NCBI RefSeq assembly: GCF_000591055.1
Contig: NC_020388.1
Span: forward strand, 1,798,001-1,862,000
From: Natronomonas moolapensis 8.8.11
Lineage (GTDB): Archaea; Halobacteriota; Halobacteria; Halobacteriales; Haloarculaceae
Length of the DNA stretch: 64,000 nt
Reading direction: 5' to 3'
Shown: positions 1-64,000 of the stretch, in pieces
Layout: every line of letters begins with the position of its first letter
How positions within the stretch are numbered: the first letter of the stretch is position 1
Translations under genes and position numbers: made by a program
The notes under the pieces: model-generated
Database searches by the model: none
What the model was told of the DNA's origin: nothing
The model's input: only the letters and a program-made list of their open reading frames with translations

Positions 1-624
1 CACGTTGAGAAGTGGCGTCACGGCCCCAGCAGGGAGATCCGGCAGCGATCCGTTCGAAAACGGCACTGGCCCCGTGTTGCGGTCGGTTTCGGTTATTTCA
101 CCCGCGATTTCGGCGTCGTCGGAGATGGCCGTCTCGTTGCCGCTGTATCTCAACTCGTCTTCGATGATCGCAGTTGGGCCGACCGTCACCGATTCGCCGT
201 CGAGTCGCGTCGTGTCATCGACCGTCCCGTCGACGGTGACGGTTCCGCCGGTCGCCTCGAGGGCGCCACCGACGGCCGCGCCGTCTCGGACGTGGACCTC
301 GCCGCCAGTTGCCGTCAGGTCGCCGTCGATGGTTCCCTCGACGACTACGGCCCCCCCTGTTGCCGTCGCGTCGCCAGTCACATTACCCGTCACCGTCACC
401 GATCCACCAGTCGCGGTCAGGTCACCATCGACCGAGCCAGCGATTAGGACGGTACCAGCTGTCACCTCGAGATCACCGTCACGTGTCTCCTCGGGGCCGA
501 CCGTGATCGAGCCACCCGTTCGTTGATCCTGTGCGTGGACGACGCCGATCGAACTCGACAGACAAAGGAGACCGACGACGATCAACACGGCGAGTCGACC
601 GAACCACTGGACAGAGTGAGACAT
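1..624 (-). CDS. Secreted beta-solenoid (bactofilin/polymer-forming-like) protein, C-terminus outside window
   Basis: The reading frame is open from the ATG at 624 to the window edge, so only the first 208 codons are visible and no stop is seen. Residues 1 to about 31 form a Sec signal peptide with a hydrophobic core and an A-x-A-like end (V-H-A-Q). The rest is a regular run of short G-D/T-G-G-x-V turns, giving repeated units such as DGDLTATGGSVTVTGN, as in polymer-forming cytoskeletal/bactofilin-type right-handed solenoids. It is probably an exported or membrane-anchored cell-surface protein. The fold is inferred from repeat periodicity; the function is unknown. A related solenoid protein lies at 11.2-12.2 kb. 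Confidence 0.7.
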   Translation of the reverse strand, partial: MSHSVQWFGRLAVLIVVGLLCLSSSIGVVHAQDQRTGGSITVGPEETRDGDLEVTAGTVLIAGSVDGDLTATGGSVTVTGNVTGDATATGGAVVVEGTIDGDLTATGGEVHVRDGAAVGGALEATGGTVTVDGTVDDTTRLDGESVTVGPTAIIEDELRYSGNETAISDDAEIAGEITETDRNTGPVPFSNGSLPDLPAGAVTPLLNV

Positions 625-1006
625 TCTTCGTGCCAGGCCTCGTTGTCGGGGGCGAGTAGCGGCTCTGTGATAACAGATCGGTACGCTAAAATCGACGTTT
701 AAGACGGGAGACTGTGGTATCAATAACGGAAGTCACTGTGGGCTCAACTGGCCGTTCACACGCGGGTGCCGCGGTTTGCACACCGACTTGCGGCTCCCGG
801 CACATCGAGTGATGCGATTCCGATGGCTTGGTCGTACTCGTCTCTGAGGGTGAGATCCGGCGCGAGCGAGACGCCCCCACTCGATGGCCACCCCGCGGCC
901 CGTATGTCCCGCATATTGTGTTTCTAGAGACCATACCGCATTTTTATCCCCTGTGCTTGTAAAAAGCGCAATGATAACAGGACACACGGCGGACGACCTT
1001 TGGTGC
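625..1006. other. Intergenic stretch without a supported gene
   Basis: No frame here combines a convincing start, haloarchaeal codon use and a recognisable product. Short minus-strand frames (for example 686-934) have the arginine/serine-rich composition of shadow ORFs. The stretch may hold further decayed parts of the regulator whose tail lies at 1007-1141. Confidence 0.4.
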
Positions 1007-1141
1007 TCAGTCGCCGCCGAACAGGTCCCCGAACAGATTCCGCTGGGCTGCCCGGAGAACCTGGTCGAAGGCCTGCCGGGAGACGCCGAGGCTCTCGGCG
1101 ACTTCGGTCGCGCTCTGGGTGCGAGGCTTTTCAAAGTGACA
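1007..1141 (-). pseudogene. C-terminal remnant of a Bat-type HTH_10 regulator
   Basis: About 40 codons in one minus-strand frame read KPRTQSATEVAESLGVSRQ, then AFDQVLRAAQRNLF and a short acidic tail before a TGA. This matches the end of the HTH_10 (bacterioopsin-activator type) helix-turn-helix, where T-x-x-E-V-A-E-x-L-G-V-S-R-Q is the recognition-helix region. No PAS, GAF or BAT domain precedes it. The frame runs upstream into a hairpin and a stop at about 1171-1175. The fragment begins exactly where an IS-end-like palindrome stops, so an insertion or deletion probably removed the rest of the gene. It is non-functional as it stands. Confidence 0.6.
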
Positions 1142-1175
1142 CCCTCCTCGCCGTTTGCGGCGAGGAGGAGGTCAC
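1136..1175. repeat. 18-bp imperfect inverted repeat, resembling the end of an IS1341/IS605-type element
   Basis: The arms GTGACACCCTCCTCGCCG and CGGCGAGGAGGAGGTCAC flank a TTTG loop and differ at only two paired positions. The inner 11 bp pair perfectly. Read on the minus strand, ACGGCGAGGAGGGTGTCAC closely matches ACGGCGAGGAGGATGTCAC, the right end of the tnpB remnant near 44.7 kb. It is best explained as a solo end left by a lost element. Confidence 0.55.
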
Positions 1176-1232
1176 GTCCGACGGTTCCGACTACAGTGTA
1201 TAGACCTCGGTACCCGAGCAGGGGTGTCGGTG

Positions 1233-1478
1233 CTATCGGTTTGCGCTAGCTGCGACGCTGAAGTCCCCTACAGCGTGGAGGTCTTCGTCGATCCCCGCCC
1301 CCTCGCAGTCGTCGTTGGGGCAGACGTAGTGCCAACCGTCCCGGGTTGCCGCCCGCTCGGCGAAGCGTTCGCCACAGCGTTCGCAGACGAGTTGCTCCGA
1401 CGAGCAGGTGTCGCGGTGGAGTTCGTACTGGAGTTCGTCAGTAAACGTCCGTTTACAGGCTTTACACGTGTACGTCAT
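1233..1478 (-). CDS. Small zinc-finger protein (81 aa)
   Basis: The protein starts MTYTCKACKRTF and carries a C2H2-like finger (C-x2-C near residues 5-8, then H-x3-C), followed by two more C-x2-C pairs (C-E-R-C and a C-P-N-D-D-C knuckle), so it probably binds one or two zinc ions. The frame is open upstream as far as 1658, but the ATG at 1478 is preferred. It lies about 25 nt downstream of a TATA-like TTATAA, as expected for a leaderless haloarchaeal mRNA, and the upstream extension has shadow-like composition and enters the palindromic repeat. Nucleic-acid or protein binding is plausible; the specific role is unknown. Confidence 0.7.
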   Translation of the reverse strand: MTYTCKACKRTFTDELQYELHRDTCSSEQLVCERCGERFAERAATRDGWHYVCPNDDCEGAGIDEDLHAVGDFSVAASANR

Positions 1479-1501
1479 ATCCGGATCTCCGCCGCCGAAC
1501 C

Positions 1502-1510
1502 TCTTATAAG
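1502..1510 (-). promoter_or_regulatory. TATA-box-like element of the small zinc-finger gene
   Basis: On the minus strand the sequence reads ACTTATAAG about 24-32 nt before the ATG, the spacing expected for a leaderless transcript. Confidence 0.5.
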
Positions 1511-1619
1511 TACCCGTTCGTTCGTCGACCCGCGAGACGGACACAGCACGCTGGAACTGTCGATTGCGGCCGTCGACAGCGTTCGGGCGGGATCGGTTCA
1601 CAGGCCGACGTCGAGCACG

Positions 1620-1703
1620 TATAGTAGCGATCGGAAGACACTGCACACTCGATCGCACGACGGCAGTGCGATCGATGTGTAATCACTTGCGATGGTTACT
1701 ATA
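1620..1703 (+). repeat. 84-bp palindromic repeat (MITE-like), copy 1
   Basis: The unit begins TATAGTAGCGATCGG and ends with the inverted TATAGTAACCATCGC. The whole element folds as one imperfect hairpin with arms of about 38 bp, including a perfect TCGATCGCAC/GTGCGATCGA core around a 7-nt GACGGCA loop. Copies 1 and 3 differ at one of 84 positions. Three copies of identical length in different intergenic sites indicate a non-autonomous mobile element or a spreading structured element. Confidence 0.75.
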
Positions 1704-1816
1704 GGGCACGCGGTCTCGGGATCCGGTGCCGCCCCGGCAGGCCGCGCACCCAGGGTCTGACCGCACCCCCGACACGGGACACGACAACTCAGTGCACGCG
1801 CCCGGCCACCCGAACG

Positions 1817-1822
1817 TTTTAT
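1817..1822 (+). promoter_or_regulatory. TATA-box-like element of tyrS
   Basis: TTTTAT lies 25-30 nt before the tyrS ATG, consistent with a leaderless or very short-leader mRNA. Confidence 0.4.
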
Positions 1823-1846
1823 CGGCCGTCTCGCGGAACCACACCT

Positions 1847-2884
1847 ATGAACACGGCCGAGCGGACCGGACTGGTCACGCGGTTCACGGAGGAGGTCATC
1901 GCGGAATCCGAGATCGAGGCGTTGTTCGAGGGGTCCGGGGAGCCGACGGCGTACGTCGGCTACGCCCCGACCGGCGAGATGCACATCGGCCACTTTACCA
2001 CGATGCGGAAGCTCGCCGATTTCCTCGAGGCGGGTGTCGACGTGACGGTGTTGGTCGCCGACCTCCACGCGCATCTCGACGACACCAAAAGCCCCTTCGG
2101 GCTCCTGGACGCCCGATCGGAGTACTACCGGACCGCGATCGAGGCGATGATCGACGCCGCCGGCGCGGACCCCTCGGGCGTCTCCTTCGTCCGGGGCACG
2201 GAGTTCCAACTCGAGGCCCCATACACGATGGACCTCTACCGAATGCTCGCCGAGACGACGCTCTCGCGGGCCCAGCGCGCCGGCAGCGAGGTCGTCAGAC
2301 AGTCCGAGAACCCCGCGCTCGGCGGGCTCGTCTACACACTCATGCAGGCCCTCGACGTCGCCGCCCTCGAGGCCGACATCGCTTACGGCGGGATCGACCA
2401 GCGCGGCATCTACATGCTCGCCCGCGAGCAGCTTCCAGCACAGGGCTACGACAAACCCGCCTGCGTGTTCGCACCGCTTCTGTCGGGGCTCTCCGGCGGA
2501 AAGATGTCCGCTTCGGAGGCCGACTCGAAGATCAACCTCACCGACGACGACGACGCGGTCGAAGAGAAGATCGGCGGTGCCTACTGCCCCGCGGGCGAGG
2601 CCGAGGACAACGGCGTTTTGGAGTACCTCCGGTTTCTCGTCTTCCCGGTCCTCGAGGAGCGCGGCCGCTCGTTTGTCGTCGAGCGCCCCGAGGAGTACGG
2701 CGGCGACCTCGCCTACGACGGCTACGACGCCCTCGAGTCGGATTTCGTCTCCGGGGAGCTTCACCCCGCCGACCTCAAGCCCGCGGTGGCGGCTGCGATC
2801 TCCGAGGTCATCGATCCGGTCCGCGAGCGTCTTTCGGAGGAGCCCGAACTCCTCGCGTCGGCGTACCCCGACATTCACGGGTGA
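1847..2884 (+). CDS. tyrS: Tyrosyl-tRNA synthetase
   Basis: This class I aminoacyl-tRNA synthetase attaches tyrosine to tRNA-Tyr in the cytoplasm. The Rossmann signature H-I-G-H is at residues 46-49, within GYAPTGEMHIGHF, and the K-M-S-A-S loop is at 219-223. The 345-aa length is typical for the compact archaeal TyrRS, which lacks the bacterial S4 domain. The tyrosine-pocket Y-x-x-x-Q-x-x-D-x-x region is represented by the MQALDVAALEADIAYGGIDQ stretch. The start is the first ATG after a promoter-like TTTTAT. The gene is monocistronic; the next gene starts about 260 nt downstream. Confidence 0.95.
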   Translation: MNTAERTGLVTRFTEEVIAESEIEALFEGSGEPTAYVGYAPTGEMHIGHFTTMRKLADFLEAGVDVTVLVADLHAHLDDTKSPFGLLDARSEYYRTAIEAMIDAAGADPSGVSFVRGTEFQLEAPYTMDLYRMLAETTLSRAQRAGSEVVRQSENPALGGLVYTLMQALDVAALEADIAYGGIDQRGIYMLAREQLPAQGYDKPACVFAPLLSGLSGGKMSASEADSKINLTDDDDAVEEKIGGAYCPAGEAEDNGVLEYLRFLVFPVLEERGRSFVVERPEEYGGDLAYDGYDALESDFVSGELHPADLKPAVAAAISEVIDPVRERLSEEPELLASAYPDIHG

Positions 2885-3145
2885 CATAGCGAGCAGATGC
2901 GGTCCGGCGGGCCGTGCGCTATCTTTTCGTGACTTATTTTGCGATACTCGGTACATTTATTCAGTTATCACGACATACGTTGGTACGATGGGCGATCCCG
3001 AAGGCGGCGAGCGACGAGTGGCTCGGACGGCCGGCTGGCGTCGGTCGACCGAATCGACGGACAGACGACGCATGCTCCGACCGACGGCGTCGTCGCGGTC
3101 GCGTCGCCGTCCAACACCCCGGCCGACAGTACGACCCTCCTGAGT

Positions 3146-4228
3146 ATGTTACCGGATACTGCGTCGGTCGATGGGCTACGATACCTGATCGAACACATTC
3201 AGGACGCCGTCGTCGCCTTCGAGTTGGTCGACGGGGAGCCGGTCGTTCGGGGTGTCAACGAAGCGTTCACCGAGCAGTTCGGATATCCAAGAGACGAGGT
3301 GCTCGGGACCAAATTGAACGAGCGGATCGTCCCGCCGTGGCGCCGCGAGGAGGCGTCGGAGTTGGACCAACGGACCGCGGACGGCGAAATAAATTACCAG
3401 CAGGTCCAACGACAGACGGCCTCGGGACTTCGGGAGTTCCTCTATCGCGGGGTCCCCTACGCCGACTCGGAGGACATCGTCGACGGCTACGCGGTGTACA
3501 CCGACCTGACGGAGACGACACAACGCGAGCGCCAGCTGAAAGTGTTGAACCGCCTCCTCCGGCACAACCTGCGCAACAAGGCGTCCGTAATCGGCGGCAA
3601 CGTCGAGCTGCTGCTCTCGGGGATCGACACGGGGGACGAGAGGGTAGAGCGGGCGGGGGAGGAAGCACGGGAAGCGGCCACGGAGCTGCGGGAACTCAGC
3701 GACGAGGCGATGCAAATCAACCGCGTACTCGACACCCGGGCCGCCGGCGCCACCACGGTCGATGTCGTGCCCGTCCTCCGCAACGTCGTCGGGCGCTTCC
3801 GCGAGTGTCACCCGTCGGCGAGGATCGAAACCGATATTCCAGAGTCGTCCGCGGTCGTCGTGACGACGGGGTTTCGGGGGGCAATCGACGGACTGGTCGA
3901 GAACGCCATCGAGCACAACCCCGCGTCCGATCCGCGGGTCGTGGTCCGAATCGAGCCGGGGCCGGAGACGGAGTGGCTCGACCTGACGGTCGAGGACGAC
4001 GGGCCACTCATTCCGTCGGCCGAGCGGGAGGTGATCACCGGCGAGTCCGAGATCACACAGACACACCACGGCCGCGGACTCGGGTTGTGGCTCATCAAGT
4101 GGACCGTCGAGCGCTCCGGCGGGCGACTCTCCTTCGAGGAGAGCGACGTCGGCGGGAACTGCGTCCGCTTGCGGTTGCGCCGATCCGAGCCGCTCTCGGC
4201 CCCGGACGGCGCCGACAACGGACGGTAG
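3146..4228 (+). CDS. PAS-domain sensor histidine kinase (soluble)
   Basis: This is a two-component kinase of about 360 aa. A PAS domain occupies roughly residues 8-125 (IEHIQDAVVAFELVDGEPVV onward). It is followed by a dimerisation helix with the phospho-acceptor in R-H-N-L-R-N (His140), and then a HATPase_c domain with N-box E-N-A-I-E-H-N and G-box G-R-G-L-G-L. There are no membrane segments, so it senses a cytoplasmic signal. The frame is open from 2939, but the upstream part looks non-coding and the ATG at 3146 leads straight into the PAS fold. No response regulator is adjacent. It partners with unknown proteins, as many haloarchaeal orphan kinases do. Confidence 0.85.
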   Translation: MLPDTASVDGLRYLIEHIQDAVVAFELVDGEPVVRGVNEAFTEQFGYPRDEVLGTKLNERIVPPWRREEASELDQRTADGEINYQQVQRQTASGLREFLYRGVPYADSEDIVDGYAVYTDLTETTQRERQLKVLNRLLRHNLRNKASVIGGNVELLLSGIDTGDERVERAGEEAREAATELRELSDEAMQINRVLDTRAAGATTVDVVPVLRNVVGRFRECHPSARIETDIPESSAVVVTTGFRGAIDGLVENAIEHNPASDPRVVVRIEPGPETEWLDLTVEDDGPLIPSAEREVITGESEITQTHHGRGLGLWLIKWTVERSGGRLSFEESDVGGNCVRLRLRRSEPLSAPDGADNGR

Positions 4229-4233
4229 CGCAC

Positions 4234-4509
4234 TCAGGTCCCGCCGAGCCAGTCGTCGGCCCACGCCTCTATCTCGTCGAAGACGGGACACAGCGATCGT
4301 CCCGTCTCCGCGAGCGAGTAGTACGTCGCAACCGGGGCGTCTTCCTCAAGACGGCGCTCGACGACCCCCGTTTCCGGGAGGTGTTCGAGGACCCGCGGGA
4401 GCGTCCGGGAGCTCGCGTCCGTCGATCGCTTGAGCTCGTTGAACCGCTTTTCGCCGTCCCGGAGGTCGTGGAGAACCAGCAGGCGCCACTTCGAGCCGAT
4501 CTGCTCCAT
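4234..4509 (-). CDS. HxlR-family winged-helix transcriptional regulator (start uncertain)
   Basis: The product has the HxlR core: M-E-Q-I-G-S-K-W-R-L-L-V-L-H-D-L, then FNELKRSTDASSRTLPRVLE (recognition helix) and a wing ending in D-D-W-L. The family normally includes a conserved C-P-V segment just upstream, and this is encoded in frame (SSCPVAESMEQIG). No ATG, GTG or TTG precedes it near the TATA-like TATTTATC at about 4581-4590. Either the internal ATG is used and the conserved cysteine is outside the protein, or initiation occurs at an unusual codon upstream. The listed start is therefore minimal. It converges on the histidine kinase gene, with 5 nt between the stops. Confidence 0.7.
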   Translation of the reverse strand: MEQIGSKWRLLVLHDLRDGEKRFNELKRSTDASSRTLPRVLEHLPETGVVERRLEEDAPVATYYSLAETGRSLCPVFDEIEAWADDWLGGT

Positions 4510-4607
4510 CGACTCGGCGACCGGACACGACGAGTCGACCAGTTTTCGCGCGTTCGATATGTGCCGTCGTACGGTGGGGGCTGATAAATATCCACCCCGC
4601 TCGAATC

Positions 4608-4667
4608 GGACCTCCCCCGCCCGACATCCCCTCCCTGAACTGGACCTCCCCCGCCCGACATCCCCTC
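4608..4667 (-). repeat. Two exact 26-bp direct repeats upstream of the HxlR gene
   Basis: The same 26 bases (beginning GGACCTCCCCCGCCCGAC on the plus strand) occur at 4608-4633 and 4642-4667, with a 34-bp period. They lie between the HxlR-type gene and the divergent gene at 4722, just upstream of the TATA-like element of the former. They may be operator sites for the regulator or a simple tandem duplication. Confidence 0.6.
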
Positions 4668-4721
4668 GGCGGAACCGCCGGAGGCGACACACCCAAGCAG
4701 GCACTGGCCGTATTGGATCGT

Positions 4722-5180
4722 ATGTACACCGGACGGACGGAGAAACCCTGCTGTCTCTGTGGGCGACCCGAGACCGCCCACCGGATCGAGATCCCACCGC
4801 GGGCGATCCAGCAACTGAAACACGCTGGCCCGATCGCCTGGCAGGACATCGAAGGAGAAGTAACGCTATATTTCTGTCAGGACGACTGGGAGACGGTGCG
4901 GGACCTCGTCCTCGAAACCGGACTGAGCCCCCTGCCGCGGTGTAACGCCGGTCGTGCGTCCTTCGTCCTGCGGGAGGACTTCGAGGCACTGCTGAACGCG
5001 AACCGGGCCGAGCCGGACCAGCGACCCCTTGAGCGGGACCTACTCGAGAACGCGGCCGACGTTCTCGAACGGTACGAGGCGGACGATCCCCACGTCGAGG
5101 AACGGGACCTCGTCGAGGCGCGGGTCGTCACGTGGGCGATGGAGGATCTCGGGCCGCCGCACGTACCGGCCGGCGACTGA
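4722..5180 (+). CDS. Conserved haloarchaeal protein with an N-terminal C-x2-C motif
   Basis: This 152-aa soluble acidic protein has C-C-L-C-G-R near residues 10-15. Further cysteines (F-C-Q-D-D-W and P-R-C-N-A-G) could complete a zinc site. The C-terminal third is helical and strongly charged (RDLLENAADVLERYEADDP). I do not recognise a named family. The start is the ATG of M-Y-T-G-R-T; an ATG nine bases upstream is also possible. The gene is divergent from the HxlR regulator across the 26-bp repeats, so the two may be co-regulated. Confidence 0.65.
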   Translation: MYTGRTEKPCCLCGRPETAHRIEIPPRAIQQLKHAGPIAWQDIEGEVTLYFCQDDWETVRDLVLETGLSPLPRCNAGRASFVLREDFEALLNANRAEPDQRPLERDLLENAADVLERYEADDPHVEERDLVEARVVTWAMEDLGPPHVPAGD

Positions 5181-5281
5181 GTACCGGCGACCCCGACGTC
5201 GCGTCGCCGTCCGGACGGTGGGTGACTGTACCGACAGAGCGAATACCAAACACTGTTATCCCCCGTTCTGTATTGACGTGC

Positions 5282-6151
5282 GTGAACACACCTGCCGACG
5301 CGTTTGAACTGACCGAGCCGGAACTGACAGCCGACGACCTGTTGTTCGTCGAGGACCCGCACTTCGAGCCGGCGTCGGTCGCCATCGTGACGGGGGCGGC
5401 CTCGGGGATCGGTCGTGCGACCGCGGTCGCGTTGGCGGCCAACGGTCTCACTGTCGTCGGGGCCGACATCGACGAGGCCGGCCTCGAGGGGACCGTCGAC
5501 CTCGCCGCCGCCGTCGGCGTCGACGGAACGGTGCGACCGCTCCCGACGGATCTCACCGACGACGGTGACGTCGAGGCGATGGTCGAGACGGCCGCGGAGG
5601 CGGGCGAGCTCCGGTACGTCGCCAGCATCGCCGGTATGCAGTACATCTCGCCCATCCCCGAGTTCCCTCCGGAGAAGTACGATCTGTTGCTCGACGTGAT
5701 GCTTCGGGCTCCCTTCATGACGGCGAAGTTCGCCATGCCACACATCCGGGCGACCGGGGACGGCGTCGGCGCGATCGCGAATATGTCGTCGGTCCACGGT
5801 CAGTACGCCACCCAGGACAAGGCCGCCTACATCACCGCCAAACACGGTCTCGAGGGACTCACCCGGGCGATCGCTGCCGAAGGCGAGGGCACGCTCCGGG
5901 GCTTTTCTGTCAGCGCGGGCTACGTGTTGACGCCGCTCATGATGAACCAGATCGAGGACACCGCCGAGGAGCGCGGCATCTCCGAACGGGAGGTCGTCGA
6001 GGACGTCATGCTCGGACAGGCTCGTGGCAAGGAGATGTTGACTCCCGCCGAGGTCGCGAACCTCTTTACGTTCGGCTTCTCGAAACACGGCAAACACCTC
6101 AACGGCGCCGACCTGCTCTGGGACGGCGGCTACACGCACACCTACGAGTGA
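5282..6151 (+). CDS. Short-chain dehydrogenase/reductase (3-hydroxybutyrate-dehydrogenase-like)
   Basis: This NAD(P)-dependent oxidoreductase has the classical SDR fold. The cofactor motif T-G-A-A-S-G-I-G is near residue 40, the active-site serine lies in N-M-S-S-V-H-G, and the catalytic Y-I-T-A-K-H-G gives the Tyr-Lys pair. The C-terminal D-G-G-Y-T-H-T-Y resembles bacterial 3-hydroxybutyrate dehydrogenases, but the substrate is not proven. About 30 extra N-terminal residues precede the Rossmann fold. GTG at 5282 is chosen because it begins the acidic N-terminus (VNTPADAFELTEPEL); no in-frame ATG is near. The gene is likely monocistronic and converges with moaA. Confidence 0.8.
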   Translation: MNTPADAFELTEPELTADDLLFVEDPHFEPASVAIVTGAASGIGRATAVALAANGLTVVGADIDEAGLEGTVDLAAAVGVDGTVRPLPTDLTDDGDVEAMVETAAEAGELRYVASIAGMQYISPIPEFPPEKYDLLLDVMLRAPFMTAKFAMPHIRATGDGVGAIANMSSVHGQYATQDKAAYITAKHGLEGLTRAIAAEGEGTLRGFSVSAGYVLTPLMMNQIEDTAEERGISEREVVEDVMLGQARGKEMLTPAEVANLFTFGFSKHGKHLNGADLLWDGGYTHTYE

Positions 6152-6167
6152 CCGGCGCCGGGCACAC

Positions 6168-7163
6168 TCAGGCCTCGAGGTGCTCCGTCTCGAGGTACTT
6201 TTCGTTGAAAACCCACTCGCCGTCGTCGTCTTTGATCATGTACTCGCCGTAGTAGGGGACGCGCTCGTCGACGGTTTCCCGGAACGTCTCGCGGATCTCG
6301 GGTTTCGTCATTTCGCCCATGCTTTTGAGGTCGTCGTTGCGGTTGAGACAGCCCTTCAGATACCCCTCGTGGGTCACCCGAACGCGGTGGCAGTTCGCAC
6401 AGAAGTCGGCGTTGCCGACGGGGTCGACGATCTCGACCATCCCGCCGGGTAGGTCCGGGTCGTCCTCGCCGACGAAGTACCGGCGCCGCCCGTGCATCTC
6501 GCGGCGCTCGACCCGGTCGGCCTGCTCTTCGAGCCACCCGTGAACGCGATCGATGTCGACGGCCCACTCGGGGCGCCCGGCGAGTTCGGGCATATATTCG
6601 ATGAGCTGGAGCTGCAACCCCTCGTTCTCGGCGACGTGGTCGACCATCTCCGGGACGTAGCCCGCGGTGTGCTCGAAGACGACCATGTTGAGTTTGACGG
6701 GATCGAGGCCGGCCCCGAGGGCGGCGTCGATGCCCGCCATCACCTCGTCGTAAGCCGTACTCTTCGTGACCTCCTGGAATGCCTCCGGGGAAAGCGCGTC
6801 CTGGGAGACGTTGACTCGTTCGAGCCCCGCCTCGACGAGGCCCTCGGCGCGCTCGGGCAAGAACGTCCCGTTTGTCGTCACCGAGGTGTCGATGCCATCC
6901 GGCGTCCGCCGAACGATTTCCTCGAGATCCTCCCGAAGCAGCGGCTCACCTCCGGTGAATTTCGCCTTTTCGATGTCGAACTCGTCGGCGACCTCCAGAA
7001 ATCGGACGACGTCGTCGGTCGACATCTCGGCGTCGGCCGGCTCCATCGGTCCCCGGGTGTCGCCTAGGCCCTCGTTGTGGCAGTAGACACAATCGAAGTT
7101 ACACCGGTCGGTCAACGAGATCCTGACACCGGTGGTTTCGCGGCCGAACCCGTCTTCGAGCAT
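6168..7163 (-). CDS. moaA: GTP 3',8-cyclase (molybdopterin biosynthesis)
   Basis: This radical-SAM enzyme makes 3',8-cyclo-GTP, the first step of molybdopterin biosynthesis together with MoaC (encoded at 30.3 kb). The N-terminal cluster motif C-N-F-D-C-V-Y-C gives Cys21, Cys25 and Cys28. G-G-E-P-L-L-R follows, and the C-terminal second 4Fe-4S site is visible as F-C-A-N-C-H with a later C-L-N-R. The length of 331 aa is normal. It starts at the first ATG, and its stop faces the SDR gene 17 nt away. Confidence 0.93.
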
Positions 7164-7634
7164 ACACAGTCCTCGGGGCAGACGTTCTTAAAATCGACGC
7201 CGCGAAGCCCCGATTCGAAACGTATTTTGGTTACGTGTGGGCTGAACTGCCGGCCGACTAGGTGCGGCGGGCGAGAGACGAAAACCCACAGCGATGGAGC
7301 CGACACAGCCGCAGCGACGAACATGCTCTTGTCGGTCGGTTCGGCTGTCGAGGTGGGGACGAGGCTTCCGGCACCGCCGTCCTCGCCGGGGCCCATCGAG
7401 TCGGCTCCGAGCCGAACCACCGCGGGGTCGGAACGCCTGAGGAGCCGTAGAGCGCGCGATCCGTGGCCGTGTGGACCACACGACGCCGTGGGCGAACACA
7501 GGACGCGTCGTCCGCGACCGGTTGCGATGCCGCCAACGGGCGTCCGTGTCCCCTCCGAGAGGATATTAGACAACTCCGGCGGCGAGGGCCCGACAGAACG
7601 GCGGCGGAACGAGGGCGCGAGCGGGGCTGCCGGC
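7164..7634. other. Gap of about 470 bases with no supported gene
   Basis: Overlapping frames on both strands are arginine/serine-rich and match no family I know. The stretch is somewhat less regular in codon use than its neighbours. It may be decayed coding DNA, but I see no recognisable domain, RNA gene or repeat. Confidence 0.4.
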
Positions 7635-7922
7635 TCAGGAACCGAGTTCCGACTCGAGGAGCGCCTCGAAGTCGGTGTCGTCGTCGTGATACGCCTCTCG
7701 GTGTCGAGCCGCGAGCTGTCCCTTCGGCGTTATTTCGTAGAGCCCGCTGTTGGGGGCTGGCCCGATGCGTTCGAGCAGGCCGTGGTCGGCGAGGAGGGGC
7801 AACCGCGTGTTGATGTAGGCGCGGTCACGGTCGATGTCGATAGCGATGTTCGCCGCGGTGTTTCGCCTGCCGTCGGAGAGCGACTCCAAGATGTCGAAAT
7901 CGGTGGGGGAAGCCAATTTCAT
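7635..7922 (-). CDS. Winged-helix regulator of the PhiH1-repressor-like type
   Basis: The 95-aa protein begins MKLASPTDFDILESLSDGRR, followed by A-A-N-I-A-I-D-I-D-R-D-R-A-Y-I-N-T-R-L as helix-turn-helix and L-L-E-R-I-G-x-x-P-x-S-G-L-Y-E-I-T as the wing. This is the pattern of the many small haloarchaeal PhiH1-like repressors, which bind DNA as dimers. The size is typical. No obvious target gene is adjacent. The ATG lies downstream of an AT-rich patch (plus-strand TTTTTTATATTAT, about 7951-7963) that supplies a TATA element. Confidence 0.8.
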   Translation of the reverse strand: MKLASPTDFDILESLSDGRRNTAANIAIDIDRDRAYINTRLPLLADHGLLERIGPAPNSGLYEITPKGQLAARHREAYHDDDTDFEALLESELGS

Positions 7923-8016
7923 AGTGGGGTGTGTCCAGATTGGCGCTTCCAGTTTTTTATATTATCGGCCGTCGGCGTCCGCCAGAGCAGGGGTCGCGAA
8001 CGGTCCGCGAGGGGAC

Positions 8017-8256
8017 TCACGTTTCGGCATCGATTGCCGACGCCGCCAGCTCGAGGTGTTCGATAGCCCGCTCGTGGCGGGTGATCGCCCGCTCGAGCAG
8101 TTCGTATGTCCGTTCTGGGTTTCCGACCGCCCCGGGATAGGTCGCAGCGAGGAGGTACTGCTCCATCGCGCCCATCGACGCGTCGTTTGCCATCTGGATG
8201 GATTTCAACACGACCCAATCGGCGACGTCGCCGGCATATCCGTCATCCATACTCAT
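8017..8256 (-). CDS. Small helical protein of unknown function
   Basis: This 79-aa protein is predominantly alpha-helical and acidic (YELLERAITRHERAIEHLEL). It has no cysteine motif, signal peptide or membrane span. A TATA-like TATAAT lies about 40 nt upstream on the minus strand. A second ATG two codons later (M-D-D-G-Y) is an equally good start. I do not recognise a family. Codon use and charge pattern resemble real haloarchaeal proteins. Confidence 0.55.
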   Translation of the reverse strand: MSMDDGYAGDVADWVVLKSIQMANDASMGAMEQYLLAATYPGAVGNPERTYELLERAITRHERAIEHLELAASAIDAET

Positions 8257-8350
8257 TTTTTCAGTGATTCAGCGATGAAAACCACCGGTATTATACCCGT
8301 CGCTCATAACACGCGGTGTGTCAGAATGTACCTTTATTATGCCGGAATCG

Positions 8351-9619
8351 CTATTCGGTCGTCCGATCGGCCGAGGACGCGTCCTCGACGGAGACCGGGT
8401 CACCGTCCCGGTCGAGATGGAACTCGGTCGTCAAAAACGGCTCGTCGACGCCTTCGACGTCGAGCACGTCGAGAGCCGCTACTGTGGCCCCGACGCCGAG
8501 CAGCCTCGCGAGGCTCGGCTCGGTCCGTCCGTCGTCGCCGCTCACGAGCTCTTTTATATATAATCCCCCCTCGCCGTGGACCTCGACCGTCGCGGTGTAC
8601 TCGTCGGTCAGCGAGCCCTCGACGTCGAGGACGGTCCGTTCTCTGACGAGGTCGGCCCGTCGGTGGTCGACCCGGTTCGGCGTGCGCTGTTCGATCGTCG
8701 CCCCCTCGAGCTCGTCGAGCGCGGCCTCGAAATCCGCCGTCGCCACCGGCTCGACGAAGTCGATCGTCGCCCGGTAGGTCTTCGAGCCGTCGTGGCCCTT
8801 GACCCGCTCGATCATGTCGTGAGTCACGCGAGTCAGTCCCTCGATTTCGACCGTTCCGTCGGTGCCCTCGTTGACCGCCGTCCGGAGCTCCGTCAGGTCG
8901 GCGTCGCGCCGGCGAGGCTGTTTGATTTCGAGGACGAAGGGGCGTCCGGAGCCGAGCATCAACGCGTCGACGTCCTCGCGGCCGGCGCCGTGAAACACCG
9001 CCACCGTCCCGCGGAAGGCGCTCAAAAACGGCGGCGCGACGAGCTCTTCGACGCTCTCGTCGAACTTCTCCCACTCGGTCTGTGGGATGTCCCGTTTCAG
9101 TTTCCGATAGCGACCGTAGATGGAGACGGAGTTGCGCTGGAGTTCGATCTCGTCGGCCTCCAGATCGATCAAAAACTGCACGTCAGGGCGGTGAAAGTCC
9201 ACATCGGCACCGAGACGGCGACCGACGCGGCGGCCGACCTCGCGGTTGAGTTCGGCGCGCAACTCCTCGCCGGCTTCGGGGTCGAACCCCGCGTCGATGC
9301 GGAGCAGACGGTCGTTCTCCTCGAGTAACGGCGGTACCCGGGTCCCGATTTGGTAGGTGTACAGCTCGGTCGCGCCGAGGGCCTCGATGGCGCGGTCAGC
9401 GAGGGTGTCGAACCGGTTGCAGAGCCCCTCACACACCCAACAGGGCTCGTCAGGTTCCTCGTAGGGTTCGTCGTCTTCGAGGGCGAGAGCCGTCCGCATC
9501 GCGCGGCCCCGGGCCTCGTTCGTCAGCCCGAAGCTCCGGTCGGCGACGGGACGGCCGAGACAGGCGTTACAGAGCGGCCCCGTAGCCAGGAGTTCGCGAG
9601 TGTCGTCGATGAGGCTCAT
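8351..9619 (-). CDS. pus10: tRNA pseudouridine synthase Pus10
   Basis: Archaeal Pus10 makes pseudouridine 54 and 55 in the T-arm of tRNAs. The N-terminal THUMP-like part carries zinc-binding pairs L-C-N-A-C (Cys17, Cys20) and C-W-V-C-E-G-L-C. The catalytic half contains the family stretches FHGAGREDVDALMLGSGRPF, with the catalytic Asp in R-E-D-V-D, and E-I-K-Q-P-R-R. About 420 aa is normal for the family. ATG at 9619 is preferred over a GTG nine bases upstream. A TATA box lies about 85 nt upstream, so this gene probably has a leader. Confidence 0.93.
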   Translation of the reverse strand: MSLIDDTRELLATGPLCNACLGRPVADRSFGLTNEARGRAMRTALALEDDEPYEEPDEPCWVCEGLCNRFDTLADRAIEALGATELYTYQIGTRVPPLLEENDRLLRIDAGFDPEAGEELRAELNREVGRRVGRRLGADVDFHRPDVQFLIDLEADEIELQRNSVSIYGRYRKLKRDIPQTEWEKFDESVEELVAPPFLSAFRGTVAVFHGAGREDVDALMLGSGRPFVLEIKQPRRRDADLTELRTAVNEGTDGTVEIEGLTRVTHDMIERVKGHDGSKTYRATIDFVEPVATADFEAALDELEGATIEQRTPNRVDHRRADLVRERTVLDVEGSLTDEYTATVEVHGEGGLYIKELVSGDDGRTEPSLARLLGVGATVAALDVLDVEGVDEPFLTTEFHLDRDGDPVSVEDASSADRTTE

Positions 9620-9701
9620 TAGGTACACTCGCCGCCGCGCGGCCTTCGGTGTTGCGTTCTCCGGCCCGAGGGGCCGTTCGCCCCTCTCGATTCGACGACC
9701 G

Positions 9702-9711
9702 ATTTATATAC
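9702..9711 (-). promoter_or_regulatory. TATA box upstream of pus10
   Basis: The minus strand reads TATATAAATC, a strong archaeal TATA box, placing the pus10 transcription start roughly 55-60 nt before the ATG. A GAGGGGC/GCCCCTC inverted repeat lies close to the expected start site. The element is nearly symmetrical and could also fire on the plus strand. Confidence 0.5.
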
Positions 9712-9869
9712 GATGCCGGCGGCAGACCCGCCGTGAGCTGACCACCGCCGGCGGCCCGCCGAGGCGGGTGTACAGCGCGAGGGCCGTCGGGAGGAAGCGC
9801 TGTCTGTACGCACCGAACGCGCGCCGTCCGTTCGCAACCCTTGAAGTGACTTGACGGCCAGTTTCTACT

Positions 9870-11222
9870 ATGGACCTGTTCGGAACCGCCGGTGTCCGCG
9901 GGGACGCACGGACGAAAGTGACGCCGTCGCTCGCGTTGGCCGTCGGGCGGACGGCCGCCGACGCCGGCTCGGAGTTCGTCGTCGGCCGCGACGGTCGCGA
10001 GACCGGCGAGGGGATCGCCGCCGCTGTCGAAGCGGGGCTCGAAAGCGGCGGTGCGGATGTTCATCGTCTCGGTCGACTCCCGACGCCGGCGCTCGCGTAC
10101 GCGAGCCGCGGTCGTCGGGGGGTCATGATCACCGCGAGCCACAACCCACCGAGTGACAACGGGTTGAAGCTGTTCGTCGACGGGACCGAGTACGACCGCG
10201 AGGCCGAGCGCCGGATCGAATCGCGGCTCGACGGCGAGTCGGGGGCGACCCCCGTCCCGTGGCACCAGTGGGGAGCCGGGGGGACACTCGACGTGCTGGC
10301 GCGGTATCGCGCCGACGTCGCCGAGTACGCCCGCGACACCGCCGGGGGCTGTACGGGACTCAGTGTCGCCGTCGACTGCGGAAACGGGACGGCGAGTCTC
10401 GTGGTTCCGGACGTCCTTCGCGAACTCGGGGCCGGCGTCACCGCGCTCAATGCCAACGTCGACGGTCACTTTCCTAGCCGGGAGTCGAAGCCGACGCCGG
10501 AGAGTCTAGCGGACCTCCGCCGGTTCGTCGCCGACGGCGACAGCGACCTCGGGATCGGCCACGACGGCGACGGCGACCGAATCGTCGTACTCGACGCTGA
10601 CGGCGATGTCGTCCACGAAGACACGGTCCTCGCTATCGTCGCCGAGCACTACGTCGCGGCGACGGAGGCGGCCGACCCCGTCGTCGTGACGACACCGAAT
10701 GCCTCCGGCCGGATCGACGAGCGGATCGAGGCGGCCGGCGGCCGGATCGAACGGGTTCGACTTGGTGCGCTCCACGAGGGCATCGCGACCGCCGAGGCGT
10801 CGGGCGGGACCGTCGTCTTCGCGGCTGAGCCGTGGAAGCATACGCACCCCTCGTTCGGCCCCTGGATCGACGCCGCCGTCAGCGCGGCGGTCGTCGCCGG
10901 CCTCACGGCCTCGACGGGGCTTTCGGCCCTTCGCGAGCCGGTCCAGGAGCGTCCCTACCGAAAGGTGAGTTTCGACTGTCCGGACGACCGGAAGCCGGCC
11001 GCGATGGCCCGGCTCGAATCGCGGCTTCCGGAGGCGTTCCCGGAGGCGGACGTAGACGCCGAATACGGACTCAGGTTGAGCCGTCCGGACGGCTCGTGGC
11101 TGCTCGTCAGGCCGAGCGGGACCGAGCCGTACCTCCGGCTGTACGCAGAGAGCAACGACGTCGACGCGCTCGTCGACGCCGCCTCGGAGCCCATCGAGCG
11201 TGCCATCGACGAGTCGGGGTAG
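9870..11222 (+). CDS. glmM: Phosphohexomutase (phosphoglucosamine/phosphomannomutase family)
   Basis: This alpha-D-phosphohexomutase converts hexose-6-phosphate and hexose-1-phosphate (glucosamine, mannose or glucose) for nucleotide-sugar and glycan synthesis. The phosphoserine loop T-A-S-H-N-P puts the catalytic serine at residue 90. The metal loop D-G-D-G-D-R is at 232-237 and the C-terminal phosphate-binding R-P-S-G-T-E-P-Y-L-R is present. The 450-aa length is typical. GlmM is my choice because archaeal paralogues of this size are usually annotated so, but substrate preference cannot be read from the sequence. Confidence 0.8.
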   Translation: MDLFGTAGVRGDARTKVTPSLALAVGRTAADAGSEFVVGRDGRETGEGIAAAVEAGLESGGADVHRLGRLPTPALAYASRGRRGVMITASHNPPSDNGLKLFVDGTEYDREAERRIESRLDGESGATPVPWHQWGAGGTLDVLARYRADVAEYARDTAGGCTGLSVAVDCGNGTASLVVPDVLRELGAGVTALNANVDGHFPSRESKPTPESLADLRRFVADGDSDLGIGHDGDGDRIVVLDADGDVVHEDTVLAIVAEHYVAATEAADPVVVTTPNASGRIDERIEAAGGRIERVRLGALHEGIATAEASGGTVVFAAEPWKHTHPSFGPWIDAAVSAAVVAGLTASTGLSALREPVQERPYRKVSFDCPDDRKPAAMARLESRLPEAFPEADVDAEYGLRLSRPDGSWLLVRPSGTEPYLRLYAESNDVDALVDAASEPIERAIDESG

Positions 11223-11252
11223 CTATCGGTCGGCCGCCGCCCCGTCGTGTGA

Positions 11253-12209
11253 TTAGTTGAACAGGTCCTTGCGTTCGGCCTCGGAGAGTCGGACATCCGG
11301 GTGAGCGTACGCCGAACACTCCTCGCACTCGTAGGAGCCACCGTGCGCTTCAAATTGGTAGATCGGATACCCGAAAAAGAAAAACGCATCCTCCCGGTGG
11401 CGTTCGACGATCGCATCGGCGATCGCGCCACAATTTGGACAGTAGTCCTCGTCCATTGCCGGGACCTGGTAGGTGATTTTTTTCCGACCGATGAATGCCT
11501 CCCTGTAGGCCGCACTCTGTGAGGTCTGGATCAGATCCTCCACGGGGAAGTCGTCGGTTCGCACGGTGTTGTCGTGGCCGGTTTCAGTGGCGACCGTAAC
11601 GTTAGTGTACGCACTCACCTCGACGGTGTTGTTCGAGCCGACGAAATGGAGTCGGAGGCTGCCGTGGCCATCAACCCGGACACTGTTGTTCCAGCCGGTC
11701 AAATAGAGGTCGAACTCCGAGGTGCTATTTTTGATCCGAGCCGCGTTCCGACCGCCGGTAACCGATACCCCAGTGTCGGGCCCGGTGACGTCCAACTCGC
11801 GGTCCCACCCCGTCAGGCTGTCGTCGTATTGCGTTCGGGGCAGTGGGGCAGTGTCGCTCTCGTCGCGAAACCGCTGTTCGTCGCCGAGTATCTGGAGATG
11901 GCCATCGACCGCGTCGTGCTCGATGAAGACGTCCTCGGCATCGACGACGAGGACATCACCCGAGGCCCCGCCCGGTTCGATGTATCCGTCCTCAATCGTC
12001 CCGCTGACCTCCGTTTCTATGGGGCCGATATCAGCTGTTTCGCCCGCCGCCGTATTGGTGTAGACGTATTCCGCGTTCAAAATCTTTAGATCACCGTCGA
12101 CGGCGCCTGATTTGACGTAGACGTTCTCGGGTGCAACGAGTTTGACGGGAGGCTGTTCGTCACCGTTGAGCGTAACATCGCCGGAGTAGGTCGTCGAATG
12201 GGAGGTCAT
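11253..12209 (-). CDS. Beta-solenoid protein with C-terminal zinc ribbon (last gene of the 11-18 kb operon)
   Basis: Residues 1 to about 230 show short repeating units (GAVDGDLKI, GASGDVLVV, NNSVRVDGHGSLRL, NNTVEVSAYTNVTV) typical of polymer-forming/DUF3060-like beta-solenoids, without a signal peptide. The C-terminal 70 residues carry two C-x2-C pairs (Y-C-P-N-C-G and Y-E-C-E-E-C) that would form a zinc ribbon. It lies 56 nt downstream of the pentapeptide-repeat channel gene on the same strand and is likely co-transcribed. I know no protein with this exact combination. A scaffold or adaptor role for the channel is only an inference. Confidence 0.7.
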   Translation of the reverse strand: MTSHSTTYSGDVTLNGDEQPPVKLVAPENVYVKSGAVDGDLKILNAEYVYTNTAAGETADIGPIETEVSGTIEDGYIEPGGASGDVLVVDAEDVFIEHDAVDGHLQILGDEQRFRDESDTAPLPRTQYDDSLTGWDRELDVTGPDTGVSVTGGRNAARIKNSTSEFDLYLTGWNNSVRVDGHGSLRLHFVGSNNTVEVSAYTNVTVATETGHDNTVRTDDFPVEDLIQTSQSAAYREAFIGRKKITYQVPAMDEDYCPNCGAIADAIVERHREDAFFFFGYPIYQFEAHGGSYECEECSAYAHPDVRLSEAERKDLFN

Positions 12210-12265
12210 CGTTGTCGACTCGTTGTGGGTTGTATTCGTGATCGCGAGTAGTGCATCTTTGTGTG

Positions 12266-14467
12266 TTAGATTTCGCTTCGTTTGATCAAGGCGTACAGGA
12301 ACAGCCCCGCAAGGATCACGTTCATGTAGACGAGGAACGCGGAGACGAATCTGGCACCGGGGCCGATCGGGCCGATGTTACCGTAGCCGACCGTGAGGAA
12401 CGTGATATACGAAAAGTACAGGTTCAACCCGAGCGTCCGGAGCCCGCCAGACGTGGCGAGTTCGGAAGCCGCGATCTGTCCGGCCCCGGTTTCGAAGGGC
12501 GAGCCCCCGAGTGCAAACAGGAGACCAGCAAACAGCGGAAACAGGGCAAACACCGTCGTGATTCGATAGAGCCGCAACCCGTAGCCGCACGAAATCCCGA
12601 GAAACAGGTTCTCGATGCCGCGAAACGCGTTCTGCCCCCGCGTTAGCAGTGTTTCGTCCGAGTCAGCGGCGATCTCGAAGAACTTTCGACGGGCGTGCTG
12701 TTGTCGCTTGACACGGAACTCGCCGGCGGCTTTCACATTGCTCTGGGCGGACGCGCTATTTTTCGCCCTGAGATACGTCTTTTCGACGACATCGGGTGTC
12801 ATTTCCACGGCGAACTCATAAGGACACGTCCCATCATCGAAGCTGTGGAGGTTCCAGTCGTTGCGGTCCAGATAGTCGGTGTGGTCGGAGAAACTGAACT
12901 CCTCGAAGGTCGTATCACAGAACCGCGCGTAGTCGAGAAGCTCCCGTTCGTCGGTCGGGTTCTCCGCGCTCAACTCGACGTCGCCGACCGTCGACCGCGT
13001 CAAATCGAACCGAACCCAGCCGTCTTCGGGTTGAATAATACGCCCCTCAGAGATAGTCGCCTCGGTGAAGTTGAAATACGTGTCGTCACCGAACGACATG
13101 GCTTTTAATCGAAGCGAGTCGCTGAACATCGCGTCAGTGAAGTCCGCGCTCTGTTTGAACGCAACCTCAGTGAACTCCGCCGAAGTGCAGGTGACGTCAC
13201 TGAAATCGACGGCACCGCCAAACGTCGCATTTCGGAACACCGCATCGTCCTCTAGGTGATTGGTTCCGCCGTTGAAAATCGCTCCACGAAAGGTTGTAGT
13301 CCCCGCAAAGACGGCGTTCGTGAACATGGCGTCGCCGTCGAACAGAACCTCATCGAAATCGGCTTCCCCGTCGAAACGGACGTCCTCGAACAGCACATCG
13401 TCGGCGAACTCGCTTCGCTTGAACACCACATCATCGGCGAATTCGGCATCCGTGAAATTCGAATAGCCGAACCGTCCCCGCTCAAAGGTCACGTGGTCGC
13501 TGAAGGTGGCACCGGCGAACGATGCATCGTCCACAAGTAGTGCCGTCCCGCCGCGACACTCGACGCCGCGGAAACTCGCCTTCTGATCAAAGTGCGTGTC
13601 GTCGAATAATACGTCCCCGGCGAAGGTGACCTCGTCGAAGTCCGCAGCACCAGCGAACGTACTGCCGGTGAACGCGACCGTGCCTGAAGCGGTACTCTTC
13701 TCGAAGTTGGCGTCACCGTCGAACGAGACGTCCCTAAACTCGACGTACTCGAAGTCGGCGTATAGGAACGAAACGTCGCCGTTGAATGCTGCCCCGGAGA
13801 ACGTCGTGTTGTCGCCGGTCTCGTTGGACCGACCGTAGAACTGTGTGGCTTCAAAGCTCGCCTCGGCGTTGAACGCTGCGTTAGTAAAACGCACGTCGTT
13901 AGCGAATTCCACCTCGTCGAAGATTGCCTCTCGGGTGAAGACAGCCCCGGTGAAATCGGTATCGTCGCCCGTAACGGTCGCCTCAAGCCAACCGACCGCA
14001 TCAGTAAATCGGGTACCCGCACAGAGCACTCCGTTTTCGAACGTACAGTTGTCGGCCACTAGCCCACCGACGGTGCTGTGACGGAGGTCGAGTTGTTCTT
14101 CGAACCGCCCATGGAGGACAGATATCCCGCCAGGAATAGTCGTATGACGGAGGTCGACTGGATGTTGATCGTCGCTTTCGATATCGATGTACTCAAGATC
14201 CAGCCGTGGGAGGTGGGCTCCGATAAACGCCCGCGTCGACTCGGCGTCACTTTTGAGTTTTCCGATGAGCGACTCGGTGAGCTTAGCTGTCGAGATACCG
14301 GCGGCAGCACGCTCGTCGGGGGCCATATGGAATGGGCAGTAGTCACTCGTTGGGTGCTGCTCGTGGGGACACGACCAGCGACGGTCGACCGATGTCACCT
14401 CGTGCGCCTCAGGATCAAACTCGTAGCGACAGGTCATGAGCGGGGGCGAAGCATTTGTTGCTGACAT
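12266..14467 (-). CDS. Pentapeptide-repeat protein fused to a two-helix K+-channel pore
   Basis: This is a 733-aa fusion. Residues 10-50 have a Cys/His cluster (TCRYEFDP, then CPHEQHPTSDYCPFH) that may bind zinc. Residues of about 80-490 are pentapeptide repeats of the A(D/N)F type (for example ADFDEVTFAGDVLFDDTHFD), which form a quadrilateral beta-helix. The C-terminal 120 residues contain a hydrophobic helix (TTVFALFPLFAGLLFALGG), a pore helix with the K+ selectivity filter T-V-G-Y-G at 692-696, and a second helix ending at A-L-I-K-R-S-E-I. The pore is of the Ion_trans_2 type, so a tetramer in the membrane is expected, with the beta-helix in the cytoplasm. The gene is third or fourth in its operon, 12 nt after the DUF2617-like gene. 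Confidence 0.88.
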   Translation of the reverse strand: MSATNASPPLMTCRYEFDPEAHEVTSVDRRWSCPHEQHPTSDYCPFHMAPDERAAAGISTAKLTESLIGKLKSDAESTRAFIGAHLPRLDLEYIDIESDDQHPVDLRHTTIPGGISVLHGRFEEQLDLRHSTVGGLVADNCTFENGVLCAGTRFTDAVGWLEATVTGDDTDFTGAVFTREAIFDEVEFANDVRFTNAAFNAEASFEATQFYGRSNETGDNTTFSGAAFNGDVSFLYADFEYVEFRDVSFDGDANFEKSTASGTVAFTGSTFAGAADFDEVTFAGDVLFDDTHFDQKASFRGVECRGGTALLVDDASFAGATFSDHVTFERGRFGYSNFTDAEFADDVVFKRSEFADDVLFEDVRFDGEADFDEVLFDGDAMFTNAVFAGTTTFRGAIFNGGTNHLEDDAVFRNATFGGAVDFSDVTCTSAEFTEVAFKQSADFTDAMFSDSLRLKAMSFGDDTYFNFTEATISEGRIIQPEDGWVRFDLTRSTVGDVELSAENPTDERELLDYARFCDTTFEEFSFSDHTDYLDRNDWNLHSFDDGTCPYEFAVEMTPDVVEKTYLRAKNSASAQSNVKAAGEFRVKRQQHARRKFFEIAADSDETLLTRGQNAFRGIENLFLGISCGYGLRLYRITTVFALFPLFAGLLFALGGSPFETGAGQIAASELATSGGLRTLGLNLYFSYITFLTVGYGNIGPIGPGARFVSAFLVYMNVILAGLFLYALIKRSEI

Positions 14468-14479
14468 GATGCTCTGTTG

Positions 14480-15070
14480 TTAGTTGATTTTACTCGCTGG
14501 CGTCTCGTACGCCGGCGTGTCGTCCGCGGTATCGGCCGCGAGATCGGTGAAGATGTGTTCCGAATACAGCGCCAGGCCGTACTCCGGATATGTGTGGTAC
14601 GTCTCGTAGGTGGTGGCCGACCGGCAGTTGATCGCCGTATACGCCCCCGGTTCGAACCGGTAGACGATATCGAACTGTTTGGGCCCCGGAAACGCCGATA
14701 TCGGCTCGCGCCTGATCGTAGTAGCTACTCCGACCGGTCCGAGCCGGTAGCGGCCGCTGTGTATTGTTTGTCCGTCGTCACTGGCCGGGGCACCGATCGA
14801 GCAGCGACGCTCTGTCGGGCAGCGGTCGTTTGACAGTCCGGACTCGGCTGGCAGTTCCACTGTCGCTACGCGCCCCTGTCGGATCGGTTTACACGAAAAC
14901 AGTTCGTAGAAACCGAGGGTCGGAGCACAAACGCAATGGGAGTCTCCGATCACAAAAAAGACGAATTCGGACCCGAAGAACCGTCTCTGTGCCTGCCGTT
15001 TGATGTCGTAGGTCGCGAGCGGAGGCCGCTCGGTGTCGTATGCGAGGTAGAGACGCTCCGGTGCAGTCAT
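14480..15070 (-). CDS. DUF2617-like protein
   Basis: This 196-aa soluble protein of unknown function is placed in DUF2617 by memory of the family pattern. I-G-D-S-H-C-V resembles the early (L/I)GxSH motif, and TTYETYHTYPEYGLALYSEH resembles the C-terminal W-x-x-W-H-A-Y-P motif. Its start overlaps the stop of the upstream spermidine-synthase-like gene (ATGA), implying translational coupling. In bacteria DUF2617 genes are often found beside membrane spermidine-synthase-like genes and ion channels, as far as I recall, and the same partners occur here. The assignment needs a profile search. Confidence 0.6.
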   Translation of the reverse strand: MTAPERLYLAYDTERPPLATYDIKRQAQRRFFGSEFVFFVIGDSHCVCAPTLGFYELFSCKPIRQGRVATVELPAESGLSNDRCPTERRCSIGAPASDDGQTIHSGRYRLGPVGVATTIRREPISAFPGPKQFDIVYRFEPGAYTAINCRSATTYETYHTYPEYGLALYSEHIFTDLAADTADDTPAYETPASKIN

Positions 15071-16851
15071 TGGTCCCGTTTGATTTTTGTCTCGACGATG
15101 AGATCGTAGTTCGGATCGAAGACGCTGTTCGGCTCGACGCCGGCGTACCGCGGTGTTTCGCTCCAGTCCACCGATCGGTACTGTTCGCCGTGGGTCCGGA
15201 CGTACTCAGTACCGTTTGCCGGGACGATGGTCGATTGTGGCTCATGTGGGGCAAATACGAAGAACCGTTCACCGAGTTGGTCAGTGCCGTCGGCGTTGGG
15301 ATCGTTGTACGCGTAGTACCCCATCCGGTGATCGAACCCAGCCTCACGAACAGTGTTCATGTACGCTTTGTGATGTGGGCCGTACGTGTAGCCCGAATAC
15401 CCCCAGGTCACGACGGTCCCGCCGTCAGCCAACCGATCGGCGAGCATGCTATAGAATTCAACCGAGTACAACTGCAGTCCGTCATCACTCTTCGCTCCCG
15501 GGAGATCCAGCAGAATGAGATCGTACTCGCGGTCGTGTTGCTGAAGATACGTGTAGATATCCTGCTCGTAGACGGTCAAATTGTCGTACTCGTAGGCATC
15601 GTCGTGATACCGTTCGAGAAACTCGCTGTGTTTGGCCCGGTTCATGAATTCCCCGTCGACATCGACCTGATCGACGCGAACGGTGTGCTTCCGCAGATAG
15701 TTCGCCGCGATCCAGTCGCCCCCGCCCACTACCAACACCTCTGTCTGGGTCGAGTTCTCGTACATCGTCATCGGGACATCGACGAGCCCGTGGTGATAGG
15801 AGCCGGCCCAGCTGTCACACAGCTGTATCGCTGAGTCCAGCCGGAGGCAGGTGTCCGACTCACCGGCGAACAGCTGGTTTTCCGACTCGCCGTTCCACGA
15901 CCGCTCGTAGCGAACGACCTGCTGGTTTCGAGTCGTGTACTGGCCGGTGATCGACGCCGAAACGGTATCCTGGGGGTGTTCGTCTTCGATCAGCGATTCC
16001 ATGTAATACCCGGTCAGTTCGTCGTCAACCGTTTGATGTTGAATCACGACACCCGCATAGACAGCGGTCAAGAGCAGACAGGTTATCAGTACCACTCGGT
16101 GCCCGGGAGAGCCGATCGAAAGACCGTAGCCATCGGTGCTCCGCCCCCCGTCGCTAAACTGCGCCACAAACAGTACGGCTGCGAGACAGTTCAAAAGCGC
16201 CAACACGAACACCGACGGAATCAACCCGAGTCGGGGGTAGAGGACGAACACGTATGCGAGCGCCCCGAAAAGTCCGCCCAAGTAATCCATCGCCAACACG
16301 GTAGAGTAGGTGTCGTACTCCGTACCCTCCCGGTCGGTCCGGAACACTGCCGAGAGCACCTGGTAGGTTCCGTGTTCGAAGGCCCGTCCGATTCGCTCGA
16401 CCCAGCCGGGGGGCGACGACTGGCCGGTTTCGGAGTCGACCATCGACAACAACAGCGGCAACTCGAACCCCGAGAGCACGCCGACAATAACGACTGGCAG
16501 GCGGGCCGCGACCTGCAGGACCTCGTCCGGGAGCGACTGTGGGAGGACAGCGGTATTCACCCAGAGAATGAATAGGAACCCGGCCGGAGCGCTGAGCGCC
16601 AAGTAGACCTCCGTCCGGAAGAAATTCGAATGTCGGGCGTCGTCAAACTGGCGAACGAGAAACGAGCCGACACCGAGAGACGAAAAGAACAACCCGATAG
16701 TGAGTCCATACTGCGTGACGGTCCCACCGTAGACGACTGTCAATAGTTCCGAGTAGACAAGTTCGTAGCCAAAGCTACAGAGGGCGACGATACACGCGAT
16801 CCCGTGTAACGTTGTACGCTCGGGGAGTCCCGACGACGTAGTGTCCGACAT
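15067..16851 (-). CDS. Membrane-anchored spermidine-synthase-like protein
   Basis: About 594 aa. The N-terminal half has six or more membrane helices (for example ACIVALCSFGYELVYSELL and the LGGLFGALAYVFVLYPRLGL region). The C-terminal half is a Rossmann SAM-type domain with V-L-V-V-G-G-G-D-W, acidic V-D-V-D-G-E-F, and L-L-D-L-P-G-A. Canonical aminopropyltransferases have D-x-x-D-P at this last point, with the second Asp catalytic. Here it is G-A, so ordinary spermidine synthesis is doubtful. ATG at 16851 is preferred to a TTG at 16884. The gene overlaps the DUF2617-like gene by 4 nt. Confidence 0.8.
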   Translation of the reverse strand: MSDTTSSGLPERTTLHGIACIVALCSFGYELVYSELLTVVYGGTVTQYGLTIGLFFSSLGVGSFLVRQFDDARHSNFFRTEVYLALSAPAGFLFILWVNTAVLPQSLPDEVLQVAARLPVVIVGVLSGFELPLLLSMVDSETGQSSPPGWVERIGRAFEHGTYQVLSAVFRTDREGTEYDTYSTVLAMDYLGGLFGALAYVFVLYPRLGLIPSVFVLALLNCLAAVLFVAQFSDGGRSTDGYGLSIGSPGHRVVLITCLLLTAVYAGVVIQHQTVDDELTGYYMESLIEDEHPQDTVSASITGQYTTRNQQVVRYERSWNGESENQLFAGESDTCLRLDSAIQLCDSWAGSYHHGLVDVPMTMYENSTQTEVLVVGGGDWIAANYLRKHTVRVDQVDVDGEFMNRAKHSEFLERYHDDAYEYDNLTVYEQDIYTYLQQHDREYDLILLDLPGAKSDDGLQLYSVEFYSMLADRLADGGTVVTWGYSGYTYGPHHKAYMNTVREAGFDHRMGYYAYNDPNADGTDQLGERFFVFAPHEPQSTIVPANGTEYVRTHGEQYRSVDWSETPRYAGVEPNSVFDPNYDLIVETKIKRDQ

Positions 16852-16928
16852 ACTATGTGGGGCCGACAGCCCTGCGACGGTCAAAGGCCGGATTCGGACT
16901 CGGGGAGAGGCTCATGTGTGCGATCCTG

Positions 16929-17702
16929 TCAGATCCGGGGGGATACTTTCCATCGTTCGGTGATCTCCTTGCCGTCGGCGGTCTCTCGAACCCGGAGATC
17001 AAGACACTCCCAGCCGAGATCCGTACCCTCATCAGGGCCCTCAGCTATGACGATGTTAGCGCCAACCCGATACCAGCCAGATTGCAGATCTCGGATCGAG
17101 GGTTCGATCTCCTCATCGGACGGGGAGTTGTAGGTATCATCCCAGTTGAGTGGTCCGGGACCGGGATCTTGCTCCTCGAAGCGGGCGTCCGAACCGATGT
17201 ATGCGACCCCGATCGCGTCGATATCGACCGGATACTGGGTCACCTCGTCGTCGTGGTCATTGTACCAACCACTCGCATACGAGCCACCCCAGAACCATGC
17301 GCGCCCGTTTGCAGTCCGCGGGGCCGAGCTATACCCGCCACTCCCGCGGCCAGTCGCTCCACGCCCCTTTGCGGCCCGGGCCGTACCGACCGGCGATAGG
17401 ACAGCAAGTGCTTGGGGAATCGCGACCGACTCAGCAGCGTCTGTCTGATCACCGGATCCGGACACCGCGTCGACAGCGAGATCTCGCCGGGACTGCACCC
17501 AACACTCCGACTCGCCGTGTGGGTCAATCCGGAGTGTCGACCCATCGGCTGCGAGTTCGACCTCGTCAATCACGTTTGACTTCCGAGGCGGCGGTTCCGT
17601 ACTGCTCCCGGTACAGCCTGCAAGAGCCGCCAGCCCACCGGTAGCGACGATGCCACTCGCTGTGAGCAGCGCGCGCCGTTCGATCGATTGCCTATGGCTC
17701 AT
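16929..17702 (-). CDS. Tat-exported lipoprotein of unknown function (first gene of operon)
   Basis: The N-terminus has a twin-arginine signal (R-R-A-L-L-T-A-S-G) and a lipobox (A-L-A-G-C), so it is probably exported folded and lipid-anchored outside the cell. A Gly/Arg/Ser-rich linker (GRGATGRGSGGYSS) precedes a beta-rich tail with aromatic stretches (W-F-W-G-G-S-Y-A-S-G-W). I recognise no family. The next gene starts 77 nt downstream on the same strand. ATG at 17702 gives a standard Tat signal; a second ATG seven codons upstream is possible. Confidence 0.7.
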   Translation of the reverse strand: MSHRQSIERRALLTASGIVATGGLAALAGCTGSSTEPPPRKSNVIDEVELAADGSTLRIDPHGESECWVQSRRDLAVDAVSGSGDQTDAAESVAIPQALAVLSPVGTARAAKGRGATGRGSGGYSSAPRTANGRAWFWGGSYASGWYNDHDDEVTQYPVDIDAIGVAYIGSDARFEEQDPGPGPLNWDDTYNSPSDEEIEPSIRDLQSGWYRVGANIVIAEGPDEGTDLGWECLDLRVRETADGKEITERWKVSPRI

Positions 17703-18251
17703 GTGTGTATGTGTCCGCACCATCGAGCGCGGATTGATCGGCGAGTGGTGTATCCATCTGCGAGCGCGGATTTGAGTATTACGCGTTTGACATAAATGGC
17801 TTATTTTAGCTGCAACGGTCTTTTGAGTATCCGTTCGCCCTCCCCGGAGCTTTGCTCAGCGCCGATCGAAATTGGCTGACGACCTCTCGCCGGAGCGTAC
17901 GCGACGTGTTCTCGGCCTCAAAAATCGAAGACGTTCGGCACAACACCACCTCCGGTCCCGTCATCTCTCCGTTCGGCCCTCGGTTCCGGCCGAGCGCCAG
18001 AACACCCGTCCGGCAGACAGCGGGGGAGGCTGCTGGCGTTCGTGGAAACCCCGTCCGGACAGCCCCTCGGGAATCGAAAAACGTCCGAGGACAGTGCCAG
18101 GCCGCCAGTGCCCCTATTCTCGACCAGTGTCGGCCCCTAGCGTCGTTTGTGCCGCAGGACCGTCGCGCCGGCGACGGGTGGGTCGAGACGGTCCGACCCC
18201 TATCGTTGTTCGTGCTGCAGGGATGCCGACACAGTGACAGCGAGCGTGGGG
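17703..18251. other. Intergenic region between operon and transducer gene
   Basis: The first 130 bases hold the AT-rich promoter region of the lipoprotein operon (minus-strand CATTTATG near 17790). The rest has no credible gene. Two imperfect copies of a sequence of about 36 nt (GGCCCCTAGCGTCGTTTGTG and GACCCCTATCGTTGTTCGTG, near 18129 and 18193) lie just downstream of the transducer stop. Confidence 0.45.
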
Positions 18252-19730
18252 TTACTCCGAGCCGAGTCGGCTGGCCGTCTCCGCGATCTCGTGTATTTCG
18301 GCGGTTTGTTCTTCGTTCGCCGCGGCGATGGTCTCGATCTCTTCGGACACCTCGTTGAGATCAGCGACCAGCGCATCGACCATGCTTGCGACTTCCTCCG
18401 TCGTCGCCGCCTGGTCGTCCGTTGCATTAGATACTTCTTGGATACCCTGGGCGGACTCCTGAACGGCATCAAGGGTTTTTTCGAGATTCCGAATCGTCTC
18501 GGCGACCTCTTCCATTCCGTATTCGACTCGCTCGGTGACTACGCCGAGGCTCTCTGCGGTCTCTTCGATGTCGGTTTCGATCTGTTCGATCGTTTGTTCG
18601 ATCTCCCCGGCGTTCTGTTTGGTTTCGGTTGCCAGCGACTTGACCTCGTCCGCGACGACCGCGAATCCCTCCCCGGCTTCATCCGCTCGCGCCGCCTCGA
18701 TCGAGGCGTTCAACGCCAAAATGTTCGTCTGATCCGCGATCTCGTTGATCACCGTCGTAAAGTCGTTTACCGCATCCATCTGTTCTTGTACCGTCTCCAT
18801 GTTGGTCGAGGCGTTTCGGACCGCTGTTTGAATATCCTCCATCGCCGCTCGGGCATCGCTGGCCGACTCGTTCCCTGACTCGGTGAGTGTTTCCGCCCGC
18901 TCGCTCGTGTGAGCCACCTCGGTCGCCGTCGAAGCGATCTCCTCGATCGTCGCACTCAGATTGCCGAGTTCGTTCGAGGCCTCTTGCATCCGATCAGTCT
19001 GGTCAGTCACCGAATCGCTGACGATGGTTGCGCTTTCTGTGATGTGCTCTGCCGCCTCGGAGACCTCCTCGATCGGCGCTTCAAGCTCGCTTTCGACCCG
19101 ATCCATAAGCGCCTCCTGTTCGGCCACAGTCTCTTCGATCTCTTGGCTGTACGAGTCGATGTAGGTGTCCATCGCCACCTGCTGATCGAGATTGATGAGC
19201 TTTTGAACAGCAAGTATCTGGTCGGTCAGCGTCTCGACGGTGGCGGTCGCCTCAGCGTTCAGATCCTCGGTGGCACGCTCCACGAGTGCGTCGAGGATCC
19301 CGCGATAATAGACGCTGTACGCCCCGAAATAGATTTTCGGCCCCAGATCGAGCATGTCGTGAATCTTGCCGATCCGGGCACGCCTATCGAAGTACTGTTG
19401 ATCGTACTCGCCCTGTCCAAGTTCGATCAGATACTGCTGTTGGTCGCGTTTGAGCGCCTGAATCGGTTTGGAGGATGAGTCCAGAATGGCGATCGTTTCG
19501 TCGTACGTCTGGAGATGTCGGTAGAACTCTTCGACCAGCTCCTCCGCGACGGTGTCGAATATCTCACTCGCGTCGGCGAGCTCTCGAGCATCTTCGTCAG
19601 TGAACTGCGTGTACTCTTTGCGCCAGGCGATCTCGTCGGCGTCGATCCCGATCCGCTCAGTTAGCTCCGCACCGACGACACCCGCTCGTTCCGTCTCCGT
19701 TATTTTCTTCGACTCCTGTTCAGTGCTCAT
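18252..19730 (-). CDS. hemAT: HemAT-like globin-coupled methyl-accepting transducer
   Basis: This soluble aerotaxis sensor has a protoglobin domain (residues of about 20-185) with a putative proximal haem ligand His124 in A-R-I-G-K-I-H-D-M-L. A cytoplasmic chemoreceptor signalling domain follows, with hairpin tip INEIADQTNILALNASIEAA and methylation-type helices. There are no membrane segments. The family binds O2 and signals through CheA/CheW to the archaellum motor. At 492 aa it is close to Halobacterium HemAT. ATG at 19730 is chosen over an upstream alternative. The gene is divergent from the LOV kinase. Confidence 0.9.
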   Translation of the reverse strand: MSTEQESKKITETERAGVVGAELTERIGIDADEIAWRKEYTQFTDEDARELADASEIFDTVAEELVEEFYRHLQTYDETIAILDSSSKPIQALKRDQQQYLIELGQGEYDQQYFDRRARIGKIHDMLDLGPKIYFGAYSVYYRGILDALVERATEDLNAEATATVETLTDQILAVQKLINLDQQVAMDTYIDSYSQEIEETVAEQEALMDRVESELEAPIEEVSEAAEHITESATIVSDSVTDQTDRMQEASNELGNLSATIEEIASTATEVAHTSERAETLTESGNESASDARAAMEDIQTAVRNASTNMETVQEQMDAVNDFTTVINEIADQTNILALNASIEAARADEAGEGFAVVADEVKSLATETKQNAGEIEQTIEQIETDIEETAESLGVVTERVEYGMEEVAETIRNLEKTLDAVQESAQGIQEVSNATDDQAATTEEVASMVDALVADLNEVSEEIETIAAANEEQTAEIHEIAETASRLGSE

Positions 19731-19838
19731 AGCGTGTCTTGTCGGCACTCCACCACTTAAACAGATGGGGGAAAATATGTCCGATAACGACTACTGAGTC
19801 GTGTAATTGTTTATTATCCTGCGAGCAAAGCCACCAGT

Positions 19839-21590
19839 ATGAATCTTGAGAACCTGATTCGGCCAGCGGTGATCCACTCGGCCGAAGCGATCACCTATGC
19901 CAATCAGGAGTTTTGTACGCTCGTCGGTGCTGACACACCGGCGGACGTAACCGAACGGCCGCTCGAATCGTTCCTTTTCGAAGCAGATCGGGCCGTTTTA
20001 ACGGACTCGTTTGAGCAACTACTTGCTAACGACAGGGAGACGTGTCGCCATCAGCTCACAATCAAGTGTACCAGCAAGGCCGAGTGTGAGGCGATCGCTG
20101 TGAGCGCACCCACGACATGGAACGGCCAGCCCCAAATTCGGACAGTCTTTCTCGACATTTCACAGTCGGATCGCGACACGGCGACCACGCTTGGGGGAAC
20201 TGCAATTGATCAGGCTCCGGTGGGCATTACTGTCGTCGATGTGACGCTTGATCATGAGCCTCTTATCTACATTAACGACGGATTCATCGATATGACGGGC
20301 TATTCGCGAAACGAGGCTCTCGGCCGGAACTGTCGGTTTTTGCAGGGCGAGGAGACACGCGATGAGCCGGTCGCGAGGATGCGCGCCGCGATCGACGCCG
20401 AACAGCCCGTTACTGTTGAACTCCGAAACTATCGCAAAGACGGGACGGAGTTTTGGAACCGCATACGGCTCTCGCCGGTCGAAAACAACGACGGAACCGT
20501 GACTCGCTATCTCGGTTTTCAGGAGAACATCTCCGAAATGAAGGCCCATCAAAAAGAACTGTTGCTCTTCGAGACGTATGCGGAACAGGCCGATTCGGTG
20601 TTGTTCATCACTGACGCGGACGGTACCATCCGGTACGTCAATCCGGCGTTCGAGCGCACGACGGGGTATTCAGCGGCAGAAGCGATCGGGCGAACCCCTC
20701 GAATGCTGAACTCCGGAGAGCAAGATGAAGCGTTCTACGAGGCGTTCTGGGAGACGATTGCCGCGGGCGAAACGTGGGAGGCCGACATCGTCAACCAACG
20801 AAAGACGGGCGAACGATACGAAACGATCCAACGGGTCACGCCGATCGAGGACGATCGGGGTACGATCCAGTACTACGTCGCTCTCGAAAAGGAGATCACA
20901 CAAAAGCAGCTCCGAAGACAGGTGTTAGACGTTCTCAGCCGAGTGCTTCGGCACAACGTTCGGAATTCGGTCACCGTGATCGATGGGTACGCCGAGTTGC
21001 TTGCATCCGGTAGTGACACTGTAGACGTACAGGCGGTTGTCGACAGCATTCGTGAGCAGGCGGGTAGCTTGGAGTCGATCAGTGAGCGAACGGCGGCAAT
21101 CCGGCGACTGATCAAATTGCTTGAATCGGACGAGGACCCCATCGAGATGCCGCTCGATGAGACTGCATCGATCGTCGAGCACTGTCGATCGGAACATGCT
21201 GACGTGGACATCGACCTAACGATCGACGCTCAAGGTTCGTCGGCGGTCAAGTATGGGGACGTCTTGGAGGTGGCGCTGAAAGAACTACTAGAGAACGCGG
21301 TCGAACACAACGACCGGGAGACACCGCGAATTTCGGTTACGGTCACGACCGCCAAAGAGACCGATAGGGCGGTTCTTACGATCGCCGACAACGGCCCTCG
21401 CATCCCGCAGGCGATATGGGAAATAATCAGGTCGGGGCAGGAGACGCCGCTACGCCACACAGAAGGCATCGGGCTTTGGGTGATATACTGGTCGATCAGC
21501 ACACTCGGCGGGACGATCGAACTCGCACCGAACGAGCCCCGAGGAAACGAAATAACGGTGGAAGTCCCGTTGGTCGAGTCCCCCGTTTGA
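19839..21590 (+). CDS. PAS-LOV-PAS histidine kinase (predicted blue-light sensor)
   Basis: This 583-aa soluble kinase has a degenerate PAS (about 1-115), a LOV domain (about 120-235), a further PAS (about 245-355), and then HisKA with R-H-N-V-R-N (His372) and HATPase_c with E-N-A-V-E-H-N and G-I-G-L-W. The LOV domain carries the flavin-adduct signature G-R-N-C-R-F-L-Q-G, with photoactive Cys165, and a downstream N-x-R-K-D-G-T-x-F-W-N loop. FMN binding and blue-light sensing are established for such motifs, but activity here is predicted. There is no adjacent response regulator. The gene is divergent from hemAT and followed by another PAS kinase. Confidence 0.88.
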   Translation: MNLENLIRPAVIHSAEAITYANQEFCTLVGADTPADVTERPLESFLFEADRAVLTDSFEQLLANDRETCRHQLTIKCTSKAECEAIAVSAPTTWNGQPQIRTVFLDISQSDRDTATTLGGTAIDQAPVGITVVDVTLDHEPLIYINDGFIDMTGYSRNEALGRNCRFLQGEETRDEPVARMRAAIDAEQPVTVELRNYRKDGTEFWNRIRLSPVENNDGTVTRYLGFQENISEMKAHQKELLLFETYAEQADSVLFITDADGTIRYVNPAFERTTGYSAAEAIGRTPRMLNSGEQDEAFYEAFWETIAAGETWEADIVNQRKTGERYETIQRVTPIEDDRGTIQYYVALEKEITQKQLRRQVLDVLSRVLRHNVRNSVTVIDGYAELLASGSDTVDVQAVVDSIREQAGSLESISERTAAIRRLIKLLESDEDPIEMPLDETASIVEHCRSEHADVDIDLTIDAQGSSAVKYGDVLEVALKELLENAVEHNDRETPRISVTVTTAKETDRAVLTIADNGPRIPQAIWEIIRSGQETPLRHTEGIGLWVIYWSISTLGGTIELAPNEPRGNEITVEVPLVESPV

Positions 21591-21810
21591 TTGTTGTCGA
21601 TTATACGTGTACTCACACGGGCGGCCTCGATGTCTTGAGACGACGCTCGCGGTGGACGTCCCCCGATTAACGACTCAGGTCACACGCGGGTAATTTTAAA
21701 AATTGGTAATTTTTGGACGTTATCGCGAGTCTATAATCTATTATAAGGAATTTCAGGCCGACATCGGTACTATTTAAAGGTTTGCGATAGGGGATATATA
21801 CGTACCTAGT
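21591..21810 (+). promoter_or_regulatory. AT-rich upstream region of the PAS/GAF kinase
   Basis: This 220-base gap is unusually AT-rich for the window. It contains a run like TAATTTTAAAAATTGGTAAT, a CTATTTAAAGG element and GGGGATATATACG about 20 nt before the ATG. The last is a good TATA box for a short-leader transcript. The upstream AT tract could be a second promoter or a binding site. Confidence 0.5.
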
Positions 21811-24066
21811 ATGCGAGAAAGCTCGACGGATCAGGCGGCTCCCGTGGCCGATCTGCAGACGACGACCCAGGAGTACGAGACGATTTTTGATGCCGTTGTC
21901 GAAGCGATCTTCTTGTTGGACGTCGACGAGGAAGGGACGATCCGATACCAGCGGTTCAACGAGCGTGAGGAGGAGTTCACCGGCAAATCCACCGCAGACG
22001 TTCGCGGCAAAACTCCCGTCGAGGTGTTCGGCGACGAGCTCGGCGGAAAATTACAGACCAATTACCGAACGTGCGTCGCGCGGCAGGAGCCGATTACCTA
22101 CGAAGAGACGTTACACGCAAGCGGAGACGAAACCGTCTGGCGGACTACATTAACGCCGATCGTCGAAGACGGCACGGTCGAACGCATCGTCGGAACTGGC
22201 CGGGAAATCACGGAGCTGCAAGCCTCCAAGCAGAAATTACAACAGCGCCTCTCGTTTCTGGAAAACACCTCGGACGTCATTATTCTGCTCGACGAAACCG
22301 GGCTCGTCCAGTATCAAAACCACTGCCGTGACCATCTCCCTGGCCCGAACGTGTTCGATCTGACGGGAGCGGATCCCGCTGTTCGCATTCATCCGGATGA
22401 CCGAGACAGGGCCAAAGAGACGTTTGCGTCCGTGGTCGCGGAGCCAGGCGCTACCGACCGCAACGAACTCCGGATCAAACAGACGAACGGCGAGTATGGG
22501 TGGTACGAACAGCGTGTTCTGAACCTCTCGGAGAACCCAGCGGCCAACGGCATCCTCGTCAGTAGCCGAAATATCTCCGACCGGAAAGAAAAACAAGCCA
22601 AGCTCGAGGGGATTTTCGAGGCGGCTCGTGACGTCTCATTTATCATCGCCGAGCCGAGCGAGGACGGACGTGACGCGGTAATAAGAGAGTACAGTCCCGG
22701 GGCCGAGCGCCTCTTCGGATACACTCGCCCGGAGGCAGTCGGTGAATCGGTCGGGCTGCTCCATCGACGAGCTGCGACCGAACGGATTCCGGATATTCAC
22801 GAGCTAATTAGGTCCGGTGAATCGTGGTACGGCGAGGTTGAACACGTCCGAAACGACGGCTCGACATTCGATGCAGTGTTATCAGTTCACCCGCTAGAAC
22901 TCGAGGGGCAGCTGTGTTTCCTCGGGGTCTCGATCGATATTTCCGAGCGCAAGCGTCGCGAACGCGCACTCGAGCAGCTACACAGCTCGACCCGCGAGCT
23001 GATGAGTGCGGCCACCACCGAGGCGGTAGCCACGATCGGCTCTGAGACGGCTGCACAGGTGCTCGATCAGCCGATGAACGGGATCCATCTCTACGAGGCA
23101 GAGACGAACGCGCTCGTACCCGCCGCGTGGACGGAGGGGACCGCGGAACTGCTTGCCGGACCGCCACCCACCCTTCCGGTCGAGGATAGCTTAGCCGGGC
23201 ACGTCTACCGGACGGGTGACCCGGAGTACTATACTGATCTGACCGAACGGGAAGATCGCTTCGTTACCGACACCCCGTTCCGTAGCGAAGTCGTGCTTCC
23301 GCTCGGCGAGCACGGGGTTTTCGTTTTGAGTTCGACGACAGCTGATGCGTTTGATCGGATCGATACGACACTGGCCCGGGTACTCGCGGCAAATATCGAA
23401 ACAGCGCTAACCCGCGCCACCCAACGTCAGCAGCTCGAACGTCAAAACGACCGACTCGACGAGTTTGCGAGCGTGCTCTCACACGATATCCGGAACCCCC
23501 TCAACGTGGCCAAGGGCCATCTCGAAATGGCCCGGACGGCGGGTGAGCACGAGCATCGACATCTCGCGGCCGTCGGGCGGGCACACGACCGGATACAAAC
23601 GCTGGTCGACAGTCTGTTGGCCCTCGCCCGTAGCGGCGACACCGTCGACGAGCTGGCGCCACTCGAGTTACACCGACTCGCCGATATCTGCTGGCAAAAC
23701 GTCGAAACCGAGCGAGCGACCCTCGAAATAGAGTGTGCTCGAACGATCCGCGCCGACAGAGACCGTCTCAAACAGCTGTTCGAGAATCTCTATCGGAACG
23801 CTGTCGAACACGGAGGCGAGGACACAACAGTACTGATCGGAGCGTTAGACGGTGGGTTCTACGTGGCTGATTCTGGGCCGGGGATTCCCGAAAGCGACCA
23901 CCGGGACGTCTTCGAGGCAGGGTACTCGACGAACGACGCCGGGACCGGCTTCGGTTTGCGGATCGTCAGACGGATTGTCGAGGCACACGGCTGGGAGATT
24001 CGCGTGGTCGAGAGCGAACAGGGAGGGGCCCGGTTTGAAATCACCGGCGTCGATCGAACCGATTGA
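21811..24066 (+). CDS. Multi-PAS/GAF sensor histidine kinase
   Basis: This 751-aa soluble kinase has three PAS domains (about 15-140, 140-260 and 260-385), a GAF domain (about 390-535), HisKA with S-H-D-I-R-N-P (His558), and HATPase_c with N-L-Y-R-N-A-V-E-H, D-S-G-P-G-I-P and G-T-G-F-G-L-R-I-V. There is no membrane segment and no LOV cysteine. It follows the LOV kinase on the same strand but has its own AT-rich promoter. Ligand and partner are unknown. Confidence 0.88.
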   Translation: MRESSTDQAAPVADLQTTTQEYETIFDAVVEAIFLLDVDEEGTIRYQRFNEREEEFTGKSTADVRGKTPVEVFGDELGGKLQTNYRTCVARQEPITYEETLHASGDETVWRTTLTPIVEDGTVERIVGTGREITELQASKQKLQQRLSFLENTSDVIILLDETGLVQYQNHCRDHLPGPNVFDLTGADPAVRIHPDDRDRAKETFASVVAEPGATDRNELRIKQTNGEYGWYEQRVLNLSENPAANGILVSSRNISDRKEKQAKLEGIFEAARDVSFIIAEPSEDGRDAVIREYSPGAERLFGYTRPEAVGESVGLLHRRAATERIPDIHELIRSGESWYGEVEHVRNDGSTFDAVLSVHPLELEGQLCFLGVSIDISERKRRERALEQLHSSTRELMSAATTEAVATIGSETAAQVLDQPMNGIHLYEAETNALVPAAWTEGTAELLAGPPPTLPVEDSLAGHVYRTGDPEYYTDLTEREDRFVTDTPFRSEVVLPLGEHGVFVLSSTTADAFDRIDTTLARVLAANIETALTRATQRQQLERQNDRLDEFASVLSHDIRNPLNVAKGHLEMARTAGEHEHRHLAAVGRAHDRIQTLVDSLLALARSGDTVDELAPLELHRLADICWQNVETERATLEIECARTIRADRDRLKQLFENLYRNAVEHGGEDTTVLIGALDGGFYVADSGPGIPESDHRDVFEAGYSTNDAGTGFGLRIVRRIVEAHGWEIRVVESEQGGARFEITGVDRTD

Positions 24067-24528
24067 TCGAGTAATCTCACCCGGTATTCGGCGGTGGATC
24101 CCACACTATTTGCTCTCTGAATTTATGCGCCGTTTCGAACCCTGGCGGAACCTTCGTTTCCGACTTTTTTACCGTGTCGAGTAGGGTGGGCAGGGTAGTT
24201 CACGATTGGCGAGGCGCACAAGACGTGCCGCCTCGCCAACTGACAGCGAGAACCGCATCAAAACCCCATCTCATCCCATCTCACCCCTTGACAGGCGGGG
24301 TCGCCAGACCGAGCGAAATAGGGTGGGGGCCGGTTACCCCTGGTCCCGCCTTCGTCGTCGCCACCTCGACCCGCCGGCGGTGGGCGGGTAGCCATCGGAT
24401 ACCCTCTCGCTTCGGCCCGAAGGGCTGTCCTCGGAATCCGCCGAATACAGCGGCGTCGGGGCCGCAGAAACGTGTTAACTTGTATCAGGATACTACTATA
24501 TACCCTGAGTCGCTACGCGAATACGACT
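24067..24528. other. Gap of about 460 bases, probably a decayed mobile element
   Basis: No intact gene is visible. The stretch carries a strong hairpin (24206-24239), a near-repeat CATCTCATCC/CATCTCACCC and, at its right edge, the TATA element of the UPF0058 gene (ACTATATACC about 28-35 nt before the ATG). The composition and the hairpin suggest IS200/IS605-family debris, but I see no transposase motif. Confidence 0.4.
24206..24239. repeat. Strong inverted repeat (14-bp stem with one bulge)
   Basis: TTGGCGAGGCGCAC pairs with GTGCCGCCTCGCCAA across a 5-nt AAGAC loop, with a single bulged base. It lies 140 nt downstream of the PAS/GAF kinase stop. It could be an insertion-element end or a transcript-end structure. 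No T-tract follows, so it is not a typical terminator. Confidence 0.6.
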
Positions 24529-24765
24529 ATGAAGAAGCAGGAGCTCATTCATCTCCACGGCCTGCTTGCAGAGGTATGCAACCACTACGAGCAGATGGCG
24601 GACTGTACCGTCGAACACGCCGAGTACACCGAACTCGGCGTCCGACCGACGTCGATCCACAAGTCGAAGACGGATCACAAGGCGGCCGTCTTCGCCATCG
24701 CCGACGGCATCACCGAAGAGATGGAGCACGAAGCCGAGCCCGCCGTCTCGGCGACCGCCGACTGA
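24529..24765 (+). CDS. UPF0058 family protein
   Basis: The 78-aa protein begins MKKQELIHLHGLLAEVCNHY and contains TELGVRPTSIHKSKTDHKAA, the conserved pattern of the archaeal UPF0058 family. Its function is unknown. The strongly helical, charged sequence suggests a small dimer. The start ATG is about 28-35 nt after a TATA box, giving a leaderless mRNA; the 19-codon upstream extension is non-coding. Two other conserved archaeal unknowns (UPF0212) lie nearby. Confidence 0.85.
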   Translation: MKKQELIHLHGLLAEVCNHYEQMADCTVEHAEYTELGVRPTSIHKSKTDHKAAVFAIADGITEEMEHEAEPAVSATAD

Positions 24766-24930
24766 ACGACCGACGACACAGTTCTCGCGGCCGACCTCGA
24801 CGTCGATAGCTTCCGCGCCAGTAGCGGGGAGACACCCGGCCGTTACCCCGGACGTACCGTCGGTTAGTCCGAGCGTATTTCAGCTAAATTGTACGGGCGG
24901 TTGCGGCGTCTACACCTCGGGGTGGGGCCG

Positions 24931-25377
24931 TCACTCGTCGAGCAACTCGTCGAACTCCGGAAGCACGTCGTCTTCCCCTGGAGCGTCGTCGGAGTCGTCC
25001 GCCCCGTCTTCGACTTCCGTCGACGCCTCGTCGTCGTCCCCTTCGACCTGTTCGACCTCGAGGACCTCCAAGGGGATGTTTTCGAGGCGCTGGCCGATCT
25101 CTTTGCGGGCGATCCGGGTGGCGTGCTCGTCGTGTTCGACGTTGAACACCGTCATTTCGAGTTCGAGGGCCACGAGTCCCTCGTCGGCGGCGATGAACGC
25201 CGGAGTTTGGGACGCCCCGCAGTCAGAGCACGCCTGCGACCCCATCTCGATCTCGACGTAATTGAGATCGGGGTTCAGCATCTCGCCGGTCTTCGAGATG
25301 GCGATTCGAACCGCCTCGTCGGCCGTTTGAACGTCGTACACGGGGACCGCAGCTTCGACGACAACTCGGCAGTCCAT
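24931..25377 (-). CDS. UPF0212 (DUF555) protein, paralogue 1
   Basis: This 148-aa archaeal protein of unknown function begins M-D-C-R-V-V-V-E-A-A-V-P-V-Y-D-V. It carries the family zinc pair C-S-D-C-G, the motif F-I-A-A-D-E-G-L-V-A-L and A-R-I-A-R-K-E-I-G. The C-terminal 35 residues are an extra acidic tail (EDGADDSDDAPGEDD) absent from paralogue 2 at 32.7 kb. ATG at 25377 fits the conserved N-terminus; upstream codons are non-coding. Its promoter region is shared head to head with the DNA glycosylase gene. Confidence 0.85.
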   Translation of the reverse strand: MDCRVVVEAAVPVYDVQTADEAVRIAISKTGEMLNPDLNYVEIEMGSQACSDCGASQTPAFIAADEGLVALELEMTVFNVEHDEHATRIARKEIGQRLENIPLEVLEVEQVEGDDDEASTEVEDGADDSDDAPGEDDVLPEFDELLDE

Positions 25378-25479
25378 ACCACGACATCGTGTCTCATCCG
25401 ACAAGAACTTTCGCCCCGGACACGGGCGAATCCAGCCGCGAACCAAAACCCCGAATCCGTCCCGACGCGTACGAGAGAC

Positions 25480-26400
25480 ATGGAAACCGGTAGCCGCCCG
25501 ATCGAGGCGTTCGACGGCGGGTTCGACCTCGCGACGACGCTGGAGAGTGGCCAGTCGTACCTGTGGCGACGGGACGACGGTCGGACCTACGCGGGCGAGA
25601 CCGACGGCTCACCGTGGTACTATACGGTACTTCCCGGAACGACGACGGCGACGAACGAGCCGGAGGTCCTCCGCGTCCGACAGGTCGACGAACGCCTCGA
25701 GTGGGCGTCGTCTACCGAAAACGCCTACGACCGCCTCGAACACCTCCTGCGGCTGGACGACGATCTGGATTCGATCGTCGAGGCGACGCCGGCCGATCCC
25801 CTCCTCGACCGAGCCTACGACGCCCACCGGGGGATGCGACTCGTCCGTGACCCCCCGTTCGGTTGTCTGATCTCGTTCATCTGCTCGGCGCAGATGCGTG
25901 TCGCACGAATCCACGGGATGCAGACCGCCCTTGCCGAGACGTACGGCGAAGCCGTCACCTTCGACGGGGAGACCTACCACGCATTTCCGGCGCCGTCGGC
26001 GCTGGCGGCGGCGACGGAGGCCGAACTCCGCGAGCTTTCGTTGGGGTATCGGGCCCCCTACGTCCAGCGAACTGCCGAGATGGTCGCGGAGGGCGAGGCG
26101 CGTCCGGACGAGGCGCGCGGCCTCGAGTACGCGAAAGCCCGCGAGTCGCTGACCCGATTCGTCGGCGTCGGCGAGAAAGTCGCCGACTGTGTGCTCCTGT
26201 TCTCGCTCGGGTATCTCGAGGCGGTGCCGCTGGACACGTGGATCCGGAGCGCGATCGAGGAGCACTACCCGGACTGCGAGCGGGGGAGTTACGCCGAGAC
26301 GTCGCGGGCGATCCGGGCTCGGTTCGGCGAGGCGTACGCCGGATACACCCAGACGTACGTCTTCCATCACCTCCGAACCGGCGGAGACGACGCCGCTTGA
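25480..26400 (+). CDS. ogg: 8-oxoguanine DNA glycosylase/AP lyase (OGG1-like)
   Basis: This base-excision-repair enzyme is of the HhH-GPD superfamily. The hairpin-helix-hairpin-G/P..D motif reads VGVGEKVADCVLLFSLGYLE, then A-V-P-L-D-T-W. It puts the Schiff-base lysine at 233 and the catalytic aspartate at 252, the same 19-residue spacing as Lys249/Asp268 of human OGG1. The N-terminal domain includes L-E-S-G-Q-S-Y-L-W-R, matching the OGG Gly-Gln substrate loop. At 306 aa it is of archaeal/eukaryotic OGG1 size. It starts at the ATG of METGSRPIEAF and is divergent from UPF0212. Confidence 0.88.
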   Translation: METGSRPIEAFDGGFDLATTLESGQSYLWRRDDGRTYAGETDGSPWYYTVLPGTTTATNEPEVLRVRQVDERLEWASSTENAYDRLEHLLRLDDDLDSIVEATPADPLLDRAYDAHRGMRLVRDPPFGCLISFICSAQMRVARIHGMQTALAETYGEAVTFDGETYHAFPAPSALAAATEAELRELSLGYRAPYVQRTAEMVAEGEARPDEARGLEYAKARESLTRFVGVGEKVADCVLLFSLGYLEAVPLDTWIRSAIEEHYPDCERGSYAETSRAIRARFGEAYAGYTQTYVFHHLRTGGDDAA

Positions 26401-26505
26401 TACCCGGGATACAAGCGGGGGGTCACTTCGGCCGACGGTACGTACGCGTCAGGGGGCTGTCGGAGGCTCACCGGGAGCCCCCGGCGCGCGTCACGTCGAG
26501 CGGTG

Positions 26506-27213
26506 CTAGATACCGCCGTGCCTCCGGGCGCCCCGTCGGTACAGCCCGGTAAACGCGTACACGCCGACCAGCAGGACGACCGCGGTACCGGCCGCACCGA
26601 CGCCGACCTCGATCGCTGGCGGAACGAGCGAGGTGTAGACGCCGACGGCTGTCACCGCAGCGAGGCCGAGCGCCGCGAGGAGCGTGACGGCTGCGACGGG
26701 GACCGGATCGGTTCGGACTCGGGCGTGACCAATCTTGATAGCCTGCTCGATCGATTGATTTTCGAGCACGACCGCGACGAGCACGAAGGGGATGTGAGCG
26801 AGCACGACGAAGCCCGGAACGACGAGCAGCGCGAACCCGAGTGCCGTCGCGATGCCGCCGCCAACCACGACGCCGGCCACGCGGGCGAACTGTCCGACTC
26901 CGACAGCGGAGGAAGTGGCACTCGTAGTGTGACCGGTGGATTCGGCGGCCGCGTGAACAAACAACGAGAGGCTATACGTCATCGCGATACCGCTGATACC
27001 CAGTAGCGCCCCAGCACCCAACAGGGTGAGCGGAGCGGCAACGATAGCCCGCTGTGGCACGCCCGGAAGGACGGGCTGTAACCGGAACAACGCGGTGTTC
27101 AACCCCAGGTTGAACGCGTAGGTAGCGAGGACGAAAATGAGGGCTGGGACGACGGGATGCCAGTCTCGGGCGGTCAGGCGTTTGGTTTCGTTCGAACCGA
27201 GCTGCGAGGCCAT
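26506..27213 (-). CDS. Polytopic membrane protein of unknown function
   Basis: About 235 aa with five or six hydrophobic helices (for example ALIFVLATYAFNLGLNTALF and VAAVTLLAALGLAAVTAVGV) and charged cytoplasmic loops. There is no signal peptide and there are no catalytic motifs. It resembles the many haloarchaeal DUF4013-like integral membrane proteins, but I cannot assign a family. It is divergent from a lipoprotein gene across an AT-rich region with TATA-like elements in both directions. Confidence 0.65.
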   Translation of the reverse strand: MASQLGSNETKRLTARDWHPVVPALIFVLATYAFNLGLNTALFRLQPVLPGVPQRAIVAAPLTLLGAGALLGISGIAMTYSLSLFVHAAAESTGHTTSATSSAVGVGQFARVAGVVVGGGIATALGFALLVVPGFVVLAHIPFVLVAVVLENQSIEQAIKIGHARVRTDPVPVAAVTLLAALGLAAVTAVGVYTSLVPPAIEVGVGAAGTAVVLLVGVYAFTGLYRRGARRHGGI

Positions 27214-27380
27214 ACCCCTGGTTAGTGTACGTGGTTGTTTTAAATTTTTGTAATTTAAAGTATATATCCTCTCATCGAACGCTGATATGGCGTCGAAGAC
27301 GGCCTGAAAGCCACGATCGGGTCAGACAGGCGTCAGACACGAACCATAGATTTATTGGAACGAAGCCAAACGTACCGCGC

Positions 27381-28340
27381 GTGCACCGACGAGCCCTCCT
27401 GGCAGCTATCGCGCCATTGACAGCGGGATGTTTCGGGACGACGCGAAGTCGATCCAGCGAACCGGCTGACACGCCGGAGCCGAACGACACGCCGGAGCCG
27501 AACAACACGCCAGAGCCGACGGATACGCCGGAGCCCGGACCGTCCGAAGACGAACGGAGAGCGGGGGCAGACGCCATCGTGGAGGCGCAAAACCAACTCA
27601 GAGAGGCCGTCTACATCTACACGGACGGGGTCTCCGCCGACCTGCTCGACGTCTCGGCGGAGACGACCGGATTCGACGACCGAGCCGTGCTGTTGAAGCT
27701 CTCCGACGCCCAGACCGCGATCGGCGAGGCAGAACGGGCAGCGACGACGACTGAACAGACTGAGACCGTCGGGTCGCTGCGCGAGCTACACCGGTATCTA
27801 ACGCAGGCGACTGACCTGCAGGCGTGGTTGATCGACGGCCGCGATGCCGTTCTCAACGCCTACGATGCGATCGACGACAGGGACGGCGAGGACGCGGTCG
27901 AATCGGAACTCGACGCTGTCGCGAGCGCCGTGGAAAACGCTTCGGATCCGTTCGAGGCCGCCTCGGACGTCGATTCGGGGAGCATGGACGCTATCGACGC
28001 GATCAGTGCTGACGAGTACGAGGACAAACAGCGACAGTTCGAGGTCGAACTCGACGCGTTAGAGCGCCTCGAAGGGGCGCTATCGACGATTCACGCCCAG
28101 TCCACCAACCTCGAAGACGCCCGGAACGACATCGACGACGGGGACTACGACGCCGCCGAGAACACGGCCGACAGGGCCAGCGACGAACTCGACGATACGA
28201 TCGACGACCTGGAGGACCTCGAGGGGAACCTGTCGTCGGAGGCCGACGCGTTCGAGGACCCGACTGAGGACGTACTGAAGCTGACCCGGGACTACGAGGA
28301 CGAAGCCGCGTCGGTCGAAGACGAGGCGCAGGCGGAGTAG
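27381..28340 (+). CDS. Lipoprotein with a TPEP-repeat stalk and helical domain
   Basis: About 319 aa. The N-terminus (VHRRALLAAIAPLTAGCFG) has Arg-Arg and a lipobox cysteine, indicating Tat or Sec export and a lipid anchor. Residues of about 28-55 are tandem T-P-E-P-N-D/N units, a likely extended stalk through the S-layer. The rest is acidic and helical with coiled-coil character (ELDDTIDDLEDLEGNLSSEA). GTG at 27381 is chosen because it begins the signal peptide; a TATA-like TAGATTTATT lies about 27-36 nt upstream. Function is unknown, possibly a surface binding or structural protein. Confidence 0.72.
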   Translation: MHRRALLAAIAPLTAGCFGTTRSRSSEPADTPEPNDTPEPNNTPEPTDTPEPGPSEDERRAGADAIVEAQNQLREAVYIYTDGVSADLLDVSAETTGFDDRAVLLKLSDAQTAIGEAERAATTTEQTETVGSLRELHRYLTQATDLQAWLIDGRDAVLNAYDAIDDRDGEDAVESELDAVASAVENASDPFEAASDVDSGSMDAIDAISADEYEDKQRQFEVELDALERLEGALSTIHAQSTNLEDARNDIDDGDYDAAENTADRASDELDDTIDDLEDLEGNLSSEADAFEDPTEDVLKLTRDYEDEAASVEDEAQAE

Positions 28341-28418
28341 CTACGCAGACTCCAGGGATCGTCGTACGCCCCCGCCGACTGCCGCCGGATTTTTGTCCCG
28401 AACCGTCCGAGAGTCGGC

Positions 28419-28697
28419 ATGGACGATCGGATCCGCGCACACGTCTTCGTCTCCGGGCGCGTCCAGGGCGTCTACTACCGCGCGACGACGCGCGACACCG
28501 CCCGCGAGCGCGGCGTCGACGGCTGGGTGCGAAACCTCGACGACGGCCGCGTCGAGGCCGTCTTCGAGGGGACAGAGGCGACCGTCGAGTCGATGGTCGA
28601 GTGGTGTCACACCGGCAGTCCGAACGCCCGCGTCGACGACGTCGAGGTCGAGTACGGCGAGCCGACCGGGATCGAGGGGTTCGAAATCCGACGGTAG
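28419..28697 (+). CDS. acyP: Acylphosphatase
   Basis: This 92-aa enzyme hydrolyses acylphosphates such as acetyl-phosphate and 1,3-bisphosphoglycerate. The phosphate-binding loop G-R-V-Q-G-V-Y-Y-R contains the catalytic Arg, and G-W-V-R-N-L-D-D-G-R-V-E supplies the catalytic Asn. The length is exactly that of the family. It lies 67 nt upstream of the nnr gene on the same strand, so the two may form an operon. Confidence 0.93.
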   Translation: MDDRIRAHVFVSGRVQGVYYRATTRDTARERGVDGWVRNLDDGRVEAVFEGTEATVESMVEWCHTGSPNARVDDVEVEYGEPTGIEGFEIRR

Positions 28698-28764
28698 GTG
28701 CCCACCGCCGCGCGGTGGGTGCGCCGCCGCAACGGTTAGTTCGATCCGGCGAGAAGCCCCGCGC

Positions 28765-30204
28765 ATGATCTCGAGCACCGAGATGGCCGTCGTGGACGAA
28801 AACGCCGCGGCGCTCGGCGTGCCGCGCAAACAACTGATGGAGTCCTCGGGCAACGCCGTCGCGCACGCCGTTCGCGAGGTGGCCGACCCCGGGGCGTCGG
28901 TCGAGCTGGTCTGTGGGCGCGGCAACAACGGCGGCGACGCGTTCGTCGCCGCGCGGTTCCTCGACGGATACGACGTCACCGTCCACCTCCTCGGCCGCCG
29001 GGAGACGATCACGACCGACATCGCGCGGGAGAACTGGGACGCGCTCCGGTCGGCCGACATCGACGCGCAGCGGGTCGGGGACTCGCGCTCGCTTGAGTTC
29101 GGCGATCCCGAGGTAATCGTCGACGCGATGCTCGGCACCGGCGTCACGGGCGCGCTCAGAGAGCCCGAAGCGACGGCTGTGGGGGCGATCAACGACGCCG
29201 ACGCAGCGGTCGTGGCCGTCGACGTTCCCTCCGGGATCGACGCCGACACCGGCGATAGCGAGGGACCCGCGGTCGAGGCCGACCGCGTCGTCACCTTCCA
29301 CGACGGGAAGCCCGGGCTCGCGTCCGTCGACGCCGACGTGACCGTCGCGGACATCGGCATCCCGACGGCCGCCGAGCGGGTAGTCGAGCGGGGCGACCTG
29401 CTGCGACTCGCCCGCGACCCGACAGCGCACAAGGGGGAGTTCGGCCGCGTCCTCGTGGTCGGTGGCGGCCCCTACACCGGCGCGCCGGCCCTCGCCGCGC
29501 AGGCGGCCCTCCGGGCGGGCGCGGACCTGGCGTACGTCGCCTGCCCGGAGACGGTCGCCGGCGGGGTACAGGGCTACAGCGAGAACCTGATCGTCCGCCC
29601 GCAGGCCGGCGATCTGCTCGCGCCGTCGAGCGTCCCGGAGTTGCTCGAAACCGCGTCGGGCATGGACGCGGTCGTGTTCGGTCCCGGACTCGGGGACGCC
29701 GACGCATCCCTCGAGGCGGCCACGGCGTTCCTCGAGGCGTTCGACGGGACCGCCGTCGTCGACGCCGACGCCCTGCAGGTCGTCCCGGACGTCGACACCG
29801 AGGCGACGCTCGTCTGTACGCCACACCAGGGGGAACTCGAGGCGATGGGCGGGCCGGCGGCCGTCGATACCGACGAACGGGCAGCGCTCGTCGCTGACTT
29901 CGCGGCCGACCTCGGGGTCACGCTGCTCGTGAAGGGGGCAGTCGACGTGATCTCCGACGGCGAGCGGACCCGGGTCAACCGGACGGGTAACCCGGGGATG
30001 ACCGTCGGCGGCACCGGCGACGTGCTCGCCGGCGTGACGGGCGCGATGACGTGTCCGCTCGAACCGATCCACGCGGCTGCGCTCGGCGCGTACGCCAACG
30101 GGCGCGCTGGCGACCTCGCCGTCGAGGAGTACGGCCACGGGCTGGTCGCGACCGACCTCCTCGGGGCCGTGCCGGCGGCGCTGTGGCCCGACGGCGAGAA
30201 CTGA
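28765..30204 (+). CDS. nnr: Bifunctional NAD(P)H-hydrate repair enzyme (epimerase + dehydratase)
   Basis: This metabolite-repair enzyme of about 479 aa has two domains. The N-terminal YjeF_N/NnrE domain (residues 1 to about 215) contains C-G-R-G-N-N-G-G-D-A-F-V-A-A-R and epimerises NAD(P)HX. The C-terminal carbohydrate-kinase-like NnrD domain contains H-K-G-E-F-G-R-V-L-V-V-G-G, T-P-H-Q-G-E-L, L-V-K-G-A and G-N-P-G-M-T-V-G-G-T-G-D-V-L, and dehydrates NAD(P)HX using ADP or ATP. It follows acylphosphatase and precedes moaC on the same strand. Confidence 0.92.
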   Translation: MISSTEMAVVDENAAALGVPRKQLMESSGNAVAHAVREVADPGASVELVCGRGNNGGDAFVAARFLDGYDVTVHLLGRRETITTDIARENWDALRSADIDAQRVGDSRSLEFGDPEVIVDAMLGTGVTGALREPEATAVGAINDADAAVVAVDVPSGIDADTGDSEGPAVEADRVVTFHDGKPGLASVDADVTVADIGIPTAAERVVERGDLLRLARDPTAHKGEFGRVLVVGGGPYTGAPALAAQAALRAGADLAYVACPETVAGGVQGYSENLIVRPQAGDLLAPSSVPELLETASGMDAVVFGPGLGDADASLEAATAFLEAFDGTAVVDADALQVVPDVDTEATLVCTPHQGELEAMGGPAAVDTDERAALVADFAADLGVTLLVKGAVDVISDGERTRVNRTGNPGMTVGGTGDVLAGVTGAMTCPLEPIHAAALGAYANGRAGDLAVEEYGHGLVATDLLGAVPAALWPDGEN

Positions 30205-30273
30205 GCGGCGCGGCGCCGGCGAATTAAGCCGGGGTGCCGGTGGATTCATCGCCCTCCCGTCGAAAGGTGGCCT

Positions 30274-30756
30274 ATGAGCGACGGATCGGATCTCACACAC
30301 GTCACCGAGGAGGGCGACGCACAGATGGTCGACGTCGGCGACAAACCCGACAGCGCGCGCCGGGCGGTGGCCCGCGGGCGGATCGAACTCGATCCCTCGA
30401 CGGTCGAGTCGATCCGGGCGAACGAACTCGAGAAGGGGGACGTCCTCGCGGTCGCCCGCGTCGGGGCGGTCGACGCCGTCAAACACACCTGGGAGACGAT
30501 CCCGATGTGCCACCAGATCCCGATCACGAACGTCGAGACGGAATTCGACGTCGGCGATGCCGAAATCGAGTTGTCCGTCGCCGTCGAGACGACGGGCAAG
30601 ACGGGCTGTGAGATGGAGGCTTTAGAGGGCGTCACGACGGGGTTGAACGTGATCTGGGACATGGTGAAGGCCGCCGAAAAGGACGCCGAGGGGGGGTATC
30701 CGGGCACGCGGATCGGCGGCGTCGAGGTCGTCTCGAAGGAGAAACGAAAACTGTAG
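30274..30756 (+). CDS. moaC: Cyclic pyranopterin monophosphate synthase
   Basis: MoaC converts 3',8-cyclo-GTP from MoaA into cPMP in molybdenum-cofactor synthesis. The motif IPMCHQIPITNVETEF and the downstream E-T-T-G-K-T-G-C-E-M-E-A-L-E-G-V, G-L-N-V-I-W-D-M-V-K contain the active-site residues. The length of 160 aa is normal. It follows nnr by about 70 nt, and its partner moaA is 23 kb away on the other strand. The gene converges with hflX. Confidence 0.95.
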   Translation: MSDGSDLTHVTEEGDAQMVDVGDKPDSARRAVARGRIELDPSTVESIRANELEKGDVLAVARVGAVDAVKHTWETIPMCHQIPITNVETEFDVGDAEIELSVAVETTGKTGCEMEALEGVTTGLNVIWDMVKAAEKDAEGGYPGTRIGGVEVVSKEKRKL

Positions 30757-30772
30757 GCCGTCCCGACGATCG

Positions 30773-32080
30773 CTACTCGAGCGCCGGCGTCGGCAACTCC
30801 CCGGCCTTCGAGCGCGCCTTCTCGATAATGGCTGGGCGGGCCTCGAACTCGACTGTGACGTCGTCCGCGTAGTCGACCGACTCTACGTGGGCGTGGTCGT
30901 GGACCCACGACACGAGGCTCATAGTCTCTTCCGTCATCGGGACGACGAGGCGCTCGCGCCGCCAGGCGGGCAACTCCTCGTCGATTCGGGCGCGCAGGTC
31001 GTCGACGTTCGCCCCCGCCTTTGCGCTTACGACTACTGGATCCTCGGCGAGGGCCGACAGTGCGTCGCGCTTTTCGGCCAGTTCGCCGTCGTCGACGAGG
31101 TCGGCCTTGTTCAGGACGGTGACGATCGGGGCCTCGTTGCGCTCGTAGAGTGTGTCGTGACACGTGACGAGTTTCTCGCGGATCTCCTCTATGGGGTCGG
31201 AAGCGTCGACGACGAGCAACACCAGGTCGGCCCGGTACACCTCCGAGAGCGTCGATCTGAACGACTCGACGAGCCAGTGGGGAAGATCGGAAATGAATCC
31301 GACCGTGTCGGTCACCAGCACGTCCCGGCGGTCGAACTCCGCCCGGCGGGTAGTCGTCCCGAGCGTCGTAAAGAGGCGATTCTCCGACTCGGCGGTCGCA
31401 TCCAGGTCCGGATGGAGACCCTCGTTTTCGTCGATGTCGAGGTCGCTCGCCAGACGGCGCAGAAGCGTCGACTTGCCGGCGTTGGTGTATCCCGCCAGCG
31501 CGACGAGGTCGAATCCCGACTCGCGACGCTGCTCGCGGCGGTGGGCCTCGGTCCGCTCGATGCGGTCCAGCTCGTCGTCGATCCGGCTGATCTGTGCCTT
31601 GATATCGCGCTCGCGGGATTCGTCGTACTCCCCCAGCCCCATAAAGCCCGGCCGCTCGTCGCGTTTCGCGAGCGACGCCTTCGCCTCGGCGCGCGGCAGC
31701 TCATAACGGAGTTCGGCGAGTTCGACCTGCAGCTGGGCCTTCTTTGTCCGGGCGCGCTGGCCGAAGATGTCGAGGATGAGCTTGAACCGGTCGATCACCT
31801 CTATGCCCTCCGGGAGTTCGTTCCCGAGGTTGTACGTCTGATACGGCCCGAGGCGGTTGTCGAAGACGACCGTCGTCGCGTCGGTTTCGGCGACGAGCGC
31901 CGCGAGCTCGGCCACCTTTCCCTCCCCGAGACAGAGTGCGGGGTCCTCGGTCCGCGCCTGTGTCACCTCGCCGACGACCGTGTAGCCGGCCGCCCTGGCG
32001 AGGTCGCGTATCTCTTCCGTGTCCGGGTGGCCGTCGTCGACGCGCTTTGCGACGACCGCCCGACCGTTCGTTCCAGTCAC
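30773..32080 (-). CDS. hflX: GTPase HflX
   Basis: HflX is a ribosome-associated GTPase involved in rescue or splitting of stalled ribosomes. It has the N-terminal HflX domain (residues of about 10-180), a coiled linker (DDELDRIERTEAHRREQRRE), and a G domain with G1 G-Y-T-N-A-G-K-S-T, G3 D-T-V-G-F-I-S-D-L-P-H and G4 N-K-A-D. It starts at GTG 32080 (VTGTNGRAVV). A TATA-like ATAAATA lies about 24-34 nt upstream, in the region divergent from the HTH-CBS regulator. Confidence 0.93.
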   Translation of the reverse strand: MTGTNGRAVVAKRVDDGHPDTEEIRDLARAAGYTVVGEVTQARTEDPALCLGEGKVAELAALVAETDATTVVFDNRLGPYQTYNLGNELPEGIEVIDRFKLILDIFGQRARTKKAQLQVELAELRYELPRAEAKASLAKRDERPGFMGLGEYDESRERDIKAQISRIDDELDRIERTEAHRREQRRESGFDLVALAGYTNAGKSTLLRRLASDLDIDENEGLHPDLDATAESENRLFTTLGTTTRRAEFDRRDVLVTDTVGFISDLPHWLVESFRSTLSEVYRADLVLLVVDASDPIEEIREKLVTCHDTLYERNEAPIVTVLNKADLVDDGELAEKRDALSALAEDPVVVSAKAGANVDDLRARIDEELPAWRRERLVVPMTEETMSLVSWVHDHAHVESVDYADDVTVEFEARPAIIEKARSKAGELPTPALE

Positions 32081-32130
32081 TCACGTGAGGCTACGGTGTC
32101 CCGGTATTTATGTCCGGCCCCGGCAGAAGA

Positions 32131-32157
32131 GTTTATATAACTATAAGTAATATAAAC
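32131..32157. promoter_or_regulatory. Palindromic operator/TATA region between hflX and the HTH-CBS gene
   Basis: GTTTATAT and ATATAAAC form a perfect 8-bp inverted repeat with an 11-nt spacer. The left half is also a TATA box 28-35 nt before the HTH-CBS start. A regulator bound here would compete with TBP/TFB, so autorepression by the adjacent helix-turn-helix protein is plausible. Confidence 0.5.
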
Positions 32158-32165
32158 GGACGAGC

Positions 32166-32708
32166 ATGGACCTGCCCACGCCGGCCGATCTCAAGGACCG
32201 CCGGACGGACCTGGATCTGACCCAAAGTGAACTCGCCGACCGGGCCGACGTCTCCCAGCCGCTGATCGCGCGCATCGAAGGCGGGGACGTCGACCCGCGG
32301 CTCTCGACGCTTCGGCGCATCGTTACCGCCCTCGACGAGGCCGAGAGCGCGGTGATGCACGCCGGCGACATCATGCACGAGGGCGTCGTCGACGTGGCGC
32401 CCGACGATAGCGTCCGGGAGGCCATCGACGTGATGGTCAAGGAGGGGTACTCACAGCTGCCGGTCGTCCGCGACGGGCGGCCACAGGGCATCATCTCCAA
32501 CTCCGACATCCGACAGCTCGACCCCGACAATGCGGGCGAGTTGCCGGTCGCCGAGGCGATGCGGGAATCGATCACGACCGTCGAACCCGACGCGACGCTG
32601 GACGAGGTCAACGCCCACCTGAACCACCAGGGTGCGGTGATGGTCGTCGACGACGGCCAGTTGCGTGGAATCATCACGGAAGCGGACGTCGCGGCGCACG
32701 TCTCCTAA
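32166..32708 (+). CDS. Helix-turn-helix regulator with two CBS domains
   Basis: The 180-aa protein begins with a Cro/CI-type HTH (residues of about 5-60: LTQSELADRADVSQPLIARI) and continues with a pair of CBS domains (about 65-120 and 125-180: VREAIDVMVKEGYSQLPVV, then D-D-G-Q-L-R-G-I-I-T-E-A-D). CBS pairs bind adenosine nucleotides, so this is probably a transcription factor that senses energy state. Similar HTH-CBS proteins are widespread in archaea. The promoter contains a palindrome that overlaps its TATA box. Confidence 0.88.
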   Translation: MDLPTPADLKDRRTDLDLTQSELADRADVSQPLIARIEGGDVDPRLSTLRRIVTALDEAESAVMHAGDIMHEGVVDVAPDDSVREAIDVMVKEGYSQLPVVRDGRPQGIISNSDIRQLDPDNAGELPVAEAMRESITTVEPDATLDEVNAHLNHQGAVMVVDDGQLRGIITEADVAAHVS

Positions 32709-32742
32709 AACACTCCGCGGGGGCGACGTCACGCCGGCAGTA

Positions 32743-33102
32743 TCAGTCCTCGTCTCCGTCTCCGGTCTCGAACGTATCGATGACGGAAAGCGGGACGTCC
32801 CGCAACGCACCGCCGATCTCGCTTTTCGCGATCCGCGAGGCGTGTTGTTCGCTGTCGGCGTTAAACACCTTCATTTCGAGCCCCAGCCCGACGAGCGCCG
32901 TGTCGGCGGCGATGAACGCCGAATCGAACGGCTCCCCGCAGGCCGGACACGGCGTCGACCCGACCTCGACCTCCACGTAGTCCATGTCGGCCTCGTTGAG
33001 TCGCCGTCCGGCCTCGCTGACCGCGACGCCGATCGCGTCGTCGATTGCTTCGACGTCACGAACCAGCCACGCGGCTTCCATCGCGACGAGATAGTTGCTC
33101 AT
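32743..33102 (-). CDS. UPF0212 (DUF555) protein, paralogue 2
   Basis: The 119-aa protein begins [20 protein letters not shown] and carries C-P-A-C-G as zinc pair, [11 protein letters not shown] and [13 protein letters not shown], parallel to paralogue 1 at 24.9 kb but without its acidic tail. Function is unknown. ATG at 33102 begins the conserved N-terminus; 40 upstream codons are non-coding. It converges with the HTH-CBS gene. Confidence 0.85.
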
Positions 33103-33329
33103 ACCGATCCGAAGCGGGGCCTGACGGATATCCCTATTGTTTCCCGCCGGTGCGTTCGTTCCCGCCCGCGGTGTGAGCCCCCGCCCGGTAGAGCGCGCCG
33201 TCCGGAACTCCGATGCGCGCACGTGACAAGCTTGGTCGAGGAGGTCCGGTCACGACGCGGCTCCGGGGCGCCGGTATCTGTGGCTCCCGGGGCCGATAGC
33301 TGGTACCCCGAACGTCGGTAACCGGAAGC

Positions 33330-33337
33330 TTTTATCA
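33330..33337 (+). promoter_or_regulatory. TATA box of psmB
   Basis: TTTTATCA lies 24-31 nt before the psmB ATG, consistent with a leaderless or very short-leader transcript. Confidence 0.5.
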
Positions 33338-33360
33338 GCGTCGGGCTGTATGATAATGTA

Positions 33361-34080
33361 ATGCGTCAACCTGACTCCTCCTTGCCGCGTACCGGACAGG
33401 ATCACACGCTCTCGCCGTACGAGCCCGAACTCGGTGACGTCCCCTCGAACGATCTCTCCGCGGAGGACCTCGAGAACGTCAACAAGACGGGGACCACGAC
33501 CATCGGGATCACGACCGCCGAGGGTGTCGTCATCGCGACCGATATGCGCGCCTCGCTCGGCGGTCGCTTCGTCTCCAACAAGAACGTTCAGAAAGTCGAG
33601 CAGATCCACCCCACGGCCGCGTTGACGCTCGTCGGGAGCGTCGGCGGCGCCCAATCGTTCATCCGGACGCTCCGGGCCGAGGTCGACCTCTACGAAACGC
33701 GCCGCGGCGAGGACATCTCGATCAGCGCTCTCGCGACGCTGGCCGGAAACTTCGCCCGCGGCGGGCCGTTCTTCGCGATCAACCCGATCCTGGGTGGCGT
33801 CGACGAGGAGGGCCACCACGTCTACTCGATCGACCCCGCCGGCGGCGTGATGGCCGACGATTACACGGTCACCGGGTCGGGCCTCATGGTCGCCCACGGG
33901 ACCCTCGAAGAGGGCTACGAGGACGACATGACGAACGACGAAGCCAAGCGCGTCGCCGCCTCCGCAATCAAGGCCGCCGTCGAGCGCGACACCGGCTCCG
34001 GCAACGGCGTCTACCTCGCGACGATCACCGACGAGGGCGTCGAAATCAACGGTCACAACGACTTCGACGACGTCTTATAG
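33361..34080 (+). CDS. psmB: Proteasome beta subunit (precursor)
   Basis: This is the catalytic subunit of the archaeal 20S proteasome. The propeptide is about 44 residues. Predicted autoprocessing at N-K-T-G | T-T-T-I-G-I exposes Thr45 as the N-terminal nucleophile. The active-site lysine equivalent lies near T-D-M-R-A-S-L-G-G-R, with G-S-V-G-G-A-Q and the Ser-Gly-Asn loop (G-S-G-N-G-V) toward the end. The 239-aa precursor matches haloarchaeal PsmB. It is followed by DNA ligase on the same strand with its own TATA-like element. Confidence 0.95.
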   Translation: MRQPDSSLPRTGQDHTLSPYEPELGDVPSNDLSAEDLENVNKTGTTTIGITTAEGVVIATDMRASLGGRFVSNKNVQKVEQIHPTAALTLVGSVGGAQSFIRTLRAEVDLYETRRGEDISISALATLAGNFARGGPFFAINPILGGVDEEGHHVYSIDPAGGVMADDYTVTGSGLMVAHGTLEEGYEDDMTNDEAKRVAASAIKAAVERDTGSGNGVYLATITDEGVEINGHNDFDDVL

Positions 34081-34161
34081 GGTCGCTGACAGGCGACGGC
34101 GGTCGCACCGACGACTTCGGATCTTTTAATCGCGGCCGACCAGTACCTGACAGCCGTGCCT

Positions 34162-35820
34162 ATGGAGTTTGCCGAGTTCGCCACCCGTGCGGCGGCGGTC
34201 GAGTCGGTATCAGCGGACACCGACACCGTCGGGTTCGTCGCCGAGCTGTTCGCCGACGCCGGCGAGGACCTCGCCGTCGTGACGCGGTTCGTCCGGGGAC
34301 GGGTGTTTCCGGCCCACGAGCCGACGACCCTCGACATCGGGCCGGCGCTCTGTTATGAGGCGCTCGCGAGGGCAGCACGCCCGAACGTCGCCGCCGCCGA
34401 CGTCGAAGCCAAGTTGGCCGAGATCGGCGAGATCGGCGCGGTCGCAGAGGAGTTGGATCTGGGCGGCCAGCGGGGACTGGCGTCGTTCGGGGACGGCGAC
34501 GACGGCCTCACCGTCGCCGGCGTCGACGCCGAGCTCCGGGCGCTCGCCGGCGCCGAGGGCGTCGGGAGCACCGACACGAAGGTCGAAACGCTGTTCGGGC
34601 TGTTCAATCGCGCCGGGCCGACCGAGGCGCGATTTCTCGCCCGCCTCGTGTTGGGGAATATGCGGATCGGCGTCGGCGAGGGAGCGGTCCGGGACGCGAC
34701 CGCAGCCGCCTTCGATGTCCCGTCGGAGGCGGTCGAGCGTGCGATGCAGGTCTCCAACGACGCCGGACTCGTCGCCGAGACAGCCCGATCCGAGGGCGAA
34801 CCCGGACTCGGGGACGTCCGCCTGGCCGTCGGCCGGCCGGTCGAGGCGATGTTGGCACAGGCCGGGAGCGCCGTCGACGCGATCGAGGCGTGGGGGAGCG
34901 TCGCGGTCGAACCGAAGTTCGACGGAGCGCGGGTGCAACTCCACTACGACGGCGTGGAGACGCGGCTGTTCTCCAGAAACCTCGAGGAGGTAACCGACGC
35001 GCTGCCCGAGGTCGTCGAGACCGTCGCTGCGGCGCTCGATCGGCCGGCGATCCTCGACGGCGAGGTCGTCGCCGTCGACGAGGACGGCTCCCCGCGGCCG
35101 TTCCAGGACGTGCTTCGTCGGTTCCGGCGGAAACACGACGTCGCGGCCGCCAGGGAGGCGGTTCCGGTGGAGTTCTACGCCTTCGACTGTCTGCACGCGG
35201 ACGGCGACGACCTCCTCGATGCGCCGCTCCTCGAACGACGTGAGCGGCTGTCGGCGCTTCTGGGGGGGGACGACGCCGACCCCGGCGGCGTCGCCGACGT
35301 CCGGATCGCCGAATCCGTCGAGGAGATCGCGGCCCGCGAGGAGGCTGCGCTCGCGGCCGGCCACGAGGGGATCATGCTGAAGAACCCCGAGTCGGCGTAC
35401 ACGCCCGGCGACAGGGGGCGAAACTGGCTGAAGCGAAAGCCCGACGTGGAGACGCTCGATCTGGTCGTGACGGGGGCCGAGTGGGGGGAGGGGCGGCGGG
35501 CGAACCACTTCGGGACGTTCCTGCTCTCGATCCGCGACGGCGAGGCGTTCGAGCCCATCGGCAAGGTGGCGACCGGGATCACAGACGAGGAACTCGAACG
35601 CCTCCACGAGCGGCTCGTCTCCCACGTCCGGTCGGAGTCGGGCACCGACGTCGAAATCGATCCCGCGGTCGTCTTCGAGGTCGGCTACGAGGAGATCCAG
35701 CGCTCGCCGACGTACGGGTCCGGGTACGCGCTTCGGTTCCCGCGGTTCGTCGCCGTCCGCGAGGACAAATCCCCGGAGGACGCCGACAGCCTCGAACGGG
35801 TCGAGCGGCTCGCTCGGTGA
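34162..35820 (+). CDS. lig: ATP-dependent DNA ligase
   Basis: This replicative archaeal DNA ligase has about 552 aa. An N-terminal DNA-binding domain (residues 1 to about 215, including RLVLGNMRIGVGEGAVRDA) is followed by the adenylation domain with motif I K-F-D-G (AMP-accepting Lys252 in E-P-K-F-D-G-A-R-V-Q), motif III F-Y-A-F-D-C-L, motif IV E-G-I-M-L-K-N, motif V W-L-K-R-K-P-D, and a C-terminal OB domain. ATG at 34162 is preferred over GTG at 34156. A TTTTAA element lies about 35 nt upstream. Confidence 0.94.
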   Translation: MEFAEFATRAAAVESVSADTDTVGFVAELFADAGEDLAVVTRFVRGRVFPAHEPTTLDIGPALCYEALARAARPNVAAADVEAKLAEIGEIGAVAEELDLGGQRGLASFGDGDDGLTVAGVDAELRALAGAEGVGSTDTKVETLFGLFNRAGPTEARFLARLVLGNMRIGVGEGAVRDATAAAFDVPSEAVERAMQVSNDAGLVAETARSEGEPGLGDVRLAVGRPVEAMLAQAGSAVDAIEAWGSVAVEPKFDGARVQLHYDGVETRLFSRNLEEVTDALPEVVETVAAALDRPAILDGEVVAVDEDGSPRPFQDVLRRFRRKHDVAAAREAVPVEFYAFDCLHADGDDLLDAPLLERRERLSALLGGDDADPGGVADVRIAESVEEIAAREEAALAAGHEGIMLKNPESAYTPGDRGRNWLKRKPDVETLDLVVTGAEWGEGRRANHFGTFLLSIRDGEAFEPIGKVATGITDEELERLHERLVSHVRSESGTDVEIDPAVVFEVGYEEIQRSPTYGSGYALRFPRFVAVREDKSPEDADSLERVERLAR

Positions 35821-35857
35821 CCGTCGGGTTTGTGTCGGCTCGCCCCGTACGGGATCT

Positions 35858-36571
35858 ATGATCAAATACGACGGGATAGCGCTCTCGTGGCTCGGCCATG
35901 CGACGGTTCGGATCGCGGCCGACGACACGGTCGTGTACGTCGATCCGGGCCGCAGCGGCGCCCCGAACGAAGGCGATCGAACCGATGGCGTTCCGGACCG
36001 ACGCGACGGCGACGTCGTCTGCGTGACCCACGGCCACCACTACGACCCCGACGGGATCGGAGCCGCCGCTCGATCCGACGCCGCGGTGGTCGCCTTCGAG
36101 GGCATCGACACCCGCCGGATCGACCGCGACGTCGAGCGCTTCGTCGATCTCCCATACGAGGTTCGCACCGTCGACGCGGAAGCCGACATCGCGGTCGGGG
36201 ACGCGATCGTCCGCACGACCGCGGCGTACAACGACCCCGAGGGGCCACACGTCGGGGCGAACGGCGAGCCGTACCATCCGAAGGGCCGCGGCTGTGGGTT
36301 TCACGTCACGCTGGCGGGTGTTTCGGTGTACTGCCCCGGCGACACGGACGTCCTCGGGGGCCACGAACACCTCTCCGTCGACGTCTTCTGTCCGCCGATC
36401 GGGGGGACGTATACGATGGACCGCCACGGGGCCGCCGACCTCGCGGCGGCGCTGGAACCCGACCTCGTCGTGCCGATCCGATACGGCGCCGACGACGCGA
36501 CCGATGTCGACGCCGAGGCGTTCGCTACGGACCTCGCGGAGCGCGGCGTCGAGGTCAGACTCGACGAGTGA
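35858..36571 (+). CDS. Metallo-beta-lactamase-fold hydrolase (UPF0173-like)
   Basis: This 237-aa MBL-fold protein has an early W-L-G-H-A-T-V strand and the metal motif T-H-G-H-H-Y-D-P-D-G, a variant of HxHxDH. Later ligands lie in Y-H-P-K-G-R-G-C-G-F-H-V, Y-C-P-G-D-T-D and V-V-P-I-R-Y-G. These features place it with UPF0173/UlaG-like metal-dependent hydrolases. The substrate is unknown. It begins 37 nt after lig and may share its transcript. Confidence 0.8.
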   Translation: MIKYDGIALSWLGHATVRIAADDTVVYVDPGRSGAPNEGDRTDGVPDRRDGDVVCVTHGHHYDPDGIGAAARSDAAVVAFEGIDTRRIDRDVERFVDLPYEVRTVDAEADIAVGDAIVRTTAAYNDPEGPHVGANGEPYHPKGRGCGFHVTLAGVSVYCPGDTDVLGGHEHLSVDVFCPPIGGTYTMDRHGAADLAAALEPDLVVPIRYGADDATDVDAEAFATDLAERGVEVRLDE

Positions 36572-36593
36572 GCTACGGTACCGTCTGACGAGG

Positions 36594-36603
36594 GTTTATA
36601 TAC
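36594..36603 (+). promoter_or_regulatory. TATA box of the 51-aa gene
   Basis: GTTTATATAC lies 22-31 nt before the ATG of the small gene, as expected for a leaderless mRNA. Confidence 0.55.
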
Positions 36604-36624
36604 GATGAGCGCTGAAGTGACGGT

Positions 36625-36780
36625 ATGGTAGAGACCAACACACCATACGAGTACGGCGACATCGACGTGGAAGCGCTCGGCGAGAACCCGCCACGGGAGT
36701 GCCAACACGGAACCGACACGGTCATCGTCGACGGATCGGCGATGAGCTACAGACGATACACGAGCGCCGAGACGGAGTAG
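36625..36780 (+). CDS. 51-aa small protein
   Basis: The reading frame begins MVETNTPYEYGDIDVEALG and contains P-R-E-C-Q-H-G-T-D-T-V-I-V-D-G-S-A-M-S-Y. It is acidic, typical of haloarchaeal soluble proteins, and has a strong TATA box at leaderless spacing. A single Cys-x-His might bind metal in a dimer. I do not recognise a family. It is supported by promoter position, codon use and clean boundaries between two genes. Confidence 0.6.
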   Translation: MVETNTPYEYGDIDVEALGENPPRECQHGTDTVIVDGSAMSYRRYTSAETE

Positions 36781-36945
36781 GCGCGCCGGGCCGACCAGCG
36801 GGTCGGCCCCGTCCCGGTCGCCGCCGACGGCCTGGACGGACTTGACGCCTCGCCCGCCGACCGCTTTTTTACAGATGGGTCCCGCGAGCGACGATAGCGA
36901 CCCCCCGCCCGTACATTTATATATCAGTCCGGGGCCATTCGGAAT

Positions 36946-37491
36946 GTGCTCGAACCACTCCCCGCACTCGACGCCGCCCTCGCCGTCGATCCGACCCTCC
37001 CGGCCGGAATGGGACCGAACCCCGGAGCCTTCCCGGGCCCCCGCCCGGGCGGGGTCACGTCGCTCCTCGGCAGCGCCGTCGGGGCGTTCCTGACGACGCT
37101 CATCGTCGGCGCGATACTGATCGCCGCCGTCCCCGACTACACCCGCAAGCGAATGACCGAGGTGCTCGACGAGCCGATCGGCTCGTTTATATACGGCGTG
37201 GCCGCGCTGATCGCGCTGTTCGTCGCGATCGTCGTGTTTGTCGTCACGCTGATCGGCATTCCGATCGCGATTCTACTCGCGGGGGTCGCGTACGTCCTCT
37301 GGGCCGTCGGCGCGTCGATCGCGTTCCTCGCGATCGGGGACCGCCTCGTGAGTCACGCCGACGGCTGGACGACGCCGCTCCTCGTCGGCGCGGCGATAAA
37401 CGGCGGACTCACGCTGACGGGTATTGGCGGCATCGTCACGTTTGCGGTCGGTGCCGCCGGGTTCGGGACCGTTCTCCGGGCGTATCTGTGA
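36946..37491 (+). CDS. Membrane protein with three to four helices
   Basis: About 181 aa. A Pro/Gly-rich N-terminal segment (PGAFPGPRPGG) is followed by hydrophobic helices (AFLTTLIVGAILIAAVP, GVAALIALFVAIVVFVVTLI, AILLAGVAYVLWAVGASIAF and a C-terminal Gly-rich helix). It resembles bactofilin-associated or DUF-type membrane proteins, but I cannot assign it. GTG at 36946 is taken as start. A strong TATA box (ATTTATATATC at about 36915-36925) precedes it at leaderless distance. Confidence 0.65.
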   Translation: MLEPLPALDAALAVDPTLPAGMGPNPGAFPGPRPGGVTSLLGSAVGAFLTTLIVGAILIAAVPDYTRKRMTEVLDEPIGSFIYGVAALIALFVAIVVFVVTLIGIPIAILLAGVAYVLWAVGASIAFLAIGDRLVSHADGWTTPLLVGAAINGGLTLTGIGGIVTFAVGAAGFGTVLRAYL

Positions 37492-37531
37492 CGACGCATG
37501 GGAACGCGCCGGGCGCGAACGCACCGAGAGG

Positions 37532-38080
37532 TCAGTGAAACCCGCGTCCGACGTCCTCGTCGATGAGGTCGTCGAGTTCCGAGGACAGAAGCGCTTCGGC
37601 CTCCTCGAACGTCTCCGAGAGTTCGTCGAGCCTCTCGGGGCGGTCGTACATGTCGTACTCCATCGGGCCGAACGCCGGGCTGTCGAGGGCGTCCATCACG
37701 TCTTCGAACAGCGCATCACCCGTCGTCGGGGCGTCGGCGTGTGTCTCGAGGACCGCCTCGAGCCGTTTCGCGCGTTCCGTCGCCTCGTCGGCGTCCTCGA
37801 CGCCGTGGTTGACTCCGAACCGACCTCCGTCGTCGCGCTCCGGAAACAGCGGGTCGAGTTCGTCGTCGATCCGTCGAGCGACCCGCGAGCCGACGCCGCG
37901 GACCTCGTAGGGGTTCTTCGCGAACGTCTTCAGCTGGAAGACGCCGATGGAAGGGTGACCGACGAACATATCCTCGCCGACGCCGCCGCGGCGGTCCCCG
38001 GCGACGGCTCGCCACCCGCCCGCGTCGGCGTCCGATTCAACGACGTCTTCGAGGATCTCCTGCCAGTCGCGGACACGCAT
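37532..38080 (-). CDS. Conserved haloarchaeal hypothetical protein
   Basis: This 182-aa soluble, acidic protein begins MRVRDWQEILEDVVESDADA and has a helical C-terminal half (RPERLDELSETFEEAEALLS). There is no signal peptide, membrane segment or metal motif. Haloarchaeal annotations usually leave such proteins unnamed. ATG at 38080 is preferred; the frame extends 32 codons upstream without a better start. The divergent neighbour is the Dna2-like gene, with about 115 nt between the starts. Confidence 0.65.
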   Translation of the reverse strand: MRVRDWQEILEDVVESDADAGGWRAVAGDRRGGVGEDMFVGHPSIGVFQLKTFAKNPYEVRGVGSRVARRIDDELDPLFPERDDGGRFGVNHGVEDADEATERAKRLEAVLETHADAPTTGDALFEDVMDALDSPAFGPMEYDMYDRPERLDELSETFEEAEALLSSELDDLIDEDVGRGFH

Positions 38081-38196
38081 ACCTTCGGGTCCGGCCGAGA
38101 CGGAAAAGAACCTATCGGCTCCGCCGACTCGACCGCGCTCGGACGCGTCGACCCCCCGACCGACAGCGTTTTTCACTCGCGGGCGCAGGGTTCGAT

Positions 38197-40848
38197 GTGA
38201 ACGTGCGCGGCCCGGTTCTCGAGGTGGGCGAGCCTCGAACGGTCGAGACGAGCCACGGCACCGGTGACCTCCTCGAGGTGACGATCCGTCCCGAGCGCGG
38301 GGCCGACGCGCCCGTCGACGTGACGCTGTGGGGCAAGTGGACCGAGACCGCGAGCGACCTCGAGCCGGGGATGGAGCTGCTCGTCACGGACGCCGAAGCG
38401 CGGGAGTTCGACGGCGAGACGTCGTACGCGACGACCGGATCCTCGGCGGTCGTCGTCGAGCCGGACTTCCTGGTGGACGTAACCGATATCCGCGGGTGGG
38501 TGCAGTGTCCCCGGATCTACTATCTGAACAAGATCACCGGCCTCCCGCTGAAGTACCCCGTCGTCAAAGGGACCGTCGTCCACGACGTGTTCGGCGACCT
38601 GCTCCGGGGGCGGGACATAGACGACAGCATCGACGAGCGCGTCGCGACGGCCGCCCTCGAAGCCGGGTTGCTCGGGGAGACGGCCGACGGCGTTGCGGAC
38701 GACGTCAGACAGAACGCGGCCGCGATCGAAGGGTGGCTCCAGCAGGGTCGCTTCGGTGAGGACTCCTGGCGCTCCGAGCAGACGCTGCTCTCCGAGCGCT
38801 TCGGAATCAAGGGTCGAGCGGACGCGGTTCGTCGCGGGACCCCAGTCGAGTTGAAGACCGGCAAGAACCTCGATCGCGATCCGCGGTTTCAGGACAAGGT
38901 GCAGGCGACCTGTTATGCCCTGCTTTTGGCCGACGATATCGAGGACGCACCCGATACGGGGACGCTTCTCTACACGAAGAACACCGCGTTGGATCGGGCC
39001 GACGCCTCCGGCGATCTCTCCCCCGCCAAGGAGTTCTCGATCGGTCCCGGGTTTTTGAAGTACGTCCTGCGGGTGCGAAACGAGATCGCCGCCGCGGAGT
39101 ACGACCGCTCCGTCCCCACCGGGTTCGAGTCCGGTGCGAAGTGTGAATACTGCTTCGAGCGGGACCCGTGCATGGCCGTTGCCGGGCGGCTCGAACAGGA
39201 GTCGAAGGCCGGGCAGTTGGGGGAGCCGCTCCCCGGGGCGGAACGGGCGTACTTCGAGCGGTTCTACCGGGCGATCGAGGACGAGCGCCGGGCAGTCCAC
39301 GCCGAGTACCGGAAGCTCTGGGAGCAATCGGCCCAGGAGCGCGCCGACGACGACCGCGCGCTGATCGGCCTCGAACCCACCGGACGCGAGCCCGTCTCCG
39401 GGGGCCGGTGGGAGCTTCGCGCCCGGCGGACGAGCGACGCCGTCTCGAAGCTCCGGGAGGGCGACCGCGTGCTCGCGAGCGACGGCCACCCGACACGGGG
39501 GACTGCCGAACTCGCGACGATCACCGACCTCGGCGAGGAGGTCGTCGTCGTCGCCGACGAGCCGATCGAGTTGCGACGCCTCGATCAGTACCCCTCCGAG
39601 ATCGGCGTCGACCGCCAGTTGACCGCCCTCCACGACGCGGTCCTGCAGGGCGATCCCGACCGCAAGGACGTCCTCTTCGGCCGGCGCGAGCCGACGTTCT
39701 CGGGAGAGCGCCGAACGGTCATCGACAATAACGGCGCCCAAGACGACGCGGTGAACGCCGCGCTGCGGGCCGACGACTTCGCGTTGATTCACGGCCCGCC
39801 CGGGACGGGCAAGACCTACACCCTCGCGCACGCGGTCCGGGCGCTCGTCGAGCGCGGCGAGCGGGTGTTGCTCTCGGCGTTTACCAACCGCGCCGTCGAC
39901 AACGCGATCGAAGCACTCGAGTCCCAGGATTTTAACGACGTGTTGCGGTGGGGATCGGAGACGGGCGTCCGCGAGGACATGCAGGAGTACCGGCTCGAGC
40001 GGCGCGGCGACCCCGAGGAGCGGGCGGCGGCGCTGTCGTCGGCCGACGTGGTCGCCGCCACGACCGCGGCGTGTGGTTCGCGCGCTCTCAAATCGCAGTC
40101 TTTCGACGTCGCGGTCGTCGACGAGGCCGGCCAGCTCACCGAACCCGGGACGTTCCTGCCGGCGACGCTCGCGGACCGGTTCGTCCTCGTCGGCGACCAC
40201 CGACAGCTTCCGCCGGTGGTTCGGGCCGAAAACGACCTCCAGATTTCGCTCTTCGAGCGGCTCATCGACGAGCACCCCGACGCCGCGGTCATGCTGGATC
40301 GGCAATACCGGATGAGCCAGCGCATCCAGTACTTTCCGAGCGAGGCGTTCTACGACGGGCAGCTCCGCCCGGCAACCGCGGAGGTTGCCGCCCGGCGGCT
40401 CGCCGATCTCGGGGGCGTCGACGCCGATGCCCTCCCGCCGGCGCTGTCCGGCGGTGTCTCCTTCGTCGATCCCGGCGGCGACGCGAGAGGAAACACAAAT
40501 CCGGCGGAGGCCGACCGCGTGGCCGGGATCGTCCGCTCGTTCCTCGATGCGGGCGTCGATCCGGACGACATCGGCGTCATCGCGCCGTTCCGGGCGCAGG
40601 TCGCGGAGATCTCTCGCCGGCTCTCGGGAGTCGCCGTCGACACGGTGGATCGGTTCCAGGGCTCCGCAAAGGAGGTCGTCGTCATCTCCTTTACTGCGAC
40701 CGGCGACCTGTCGAGTCCCATCTTCGAGGATCACCGCCGGGTCAACGTCGCGCTGACGCGGGCGAAACGGTCGCTCGTCCTCGTCGGCGACCGGGCGACG
40801 CTTACGAGCGATCCGTTCTACGCCCGGATGCTCGAGTGGGCAGCGTAA
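38197..40848 (+). CDS. Dna2-like 4Fe-4S nuclease/SF1 helicase
   Basis: This 883-aa protein has three parts. An N-terminal OB-like region (1 to about 95) is followed by a Cas4/RecB-type nuclease (about 98-335) with iron-sulfur cysteines 104, 316, 319 and 325 and catalytic H-D-V-F-G and V-E-L-K-T-G-K. A linker leads to an SF1 helicase with Walker A G-P-P-G-T-G-K-T at 533-540, Walker B V-V-D-E-A-G-Q, Q-Y-R-M-S and V-D-R-F-Q-G-S-A-K-E. This matches Dna2 architecture, so flap processing and DNA-end resection are likely. GTG start. There is no CRISPR array or cas gene nearby. Confidence 0.88.
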   Translation: MNVRGPVLEVGEPRTVETSHGTGDLLEVTIRPERGADAPVDVTLWGKWTETASDLEPGMELLVTDAEAREFDGETSYATTGSSAVVVEPDFLVDVTDIRGWVQCPRIYYLNKITGLPLKYPVVKGTVVHDVFGDLLRGRDIDDSIDERVATAALEAGLLGETADGVADDVRQNAAAIEGWLQQGRFGEDSWRSEQTLLSERFGIKGRADAVRRGTPVELKTGKNLDRDPRFQDKVQATCYALLLADDIEDAPDTGTLLYTKNTALDRADASGDLSPAKEFSIGPGFLKYVLRVRNEIAAAEYDRSVPTGFESGAKCEYCFERDPCMAVAGRLEQESKAGQLGEPLPGAERAYFERFYRAIEDERRAVHAEYRKLWEQSAQERADDDRALIGLEPTGREPVSGGRWELRARRTSDAVSKLREGDRVLASDGHPTRGTAELATITDLGEEVVVVADEPIELRRLDQYPSEIGVDRQLTALHDAVLQGDPDRKDVLFGRREPTFSGERRTVIDNNGAQDDAVNAALRADDFALIHGPPGTGKTYTLAHAVRALVERGERVLLSAFTNRAVDNAIEALESQDFNDVLRWGSETGVREDMQEYRLERRGDPEERAAALSSADVVAATTAACGSRALKSQSFDVAVVDEAGQLTEPGTFLPATLADRFVLVGDHRQLPPVVRAENDLQISLFERLIDEHPDAAVMLDRQYRMSQRIQYFPSEAFYDGQLRPATAEVAARRLADLGGVDADALPPALSGGVSFVDPGGDARGNTNPAEADRVAGIVRSFLDAGVDPDDIGVIAPFRAQVAEISRRLSGVAVDTVDRFQGSAKEVVVISFTATGDLSSPIFEDHRRVNVALTRAKRSLVLVGDRATLTSDPFYARMLEWAA

Positions 40849-40942
40849 GCGGGGGCGGACTCGCGACGTCCGTCGACGTCGTAGAGGCGGGGTCAGTGTC
40901 GGATATCCACAGGAGTAAGGCCTAGCCCGCCGAAGCCGCAGT

Positions 40943-41347
40943 ATGGACGCCGAAGCAACCGTCAGGGCCTACTACGACGCCCTCCGGGCCGGCGACGCGC
41001 TCGCCCCGTTTTTCGCCCGCGGGGCGACGCCAGTGAAGTTCGGGATCGGCGAACGGCTCCGCGGCTTCGAGGAGATCGAGGCCGGACTCGCCGAGCAGAC
41101 CGAAACCACCGACGAGTGGGTCGTCGACAGCGATCGGCTCCGTGTCACCGAACGCGACGCCCACGCGTGGTTCTCCGACGAGGTCGGGATGGCCTGGAGC
41201 GACCTCGGGACCGATACACGATACGAGTTCGACACCCGGTGGAGCGGGACGCTCGAGCGCCGACCGGACGCCGAGTCGGCGGGCGCCGCCGGGACCCCCT
41301 GGCGGTTCGTGGGGATGCACGTCTCGACTCCCGGAGGGACCCGGTAG
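40943..41347 (+). CDS. SnoaL/NTF2-like domain protein
   Basis: This 134-aa protein with an NTF2-like cone fold opens with a helix MDAEATVRAYYDALRAGDAL, then F-F-A-R-G-A-T, and ends with W-R-F-V-G-M-H-V-S, the usual SnoaL_3 pattern. Such domains bind small ligands or act as isomerases or hydratases; no specific activity is evident. The stop overlaps the start of the next gene (TAGTG), so the two are probably translated together. Confidence 0.8.
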   Translation: MDAEATVRAYYDALRAGDALAPFFARGATPVKFGIGERLRGFEEIEAGLAEQTETTDEWVVDSDRLRVTERDAHAWFSDEVGMAWSDLGTDTRYEFDTRWSGTLERRPDAESAGAAGTPWRFVGMHVSTPGGTR

Positions 41348-41583
41348 TGGTCGATCCCGTCTCGAGTGCCGACCGCGTCCGGACGCTCCGGTGGGTGAAA
41401 CTCGGGACGGTCCTGCTCGTGGGGCTCTCGGCGGGGCTCATCTCCGTACAGGGCGGGGCCACGATAGGGCTGATCGCCGGATCAGTGCTTTCGGGGCTGT
41501 TCATCGGGGGCGCGCTGGTGTGGTATCTGTTTCCGGACGCGGATTCGATCGCCCCGGCGGCGCGGGGGCGCGAGGATCGGTGA
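41347..41583 (+). CDS. Two-helix small membrane protein
   Basis: This 78-aa protein has two hydrophobic helices (VKLGTVLLVGLSAGLISV and TIGLIAGSVLSGLFIGGALVW) and a charged C-terminus. It starts at the GTG that overlaps the TAG of the NTF2-like gene. No family was recognised. Tight coupling suggests a linked role, but there is no further evidence. Confidence 0.65.
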   Translation: MVDPVSSADRVRTLRWVKLGTVLLVGLSAGLISVQGGATIGLIAGSVLSGLFIGGALVWYLFPDADSIAPAARGREDR

Positions 41584-41596
41584 TCGGCGGGCTGAC

Positions 41597-41956
41597 TCAA
41601 CCGCCGGTGACCTCGCGGTCGCCCTGCGGCGGCCCGCTTCCGGACAGCTCCGAGACGCACCGACGACAGAACTGGAACTGTGGGTCGTTCGGCGTGCCAC
41701 AGATCGAACACTGGACTGTCCCGTCCGGCGACGGTCCGGCGTCGTCCGGGCGTTCCGGCAAGTCCGCGACGCCGGACGACCTGGCGCGGTCCTCGGGTGG
41801 CAGTCCGGACGGCTCCACCGGAGGGTCTTCTCCCGGCGCGCTCCCGGCGCGCTCCGCCGTCGAACCGGACAGCGATCGGTAGAGATACACCGCAAACGCG
41901 GCGTGGACGAGGAGCACGAGGACCCCAAGAGCGACGACCATGCTGGAGGTGTCCAT
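41597..41956 (-). CDS. Membrane-anchored zinc-ribbon protein
   Basis: About 119 aa. An N-terminal helix (SSMVVALGVLVLLVHAAFAV) is followed by a Pro/Glu-rich linker and a C-terminal ribbon with V-Q-C-S-I-C-G and F-C-R-R-C. This gives two C-x2-C pairs about 14 residues apart, a zinc ribbon of the DUF7577-like type common in haloarchaea. The ribbon would face the cytoplasm. ATG at 41956 is chosen over an upstream TTG. It converges with the small membrane protein gene. Confidence 0.75.
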   Translation of the reverse strand: MDTSSMVVALGVLVLLVHAAFAVYLYRSLSGSTAERAGSAPGEDPPVEPSGLPPEDRARSSGVADLPERPDDAGPSPDGTVQCSICGTPNDPQFQFCRRCVSELSGSGPPQGDREVTGG

Positions 41957-42020
41957 ACCCAACGCGAACCCACGCGTCGGCGGTATTTATTATTTCGGCG
42001 CGGAGCCTCGGACCGCGCGG

Positions 42021-42965
42021 TTACGCGACCCGACGGAGCCACGCCGAGGGGTCGTCCAACTCGGCGTCGGTCGGTAGGTTCTCCGGACGCTCCCAGACGG
42101 CACCCGCACCCGCGACGCCGCGCTCGTCCGCGACGGCGTCGAAGAAGGCCTTGCCGCGCTCGTACTGGCGGCGCTTCCGCCCGAACCCGAGCAGCCGTCG
42201 GACGAGTGCCGATATCGGGCCGGCCTCGCGACGTCTCGCGTCGAGTTTCTCGCGAAGGTCGGCGTACTCCTCGTCGAAGGCCCGGTCCATGACGAGTTCG
42301 GCGTACCCCTCGACGGCGGTCATCGTCGTGTCGAGGTCGCCGAGAGCCGCCCGATCGAGGTGCCCCGCCGTGAGTTCGGAGACGGCGGTCTCCATCTTCG
42401 ATTCGAGATGCGACGCGAGCCACGGCGCGGCGTCGAACTCCGCGGCGTGGGCGACCTCGTGGAACGCGATCCAGCGCCGAAAGCGGTCCCGGTCGGCTTC
42501 GAGGGCGTCGGCGACCCCGACGACGTTCGGGTGGACGAAGTACAGACGGTGGTCGTCGTCGCCGAGCAAGGTCGGATCGTACTGCCCGAGGACGTTGCTC
42601 GCGAGGAAGCCGAGCGTGAGCGCCATTGTCCCCGTGTTCGCCGCGCGTGCGATCGAGGGGACGACCATCGCACCGCTCTCCAGCGGTGCGAGGAGCCGCC
42701 GGAACGTCGCGACGTTCGCGTCGATCCAGTGGTGGCGGTTCTGCACCTCGACGCTGCCCGGCAGCTCGAAGTCGATACCCGAAGCGGTTCGGATCCTCGA
42801 TCGCGCGTCGGCGACGTCGTCGGCGTACCCCGCTCGGTCGGCCGCGGACAGCGACAACTCTCCCGGGGCGGTCCCGGCGCGGGCCGCGGTGCCGACGGCG
42901 GTCCAATCGACCGGACTGTCGCCGTCGGAGCCAGCGACGGCGCGTGCGGCACGGAACAGATTCAC
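42021..42965 (-). CDS. Zinc-dependent metalloprotease (DUF2342-like)
   Basis: This 314-aa protein has the zinc motif H-E-V-A-H near residue 168 (WIAFHEVAHAAEFDAAPWL) and a downstream E-G-Y-A-E-L-V that could provide the third ligand. It resembles the DUF2342/'coenzyme F420 biosynthesis associated' family of predicted metalloproteases found in actinobacteria and haloarchaea. The function is not established. There is no signal peptide, so it is cytoplasmic. A TATA-like TATAAAAA lies immediately upstream, giving a near-leaderless start. Confidence 0.82.
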   Translation of the reverse strand: MNLFRAARAVAGSDGDSPVDWTAVGTAARAGTAPGELSLSAADRAGYADDVADARSRIRTASGIDFELPGSVEVQNRHHWIDANVATFRRLLAPLESGAMVVPSIARAANTGTMALTLGFLASNVLGQYDPTLLGDDDHRLYFVHPNVVGVADALEADRDRFRRWIAFHEVAHAAEFDAAPWLASHLESKMETAVSELTAGHLDRAALGDLDTTMTAVEGYAELVMDRAFDEEYADLREKLDARRREAGPISALVRRLLGFGRKRRQYERGKAFFDAVADERGVAGAGAVWERPENLPTDAELDDPSAWLRRVA

Positions 42966-43510
42966 ATCCGGGCTAGTCGAGCCGATATAAAAACTCTTCC
43001 GGCGCCCGGATGCCGGTCGGCGGTTTCGATACTCCAGCCGCCGGTGTTAGCTGTAATTGAGGGCGCTACGCCCCCTTTTCAGCGAGCGCTAGAGGGGCGA
43101 GCAGGGAGGGTACAGCGCCCGCAGGAGTTGCTGGCACGTTCTCCGCCACGGTTAGCACCCCTGCGGTCGAAAGGCGATGTTCACCGCGTCTCCGAGGGTG
43201 TGCAAGCGCGAGGAGACGCGCGAACCGTCGGTCGTGGCAGAGTGTCCGTCCGGGAGGGGCGAGACGCTCCAAACTGTTATAATAGAAGTCGCCTGCGGTG
43301 TCCGGAGCCGCTGTGTCTACGCCGGATCCAAGCGCCGATACAGAAACGGGAACCCCCACCCCCGACGAACGAGGGGCGAGTAGCTCCGAGCGCGGTAGAG
43401 CGAGATGAGGTGGGGTCGGGCAGTTCAGACATCCCTTACGGACCTCCGAAGCGACGAGTGAGGCGCTACTGATTTGATTCAGACTGTTCGTACGTCGGTG
43501 CTGAACGGCC
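42966..43510. other. Non-coding/decayed region of about 540 bases
   Basis: There is no convincing gene. A hairpin AGGGCG-CTA-CGCCCC followed by TTTT lies at about 43056-43081 and could be a plus-strand terminator or an insertion-element end. A minus-strand open frame of 97 codons (43066-43359, GTG start) has poor composition (APPGRTLCHD, LALAHPRRRG). The region sits 1.2 kb from the tnpB remnant and may be debris of the same family. Confidence 0.4.
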
Positions 43511-43780
43511 TCAGACCCCGACTGTATCGGACGATTCCGCGTCGCCGTACGTCGTCTCGAGAAACGCGATGATCCGTGCCGATTGGCTCATCGAGACGCC
43601 GTACCCGTCGGCCACGAGCACGGGTACCTGCCGCTGGCCCGTGGCCGATTTCACCTCGGTGCGCTTCGAATGGAGCCCCTCGACCCAGACGCTGTCGAAC
43701 GCTACATTCAACTCCTCGAGTGTGTCGACCACGCGCTCGCAGTACGGGCAGCCCTCGAGGCGGTATAGCGTGACAGTCAT
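43511..43780 (-). CDS. Glutaredoxin-like protein
   Basis: This 89-aa thioredoxin-fold protein has the redox motif C-P-Y-C at residues 11-14 (LYRLEGCPYCERV). The cis-Pro region is Q-V-P-V-L-V-A-D-G, and S-A-R-I-I-A-F-L-E follows as the last helix, as in glutaredoxins and GST N-terminal domains. Haloarchaea use gamma-glutamylcysteine rather than glutathione, so the partner thiol is probably that. It is separated from a zinc protein and a peroxiredoxin-like gene by short gaps. Confidence 0.88.
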   Translation of the reverse strand: MTVTLYRLEGCPYCERVVDTLEELNVAFDSVWVEGLHSKRTEVKSATGQRQVPVLVADGYGVSMSQSARIIAFLETTYGDAESSDTVGV

Positions 43781-43869
43781 ACGATCACATACGCGGTGGG
43801 GATTAAAAAACCGCCGGGGGCGACTGCCCCGAACAACACCACCAAGCAGCTCCGGGCCGTACCCCCAGC

Positions 43870-44169
43870 ATGGCGACGCCAGTTACGTACTACTGCCCGC
43901 ACTGTGAGACCGTCGTCGAACTGCAGCGCGAGGGATATCTCGCCGACAAGTCCGTGACGCCGTACCCACTCGAGGGCTGGAACTACGTCCCCGTCGAGGC
44001 GGACTACGCGGCCGACGACGCCGACGGCGTCCGGTTCGTCTGTGGATCCGACGGATCCGCGCGCGACCCCGGGGCCGATGGGTGTGGGAAACCGTTCTAC
44101 CTCTCGTTCGTCCGCCCCGGAACCACCGATGCGGGGGCGGCGGTCGACCCGACTACTCGACCCAAGTGA
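43870..44169 (+). CDS. Small zinc-binding protein of unknown function
   Basis: The 99-aa protein begins MATPVTYYCPHCETVVELQR. It has a first C-x2-C pair at residues 9-12 and a second C near F-V-C-G-S plus D-G-C-G-K, which together could bind zinc. It is acidic and lacks a signal or membrane helix. Family unknown. It lies 50 nt upstream of the peroxiredoxin-like gene on the same strand, so co-transcription is possible. Confidence 0.68.
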   Translation: MATPVTYYCPHCETVVELQREGYLADKSVTPYPLEGWNYVPVEADYAADDADGVRFVCGSDGSARDPGADGCGKPFYLSFVRPGTTDAGAAVDPTTRPK

Positions 44170-44219
44170 CGCCCCGGTGCTCCCCACGTATTTAGTTCTC
44201 GCCGGGTGCACACGTGGAC

Positions 44220-44696
44220 ATGGTACCTGCAGTCGGCGAGACGCCACCGGCGTTCGAGGCGCTGTTGTGCGATGGCGAAACGTTCCGCCCGACGGCGCTC
44301 TCCGACGCGCTCGGCGACCGGGGGACCGTCCTGATCTTCGACGGCTTCGCCTTTTCGGCCATCGCGCAGAACTGGTGGACTCGATACGACACGCTCGGAT
44401 GGGGCACGTTCGAGGGGGTACAGGTGTACGGGATCGTCCGCGATGGCCCCTACTCGATCAATGAGTTCCTCCGCGGACTCGAGAGCCCGTTTTCGATGTT
44501 TTCGGATTCCGACGGCAACGTCGCCGATTCGTACGACCTCTCGGTCGAACGCGATGGGATGGCCGGTATCGAGACGTCCCGACGGGCCGTGTTCGTTCTC
44601 GACGACGCGGGCCTCGTTCGACACGCCTGGGACACCGAGGAGTGGATCTACCCCGTTCCGACCGAGGAGATCGAGGCGGCGATCGCGGAGTTGTGA
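44220..44696 (+). CDS. AhpC/TSA-like protein lacking the peroxidatic cysteine
   Basis: This 158-aa thioredoxin-fold protein is aligned with 1-Cys/atypical peroxiredoxins: V-G-E-T-P-P-A-F, V-L-I-F-D-G-F-A-F-S and S-D-S-D-G-N-V-A. Where active enzymes have F-A-F-T-P-V-C, this one has F-A-F-S-A-I-A-Q, so position 49 is Ala in place of the peroxidatic Cys. The only Cys is residue 17. It is therefore unlikely to be a standard peroxidase and may be a redox-inert relative. ATG at 44220 is chosen. A TATA-like TATTTAG lies about 25-31 nt upstream. Confidence 0.8.
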   Translation: MVPAVGETPPAFEALLCDGETFRPTALSDALGDRGTVLIFDGFAFSAIAQNWWTRYDTLGWGTFEGVQVYGIVRDGPYSINEFLRGLESPFSMFSDSDGNVADSYDLSVERDGMAGIETSRRAVFVLDDAGLVRHAWDTEEWIYPVPTEEIEAAIAEL

Positions 44697-44766
44697 GGCG
44701 GGGGCGGTGACATCCTCCTCGCCGTAAACGGAGCGGGATCGAAGATCCCGCAGGCAGTCGGGCTTC

Positions 44767-44827
44767 GTCGTTCGAACGGCGCGAGCGCCGTTCGGGATGA
44801 CGAGAGAGCTCCGCTCTCTCGAACCAC
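44767..44827. repeat. Double-hairpin element, copy A
   Basis: Plus-strand order: GTCGTT, hairpin CGAACGGCG-CGAG-CGCCGTTCG (9-bp stem), spacer GGATGA, hairpin CGAGAGAGC-TCC-GCTCTCTCG (9-bp stem), AACCAC. Copy B has the same order with different stem sequences. It lies in the non-coding tail of the tnpB remnant. Confidence 0.7.
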
Positions 44828-44874
44828 CCGACGACGGCGAGGCTTCCCGTACCGCAGGTGGGATATTTGCCGGT

Positions 44875-45126
44875 CTACGATACGACCTGTTCTCTCGTGG
44901 TGAATGTCCCGCTCTCGCGGTCGAACAGGTGTACCGATGGCTGTGTCGTTCGAAAATCTTTGATTTTCGTGATGACGAGAGACTACGTCTCTCGAACCAC
45001 CACACAGCCGTTACTCTTATCCTCGCCGTGAGGACTCGGAGTTATCTTCTGACGCATATTTTCCGCCCCATTACAATCCGCGTTCCCGACCAACTCGCAC
45101 GACGGGCAGACGTATAGCCAACCACC
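44875..45126 (-). pseudogene. C-terminal fragment of TnpB (RNA-guided nuclease family)
   Basis: Reading on the minus strand gives GGWLYVCPSCELVGNADCNG, then A-E-N-M-R-Q-K-I-T-P-S-P-H-G-E-D-K-S-N-G. After the inserted hairpin element comes Q-P-S-V-H-L-F-D-R-E-S-G-T-F-T-T-R-E-Q and a TAG. This is the C-terminal zinc knuckle and tail of a haloarchaeal TnpB (C-P-S-C ... A-D-x-N-G-A-E-N). The RuvC domain and N-terminus are missing, and an in-frame TAG lies inside the insert, so it is a pseudogene. Confidence 0.75.
44945..45000. repeat. Double-hairpin element, copy B (inserted in tnpB remnant)
   Basis: Plus-strand order: GTCGTT, hairpin CGAAAATC-TTT-GATTTTCG (8-bp stem), spacer TGATGA, hairpin CGAGAGAC-TAC-GTCTCTCG (8-bp stem), AACCAC. 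It splits the TnpB tail between N-G-C-V and Q-P-S-V. The stem bases differ from copy A, but every pair is maintained. Confidence 0.7.
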
Positions 45127-45172
45127 CGCGCCGCGACGGTAGGCTTATTCCCGGCCGGTAAGACCCTCATCC

Positions 45173-46342
45173 ATGCGACTCGACGGAATCCGTGTCCTCG
45201 ATCTCACCCGGCTGCTTCCGGGCCCCTACGCGACGCAGTTGCTCGCCGACGCCGGTGCCGACGTGATCAAGGTCGAAGACACCAAAAGCGGGGACTACGC
45301 CCGAGAGATGCCGCCCACGACCGACGAGGGGATCGGTGCGATCTTCGACGCGGTAAACCGTGGTAAGCGCAGCGTCGCGCTCGATCTCAAGAGCGACGGC
45401 GGACAGACGGCGTTTTACGACCTGCTCGAAGACGCTGACGTCGTCGTCGAGAGCTTCCGTCCGGGGGTGGCCGAGCGGCTCGGCGTCGGCTACGACGCGG
45501 TCTCCGAACGCCGGCCGGATGTGGTGTATTGCTCGCTTACGGGGTACGGACAGAACGGTCCGTACGCCGATCGACCCAGCCACGATCTCAACTGTATCGG
45601 GCTTTCGGGGCTTCTCGATATGAACCGCCGGAGCGTCGACGAGGCGCCGCGGCTTCCGGGCTACCAGATCGCCGACATCGGCGGCGGGTTGCTCGCCGCC
45701 TTTGCGGTCTGTTCCGCGCTGTTGTCCCGCGAGCTCGGCAACAGTGGCGGCGAGTACCTCGACGTGTCGATGACCGACGCGGTCGTCGCCTTCTCGCAGA
45801 CCGTCGCGCCCGATGCGCTCCGGGGATCGGATCCACGCCCGGGCGAGACGCCGTTCACCGGCGAATATCCCTGTTACGGTGTCTACGAGGCGAGCGACGG
45901 CAACTACGTCACGTTCGGCGCGCTCGAGCCGAAGTTCTTCGAGGCATTCTGTGCGGCCGTCGACCGCCCCGAGTTGGCCGCCGAGCACACGTCGGAGGAC
46001 CCGTCGGTTCGGGCGGCCCTCCGTGCGGAACTCGAGTCGATCTTCGCCGAACGGACCCGCGACGAGTGGGTGTCGCTTCTGGCGGACGTGGACACGGCGT
46101 TCGGCGGCGTCTACACCCCCGAAGAGGCGCTCGAACACCCTCAGATCGAGGCCAGAGGATACGTCCGGCGGCCGGACGACGGCGCGCCACGAATCGGGTT
46201 TCCCGTCCGAGGGAGCGACGTACCGCGCGCGGACGGCCGGGCGCTTCCGGACCACGGCGAACACACGGTACCGATACTCGAGGCGGCTGGCTACGACGCC
46301 GATACGATCGATCGCCTCCGCTCGGACGACGCGATCAAGTGA
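45173..46342 (+). CDS. CaiB/BaiF family CoA-transferase
   Basis: This 389-aa class III CoA-transferase moves CoA between carboxylic acids. The N-terminus L-D-G-I-R-V-L-D-L-T-R-L-L-P-G-P, then A-D-V-I-K-V-E-D and N-R-G-K-R-S-V-A-L-D-L-K, are family hallmarks. The catalytic Asp probably lies in Y-L-D-V-S-M-T-D-A. It resembles alpha-methylacyl-CoA racemase/formyl-CoA transferase homologues; the substrate is not deducible. It starts just beyond the truncated mobile element and converges with the EamA gene. Confidence 0.88.
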   Translation: MRLDGIRVLDLTRLLPGPYATQLLADAGADVIKVEDTKSGDYAREMPPTTDEGIGAIFDAVNRGKRSVALDLKSDGGQTAFYDLLEDADVVVESFRPGVAERLGVGYDAVSERRPDVVYCSLTGYGQNGPYADRPSHDLNCIGLSGLLDMNRRSVDEAPRLPGYQIADIGGGLLAAFAVCSALLSRELGNSGGEYLDVSMTDAVVAFSQTVAPDALRGSDPRPGETPFTGEYPCYGVYEASDGNYVTFGALEPKFFEAFCAAVDRPELAAEHTSEDPSVRAALRAELESIFAERTRDEWVSLLADVDTAFGGVYTPEEALEHPQIEARGYVRRPDDGAPRIGFPVRGSDVPRADGRALPDHGEHTVPILEAAGYDADTIDRLRSDDAIK

Positions 46343-46345
46343 GCG

Positions 46346-47251
46346 CTATCCGGCGGCCGCGATCACGTCGGCGATCGCGTGCCGTTTCAACAGTGCGAAC
46401 CCGACGAACACGATCACGAAGCCGAGCACTGACAGAGGGCCGACGGACTCGCCGAGCAGGAACACCCCGGCGATCGTCGCCACGATCGGGACCAGATACG
46501 TCACGAGGCTGACCTCGAAGGCCCCGCGCTCGCTCAACACGGTGAAGTAGATCACGAACGCGATGGCGGTCGAGAAGACGCCGAGGTAGACGACCGCTCC
46601 GATGGCGATCGGATCGACGAGCGCGGTCGGCACCGATTCCCCGCCCGCAAAGCTGAACACGTGGAGGACGACGCCACCGACGAGCATCGCCCATCCGGTC
46701 ATCGCGACCCGCTCCATCGACGGGCGAGCACGCTGGATCAGGACGCCGCCGAGCGAGACGCTCACCACCTGACCGACGACGAGGAGTCGGCCGAGGGTAT
46801 CGCTCCCCGTCAGATTTCCCGGGTCGGGCCGGACGATCAGCCCGATCCCGACGAACCCGACGACGACGCCGAGCGTTCCGACGGCCGAGAGGCGTTCGTC
46901 GAGGAGGACGAGCGCCCACAGCGCGGTGACGATCGGGACGAGCGCCTGCAGGATCGCGGCGATGCCGCTCGGGACGGTCTGTTGGCCGACGAACAACAGT
47001 CCGTTTCCGGCGACGAGGAAGACGCCACCGGCAGCGATTGCGGCGACGTTGTTCCGGCCGGTCGGAACCCATCCCCGGTCGTCGGTCGTCACGCCGACGT
47101 ATCCCAAGAGGAGAATCGCTGCGACGTCGTACCGGAACGCCGCAAACAGGAGCGGCGGCAGATATCCCAGTCCGATCGAAATCGCGGGGAACGACACGCC
47201 CCAGAGGAGCGAGAGACCGACGAGCAAAGCCGGGACGCGGAGGCGAGACAC
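46346..47251 (-). CDS. EamA (DMT-superfamily) transporter
   Basis: This inner-membrane protein of about 301 aa has ten hydrophobic helices in two EamA repeats (first: LLVGLSLLWGVSFPAISIGL; second begins near the LGRLLVVGQVVSVSLGGVLI region). Conserved motifs include A-I-L-Q-A-L-V-P-I-V-T-A-L and S-T-A-I-A-F-V-I-Y-F. Such proteins export metabolites or amino acids; the substrate is unknown. GTG at 47251 (VSRLRVPALLVG) is chosen because it begins the first helix; upstream codons look non-coding. Confidence 0.85.
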   Translation of the reverse strand: MSRLRVPALLVGLSLLWGVSFPAISIGLGYLPPLLFAAFRYDVAAILLLGYVGVTTDDRGWVPTGRNNVAAIAAGGVFLVAGNGLLFVGQQTVPSGIAAILQALVPIVTALWALVLLDERLSAVGTLGVVVGFVGIGLIVRPDPGNLTGSDTLGRLLVVGQVVSVSLGGVLIQRARPSMERVAMTGWAMLVGGVVLHVFSFAGGESVPTALVDPIAIGAVVYLGVFSTAIAFVIYFTVLSERGAFEVSLVTYLVPIVATIAGVFLLGESVGPLSVLGFVIVFVGFALLKRHAIADVIAAAG

Positions 47252-47533
47252 GACGAGTTGTTCCCGCGAGAGGGTAAAATCCCTACCGGAATGCGAACAG
47301 GCGATCCGGCGACGACTGGCGAGCGTGGATCGCAGTGGGCGTCCTCGACGCCTCGCTCCCGCCTGGGCGACTCGCCAGCGAGCGGTCAACGCATACGGCC
47401 CCTGCTCGCGTTCTGATATATAACTCATTGCTCGGGGGAGGTCAACTCTCGGCGACGGCGATAATCAGCAAAATTTGCTTTCTTCGGCGACGATACCAGC
47501 AGATATACAACGGCGGCTTGCCCAAACGATCCC

Positions 47534-47668
47534 ATGGAAGATGACCGATTCGGCGGCCTAGGCCGACGTGCTATCGGTCGCTGGTGCGCTCTCGACGCCA
47601 GCCTCCAGGGCAGCCTCGTCGCTCTCGCGATAGCCGCCGCCGTGACCTTCGGTGCCGAGATCCCATGA
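47534..47668 (+). CDS. 44-aa peptide overlapping the YeiH-like gene
   Basis: The frame begins MEDDRFGGLGRRAIGRWCAL and ends in a hydrophobic helix S-L-V-A-L-A-I-A-A-A-V-T-F-G-A-E-I-P before TGA. The stop overlaps the start of the transporter (ATGA), typical of translational coupling. It could be a real small membrane protein or a leader. It is also possible that it is the displaced N-terminus of the transporter. Confidence 0.5.
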   Translation: MEDDRFGGLGRRAIGRWCALDASLQGSLVALAIAAAVTFGAEIP

Positions 47669-48654
47669 TCGCCGCGGTCGGCCGGACGCTCCCCGGTATC
47701 GTTGTTCTCTGTCTCGGCGCGTTGGCGGCGCGCCGGTTCTCGACGCTCGCCGGTGTCAGCGAACTGCTGTTGGCCATCGGATTGGGCGTCGCCCTCGCGA
47801 ACACAGTCGGCGTCCCGGAGCGGGTCCGTGCCGGAGTGGGGACACACGACGTCTGGCTCGCCGCGGGAATCGTGTTGCTCGGGGGCTCGCTGACGCTCGG
47901 GTCCGTCCTCGAAACCGGCAACAGTGTTTTGTTGTTGTTGGTCACCGCCGTGACGGTCACTGTCCTTCTGGTGGAGGCGATCGCTCGGAACGTCGCTGGA
48001 TTGACCGAGCGACTCGGATCACTGCTCGCCGCCGGGGCCGGGATCTGCGGCGTCTCGGCGGTCGTCGCCGTCGGCGGTGCGATCCGCGCGAAGGAGACAC
48101 AGATCGCCTACGCCGCCGCGGTTATCCTGTTGGTCGATGCGGTTACGATCGTCGTCTATCCGATCGTCGGCTCCGTGCTCGGTCTCTCCGGGATCGCCTT
48201 CGGGGTCTGGACCGGAGTCAGTATGCTCTCGACCGGGCCGGTGGTCGCCGTCGGATTCGCCCACTCAGAGGTCGCCGGCCAGTGGGCGACGGTGACGAAA
48301 CTCGCGCGCAACGTTTTGATCGGCGCCGTCGCGCTCGGCTACGCGAGTTACTACGCGCGGCGGGGATCCGGCGGCCAGACCTCTCTTCGGATGTTGTGGG
48401 CGAACTTTCCGAAGTTCGTCCTCGGGTTTCTTGCCTTCGTCGGTCTCGCGAGCGCCGGGGTCTTCTCGCCCGGGCAACGCGCTTCGATGGCGAACGCCGT
48501 CGATTGGCTGTTCTTGTTGGCGTTCGTCGGTCTCGGGACGGAGATCCGAATCGAGGACATCCGACGGACCGGCTTCGCCCCCGCACTCGTCGTGTTCGGG
48601 GTGGTATCGGTCGTGAGCGCCCTGTCGCTCGCGGTCGCGCTTGCGGTGTTCTGA
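47665..48654 (+). CDS. YeiH/UPF0324-family membrane protein
   Basis: About 329 aa with nine to ten hydrophobic helices. It has the family pattern L-L-A-I-G-L-G-V-A-L-A-N-T-V-G-V-P, A-A-G-A-G-I-C-G-V-S-A and Y-A-A-A-V-I-L-L-V-D, and ends A-F-V-G-L-G-T-E-I-R. UPF0324 (YeiH) proteins are putative sulfate- or anion-related exporters; the function is not settled. Its start ATG overlaps the stop of the 44-aa peptide. The rhomboid gene follows about 77 nt later on the same strand. Confidence 0.83.
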   Translation: MIAAVGRTLPGIVVLCLGALAARRFSTLAGVSELLLAIGLGVALANTVGVPERVRAGVGTHDVWLAAGIVLLGGSLTLGSVLETGNSVLLLLVTAVTVTVLLVEAIARNVAGLTERLGSLLAAGAGICGVSAVVAVGGAIRAKETQIAYAAAVILLVDAVTIVVYPIVGSVLGLSGIAFGVWTGVSMLSTGPVVAVGFAHSEVAGQWATVTKLARNVLIGAVALGYASYYARRGSGGQTSLRMLWANFPKFVLGFLAFVGLASAGVFSPGQRASMANAVDWLFLLAFVGLGTEIRIEDIRRTGFAPALVVFGVVSVVSALSLAVALAVF

Positions 48655-48731
48655 GGGCTTCCTCGACCGCCGTCGGGGACTGTGCCCCCCGAACCGGGAG
48701 GTTATTTGTCCGGCCGGCCCCTCGAATCGAT

Positions 48732-50378
48732 ATGGATTCGTCGGCCCTTATGTGGCATTCCGCCCTCGTGGCGGGGGTCGTCGTTTCGCTTGCAACCCTC
48801 GTGTACGTGAGTCGGCCCGGTGGGCGGTGGGGGGCGATCGCCCGAAAACGACTCGTGATGGGACTCCCGTGGGGTACGCTCGTCGCCGTCGCGGGCGTCG
48901 CCTGTTTTTATTTGTTCGTCCAGGACGGCCTCGCGAACCCCCGAAATCCCCTCGAGATACCGTTTCGGGCCTACAGCTACTTTTATCCGCTCGGGATCCT
49001 CACCTCCGGGTTCGCCCACACGAGTCTGGGCCACGTTACGAGCAACCTGCTCGGGACGTTGGTCTTCGGGTCGCTGGCCGAGTACGCCTGGAGTCACTTT
49101 CCCCGCCGCCGCGGGCGCTCGTCGTTCGCGTCGCTCGGATCGAACCCCTTCGTCCGGATCGCGGCGTGGACTCTCGGCGCCGCAGGCGCGGCCGTCGCGA
49201 CGTCGACGTTCGGGCTCGGCCCGGTGATCGGGTTCTCCGGAGCCCTCTTCGCGTTCGTCGGGTTCGCGCTGGTCCGGTTCCCGATCGCGACCGTCGTTGC
49301 CGCCCTCTCGACGCGGGTCGTCACCCAACTGTACAACGCGATCCGCGTGCCGGAAGTCCAACAGTCGGCCGCGGAGACGTTCTCGCGGCCGTGGTGGGCG
49401 GGAATCGCGATACAGGGCCACGCCGTCGGCCTGTTGCTCGGTGTCGTGGCCGGGACGGCGCTTCTGTACCGCCGGGACGTTCGCCCGACCCCCGAACACG
49501 TCTGGCTCGCAGCGCTCGCCTTCGCCGTCGATCGGGGGCTGTGGGCCGTCTACCTCCCGGAAGGCTCCGAGACCTACCGGCTATTCAGGGCGCTCGGGAT
49601 GGCCGCAGTCTTCGTCCTCGCCGCGATCGTGGCGGGCGGGACGTCGGCGACGACCCGGGCGTTGCTCCCGAGTGTCGATCTCTCGCGCCGAGACGTGGCG
49701 TTCGGGGTGGTCTTCGCCGCGCTCGTGGCGGTCGCGTTCGTCGGCGTCCCGCTGAACCTGTCCGCGGTCGAGGACCCGACGGCCGGCGTCGGGGAGGCCG
49801 ACGCGGTCGAGGTCGGAGATTACACCGTCCTCTACGCTGAGGGCGTCGAGAACCGGTTCGTCTCCTCGGTTCCGGTCCCCGGCGGCGAAAACCGGACCGA
49901 GAACCGCGTCAAATCGAGCGGCCTCATCGTCGTCTCCGAGCGCCGGAACATCTGGTGGGAGGAGGTCTCCGCCGCACGCTTGGAGTCGGCCGGTGCCGCG
50001 ACGATCCGCGTCGGCGGCCTCGCCTGGAGCGAGGACGTCCGGGCGACGCGGACGACCTGGGCCGTCGCGGGCGGGAACGCGACGTATCACGTCCGCCTCG
50101 GGCTTGCGGCCGAGAACAGCAGCGATCGCCCCGTCGTGTTCCGGGCGGACCCCGTCGAGGCCGACGCCGTCGTCGACGGCCGGCGGCTGTCGATCGCACC
50201 GGCCGGCGACGGCTTCGAGGTCGCCGTCTCCCGCCGCAACGAGACGCTCGGGAGGGCAGCCATCCCGCCGGGGAACGGGACAGTGACGACGGGAGGCGTC
50301 ACGCTCTTTCGGGAAAACCGGAACCTGTTCGCGGAGCGCGGGCTAACGCGAGTCCGGATCGCCAGGCGGGCCGGATGA
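48732..50378 (+). CDS. Rhomboid-family intramembrane protease with C-terminal extracellular domain
   Basis: This 548-aa protein has a six-helix rhomboid core. The catalytic Ser169 lies in G-F-S-G-A-L-F, His230 in I-Q-G-H-A-V-G, and the loop H-T-S-L-G-H-V-T-S-N is conserved. Further helices lie at about 255-360. The last 180 residues form a beta-rich domain with possible N-glycosylation sites (N-R-T, N-A-T and N-S-S), probably outside the cell. The C-terminal domain is not part of the usual rhomboid. Confidence 0.88.
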   Translation: MDSSALMWHSALVAGVVVSLATLVYVSRPGGRWGAIARKRLVMGLPWGTLVAVAGVACFYLFVQDGLANPRNPLEIPFRAYSYFYPLGILTSGFAHTSLGHVTSNLLGTLVFGSLAEYAWSHFPRRRGRSSFASLGSNPFVRIAAWTLGAAGAAVATSTFGLGPVIGFSGALFAFVGFALVRFPIATVVAALSTRVVTQLYNAIRVPEVQQSAAETFSRPWWAGIAIQGHAVGLLLGVVAGTALLYRRDVRPTPEHVWLAALAFAVDRGLWAVYLPEGSETYRLFRALGMAAVFVLAAIVAGGTSATTRALLPSVDLSRRDVAFGVVFAALVAVAFVGVPLNLSAVEDPTAGVGEADAVEVGDYTVLYAEGVENRFVSSVPVPGGENRTENRVKSSGLIVVSERRNIWWEEVSAARLESAGAATIRVGGLAWSEDVRATRTTWAVAGGNATYHVRLGLAAENSSDRPVVFRADPVEADAVVDGRRLSIAPAGDGFEVAVSRRNETLGRAAIPPGNGTVTTGGVTLFRENRNLFAERGLTRVRIARRAG

Positions 50379-50390
50379 CCCCGCCGGTGG

Positions 50391-51032
50391 TCACTCCCAC
50401 TCGATCCGGTAGACTTCGGTGTCGATCGATCGGGTCTCGGAGTCGTGGTGTTCGAACTGCCGGGGGAGTTCGAACTCCGCGGCGAAAGCGTGAGTGACTT
50501 GCCCGCCGTTGTCGCCGGCGAACGCCCGGACGAACGACTCGCTGCCCGCATTGTGGACCGAATACGAGACCGACGAGACCGCCGCCGCGGCCTCCAGGAA
50601 CGCCCGATCGGCCCCTTCGTTGCCGGACTGTGCGCCGAACGGCGGATTCATGAGCACGGTCGCGTCGCCGCCGGGCACCAGCGGGAGGTCGGTTACGTCG
50701 CCGCGAACCCACGAGACGTCGGTCATCGCGCCCACGCGTCGCTCGTTCTCCCGCGCCGTCGAAAGCGGCGCGGGATCGATGTCGACCCCCACGACCAACT
50801 CGGGGCCGCGAAGGGCCGCCCCCAGCGCGAGCATTCCCGTCCCGCAGCCGAGGTCGAGTACCGTCCGCCCCTCGACGTCACCGTTGAGGTCGGCGACGTG
50901 GACGATGTGTGCCGCCAGATCGGGCGGCGTGTGGTACTGCTCCAGCGGTGCGTGTGGGTCCTCGAACCCCGCAACGACGGCCAACTCCTGGGCCAACCGC
51001 CGGCGCGTCGCACCCGCAGTTCCGTCTGTCAT
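50391..51032 (-). CDS. METTL5-like RNA/protein methyltransferase
   Basis: About 213 aa. The SAM motif I is V-L-D-L-G-C-G-T-G-M-L, motif II is G-V-D-I-D-P, and N-P-P-F (V-L-M-N-P-P-F-G-A-Q) is the N6-adenine methyltransferase motif. The opening L-E-Q-Y-H-T-P-P-D-L-A-A-H-I fits archaeal homologues of METTL5, which modifies small-subunit rRNA. A strong TATA region (AAATATTTAT, minus strand GATAAATATTT) lies just upstream. It converges with the rhomboid gene. Confidence 0.85.
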   Translation of the reverse strand: MTDGTAGATRRRLAQELAVVAGFEDPHAPLEQYHTPPDLAAHIVHVADLNGDVEGRTVLDLGCGTGMLALGAALRGPELVVGVDIDPAPLSTARENERRVGAMTDVSWVRGDVTDLPLVPGGDATVLMNPPFGAQSGNEGADRAFLEAAAAVSSVSYSVHNAGSESFVRAFAGDNGGQVTHAFAAEFELPRQFEHHDSETRSIDTEVYRIEWE

Positions 51033-51100
51033 CGTTGAAAATACTTTCCGGGTATACGGATAAATATTTGTATGCGTATTAGTTATATCTTGGGCGGCAG

Positions 51101-52069
51101 TTACTCGCATCCGAAGCGATCGAGGCCGACCTGCTCGCTCGCGACGCCGTCCGGGTCGGCGGCCCACGGCGTCCGCGCGTCCCTGACGGCGTCGGCATCG
51201 GTCGACGGCGGGTCGGCGGGCGCGTGGCCCCCGCACTCGGGGCCACACTCGCGGGCCGGATCGACGAATCGCCCCTTCCACGCACAGTAGGGCAACACGT
51301 CGTCTCCGCCGAACGATGGGCCCTGTGGCTCCACTTTTGTACAGCCTGGAAGCTGGTCGGGGCGCCAGCCCTTCCCGTAGGCGCGTTCGGCGACCCGCCG
51401 CCGGAGCGCGGCCTTCTCGTCCGCGCCGACGAGTTCGATATCGATTTTGGCCGGGGACGCCTCGATGACGGCCGTTCCCGGCTCGTCGCTCGGCAGCGAC
51501 TCGGCCGCCCGGACGACCTCGAACGTGCCCGCCTCGGGGTCGAGGCGCCACACGCCCACCGGGTCGGGAATCCGGTTCAGATGCGCGCCGGTCACGTAAG
51601 ACTCGGTGGCGAGGACCACCTCGTCGAACAGCGCCAACGAGACGTCCTTGCGCAACTGGAGTTCGAGCTCGCCGGGACGGTCGAGGTCGGGTTTGTTCTC
51701 GATGGCTCGCAACCCGCCGATCCAGTCGGGATACGGACTCGCCTGCCGGACGTACCGCTGGCCGCTGCGACGTTCAGTTTCGAAGAAGCCGATCTCGGTG
51801 GCGCGGTCGGCGATCGCGACCGCACGCCTCGGGCTGACGTCGATCGCCGCCCGCGGCCGGCGCGCACGCCCGACGCCGACGTCGCTCTCGATGGCAGGTC
51901 CGGGGATCGCCTCGGGGGTGATCTCGATCCGGCGTTCGAACTCCGGCCCCGGCAGCACCTCGACCACGTCGACGATCCGTGTGTGGGTTCCGAGCTGCCG
52001 GGCGACGACGCCGTCGCTGTCGGCTTCGAGGGCGGCACACGCCGCGAGTTCGAAGGCGAACTCCCGCAC
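51101..52069 (-). CDS. Conserved haloarchaeal protein (DUF5787-like)
   Basis: This 322-aa soluble protein begins MREFAFELAACAALEADSDG and includes A-R-Q-L-G-T-H-T-R-I-V-D-V-V, E-N-K-P-D-L-D, and a cysteine cluster near the end (PGCTKVEP, L-P-Y-C-A-W-K, R-E-C-G-P-E-C) that could hold iron-sulfur or zinc. I recall a DUF5787-type haloarchaeal family with this opening; the activity is unknown. E-N-K-P-D-L and the four-cysteine C-terminus loosely recall PD-(D/E)xK/Fe-S nucleases, but this is speculative. Confidence 0.7.
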   Translation of the reverse strand: MREFAFELAACAALEADSDGVVARQLGTHTRIVDVVEVLPGPEFERRIEITPEAIPGPAIESDVGVGRARRPRAAIDVSPRRAVAIADRATEIGFFETERRSGQRYVRQASPYPDWIGGLRAIENKPDLDRPGELELQLRKDVSLALFDEVVLATESYVTGAHLNRIPDPVGVWRLDPEAGTFEVVRAAESLPSDEPGTAVIEASPAKIDIELVGADEKAALRRRVAERAYGKGWRPDQLPGCTKVEPQGPSFGGDDVLPYCAWKGRFVDPARECGPECGGHAPADPPSTDADAVRDARTPWAADPDGVASEQVGLDRFGCE

Positions 52070-52141
52070 GGTCTATTCGAGGGGTGGCGTCGACAAAAGC
52101 GACGCGCTCGCGGGAGTCCACTCGAGCGAACGCGACGCCCG

Positions 52142-53107
52142 CTATGCGAACGCGAGGTCCTGTTCGGCTTCGAGCAGTTCGTGATAGCGGTTGCGGATGG
52201 TGACCTCGGAGATGTCCGCGACCTCCGAGACCGCGGCCTGGGTCGTCTTCTCGTTGGTGAGCAGCGAGGCGGCGTACACCGCGGCGGCCGCCAGCCCCAC
52301 CGGCGACTTCCCCGAGTGGACGCCCTGCTCTTTGGCGTTGCCGAGCAGCTTGCGCGCGCGGTTTTCGGCCTCCTCGGAGAGATCGAGGTCGCTGGCGAAG
52401 CGCGGCACGTAGCTTTCGGGATCCGCAGGCGCGACCTCGAGGCCGAGTTCGCGGACGACGTAGCGGTAGGTGCGGGCGATTTCGCTCTTTTCGACGCGGG
52501 AGACGCCCGCGACCTCGTCGAGGCTGCGCGGGACGCCGGCCTGTCTGGCGGCGGCGTACACGGACGCCGTCGAGACGCCTTCGATGGAGCGTCCGGGGAG
52601 GAGGTTGTCGTCGAGCGCGCGGCGGTAGATGACGGAGGCGGTTTCGCGGACGTTTTCGGGGAGACCGAGCGCGGAGGCCATGCGGTCGATTTCGCCGAGG
52701 GCCTGTTTGAGGTTGCGCTCCTTGGAGTCCCGCGTGCGGAAGCGCTCGTTCCACTTGCGGAGTCGCTGCATCTTCTGGCGTTGCCGGGAGTCCAGGGAGT
52801 TCCCGTAGGCGTCCTGATCGCGCCAGTCGATGTTGGTGGAGAGCCCCTTGTCGTGCATCATGTTGGTGGTGGGGGCGCCGACGCGGGACTTTTGATCCTT
52901 CTCGGCGCTGTCGAAGGCGCGCCACTCGGGCCCGCGGTCGATCTCGTCCTCCTCGACGACGAGGCCACAGTCCCGACAGACTGTCTCGCCGTGCTCCGAA
53001 TCGGCGGCGAGTCGGCCGCCGCACTCCGGGCAGCCGGTCGTCTCCTCGTGGTCGGTCTCCGCTTCGGTCTCGGTCTCGGTCGTCCGTGTTCGTGTATGTT
53101 CGCTCAT
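52142..53107 (-). CDS. tfb: Transcription initiation factor IIB
   Basis: This 321-aa TFB recruits RNA polymerase to TBP-bound promoters. The N-terminal zinc ribbon C-P-E-C-G and C-R-D-C-G is followed by the B-finger region (R-V-G-A-P-T-T-N-M-M-H-D-K-G-L-S-T), and two cyclin-like repeats end with the helix-turn-helix VAD-I-S-E-V-T-I-R-N-R-Y that reads BRE. Haloarchaea carry several tfb genes; this one has standard length. A TATA-like TTATATACG lies about 60-70 nt upstream, so the mRNA has a short leader. Confidence 0.95.
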   Translation of the reverse strand: MSEHTRTRTTETETEAETDHEETTGCPECGGRLAADSEHGETVCRDCGLVVEEDEIDRGPEWRAFDSAEKDQKSRVGAPTTNMMHDKGLSTNIDWRDQDAYGNSLDSRQRQKMQRLRKWNERFRTRDSKERNLKQALGEIDRMASALGLPENVRETASVIYRRALDDNLLPGRSIEGVSTASVYAAARQAGVPRSLDEVAGVSRVEKSEIARTYRYVVRELGLEVAPADPESYVPRFASDLDLSEEAENRARKLLGNAKEQGVHSGKSPVGLAAAAVYAASLLTNEKTTQAAVSEVADISEVTIRNRYHELLEAEQDLAFA

Positions 53108-53311
53108 GCTACGTGGCGGGGGCTGCCAGGTAGGGATTTACCCCAGAAAGACCCGGTCAGTTGTCGTATATAACGTATGGGCGAGCAATATTTAAATACT
53201 TCGGTGATTTCGCCCCCCGTACCAGCCGTCACACTGGTTTTTGACGCCCCTACCGTCCCGGTGGCCGAACGATGCGGTGGCGATTTACTTCGGTACGGCG
53301 TGTGTGGCTGT

Positions 53312-53791
53312 ATGGACCGTGACGCGTTCGCTGCCCGCATAGATCACACCGTCCTCGGGCCGGAGACGACACCCGGGGCGGTGGAGGCGGCCCCCGACAC
53401 TGCCACGGAACACGGGATGAACGCCTGCGTTCCGCCGTATTATCTCCCCGACGCCGCCGAGTACGCGCCGGCGGTGACGCTCGTCACCGTCTGTGGGTTT
53501 CCCCACGGCCAGGCGGCCCCGGAAGCCAAGGAGATCGCCGCCGAGGCCGGCGTAGCCTTCATCGAGACCGCGACCGGGTTCTCCGCCGCCGGCGCGACCG
53601 CCGAGGACGTCGGTATCATGTCGGAGTACCTCCCGGTGAAAGCAAGCGGCGGGATCGGCGGCTTCGAGGCGGCGCTGTCGATGTTCGAAGCGGGAGCCGA
53701 TCGGGTCGGCGCGTCCGCCGGGGCGGCCATCGTCGAGGGCTTCGACGCCGAGGCGGTGGCGACGGCGTCGTTCGATCCCGGGGCGGAATGA
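53312..53791 (+). CDS. deoC: Degenerate deoxyribose-phosphate aldolase (DeoC-like)
   Basis: At 159 aa this is about 50 residues shorter than normal DeoC. The start ([14 protein letters not shown]) and the end (V-K-A-S-G-G-I-G-G, then [13 protein letters not shown]) are clearly DeoC. The central part, which holds the catalytic Asp (D-E-I-D-M-V) and K-V-I-I-E-T, is missing between [10 protein letters not shown] and V-A-F. The Schiff-base Lys is replaced: F-I-E-T-A-T-G-F has Glu85 where active enzymes have F-V-K-T-S-T-G-F. Lys110 is kept. The frame is intact, so it may still be expressed, but aldolase activity is unlikely. Confidence 0.8.
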
Positions 53792-53856
53792 TCGCCCCGA
53801 CAGCGCCTCCCGAAACGTCGCCCTTTTGAACGACGGCGCATAAAAAACGGTAACCG

Positions 53857-55101
53857 ATGGCCACCTACCACATCGAGACGTACGGCTGCACTTCCAACCG
53901 TGGGGAGAGCCGCCGGATCGAGCGCTCTCTCCGGGACGCGGGCCACCGCCCCGTCGAGGGGACCGCGGAAGCGGATGTGGCCATTCTCAACACCTGTACC
54001 GTCGTCGAGAAGACCGAGCGCAACATGCTGCGCCGCGCCGAGGAGCTCGAATCCGAGACGGCCGACCTGATCGTCACCGGCTGTATGGCGCTCGCGCAGG
54101 GCGAGGCGTTCGCCGACCTCGACGTCCAGGTGCTACACTGGGAGGACGTCCCCTCGGCGGTCACGAACGGGGAGTGCCCGACGACGACCCCGGACGCCGA
54201 ACCGATCCTCGACGGCGTCGTCGGCATCCTTCCGATCGCCCGCGGCTGTATGAGCAACTGTTCGTACTGCATCACGAAGTTCGCGACCGGACGGGTCGAC
54301 TCCCCCACGATCGAGGCGAACGTCGAAAAGGCGAGGGCGCTGGTCCACGCGGGCGCGAAAGAGATCCGCGTCACCGGCCAGGACACCGGCGTCTACGGCT
54401 GGGACACGGGCGAGCGGAAGCTCCCCGAGTTGCTCGATCGGATCTGCGACATCGACGGGGAGTTCCGCGTTCGGCTCGGGATGGCCAACCCTGGCGGCAT
54501 CCACGGCATCCACGAGGAACTCGCGGACGTCTTCGCCGACAACCGGAAGCTCTATGATTTCATCCACGCGCCGGTTCAGTCGGGCTCCGACGAGGTGCTC
54601 GAGGCGATGCGCCGCCAACACCGCGTCGGGAAGTTCCGCGAGGTCGTCGACACCTTCGAGGGTCGCCTCGACCACTGGACCCTCTCGACGGACTTCATTG
54701 TCGGGTTCCCGACCGAAACGGAGGCGGACTTCGAGCGCTCGATGGCGCTTCTGGCCGACGTCCGCCCCGAAAAAATCAACGTCACCCGGTTCTCGAAGCG
54801 CCCCGGTACCGACGCCGCCGAGATGAAGGGTCTCGGCGGGACAATAAAAAAAGAGCGCTCAAAAGCGATGTCGGAGTTGAAACGCGAGATCTGCACCGAG
54901 ACCCACGCTTCGATGGTCGGCGAGACCCACGAGGTACTCGCCGTCGAACCCGGAACCGGCGACTCGATCAAGTGCCGCGACGAGGCCTACCGACAGGTGA
55001 TCGTCACTGACGCGGCCGAGCGCGGCGTCGAGGTCGGAGACCTCCTTGAGGTCGAGGTTACCGCCCACGAGGCGATGTACTGCTTCGGTGAGCCGATCTG
55101 A
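53857..55101 (+). CDS. tRNA methylthiotransferase (e-MtaB/CDKAL1-type)
   Basis: This 414-aa radical-SAM enzyme adds a methylthio group to t6A at position 37 of tRNA. The N-terminal UPF0004 domain has C-T-S-N-R-G and Cys46 in L-N-T-C-T-V, plus V-T-G-C-M. The radical SAM motif is R-G-C-M-S-N-C-S-Y-C. The C-terminal TRAM domain ends V-E-V-T-A-H-E-A-M-Y-C. The length and motifs fit the archaeal/eukaryotic branch (CDKAL1) rather than MiaB. It is followed convergently by the CDF transporter, 12 nt away. Confidence 0.9.
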   Translation: MATYHIETYGCTSNRGESRRIERSLRDAGHRPVEGTAEADVAILNTCTVVEKTERNMLRRAEELESETADLIVTGCMALAQGEAFADLDVQVLHWEDVPSAVTNGECPTTTPDAEPILDGVVGILPIARGCMSNCSYCITKFATGRVDSPTIEANVEKARALVHAGAKEIRVTGQDTGVYGWDTGERKLPELLDRICDIDGEFRVRLGMANPGGIHGIHEELADVFADNRKLYDFIHAPVQSGSDEVLEAMRRQHRVGKFREVVDTFEGRLDHWTLSTDFIVGFPTETEADFERSMALLADVRPEKINVTRFSKRPGTDAAEMKGLGGTIKKERSKAMSELKREICTETHASMVGETHEVLAVEPGTGDSIKCRDEAYRQVIVTDAAERGVEVGDLLEVEVTAHEAMYCFGEPI

Positions 55102-55113
55102 CCCGGGCACACG

Positions 55114-56043
55114 CTACCGCTCGGCGGCGTCTTTCCACTCGCCGATGCCCTCGGGGTCGAGATGCAGGTGGACGTCACCGACGTCCTCCAGCGACCGCAG
55201 CGCCGCGACGAGTTCGGTCTCGATGTCGTGGGCCTCGACGAGCGTCAACTCGCCGTCGACCTCGACGTGGGCTTCGACCTCGAGGTCAGTGCCGTCGTAG
55301 AAGACGACGAGGTCGTGGACGCCCGAGACCGCCGGGTGCGACCGGAGAGCGTCGGCGACCGCCCGGCGCTGCTCGTCGCTCGGAGCCGCGCCGATGAGAT
55401 ATGAGACGTTCTCGCGGCCGATCTCGACGCCTTGGTAGACGACGAGAAGGCTCACGAGGCCGCCGGCGGCGGCGTCGAGAGCCGGATACCCGAAGAAGAC
55501 GCCGGCGACGCCGACCAGGGCGGCGACCGACGTGTAGATGTCGTTGCGACAGTCGACTGCCAGCGCCGAGAGCGCCGAGGACTCGACCGTCGCGTTGACG
55601 TGGACGGTGTACCAGTACAACAGGTACATATCGGCCATCGAGAACGCCAACGCGCCGACGAGCAGGAGGTCGAACCGGACCGACGGCCCCTCGATGAGAC
55701 CCTGTGCGGAGTCATAGAGGAGGTTGAGCCCCAAGAGCACGACGACGGTGCCGACGAACAGCGCGGCGAGCGGTTCGACGCGCTGGTGGCCGTGTGGGTG
55801 GTTCGTATCGGGGTCGTCGTAGACGCTCCGGCCCCACACCAACACGACGACGCTCGCGACCAGGTCGGCGACAGAGTGGGCGGCGTCGGCCAAAAGCGCC
55901 ACCGAACCGAACGCGAGACCGACGGCGGCCTCGACGACGATCTTGATCGCGTTCCCGAGGACGTTGACGACGCTCGCGCGGGTGAAGCCGCGCCTCGCGG
56001 CGTCGGCGTCGAGTCCCGCTTCGGCGACGGCGGTGTCGCTCAC
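55114..56043 (-). CDS. Cation diffusion facilitator (CDF) transporter
   Basis: This 309-aa metal:H+ antiporter has six hydrophobic helices. The transport site is D-A-A-H-S-V-A-D-L (HxxxD type), with H-P-H-G-H-Q-R-V-E-P-L after helix III and a C-terminal cytoplasmic ACT-like domain (SGVHDLVVFYDGTDLEVEAH) that binds regulatory metal. Zn2+, Mn2+ or Fe2+ are possible substrates. There is no metal-regulator gene nearby. Confidence 0.9.
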   Translation of the reverse strand: MSDTAVAEAGLDADAARRGFTRASVVNVLGNAIKIVVEAAVGLAFGSVALLADAAHSVADLVASVVVLVWGRSVYDDPDTNHPHGHQRVEPLAALFVGTVVVLLGLNLLYDSAQGLIEGPSVRFDLLLVGALAFSMADMYLLYWYTVHVNATVESSALSALAVDCRNDIYTSVAALVGVAGVFFGYPALDAAAGGLVSLLVVYQGVEIGRENVSYLIGAAPSDEQRRAVADALRSHPAVSGVHDLVVFYDGTDLEVEAHVEVDGELTLVEAHDIETELVAALRSLEDVGDVHLHLDPEGIGEWKDAAER

Positions 56044-56201
56044 GGCGTGACGTACCCGAACCGGTCAGATAAACCATCGGATTAGACGGATCGAAGCGAG
56101 TCCTTCGACGGTGGCGAACTGTCGTCGTTTGCGGGGGACGACAGCCGTCGTCGGTGCAGACGACGAAGCGCCGTTGCTCACGGGCGGCGCCGGTCTGTCG
56201 A

Positions 56202-56741
56202 TCACTCGCCGACCAGTACCGCGCCGTCGTCGGCCGTCCGCGTCCCCGGCTGTTCGGCGAAGGCCTCCCGGAGTCGGTCGTAGCTCTCCTCCAGGGCCTG
56301 GACGATGACCTTCGTGTCCGAGCAAACCGGCATGAAGTTCGTGTCGCCGTCCCACCGCGGGACGACGTGGGTGTGGAGGTGGTCGTCGACGGAGCCGCCG
56401 GAGGCGTCGCCGAGGTTGAGCCCGACGTTGAGGCCGTCGGGGGCGAACGCCGCCTCGAGCGCCGTCATCGTCCGCTGTTTGAGCCGGGCGTGATCCGAGA
56501 GCACGGCCGCGTCGAGGTCGGTGTAGTCGCCGGTGTGAGGCCGCGGGATCACCATAACGTGGCCCGGGTTGTACGGGTAGTTGTTCAGGAGGACGAACGC
56601 GTGTTCGGACTCGGCGGCGACGCGCGCCTCGCGGGCGTCGTCCCGGTCGGGGAGGACGCAGAACGGACACCCGTCGACGCCGGCCTCCGAGCCGTCGCGT
56701 TCGACCCACTCGATGCGCCAGGGGGCGAACATTCGCTCCAT
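56202..56741 (-). CDS. HIT-family hydrolase
   Basis: This 179-aa histidine-triad protein has the motif D-D-H-L-H-T-H-V-V-P-R-W, with the nucleophilic central histidine. The start M-E-R-M-F-A-P-W-R-I-E-W and the early zinc-like G-C-P-F-C-V-L-P-D-R-D-D are typical of the archaeal HIT branch (Fhit/AppppA-phosphorylase-like). It probably hydrolyses adenosine-5'-monophosphate derivatives. A TATA-like TATATACTA lies about 50 nt upstream. Confidence 0.9.
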   Translation of the reverse strand: MERMFAPWRIEWVERDGSEAGVDGCPFCVLPDRDDAREARVAAESEHAFVLLNNYPYNPGHVMVIPRPHTGDYTDLDAAVLSDHARLKQRTMTALEAAFAPDGLNVGLNLGDASGGSVDDHLHTHVVPRWDGDTNFMPVCSDTKVIVQALEESYDRLREAFAEQPGTRTADDGAVLVGE

Positions 56742-56963
56742 GCGCCTCCTTCGGACGGCGCCGGCATAACGCTGTTCGCCCGCTTTTAGTATATAACTCT
56801 GTCGGCCGTTCAGCGCGGCTCCGAACGATCGTACTGGCGCAGAATCGCCTGTGAACGGTTTCGATGCTATAGAGCCGGTTGCAGGCGGGAGCCGTCCGAC
56901 GGCTGAACGGTCTCCAACCGACGCGGCGTTTTAGGGGATGTTCGGGGCTACCGACGGGTGATC

Positions 56964-57164
56964 ATGTCGACGCGACTCGACGACGACGGCGGAATGACCG
57001 AGCGCTGTGAGACGTGCGGCCGCGAGACGCTCCACGACGTCTCGATTCACCTCCGAACCGAGAGCCGTCGGGCGAAGAACGCCGAGTTCTCGCGGGAGCC
57101 CTACCGCGTCGCGACCTGCCGGTGTTGTGGGGCCGAGCGATCGCTCCGGATGAACGACGCTTGA
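56964..57164 (+). CDS. Small zinc-finger protein
   Basis: The 66-aa protein starts MSTRLDDDGGMTERCETCGR and has a second pair A-T-C-R-C-C-G-A, giving a C-x2-C ... C-x2-C zinc ribbon. The basic middle (H-L-R-T-E-S-R-R-A-K-N) may bind nucleic acid. A GTG six bases upstream is possible. A family of similar haloarchaeal proteins (DUF7835-type) exists as far as I recall; the function is unknown. It lies 88 nt upstream of the aldolase gene on the same strand. Confidence 0.72.
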   Translation: MSTRLDDDGGMTERCETCGRETLHDVSIHLRTESRRAKNAEFSREPYRVATCRCCGAERSLRMNDA

Positions 57165-57244
57165 GCGCCGCGGCTTCGCGGCTGTTCCGGCGCGGAAGCC
57201 GGGACCGACGGATCAGAATCTTCTTTGTGCGCCTCACCCGAGAC

Positions 57245-57250
57245 GGAGGT
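57245..57250 (+). promoter_or_regulatory. Shine-Dalgarno site of the aldolase gene
   Basis: GGAGGT lies two nucleotides before the ATG, complementary to the 16S rRNA 3' end. The spacing is short, but this supports a leadered transcript for the aldolase-FBPase pair and fixes its start. Confidence 0.5.
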
Positions 57251-57252
57251 AT

Positions 57253-58047
57253 ATGATTCCGATCGACGACACGCCCCTGTGTCGGGACGGGAAAGTACTC
57301 ATTTTGGCCTACGACCACGGCCTCGAACACGGTCCCGTCGACTTCGAGGGAGTTCCCGAAAGCGCCGACCCACGGCGCATCTTCGAGGCTGCCACCCACC
57401 CCGCGGTCACGTCGGTCGCCGTCCAGAAGGGTCTCGCGGAGGCGTACTATCCCAGCTACGAGGAGAGCGTCTCCCTCCTGGCCAAGCTCAACGGGACCTC
57501 GAACCTCTGGATGGGCGAACCCGACTCGTCGGTCAACTGCTCCGTCGAGTACGCCGCCGAACTCGGCGCCTCGTCGGTCGGTTTTACGATCTATGGCGGC
57601 TCGAACAACGAGATCGAGATGGCAGAGGAGTTCCGCGATGCCCAGGAGGCCGCCCGCGAGCACGACCTCCCCGTCGTGATGTGGTCGTACCCGCGCGGGC
57701 AGGGCCTCAAGAACGATACCAAGCCCTCGACGATCTCCTACGCCGCACGGCTCGCCCTCGAGTTGGGCGCAGACGTCGCCAAGGTCAAACACCCCGGCAG
57801 CCACTCGGCGATGGAAGACGCAGTCCGAATGGCCGGCAAGACGAAAGTCGTCATGTCCGGCGGCTCCAAGCGCAGCGATCGAGCCTTCCTCCGGAGCGTC
57901 AAAGAGACGATCGACGCAGGGGGCAACGGCCTGGCCGTCGGCCGGAACGTCTGGCAACGCGAGAACCCCGAGCGCATCCTCGACGCGCTCGAGGCGGTCA
58001 TCTTCGAGGAGGCGACCGTCGACGAGGCGCTCGCCGCAGTCGAGTAG
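57253..58047 (+). CDS. fba: Class I fructose-bisphosphate aldolase (archaeal DhnA type)
   Basis: This 264-aa (beta/alpha)8 enzyme makes or cleaves fructose-1,6-bisphosphate. Motifs include A-Y-D-H-G-L-E-H-G-P near the N-terminus, the likely Schiff-base lysine in V-A-K-V-K-H-P-G, V-V-M-S-G-G-S-K, and G-G-N-G-L-A-V-G-R-N-V-W for phosphate binding. It is directly followed by FBPase with no spacing (stop TAG, then ATG), so both work in gluconeogenesis. Confidence 0.92.
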   Translation: MIPIDDTPLCRDGKVLILAYDHGLEHGPVDFEGVPESADPRRIFEAATHPAVTSVAVQKGLAEAYYPSYEESVSLLAKLNGTSNLWMGEPDSSVNCSVEYAAELGASSVGFTIYGGSNNEIEMAEEFRDAQEAAREHDLPVVMWSYPRGQGLKNDTKPSTISYAARLALELGADVAKVKHPGSHSAMEDAVRMAGKTKVVMSGGSKRSDRAFLRSVKETIDAGGNGLAVGRNVWQRENPERILDALEAVIFEEATVDEALAAVE

Positions 58048-58923
58048 ATGGCGGACGCTCCCGACGCCATCGACGCCGTCGTCGACGCGATCGCCTCGAC
58101 CGCCCCGGAGATCCGTTCGGGGCTTGCCGGCCGTCGCGCCTACGACGACGGCGCGAACCCCTCGGGCGATCGCCAACTCGAGGCCGACGTCTACGCCGAC
58201 AGGCTCCTCGAGGAGCGGCTCCTCGGAATCGACTCGATCGCGGGATACGCGAGCGAGGAGCGCGACTCGGTCGTCGCCCCCGACGCCGCTGGGGGGGCCG
58301 CAGATGGGGACCGACACTACGTGGCGGTCGATCCTCTCGACGGCTCCTCGAACCTCAAATCGAACAACACGATGGGGACGCTGTTCGGCGTCTACGACGA
58401 ACCGCTGCCGGCCGGCGGGTCGGCGCTCGTCGCCAGCGGATTCGTCCTCTACGGCCCGATCACCACGATGGCCCTCGCCCGCGAGGGAACGGTCACCAAG
58501 TCCGTGATCGACGAGGGGACCCGGCGGGTCGTCGACCCGGACCTGACGCTCCCCGAGGAGCCGACCGTCTACGGGTTCGGGGGGCGCGTTCCCCGGTGGC
58601 GCGCTAACTTTTCGGCGTACGTCTCCGAGGTCGAATCGGAGCTGAAACTCCGCTACGGCGGCGCGATGATCGGGGACGTAAACCAGGTGTTGACCTACGG
58701 CGGGATCTTCGGCTATCCCGGCCTCCGGGAGCGTCCCGAGGGCAAACTCCGGTTGTGTTTCGAGGGGCATCCGATCGCACACATCGTCGAGACAGCCGGG
58801 GGCGCCTCCTCGAACGGCGAGCAGTCGCTGCTGTCGTTGACGCCCGATCGACTCCACGAGCGCACGCCGCTTTTTGTCGGCAACGAGTCGTACGTCGACC
58901 GACTCGAGGCCGCACTCGGGTGA
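58048..58923 (+). CDS. fbp: Fructose-1,6-bisphosphatase class 1
   Basis: This 291-aa Mg-dependent phosphatase has the metal site D-P-L-D-G-S-S-N (residues of about 92-99), an early S-E-E-R-D metal ligand, and K-L-R-L-C-F-E-G-H-P-I-A-H-I-V-E-T-A-G-G near the C-terminus. It removes the 1-phosphate in gluconeogenesis. Its ATG abuts the aldolase stop, so the pair is translationally coupled. Confidence 0.92.
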   Translation: MADAPDAIDAVVDAIASTAPEIRSGLAGRRAYDDGANPSGDRQLEADVYADRLLEERLLGIDSIAGYASEERDSVVAPDAAGGAADGDRHYVAVDPLDGSSNLKSNNTMGTLFGVYDEPLPAGGSALVASGFVLYGPITTMALAREGTVTKSVIDEGTRRVVDPDLTLPEEPTVYGFGGRVPRWRANFSAYVSEVESELKLRYGGAMIGDVNQVLTYGGIFGYPGLRERPEGKLRLCFEGHPIAHIVETAGGASSNGEQSLLSLTPDRLHERTPLFVGNESYVDRLEAALG

Positions 58924-58986
58924 CGGGGCGCTCGGCCGCCCCGGTCGGAGCGGCCGAAGCCGCCAGGGCGAAGCCCGACGCCACCC

Positions 58987-59070
58987 TGTAGCAGCCATCG
59001 CAAGTGATTACACATCGATCGCACTGCCGTCGTGCGATCGAGTGTGCGGTGTCTTCCGGTCGCTACTATA
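58987..59070 (-). repeat. 84-bp palindromic repeat (MITE-like), copy 2 (inverted)
   Basis: It is the same 84-bp hairpin as copies 1 and 3, in opposite orientation. It differs from copy 1 at five positions, all A/G or T/C transitions. It begins 63 nt after the FBPase stop and abuts the decayed Nmad3-like gene. Confidence 0.75.
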
Positions 59071-59146
59071 ACAGACGTGTGATGCGGGAGCGAGAGACCG
59101 CCCCCGGCGTCGCGCTGCCCGGCGTCGGGGACGGCGAGCCCGCGAC

Positions 59147-59409
59147 CTACGTCTGCGGGTCGCCGCAGGTGTAGGCGGCACTGCCGTGGACGCCAGCAAA
59201 CGTCGGGTCGAGATGCACCGACGTGTCGGCGATCCGGGAGGCGTCGGTCGGGAGGTCCAGCCCGCCGTAGGTCGGCACGTCGGCGTCGGAGCGGGTCGGC
59301 CCGGATTCAGGGATCGGGACGCACTCGAAGCGCCCCTCGGTCCCCGAAATCCCGTCTCGTTCGTGTTCGCGCCCACGTTGATCGCGACGCCCTGTATCGG
59401 ATCGGTCAC
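59147..59409 (-). pseudogene. Decayed Nmad3-like (nucleotide modification associated domain 3) gene
   Basis: The minus-strand start GTG overlaps the stop of the upstream small membrane gene and gives V-A-I-N-V-G-A-N-T-N-E-T-G-F-R-G-P. After a frameshift near codon 27 the next frame continues E-G-R-F-E-C-V-P-I-P-E-S-G-P, D-V-P-T-Y-G-G-L-D-L-P-T and H-L-D-P-T-F-A, the conserved Nmad3 N-terminus as I recall it, before an in-frame TAG. The C-terminal half is missing. The remnant lies 76 nt from repeat copy 2. Confidence 0.55.
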
Positions 59410-59624
59410 CAGTAGGTCTCGGGGTTGTCGAGCCAACGTCGTCCCCGGGCCCCGAGGGCGATCGCCGCCAGGACGAGCGCGACGAGCGCGAGAAGAGTCA
59501 CGGCGGCGGGCGCGACGTCCGGCCCGACCGACAGCGTCGTCAGGAACAACTCGGAGGCCGATCCCGCCGTCCAGACGACGACGAGCACGACGAGGGCGGC
59601 CGAGAGGAGTCGTGTCCGATTCAT
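59406..59624 (-). CDS. Small two-helix membrane protein
   Basis: The 72-aa protein begins with a hydrophobic helix (LLSAALVVLVVVWTAGSAS) and contains a second (AAVTLLALVALVLAAIALGA), then a short basic/acidic tail R-R-W-L-D-N-P-E-T-Y-W. There are no recognisable motifs. Its stop codon overlaps the start of the decayed Nmad3-like gene, suggesting a former operon. Confidence 0.65.
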   Translation of the reverse strand: MNRTRLLSAALVVLVVVWTAGSASELFLTTLSVGPDVAPAAVTLLALVALVLAAIALGARGRRWLDNPETYW

Positions 59625-59737
59625 ACGTCACCTAGAGACGAACACGTATAAAAACCATCGCCGGAGTGCGGCTGTTCGTCGCGGTCTTCGGTGCCCGGTT
59701 CCGGAGGGCCGATATGGCCTGACGACGAACGCCCGCT

Positions 59738-60475
59738 ATGACCACCATCGCCGTTCTCGCCGACCCGCCGCATCCAGACACTGCACTCCCCGAGTTGGTG
59801 GCCGACTCGCCGCTGTCGGCGGCGGCGGCGGCTTCGCTGTACGCCGCGTTGCTCAAGGACACCGCCCTCGCGGCCGACCGAAGCGGCGGCGAACTCCTCG
59901 TGAACTACCGCCCCGCGGAGGCGCTCGGCCTCGACGTCGACTCCGAGGTCCGGCTCAGATCGGTCCTCGAAGGGGTGATCGACCCCGAGGAGGCCCGCTT
60001 CGAGGTCCAGGTCGGCGAGACGTTCGCCGGCCGGGCCGGCAACACGGCGACGCATCTCCTCGAGACCGAGGGCGTCGGATCGGTCGGCATCGCCCGCCCC
60101 GAGGCGGCGCTGTTGGCGCGAACCGACATCGACAGCGCGGCGATGAAACTCCGGAGCACGCCCGTCGTCCTCGGCCCGGCACCGGGCGGGCACGTCACCT
60201 ACGCGGCGTTCGCCGAGCCGATCGATTTCGGGGCGTGCTATGCGCCGCCGGCTCTGGAGACGCTGACGGATCGCGCACTCGATGTGGGCCTCGAGGTCGG
60301 CTTCCTCGAGTCCAAGCCGTACCTGCGGCGCAAAGCCGACCTCGCGAACCTGATCGTCGACGTCCGGACGAGACGAAAAGCCGATGCGCTCGTCCCGCCA
60401 CATCTAGCCGAGTGGGTTGGGAGCTGCGATCTCACCGTGCTCGCTGATGGGGACGGTCTCACGCTCGAGGAGTGA
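59738..60475 (+). CDS. DUF2064/CofC-like nucleotidyltransferase-related protein
   Basis: The 245-aa protein begins M-T-T-I-A-V-L-A-D-P-P. Its fold region I-D-S-A-A-M-K-L-R-S-T-P-V-V-L-G-P-A-P-G-G-H-V-T-Y-A-A-F is typical of DUF2064/glycosyltransferase-A-like proteins, but the canonical D-x-D metal motif of active enzymes is not obvious. The divergent gene on the left is a membrane protein. Function unknown. Confidence 0.6.
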   Translation: MTTIAVLADPPHPDTALPELVADSPLSAAAAASLYAALLKDTALAADRSGGELLVNYRPAEALGLDVDSEVRLRSVLEGVIDPEEARFEVQVGETFAGRAGNTATHLLETEGVGSVGIARPEAALLARTDIDSAAMKLRSTPVVLGPAPGGHVTYAAFAEPIDFGACYAPPALETLTDRALDVGLEVGFLESKPYLRRKADLANLIVDVRTRRKADALVPPHLAEWVGSCDLTVLADGDGLTLEE

Positions 60476-60878
60476 GACGCGCGCGGCCGCGAGACATCAT
60501 ATTCGGGGGCGTTGGACTGACGATCGCTTCTCGGCGGGACTGCGGACACAGCGGACTCCGTGGACGGACCGGCGTCGTGGCTCGGAGCCCGGAGGACCGC
60601 GAAAACGGTTGGGGTGGGGGATAGGGGGGTGGGAGCACAGGCGTCTGCGTGCGCCCCAATAACGTTGTTTTCACCAGGGGTTTATAATATTACCGAACTA
60701 TTGCGTATGTGGGTAAATATCATTATTTGTAAGCTCTCGTCGCGATAGCGCGGTCGACTCCCTCCGGTGGCCGTCGAAGGAGTCACCCGCTTTATTGCCC
60801 CACGGCCGTTCGGGGCCTCTCCGGTGAGTTGTCGGCTCCGTTTCAGAGAACACGGGGGTTCGGTCTTTGCCCCCACGG
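60476..60878. other. Gap of about 400 bases before repeat copy 3
   Basis: There is no supported gene. A strong TATA-like GTTTATAATATTACC lies near 60679-60693 with no clear start codon downstream. It could drive a small RNA or an undetected peptide. Confidence 0.4.
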
Positions 60879-60962
60879 TATAGTAGCGATCGGAAGACAC
60901 TGCACACTCGATCGCACGACGGCAGTGCGATCGATGTGTAATCACTTGCGATAGTTACTATA
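60879..60962 (+). repeat. 84-bp palindromic repeat (MITE-like), copy 3
   Basis: It is identical to copy 1 except for one base (A in place of G in the right arm, which makes the outer stem slightly different). It lies in an intergenic stretch upstream of tRNA-Ser and forms an inverted pair with copy 2, 1.8 kb away. Confidence 0.78.
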
Positions 60963-61224
60963 ACGCGGAGAACGTCCGTCGGTTGCCGACCGCGTCCGGG
61001 CGGGTAGTATCGCGGGACAAGAGATATTTTCGTGCGGGGTTCGCGGGACAAGACGACATTTTCATACGTGCCGGGCGCAGATACGGTCGTAGACTCAGAC
61101 GGGTGTGACCTCGGTGTCTCGAGTGTGGTTCGGCGCTCCCGCGACGGCGTTCGTCCGGGGCGTGACAGCCGCCCGAAAGGCGTCGAAATCACCTGACGTG
61201 GGTCGATGCGGAAGAACAACTATC

Positions 61225-61306
61225 GGTGGGATGGCAGAGCGGCCCATTGCGTCTGCCTTGAAAGCAGATGGCGCAAGCCTCCTGGGTTCGAATCCCAGTC
61301 CCACCG
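61225..61306 (+). tRNA. tRNA-Ser(UGA)
   Basis: The acceptor stem GGTGGGA pairs with TCCCACC and the discriminator is G. The anticodon stem TCTGC/GCAGA holds loop CTTGAAA with anticodon TGA. The extended variable arm GGCGCAAGCC identifies serine, and the T arm is CTGGG-TTCGAAT-CCCAG. CCA is not encoded. The gene is 82 nt. It lies inside a long open frame, which shows that the DUF460 gene must start downstream. Confidence 0.97.
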
Positions 61307-61425
61307 CATCGCTACAAACAGCAACGAGCGGTAGCACCGGGATTCGGCCGTTTCGTCCGCCGAGAGGTGCACCGAGAACCCCTCCCGTCACGGGATTTAT
61401 CACCGACGGGAGCCTAGTATCGTCC

Positions 61426-63405
61426 GTGAGCACGCGAACGAGCGCCCTGAACAACCGGATCCTCGGCGTCGACATCCAAAGCGGCGACGTTCGGGGCGAC
61501 GCCCCGTCCTACGCCGTCGTCACCTACGACGGGGAGACGATAGAGCGCGACGTCGTCTCGCTGCGGAAGCTCCACCGCCGGATCGGGAGTGAGGAGCCGG
61601 CCATCGTAGCGACGGACAACACCTACGAACTCGCCGAGGACAAAGCGGGGTTGATCCGATTCCTCCGGGGGTTGCCCTCCGAGACGAAACTCGTCCAGGT
61701 GACGGGCGACGAGCGGCCGGAGCCGCTCTCGCGGGTCGCCGCCCGCCACGGCGTTCCCTACGGCAAACAGCCGATGGAAGAGGCCGAGGCGGCGGCCCGG
61801 CTCGCGGCCAGAAACGTCGGCTACGAGGTCTCGGCGTTCACCAACACGACCGAAATCAAGGTTTCGCGGGGGCGCTCGACGGGGAGCGGCGGCTGGAGCG
61901 AGGACCGCTTCACCCGCCGGATTCACGGCTCCGTTAAAAAGGCCGCACGCGAGGTCGAGTCGGAACTCGACGCGGCGGCCCTCGAGTACGAACGGGACGT
62001 GACAGAGAAGTACGGCGGCTATTCGCAGGCCCGTTTCGAGGTCGAGGCGACGCCCGCCGAGCTCCCCGTCTCCGAGCACCGCGCCGGGGACACCCGGATC
62101 GAGATCGAGCGCGAGCGTCGCGACGGGATCGAGTACCGACCGCTGGCGAAGCGTCGCGACCACGTCGTCGTGGGGATTGATCCCGGCACGACCACCGCCG
62201 TCGCCGTGACCGATCTCGACGGGGACGTTCTCGACGTGTGGTCGAGTCGAACGGTCGATACGGCCGACGTGATCGAGTGGATCATCGAACACGGCCGGCC
62301 GATCGTCGTCGCCGCCGACGTCGAGCCGATGCCCGAGACCGTAGAAAAGATCAGGCGGAGCTTCGACGCCGCCGACTGGATCCCCGACAGCGACCTCTCG
62401 GTCGACCGGAAGCTCCACCGGACGCGGGAGGAGCACTACAATAACGATCACGAGCGTGACGCGATGGCGGCGGCACTGTTTGCCTACGACGATCACGCAG
62501 ACCAATTCGAGCGGATTGCCGAGAAGGTCCCCCCACAGTTCGACCGCGGGGAGGTCATCGCCGCGGTCGTCTCCGGCGACGAAAGCGTCGAGTCTGCCCT
62601 CGAGGGGATGCGTGACGAGGACGGGGACGAACCCGAGGAGTCGACCCACGACCCCCGGGAGCTCACCGACGACGAAAAGGAGATCAAACGGCTCAAGGAC
62701 CGCGTCCAGCGCCTCGAAACACACGTCGAGGAACTCGAAGCGACGGTCTCACAGAAGGACGAGCGGATCGAGGAGTTGGAGTCAGAGCTCTCCGAGGCCC
62801 GCCGCGAGGAGCGCCGGGACGCCAGAGAACGCCGCGAGGTAACCCGGCTCGAACGGGAGACCGAACGGCTCAAGCGGGAGCTCTCCGAGGCCGAATCGGC
62901 GAACGAACGACTGGAGGACAAACTCGAACGGCTCAAGGAGCTGTGGAAGCTCGACCACTCGAACTTCGCCGACGTGGCGGAACGAAAACGCGGTCTCGTC
63001 CCGGTCAAACCGATCGAGCAGTTCACCAAGGACGCGATCCGGCGCGCGGACGAAGCGTACGGCGTCGCCCCCGACGACGTCGTCTACCTCCGTGACGCAA
63101 GCGGCGCCGGACGCGAAACCGCCGAACGGCTGGCAGCGTACGATCCACGCGTCGTACTCCGGGATGGTGGCCTCTCCGAACAGGCCGACGAGGTCCTCTT
63201 CGAGCACGAGGTTCCGGTCGGTTCGGCCTCGGAGGTTGCGATCCAGGAAGTCGACGAACTCGCTGTCGCCCGCGAAAGCGAGGTCGAGGCCGTGATCGAG
63301 GACTGGAACGATCGGGCGGCCGAGCGGCGACGCGAGCGGAAGGCCGCCGAAATCGACCAGTTGATAAGCGAACACCGAGCGCGGGATCCCGAGCGGAGCG
63401 GTTGA
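61426..63405 (+). CDS. DUF460 family protein (RNase H-like/coiled-coil)
   Basis: This archaeal protein of about 659 aa has an N-terminal region I-L-G-V-D-I-Q-S-G-D, a second RNase-H-fold-like repeat V-V-V-G-I-D-P-G-T-T-T-A-V-A-V (about 248-330) and a long coiled coil (about 425-510: HVEELEATVSQKDERIEELE). This is the pattern of DUF460, which is found throughout archaea; the function is unknown. GTG at 61426 begins the conserved N-terminus. Earlier codons overlap the tRNA-Ser gene and cannot be coding. Confidence 0.85.
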   Translation: MSTRTSALNNRILGVDIQSGDVRGDAPSYAVVTYDGETIERDVVSLRKLHRRIGSEEPAIVATDNTYELAEDKAGLIRFLRGLPSETKLVQVTGDERPEPLSRVAARHGVPYGKQPMEEAEAAARLAARNVGYEVSAFTNTTEIKVSRGRSTGSGGWSEDRFTRRIHGSVKKAAREVESELDAAALEYERDVTEKYGGYSQARFEVEATPAELPVSEHRAGDTRIEIERERRDGIEYRPLAKRRDHVVVGIDPGTTTAVAVTDLDGDVLDVWSSRTVDTADVIEWIIEHGRPIVVAADVEPMPETVEKIRRSFDAADWIPDSDLSVDRKLHRTREEHYNNDHERDAMAAALFAYDDHADQFERIAEKVPPQFDRGEVIAAVVSGDESVESALEGMRDEDGDEPEESTHDPRELTDDEKEIKRLKDRVQRLETHVEELEATVSQKDERIEELESELSEARREERRDARERREVTRLERETERLKRELSEAESANERLEDKLERLKELWKLDHSNFADVAERKRGLVPVKPIEQFTKDAIRRADEAYGVAPDDVVYLRDASGAGRETAERLAAYDPRVVLRDGGLSEQADEVLFEHEVPVGSASEVAIQEVDELAVARESEVEAVIEDWNDRAAERRRERKAAEIDQLISEHRARDPERSG

Positions 63406-63459
63406 GTCCGCTATCGTACTCGGGTTGTCCGGCCACTGGCGGGCGCCCGTCCGACGGCC

Positions 63460-63831
63460 TCACGACTCCCGGGCGGTGATATCCGCCATCGAAACCATCC
63501 CGAGGAAATCGTCGTCTGCGACGGGGATGTGATCCGTGTCGAACGTCGTCATCATCGCGGCGGCCTCGTTCAGCGGACAGTCCGGCGGGACGGCCTCGGC
63601 GGGTTGTGTCATCACCACCTCGACGGTGGCGGTGGTCGGATCACGGCCGTCGGCGGCGGCGTCGAGGATGTCGCTTTTCGTCACGATCGCAGGTGGAGCC
63701 GTCGTCACCAACAGCGCGCCCAGCCCCCGTCTTCGCATCTCGGTCGCCGCCGTCGACACCGTCTCCTCCGGCTGGATGATCTCCAATGTTTCCGTCATCG
63801 CCTCTTCGACGAGTGTGGCGTGTTCGCTCAT
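63460..63831 (-). CDS. CBS-domain pair protein
   Basis: The 123-aa protein has two CBS domains: V-S-T-A-A-T-E-M-R-R-R-G-L-G-A-L-L-V-T and N-E-A-A-A-M-M-T-T-F-D-T-D-H-I-P-V-A-D. It likely binds an adenosine nucleotide and regulates an unknown partner. ATG at 63831 (MSEHATLVEEAM) is preferred over one seven codons upstream. The next gene on the same strand is a universal stress protein. Confidence 0.85.
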   Translation of the reverse strand: MSEHATLVEEAMTETLEIIQPEETVSTAATEMRRRGLGALLVTTAPPAIVTKSDILDAAADGRDPTTATVEVVMTQPAEAVPPDCPLNEAAAMMTTFDTDHIPVADDDFLGMVSMADITARES

Positions 63832-63909
63832 CGTGGTAAACGTTCTCACACATTACACTTCAATCGTCGGATTCCGGGGCGTTTATTTTCACCGCCGTCC
63901 GTCGTCCTT

Positions 63910-64000
63910 TCATTTCGTCCTGTGGCTCTCCGGGACAGTCACCACCGGAACCGAAGCCGAACGAACAGTCCGTTCGGTGACGCTCCCGAGGAGTCGCCGC
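63910..64000 (-). CDS. Universal stress protein, C-terminal part only
   Basis: The window edge truncates the gene at its 5' end. The visible C-terminus reads R-L-L-G-S-V-T-E-R-T-V-R-S-A-S-V-P-V-V-T-V-P before the TGA, the conserved UspA ATP-binding tail (G-S-V-x-x-x-V-x-R-x-x-x-x-P-V). It sits about 78 nt upstream of the CBS gene on the same strand. Confidence 0.75.
   Translation of the reverse strand, partial: RRLLGSVTERTVRSASVPVVTVPESHRTK

Follow-up and report, generated by a model that had tools for sequence, protein, structure and literature searches.

The window analysed here is a stretch of 64,000 nucleotides from Natronomonas moolapensis 8.8.11 (NC_020388.1, positions 1,798,001 to 1,862,000), and positions below are counted from its first letter. 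Between 11253 and 17702 it carries five minus-strand genes in a row, which encode: a Tat-exported lipoprotein of 257 residues (16929..17702); a 7-TM protein of 594 residues with a C-terminal aminopropyltransferase (spermidine-synthase-like) domain (15067..16851); a DUF2617 protein of 196 residues (14480..15070), proposed here to be a tandem AdoMetDC-fold decarboxylase; a 733-residue fusion of a pentapeptide-repeat solenoid with the pore of a 2-TM K+ channel (12266..14467); and a 318-residue parallel beta-solenoid protein with a C-terminal Zn ribbon (11253..12209). The lipoprotein and synthase genes are separated by 77 nt, the synthase and DUF2617 genes overlap by 4 nt, and the two remaining gaps are 12 and 56 nt; the frames, the overlap and these last two gaps agree with the original prediction. 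Judged from the ORF translations, a chemotaxis transducer-like gene lies upstream (18252-19748, minus strand) and a convergent gene downstream (9870-11222, plus strand). The G+C content of the five-gene segment is 59.1%, compared with 65.3% for the window.

Profile searches find DUF2617 in 32 of 194 haloarchaeal genomes, distributed over 18 genera, and the synthase and Zn-ribbon profiles each match these 32 and no others. Full-length lipoprotein matches occur in the same genomes; elsewhere the matches are of signal-peptide type or fragments. (Second, fragmentary relatives of the lipoprotein lie at G154:C7:46602-48036 and G171:C1:1542655-1543560, the latter within a 413-residue open frame.) The channel is encoded in all 32 genomes, and its wider family occurs in others as well. 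A neighbourhood survey of 27 haloarchaeal loci, about 20 kb each, found all five genes together in 25, far above chance. In genome G039 the five are together across the two ends of a circular contig; on one Haloferax plasmid and in its relative G112 the channel gene is relocated but still encoded, in G112 on a contig separate from the rest. The order lipoprotein-synthase-DUF2617 is constant wherever all three genes are visible, and the genes for the channel and the Zn-ribbon protein stay with them but vary in relative order and in strand. Genes that are shuffled in order and strand and yet kept together form the pattern expected of a functional unit, not of frozen synteny. The five genes are one conserved module, and the co-occurrence in other genomes that had been predicted is thereby borne out.

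Many copies of the module reside on megaplasmids. DUF2617 and synthase profiles detect no module in the three other sampled genomes of the window's own genus. The closest copy, in G148, belongs to a different family (79-83% identity for four of the proteins, 61% for DUF2617), and copies within the window's own family are more distant. Together, these relationships suggest that the module moves horizontally. Within the phylum but outside the haloarchaea, no DUF2617 was found in 295 sampled genomes.

Three of the five proteins surround a putative enzymatic core. The lipoprotein has a Tat signal with R9R10 and the lipobox LAGC30 (R9, R10, G29 and C30 are invariant in 23 orthologues), followed by an invariant PPR at residues 38-40 and a Gly/Ser/Arg-rich middle. 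The channel protein matches Pentapeptide_3 (PF13576, E 2e-43) and Ion_trans_2 (PF07885, E 3e-7), and carries the selectivity filter TVGYG, which fits the K+ channel pattern T(V/I)GYG; G694, Y695 and G696 are invariant among the orthologues. Gating of the pore by the beta-helix is plausible from the order of the domains. The first 47 residues of the channel protein (14327-14467) hold a metal-binding-looking pattern, C...CPHEQH...YCPFH, which roughly one orthologue in two has and the others lack. In the Zn-ribbon protein the Cys residues of the CxxC...CxxC pattern are invariant in 23 orthologues, and the AF2 model (pLDDT 89) shows a parallel beta-solenoid with the ribbon C-terminal to it. A fold search with this solenoid returned generic beta-helices only (bactofilin, RTX, and CAP domains) and no functional clue. 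Zn-ribbon proteins of about 200 residues that lack the first part of the solenoid occur at L043:10248-10856, L045:9258-9854, and L055:10216-10812, in genomes where the channel gene has the opposite orientation.

Members of the channel family are also found without the other four module genes. One (L071:9959-12859, on a Haladaptatus salinisoli plasmid) adjoins a gene annotated as "sporulation protein" (Spo0M type); another (L064:7169-10176) lies beside a 243-residue ORF that may be similar to the L071 neighbour. These contexts indicate that channels of this family have other partners. Locus L070 (G041:C1:2736000-2752000) contains two giant pentapeptide-repeat/K+ channels side by side, in frames of 1336 and 1388 residues, and neither a synthase nor a DUF2617 gene was detected in their vicinity; matches to comparable giants occur in G027, G110, G132, G138, and G152.

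An earlier study predicted DUF2617 to be an enzyme of beta-sandwich fold, in which two His, one Asp, and one Glu are conserved, and drew no connection to AdoMetDC (PMC11237479). The window protein matches the Pfam DUF2617 profile below the cut-off (E 0.0035); 23 of 24 haloarchaeal orthologues match PF10936 (best E 8.8e-10), and the haloarchaeal and actinobacterial alignments pair in hhalign with 97% probability. The AF2 model (pLDDT 85.6, pTM 0.81) was compared with known structures in a VIA fold search. The first seven matches are all of AdoMetDC fold, with Z from 8.0 to 5.5, and the next stands at Z 5.0. Human AdoMetDC leads (1msv, Z 8.0, 147 residues aligned, rmsd 4.3 Å); it is followed by chains of the T. 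brucei enzyme (6.7-6.3), by the domain of human spermine synthase that resembles AdoMetDC (6.0), and by T. maritima AdoMetDC (5.7 and 5.5). A VIA Z of 8 is by itself middling for this tool, and it is the agreement of all the top matches that carries weight. Foldseek gave weak E-values for the same model.

Sequence comparison points the same way. A DUF2617 profile run against all PDB sequences gave three matches at E ≤ 10, all AdoMetDC; each is non-significant individually (E 0.26-1.3), and the alignment passes without gaps through T. maritima residues 46-77. Aligned by hhalign to a set of 28 SpeD sequences, DUF2617 reaches a score of 39.4 (E 1e-5 for a single comparison), compared with 18.2 for the best of 100 column-shuffled SpeD alignments, 14.3 for the reversed alignment, and at most 17.8 for unrelated alignments; the actinobacterial DUF2617 alignment alone reaches 14.7, short of significance. 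Neither the window protein nor any of the 24 orthologues matches PF02675 (AdoMet_dc), so DUF2617 is filed here as a relative within the AdoMetDC superfamily and not as a member of PF02675. No internal repeat between the two halves of DUF2617 is detected by hhalign, so the case for a duplication is made by the fold and by the split of the catalytic residues. Taken together, model and sequence make it very probable that DUF2617 is homologous to AdoMetDC. That it is an AdoMetDC-fold protein with AdoMetDC catalytic residues is likely a new observation, and one that the original prediction missed.

Conservation of the candidate active site was assessed in 55 DUF2617 sequences, 24 haloarchaeal and 31 actinobacterial. 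Twelve residues are invariant throughout: G42, S44, H45, E56, C60, F139, A143, T145, T157, H159, Y161, and P162. Half 1 contains Ser44-His45 (14936..14941, minus strand, as are all positions that follow), the proposed pyruvoyl-precursor Ser and its neighbour, and Cys60 (14891..14893), the proposed decarboxylation Cys; the assignment of S44 and C60 depends on the alignment of half 1, which alone scores 15.2 against SpeD in hhalign, inside the shuffle range and non-significant. Half 2 contains three elements: Phe139 (14654..14656), aligned with T. maritima AdoMetDC Phe49; Thr145 (14636..14638), aligned with Ser55; and HTYPE at residues 159-163 (14582..14596), aligned with the AdoMetDC sequence HTWPE, including T. 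maritima His68 and Glu72, so that H159 stands at the place of the processing His. These four T. maritima residues, all covered by the gapless alignment, are known AdoMetDC active-site positions (F223, S229, H243, and E247 in the human enzyme). The placement of Ser and Cys in half 1 and of Phe, Thr, His, and Glu in half 2 is also the layout of eukaryotic class 2 AdoMetDC.

The gene overlapping that for DUF2617 encodes an aminopropyltransferase homologue (Spermine_synth, PF01564, E 3.9e-13). The cofactor-binding motif GGGD(379) (15715..15726, minus strand) is invariant in 24 haloarchaeal sequences, and in 14 bacterial sequences the GGG is invariant and followed by D or E. Asp449 (15505..15507, minus strand), equivalent to the catalytic Asp, is present in 24/24 haloarchaeal and 13/14 bacterial sequences, and the catalytic Tyr equivalent, Y352, also is retained. 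(One actinobacterial synthase gene beside DUF2617, at L274:3561-5105 in G532, has Ala for the catalytic Asp and Glu for the Tyr, and is probably an inactive copy.) The residue three positions past D449 corresponds to the second Asp of the DxxD motif, which in ordinary spermidine synthases contacts the distal amine of putrescine. It is Asp in 13 of 14 bacterial sequences and Gly452 in all 24 haloarchaeal ones. The window protein is therefore not classed as a spermidine synthase proper; the replacement suggests an acceptor other than putrescine and makes spermidine synthesis from putrescine unlikely.

Hydropathy assigns seven TM segments to 31 of 38 archaeal and bacterial synthases. In these, Lys and Arg cluster in the N-terminal end and in alternate loops, those that follow TM2, TM4, and TM6, which by the positive-inside rule would place the catalytic domain, after TM7, outside the cell. 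This extracytoplasmic placement is speculative, and an exported donor would be needed. The pair Cys335...Cys345 (15817..15849, minus strand), invariant in haloarchaea and absent in bacteria, would fit an extracytoplasmic disulfide. Three acidic residues within the membrane region (E30, E130, and D189) are invariant in all 38 sequences.

Residue E163 of DUF2617 bears on the substrate. It is invariant in 24/24 haloarchaeal proteins and mostly Gln, otherwise another residue, in actinobacteria, and its AdoMetDC equivalent contacts the ribose of AdoMet. The actinobacterial replacements would suit a pyruvoyl decarboxylase of AdoMetDC fold that acts on a different amino acid (arginine or ornithine, for example), in which case the synthase would use a different donor, or the pair would make a different amine. 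There is precedent, in that both bacterial and archaeal SpeD homologues have repeatedly turned into decarboxylases of arginine and ornithine (PMC10407285). The haloarchaeal invariance of E163 speaks against such a change of substrate, however, as does the strict partnership with a transferase homologue that keeps both GGGD and the catalytic Asp; moreover, arginine decarboxylation in H. volcanii is already provided by another protein, HVO_1958 (PMC5178350). We judge this alternative unlikely.

Decarboxylation of AdoMet would also supply a function otherwise missing from these genomes. In 2016, no AdoMetDC had been found in any sequenced halophile although TM-SpeE homologues were present, raising two questions: the source of dcAdoMet, the aminopropyl donor; and the role of the SpeE homologues (PMC5178350). 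Our searches detect SpeD in none of the 32 module genomes, which rules out an ordinary SpeD-based polyamine pathway, and in two of the 194 haloarchaeal genomes overall. (Those two, at G089:C34:64775-65092 and G138:C2:78495-78722, are contrary to the literature on halophiles, and both genomes lack the module.) Among 178 actinobacterial genomes, DUF2617 occurs in 34, SpeD in 7, and both in 2; in a control set, C. glutamicum and H. volcanii each have DUF2617 and neither has SpeD. Given the rarity of SpeD in both classes, this mutual exclusion is supportive but, taken alone, weak evidence. A tblastn search of plasmids for actinobacterial DUF2617 gave no actinobacterial match. Three actinobacterial genomes (G500, G576, and G616) have two DUF2617 copies each, far apart.

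The same observations bear on whether DUF2617 is an enzyme at all. It could be catalytically dead and, by binding AdoMet or dcAdoMet, act as a regulator of the membrane synthase, much as prozyme regulates trypanosome AdoMetDC. Paralogues of AdoMetDC that are dead do exist, the VIA matches include AdoMetDC/prozyme entries, and the N-terminal domain of human spermine synthase is AdoMetDC-like and non-catalytic. A dead protein would not need its catalytic residues, though, and all 55 sequences, from two domains of life, keep the Ser of the pyruvoyl site and the Cys, His, and Thr unchanged; nor was any other AdoMetDC found in the 32 module genomes. A dead DUF2617 thus seems distinctly improbable, and an active decarboxylase remains the preferred reading.

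Bacterial relatives place the two putative enzymes in a broader context. Bacterial operons that combine DUF2617, a TM-spermidine-synthase, DUF350, DUF4178, and DUF4247 have been described (PMC11237479). Actinobacterial loci read DUF4178, DUF2617, DUF4247 lipoprotein, DUF350, TM-synthase (checked with Pfam in L268), and at L263, L265, and L274 DUF2617 and the synthase are the only recognisable members. Two proteobacterial plasmid operons, of Alteromonas and Novosphingobium, combine a TM-synthase with a genuine speD, DUF350, and DUF4178. The TM-synthases seen here are thus accompanied by either SpeD or DUF2617. The original prediction of kinship with the bacterial operons holds for DUF2617 and the TM-synthase, which are common to both, but DUF350, DUF4178, and DUF4247 have no detectable counterpart in the archaeal module: as candidates for distant relatives of DUF4247, DUF4178, and DUF350, the lipoprotein, Zn-ribbon protein, and channel gave no Pfam matches and hhalign probabilities below 3%. 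By these comparisons, the three proteins appear to be lineage-specific. A role of the module in membrane or ion stress is conceivable. A stress system without any polyamine-type chemistry by DUF2617 and the synthase-like protein (the general form of the earlier proposal) accords with the strict linkage of the K+ channel and lipoprotein and with the occurrence of bacterial counterparts among PspA/band-7 envelope-stress operons (PMC11237479), but is very unlikely given the catalytic residues conserved in both putative enzymes and the genuine SpeD genes in bacterial TM-synthase operons.

The AdoMetDC fold and catalytic residues of DUF2617 make the core of the module look like a two-enzyme aminopropyl pathway. 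We therefore favour, as the probable reading, a mobile system for aminopropylation whose output is a cation channel, and in which DUF2617 supplies dcAdoMet to the TM aminopropyltransferase for transfer to an acceptor other than putrescine. DUF2617 would act as a fused pseudo-dimer of the AdoMetDC fold: homology is well supported by sequence and fold, and activity is suggested by the residues. In half 1, S44 would cleave itself to form the pyruvoyl cofactor and C60 would be catalytic; half 2 would contribute F139, T145, H159, and E163, with the roles split between the halves as they are in the class 2 AdoMetDC of eukaryotes; and the product would be dcAdoMet. The 7-TM aminopropyltransferase, to judge from its conserved residues and the gene overlap, would then move the aminopropyl group from dcAdoMet to the non-putrescine acceptor.

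Subsequent steps are speculative. If the transferase domain lies outside, the membrane residues E30, E130, and D189 could carry cationic dcAdoMet or the product, and on the outer face the lipoprotein would be the best candidate for a partner or for the acceptor. Inside, the pentapeptide/K+ channel and the Zn-ribbon solenoid might sense the resulting cation or the membrane state, and adjust K+ flux. The fullest version of the model can be offered only tentatively, as a possibility we doubt: a new class of tandem pyruvoyl AdoMet decarboxylase, shared by haloarchaea and actinobacteria, working with an outward-facing 7-TM aminopropyltransferase that modifies surface molecules and is coupled to a K+ channel. 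We know of no description of extracytoplasmic aminopropylation.

Together, these results make DUF2617 a concrete candidate answer to the questions of the dcAdoMet source and the membrane SpeE homologues in halophiles (PMC5178350). DUF2617 also lies beside TM-synthases in actinobacteria, mycobacteria included, so the same assignment, if right, would give a function to a whole large family so far known as a DUF. The membrane SpeE homologue of H. volcanii, HVO_B0357, has seven TM segments, a transferase domain, and the motif GGGD(W/Y), as does the module synthase, with which it is equated here by that motif. Its deletion gave no phenotype under the conditions used (PMC5178350), and its dcAdoMet source is unexplained in the literature; we propose the DUF2617 protein encoded in the same genome.

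Compared with the bacterial DUF2617 operons, the archaeal module likewise joins DUF2617 and a 7-TM aminopropyltransferase homologue in one operon. The likeness extends to the types of the remaining members (lipoprotein, small membrane protein, beta-rich protein). The archaeal synthase differs in the Gly at the distal-amine position and in its additional invariant Cys pair.

With AdoMetDC (class 1b SpeD and eukaryotic class 2), DUF2617 shares the fold and the set of a pyruvoyl-type Ser-His, Cys, and Phe/Thr(Ser)/His/Glu; like class 2 AdoMetDC, it is fused from two halves. Differences are that DUF2617 is shorter, that half 1 lacks HTWPE and half 2 the pyruvoyl Ser, and that Thr replaces Ser at the processing position. 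Bacterial SpeD-SpeDC fusions, encoded next to speE, likewise consist of a single chain with two halves of SpeD fold, but are recognisable SpeD sequences, unlike DUF2617 (PMC10407285). That study found extant archaea to have no SpeD fusion; if the proposed model is correct, DUF2617 would provide a prokaryotic parallel to the fused layout of eukaryotic AdoMetDC, reported absent from archaea, and might even be related to it (PMC10407285).
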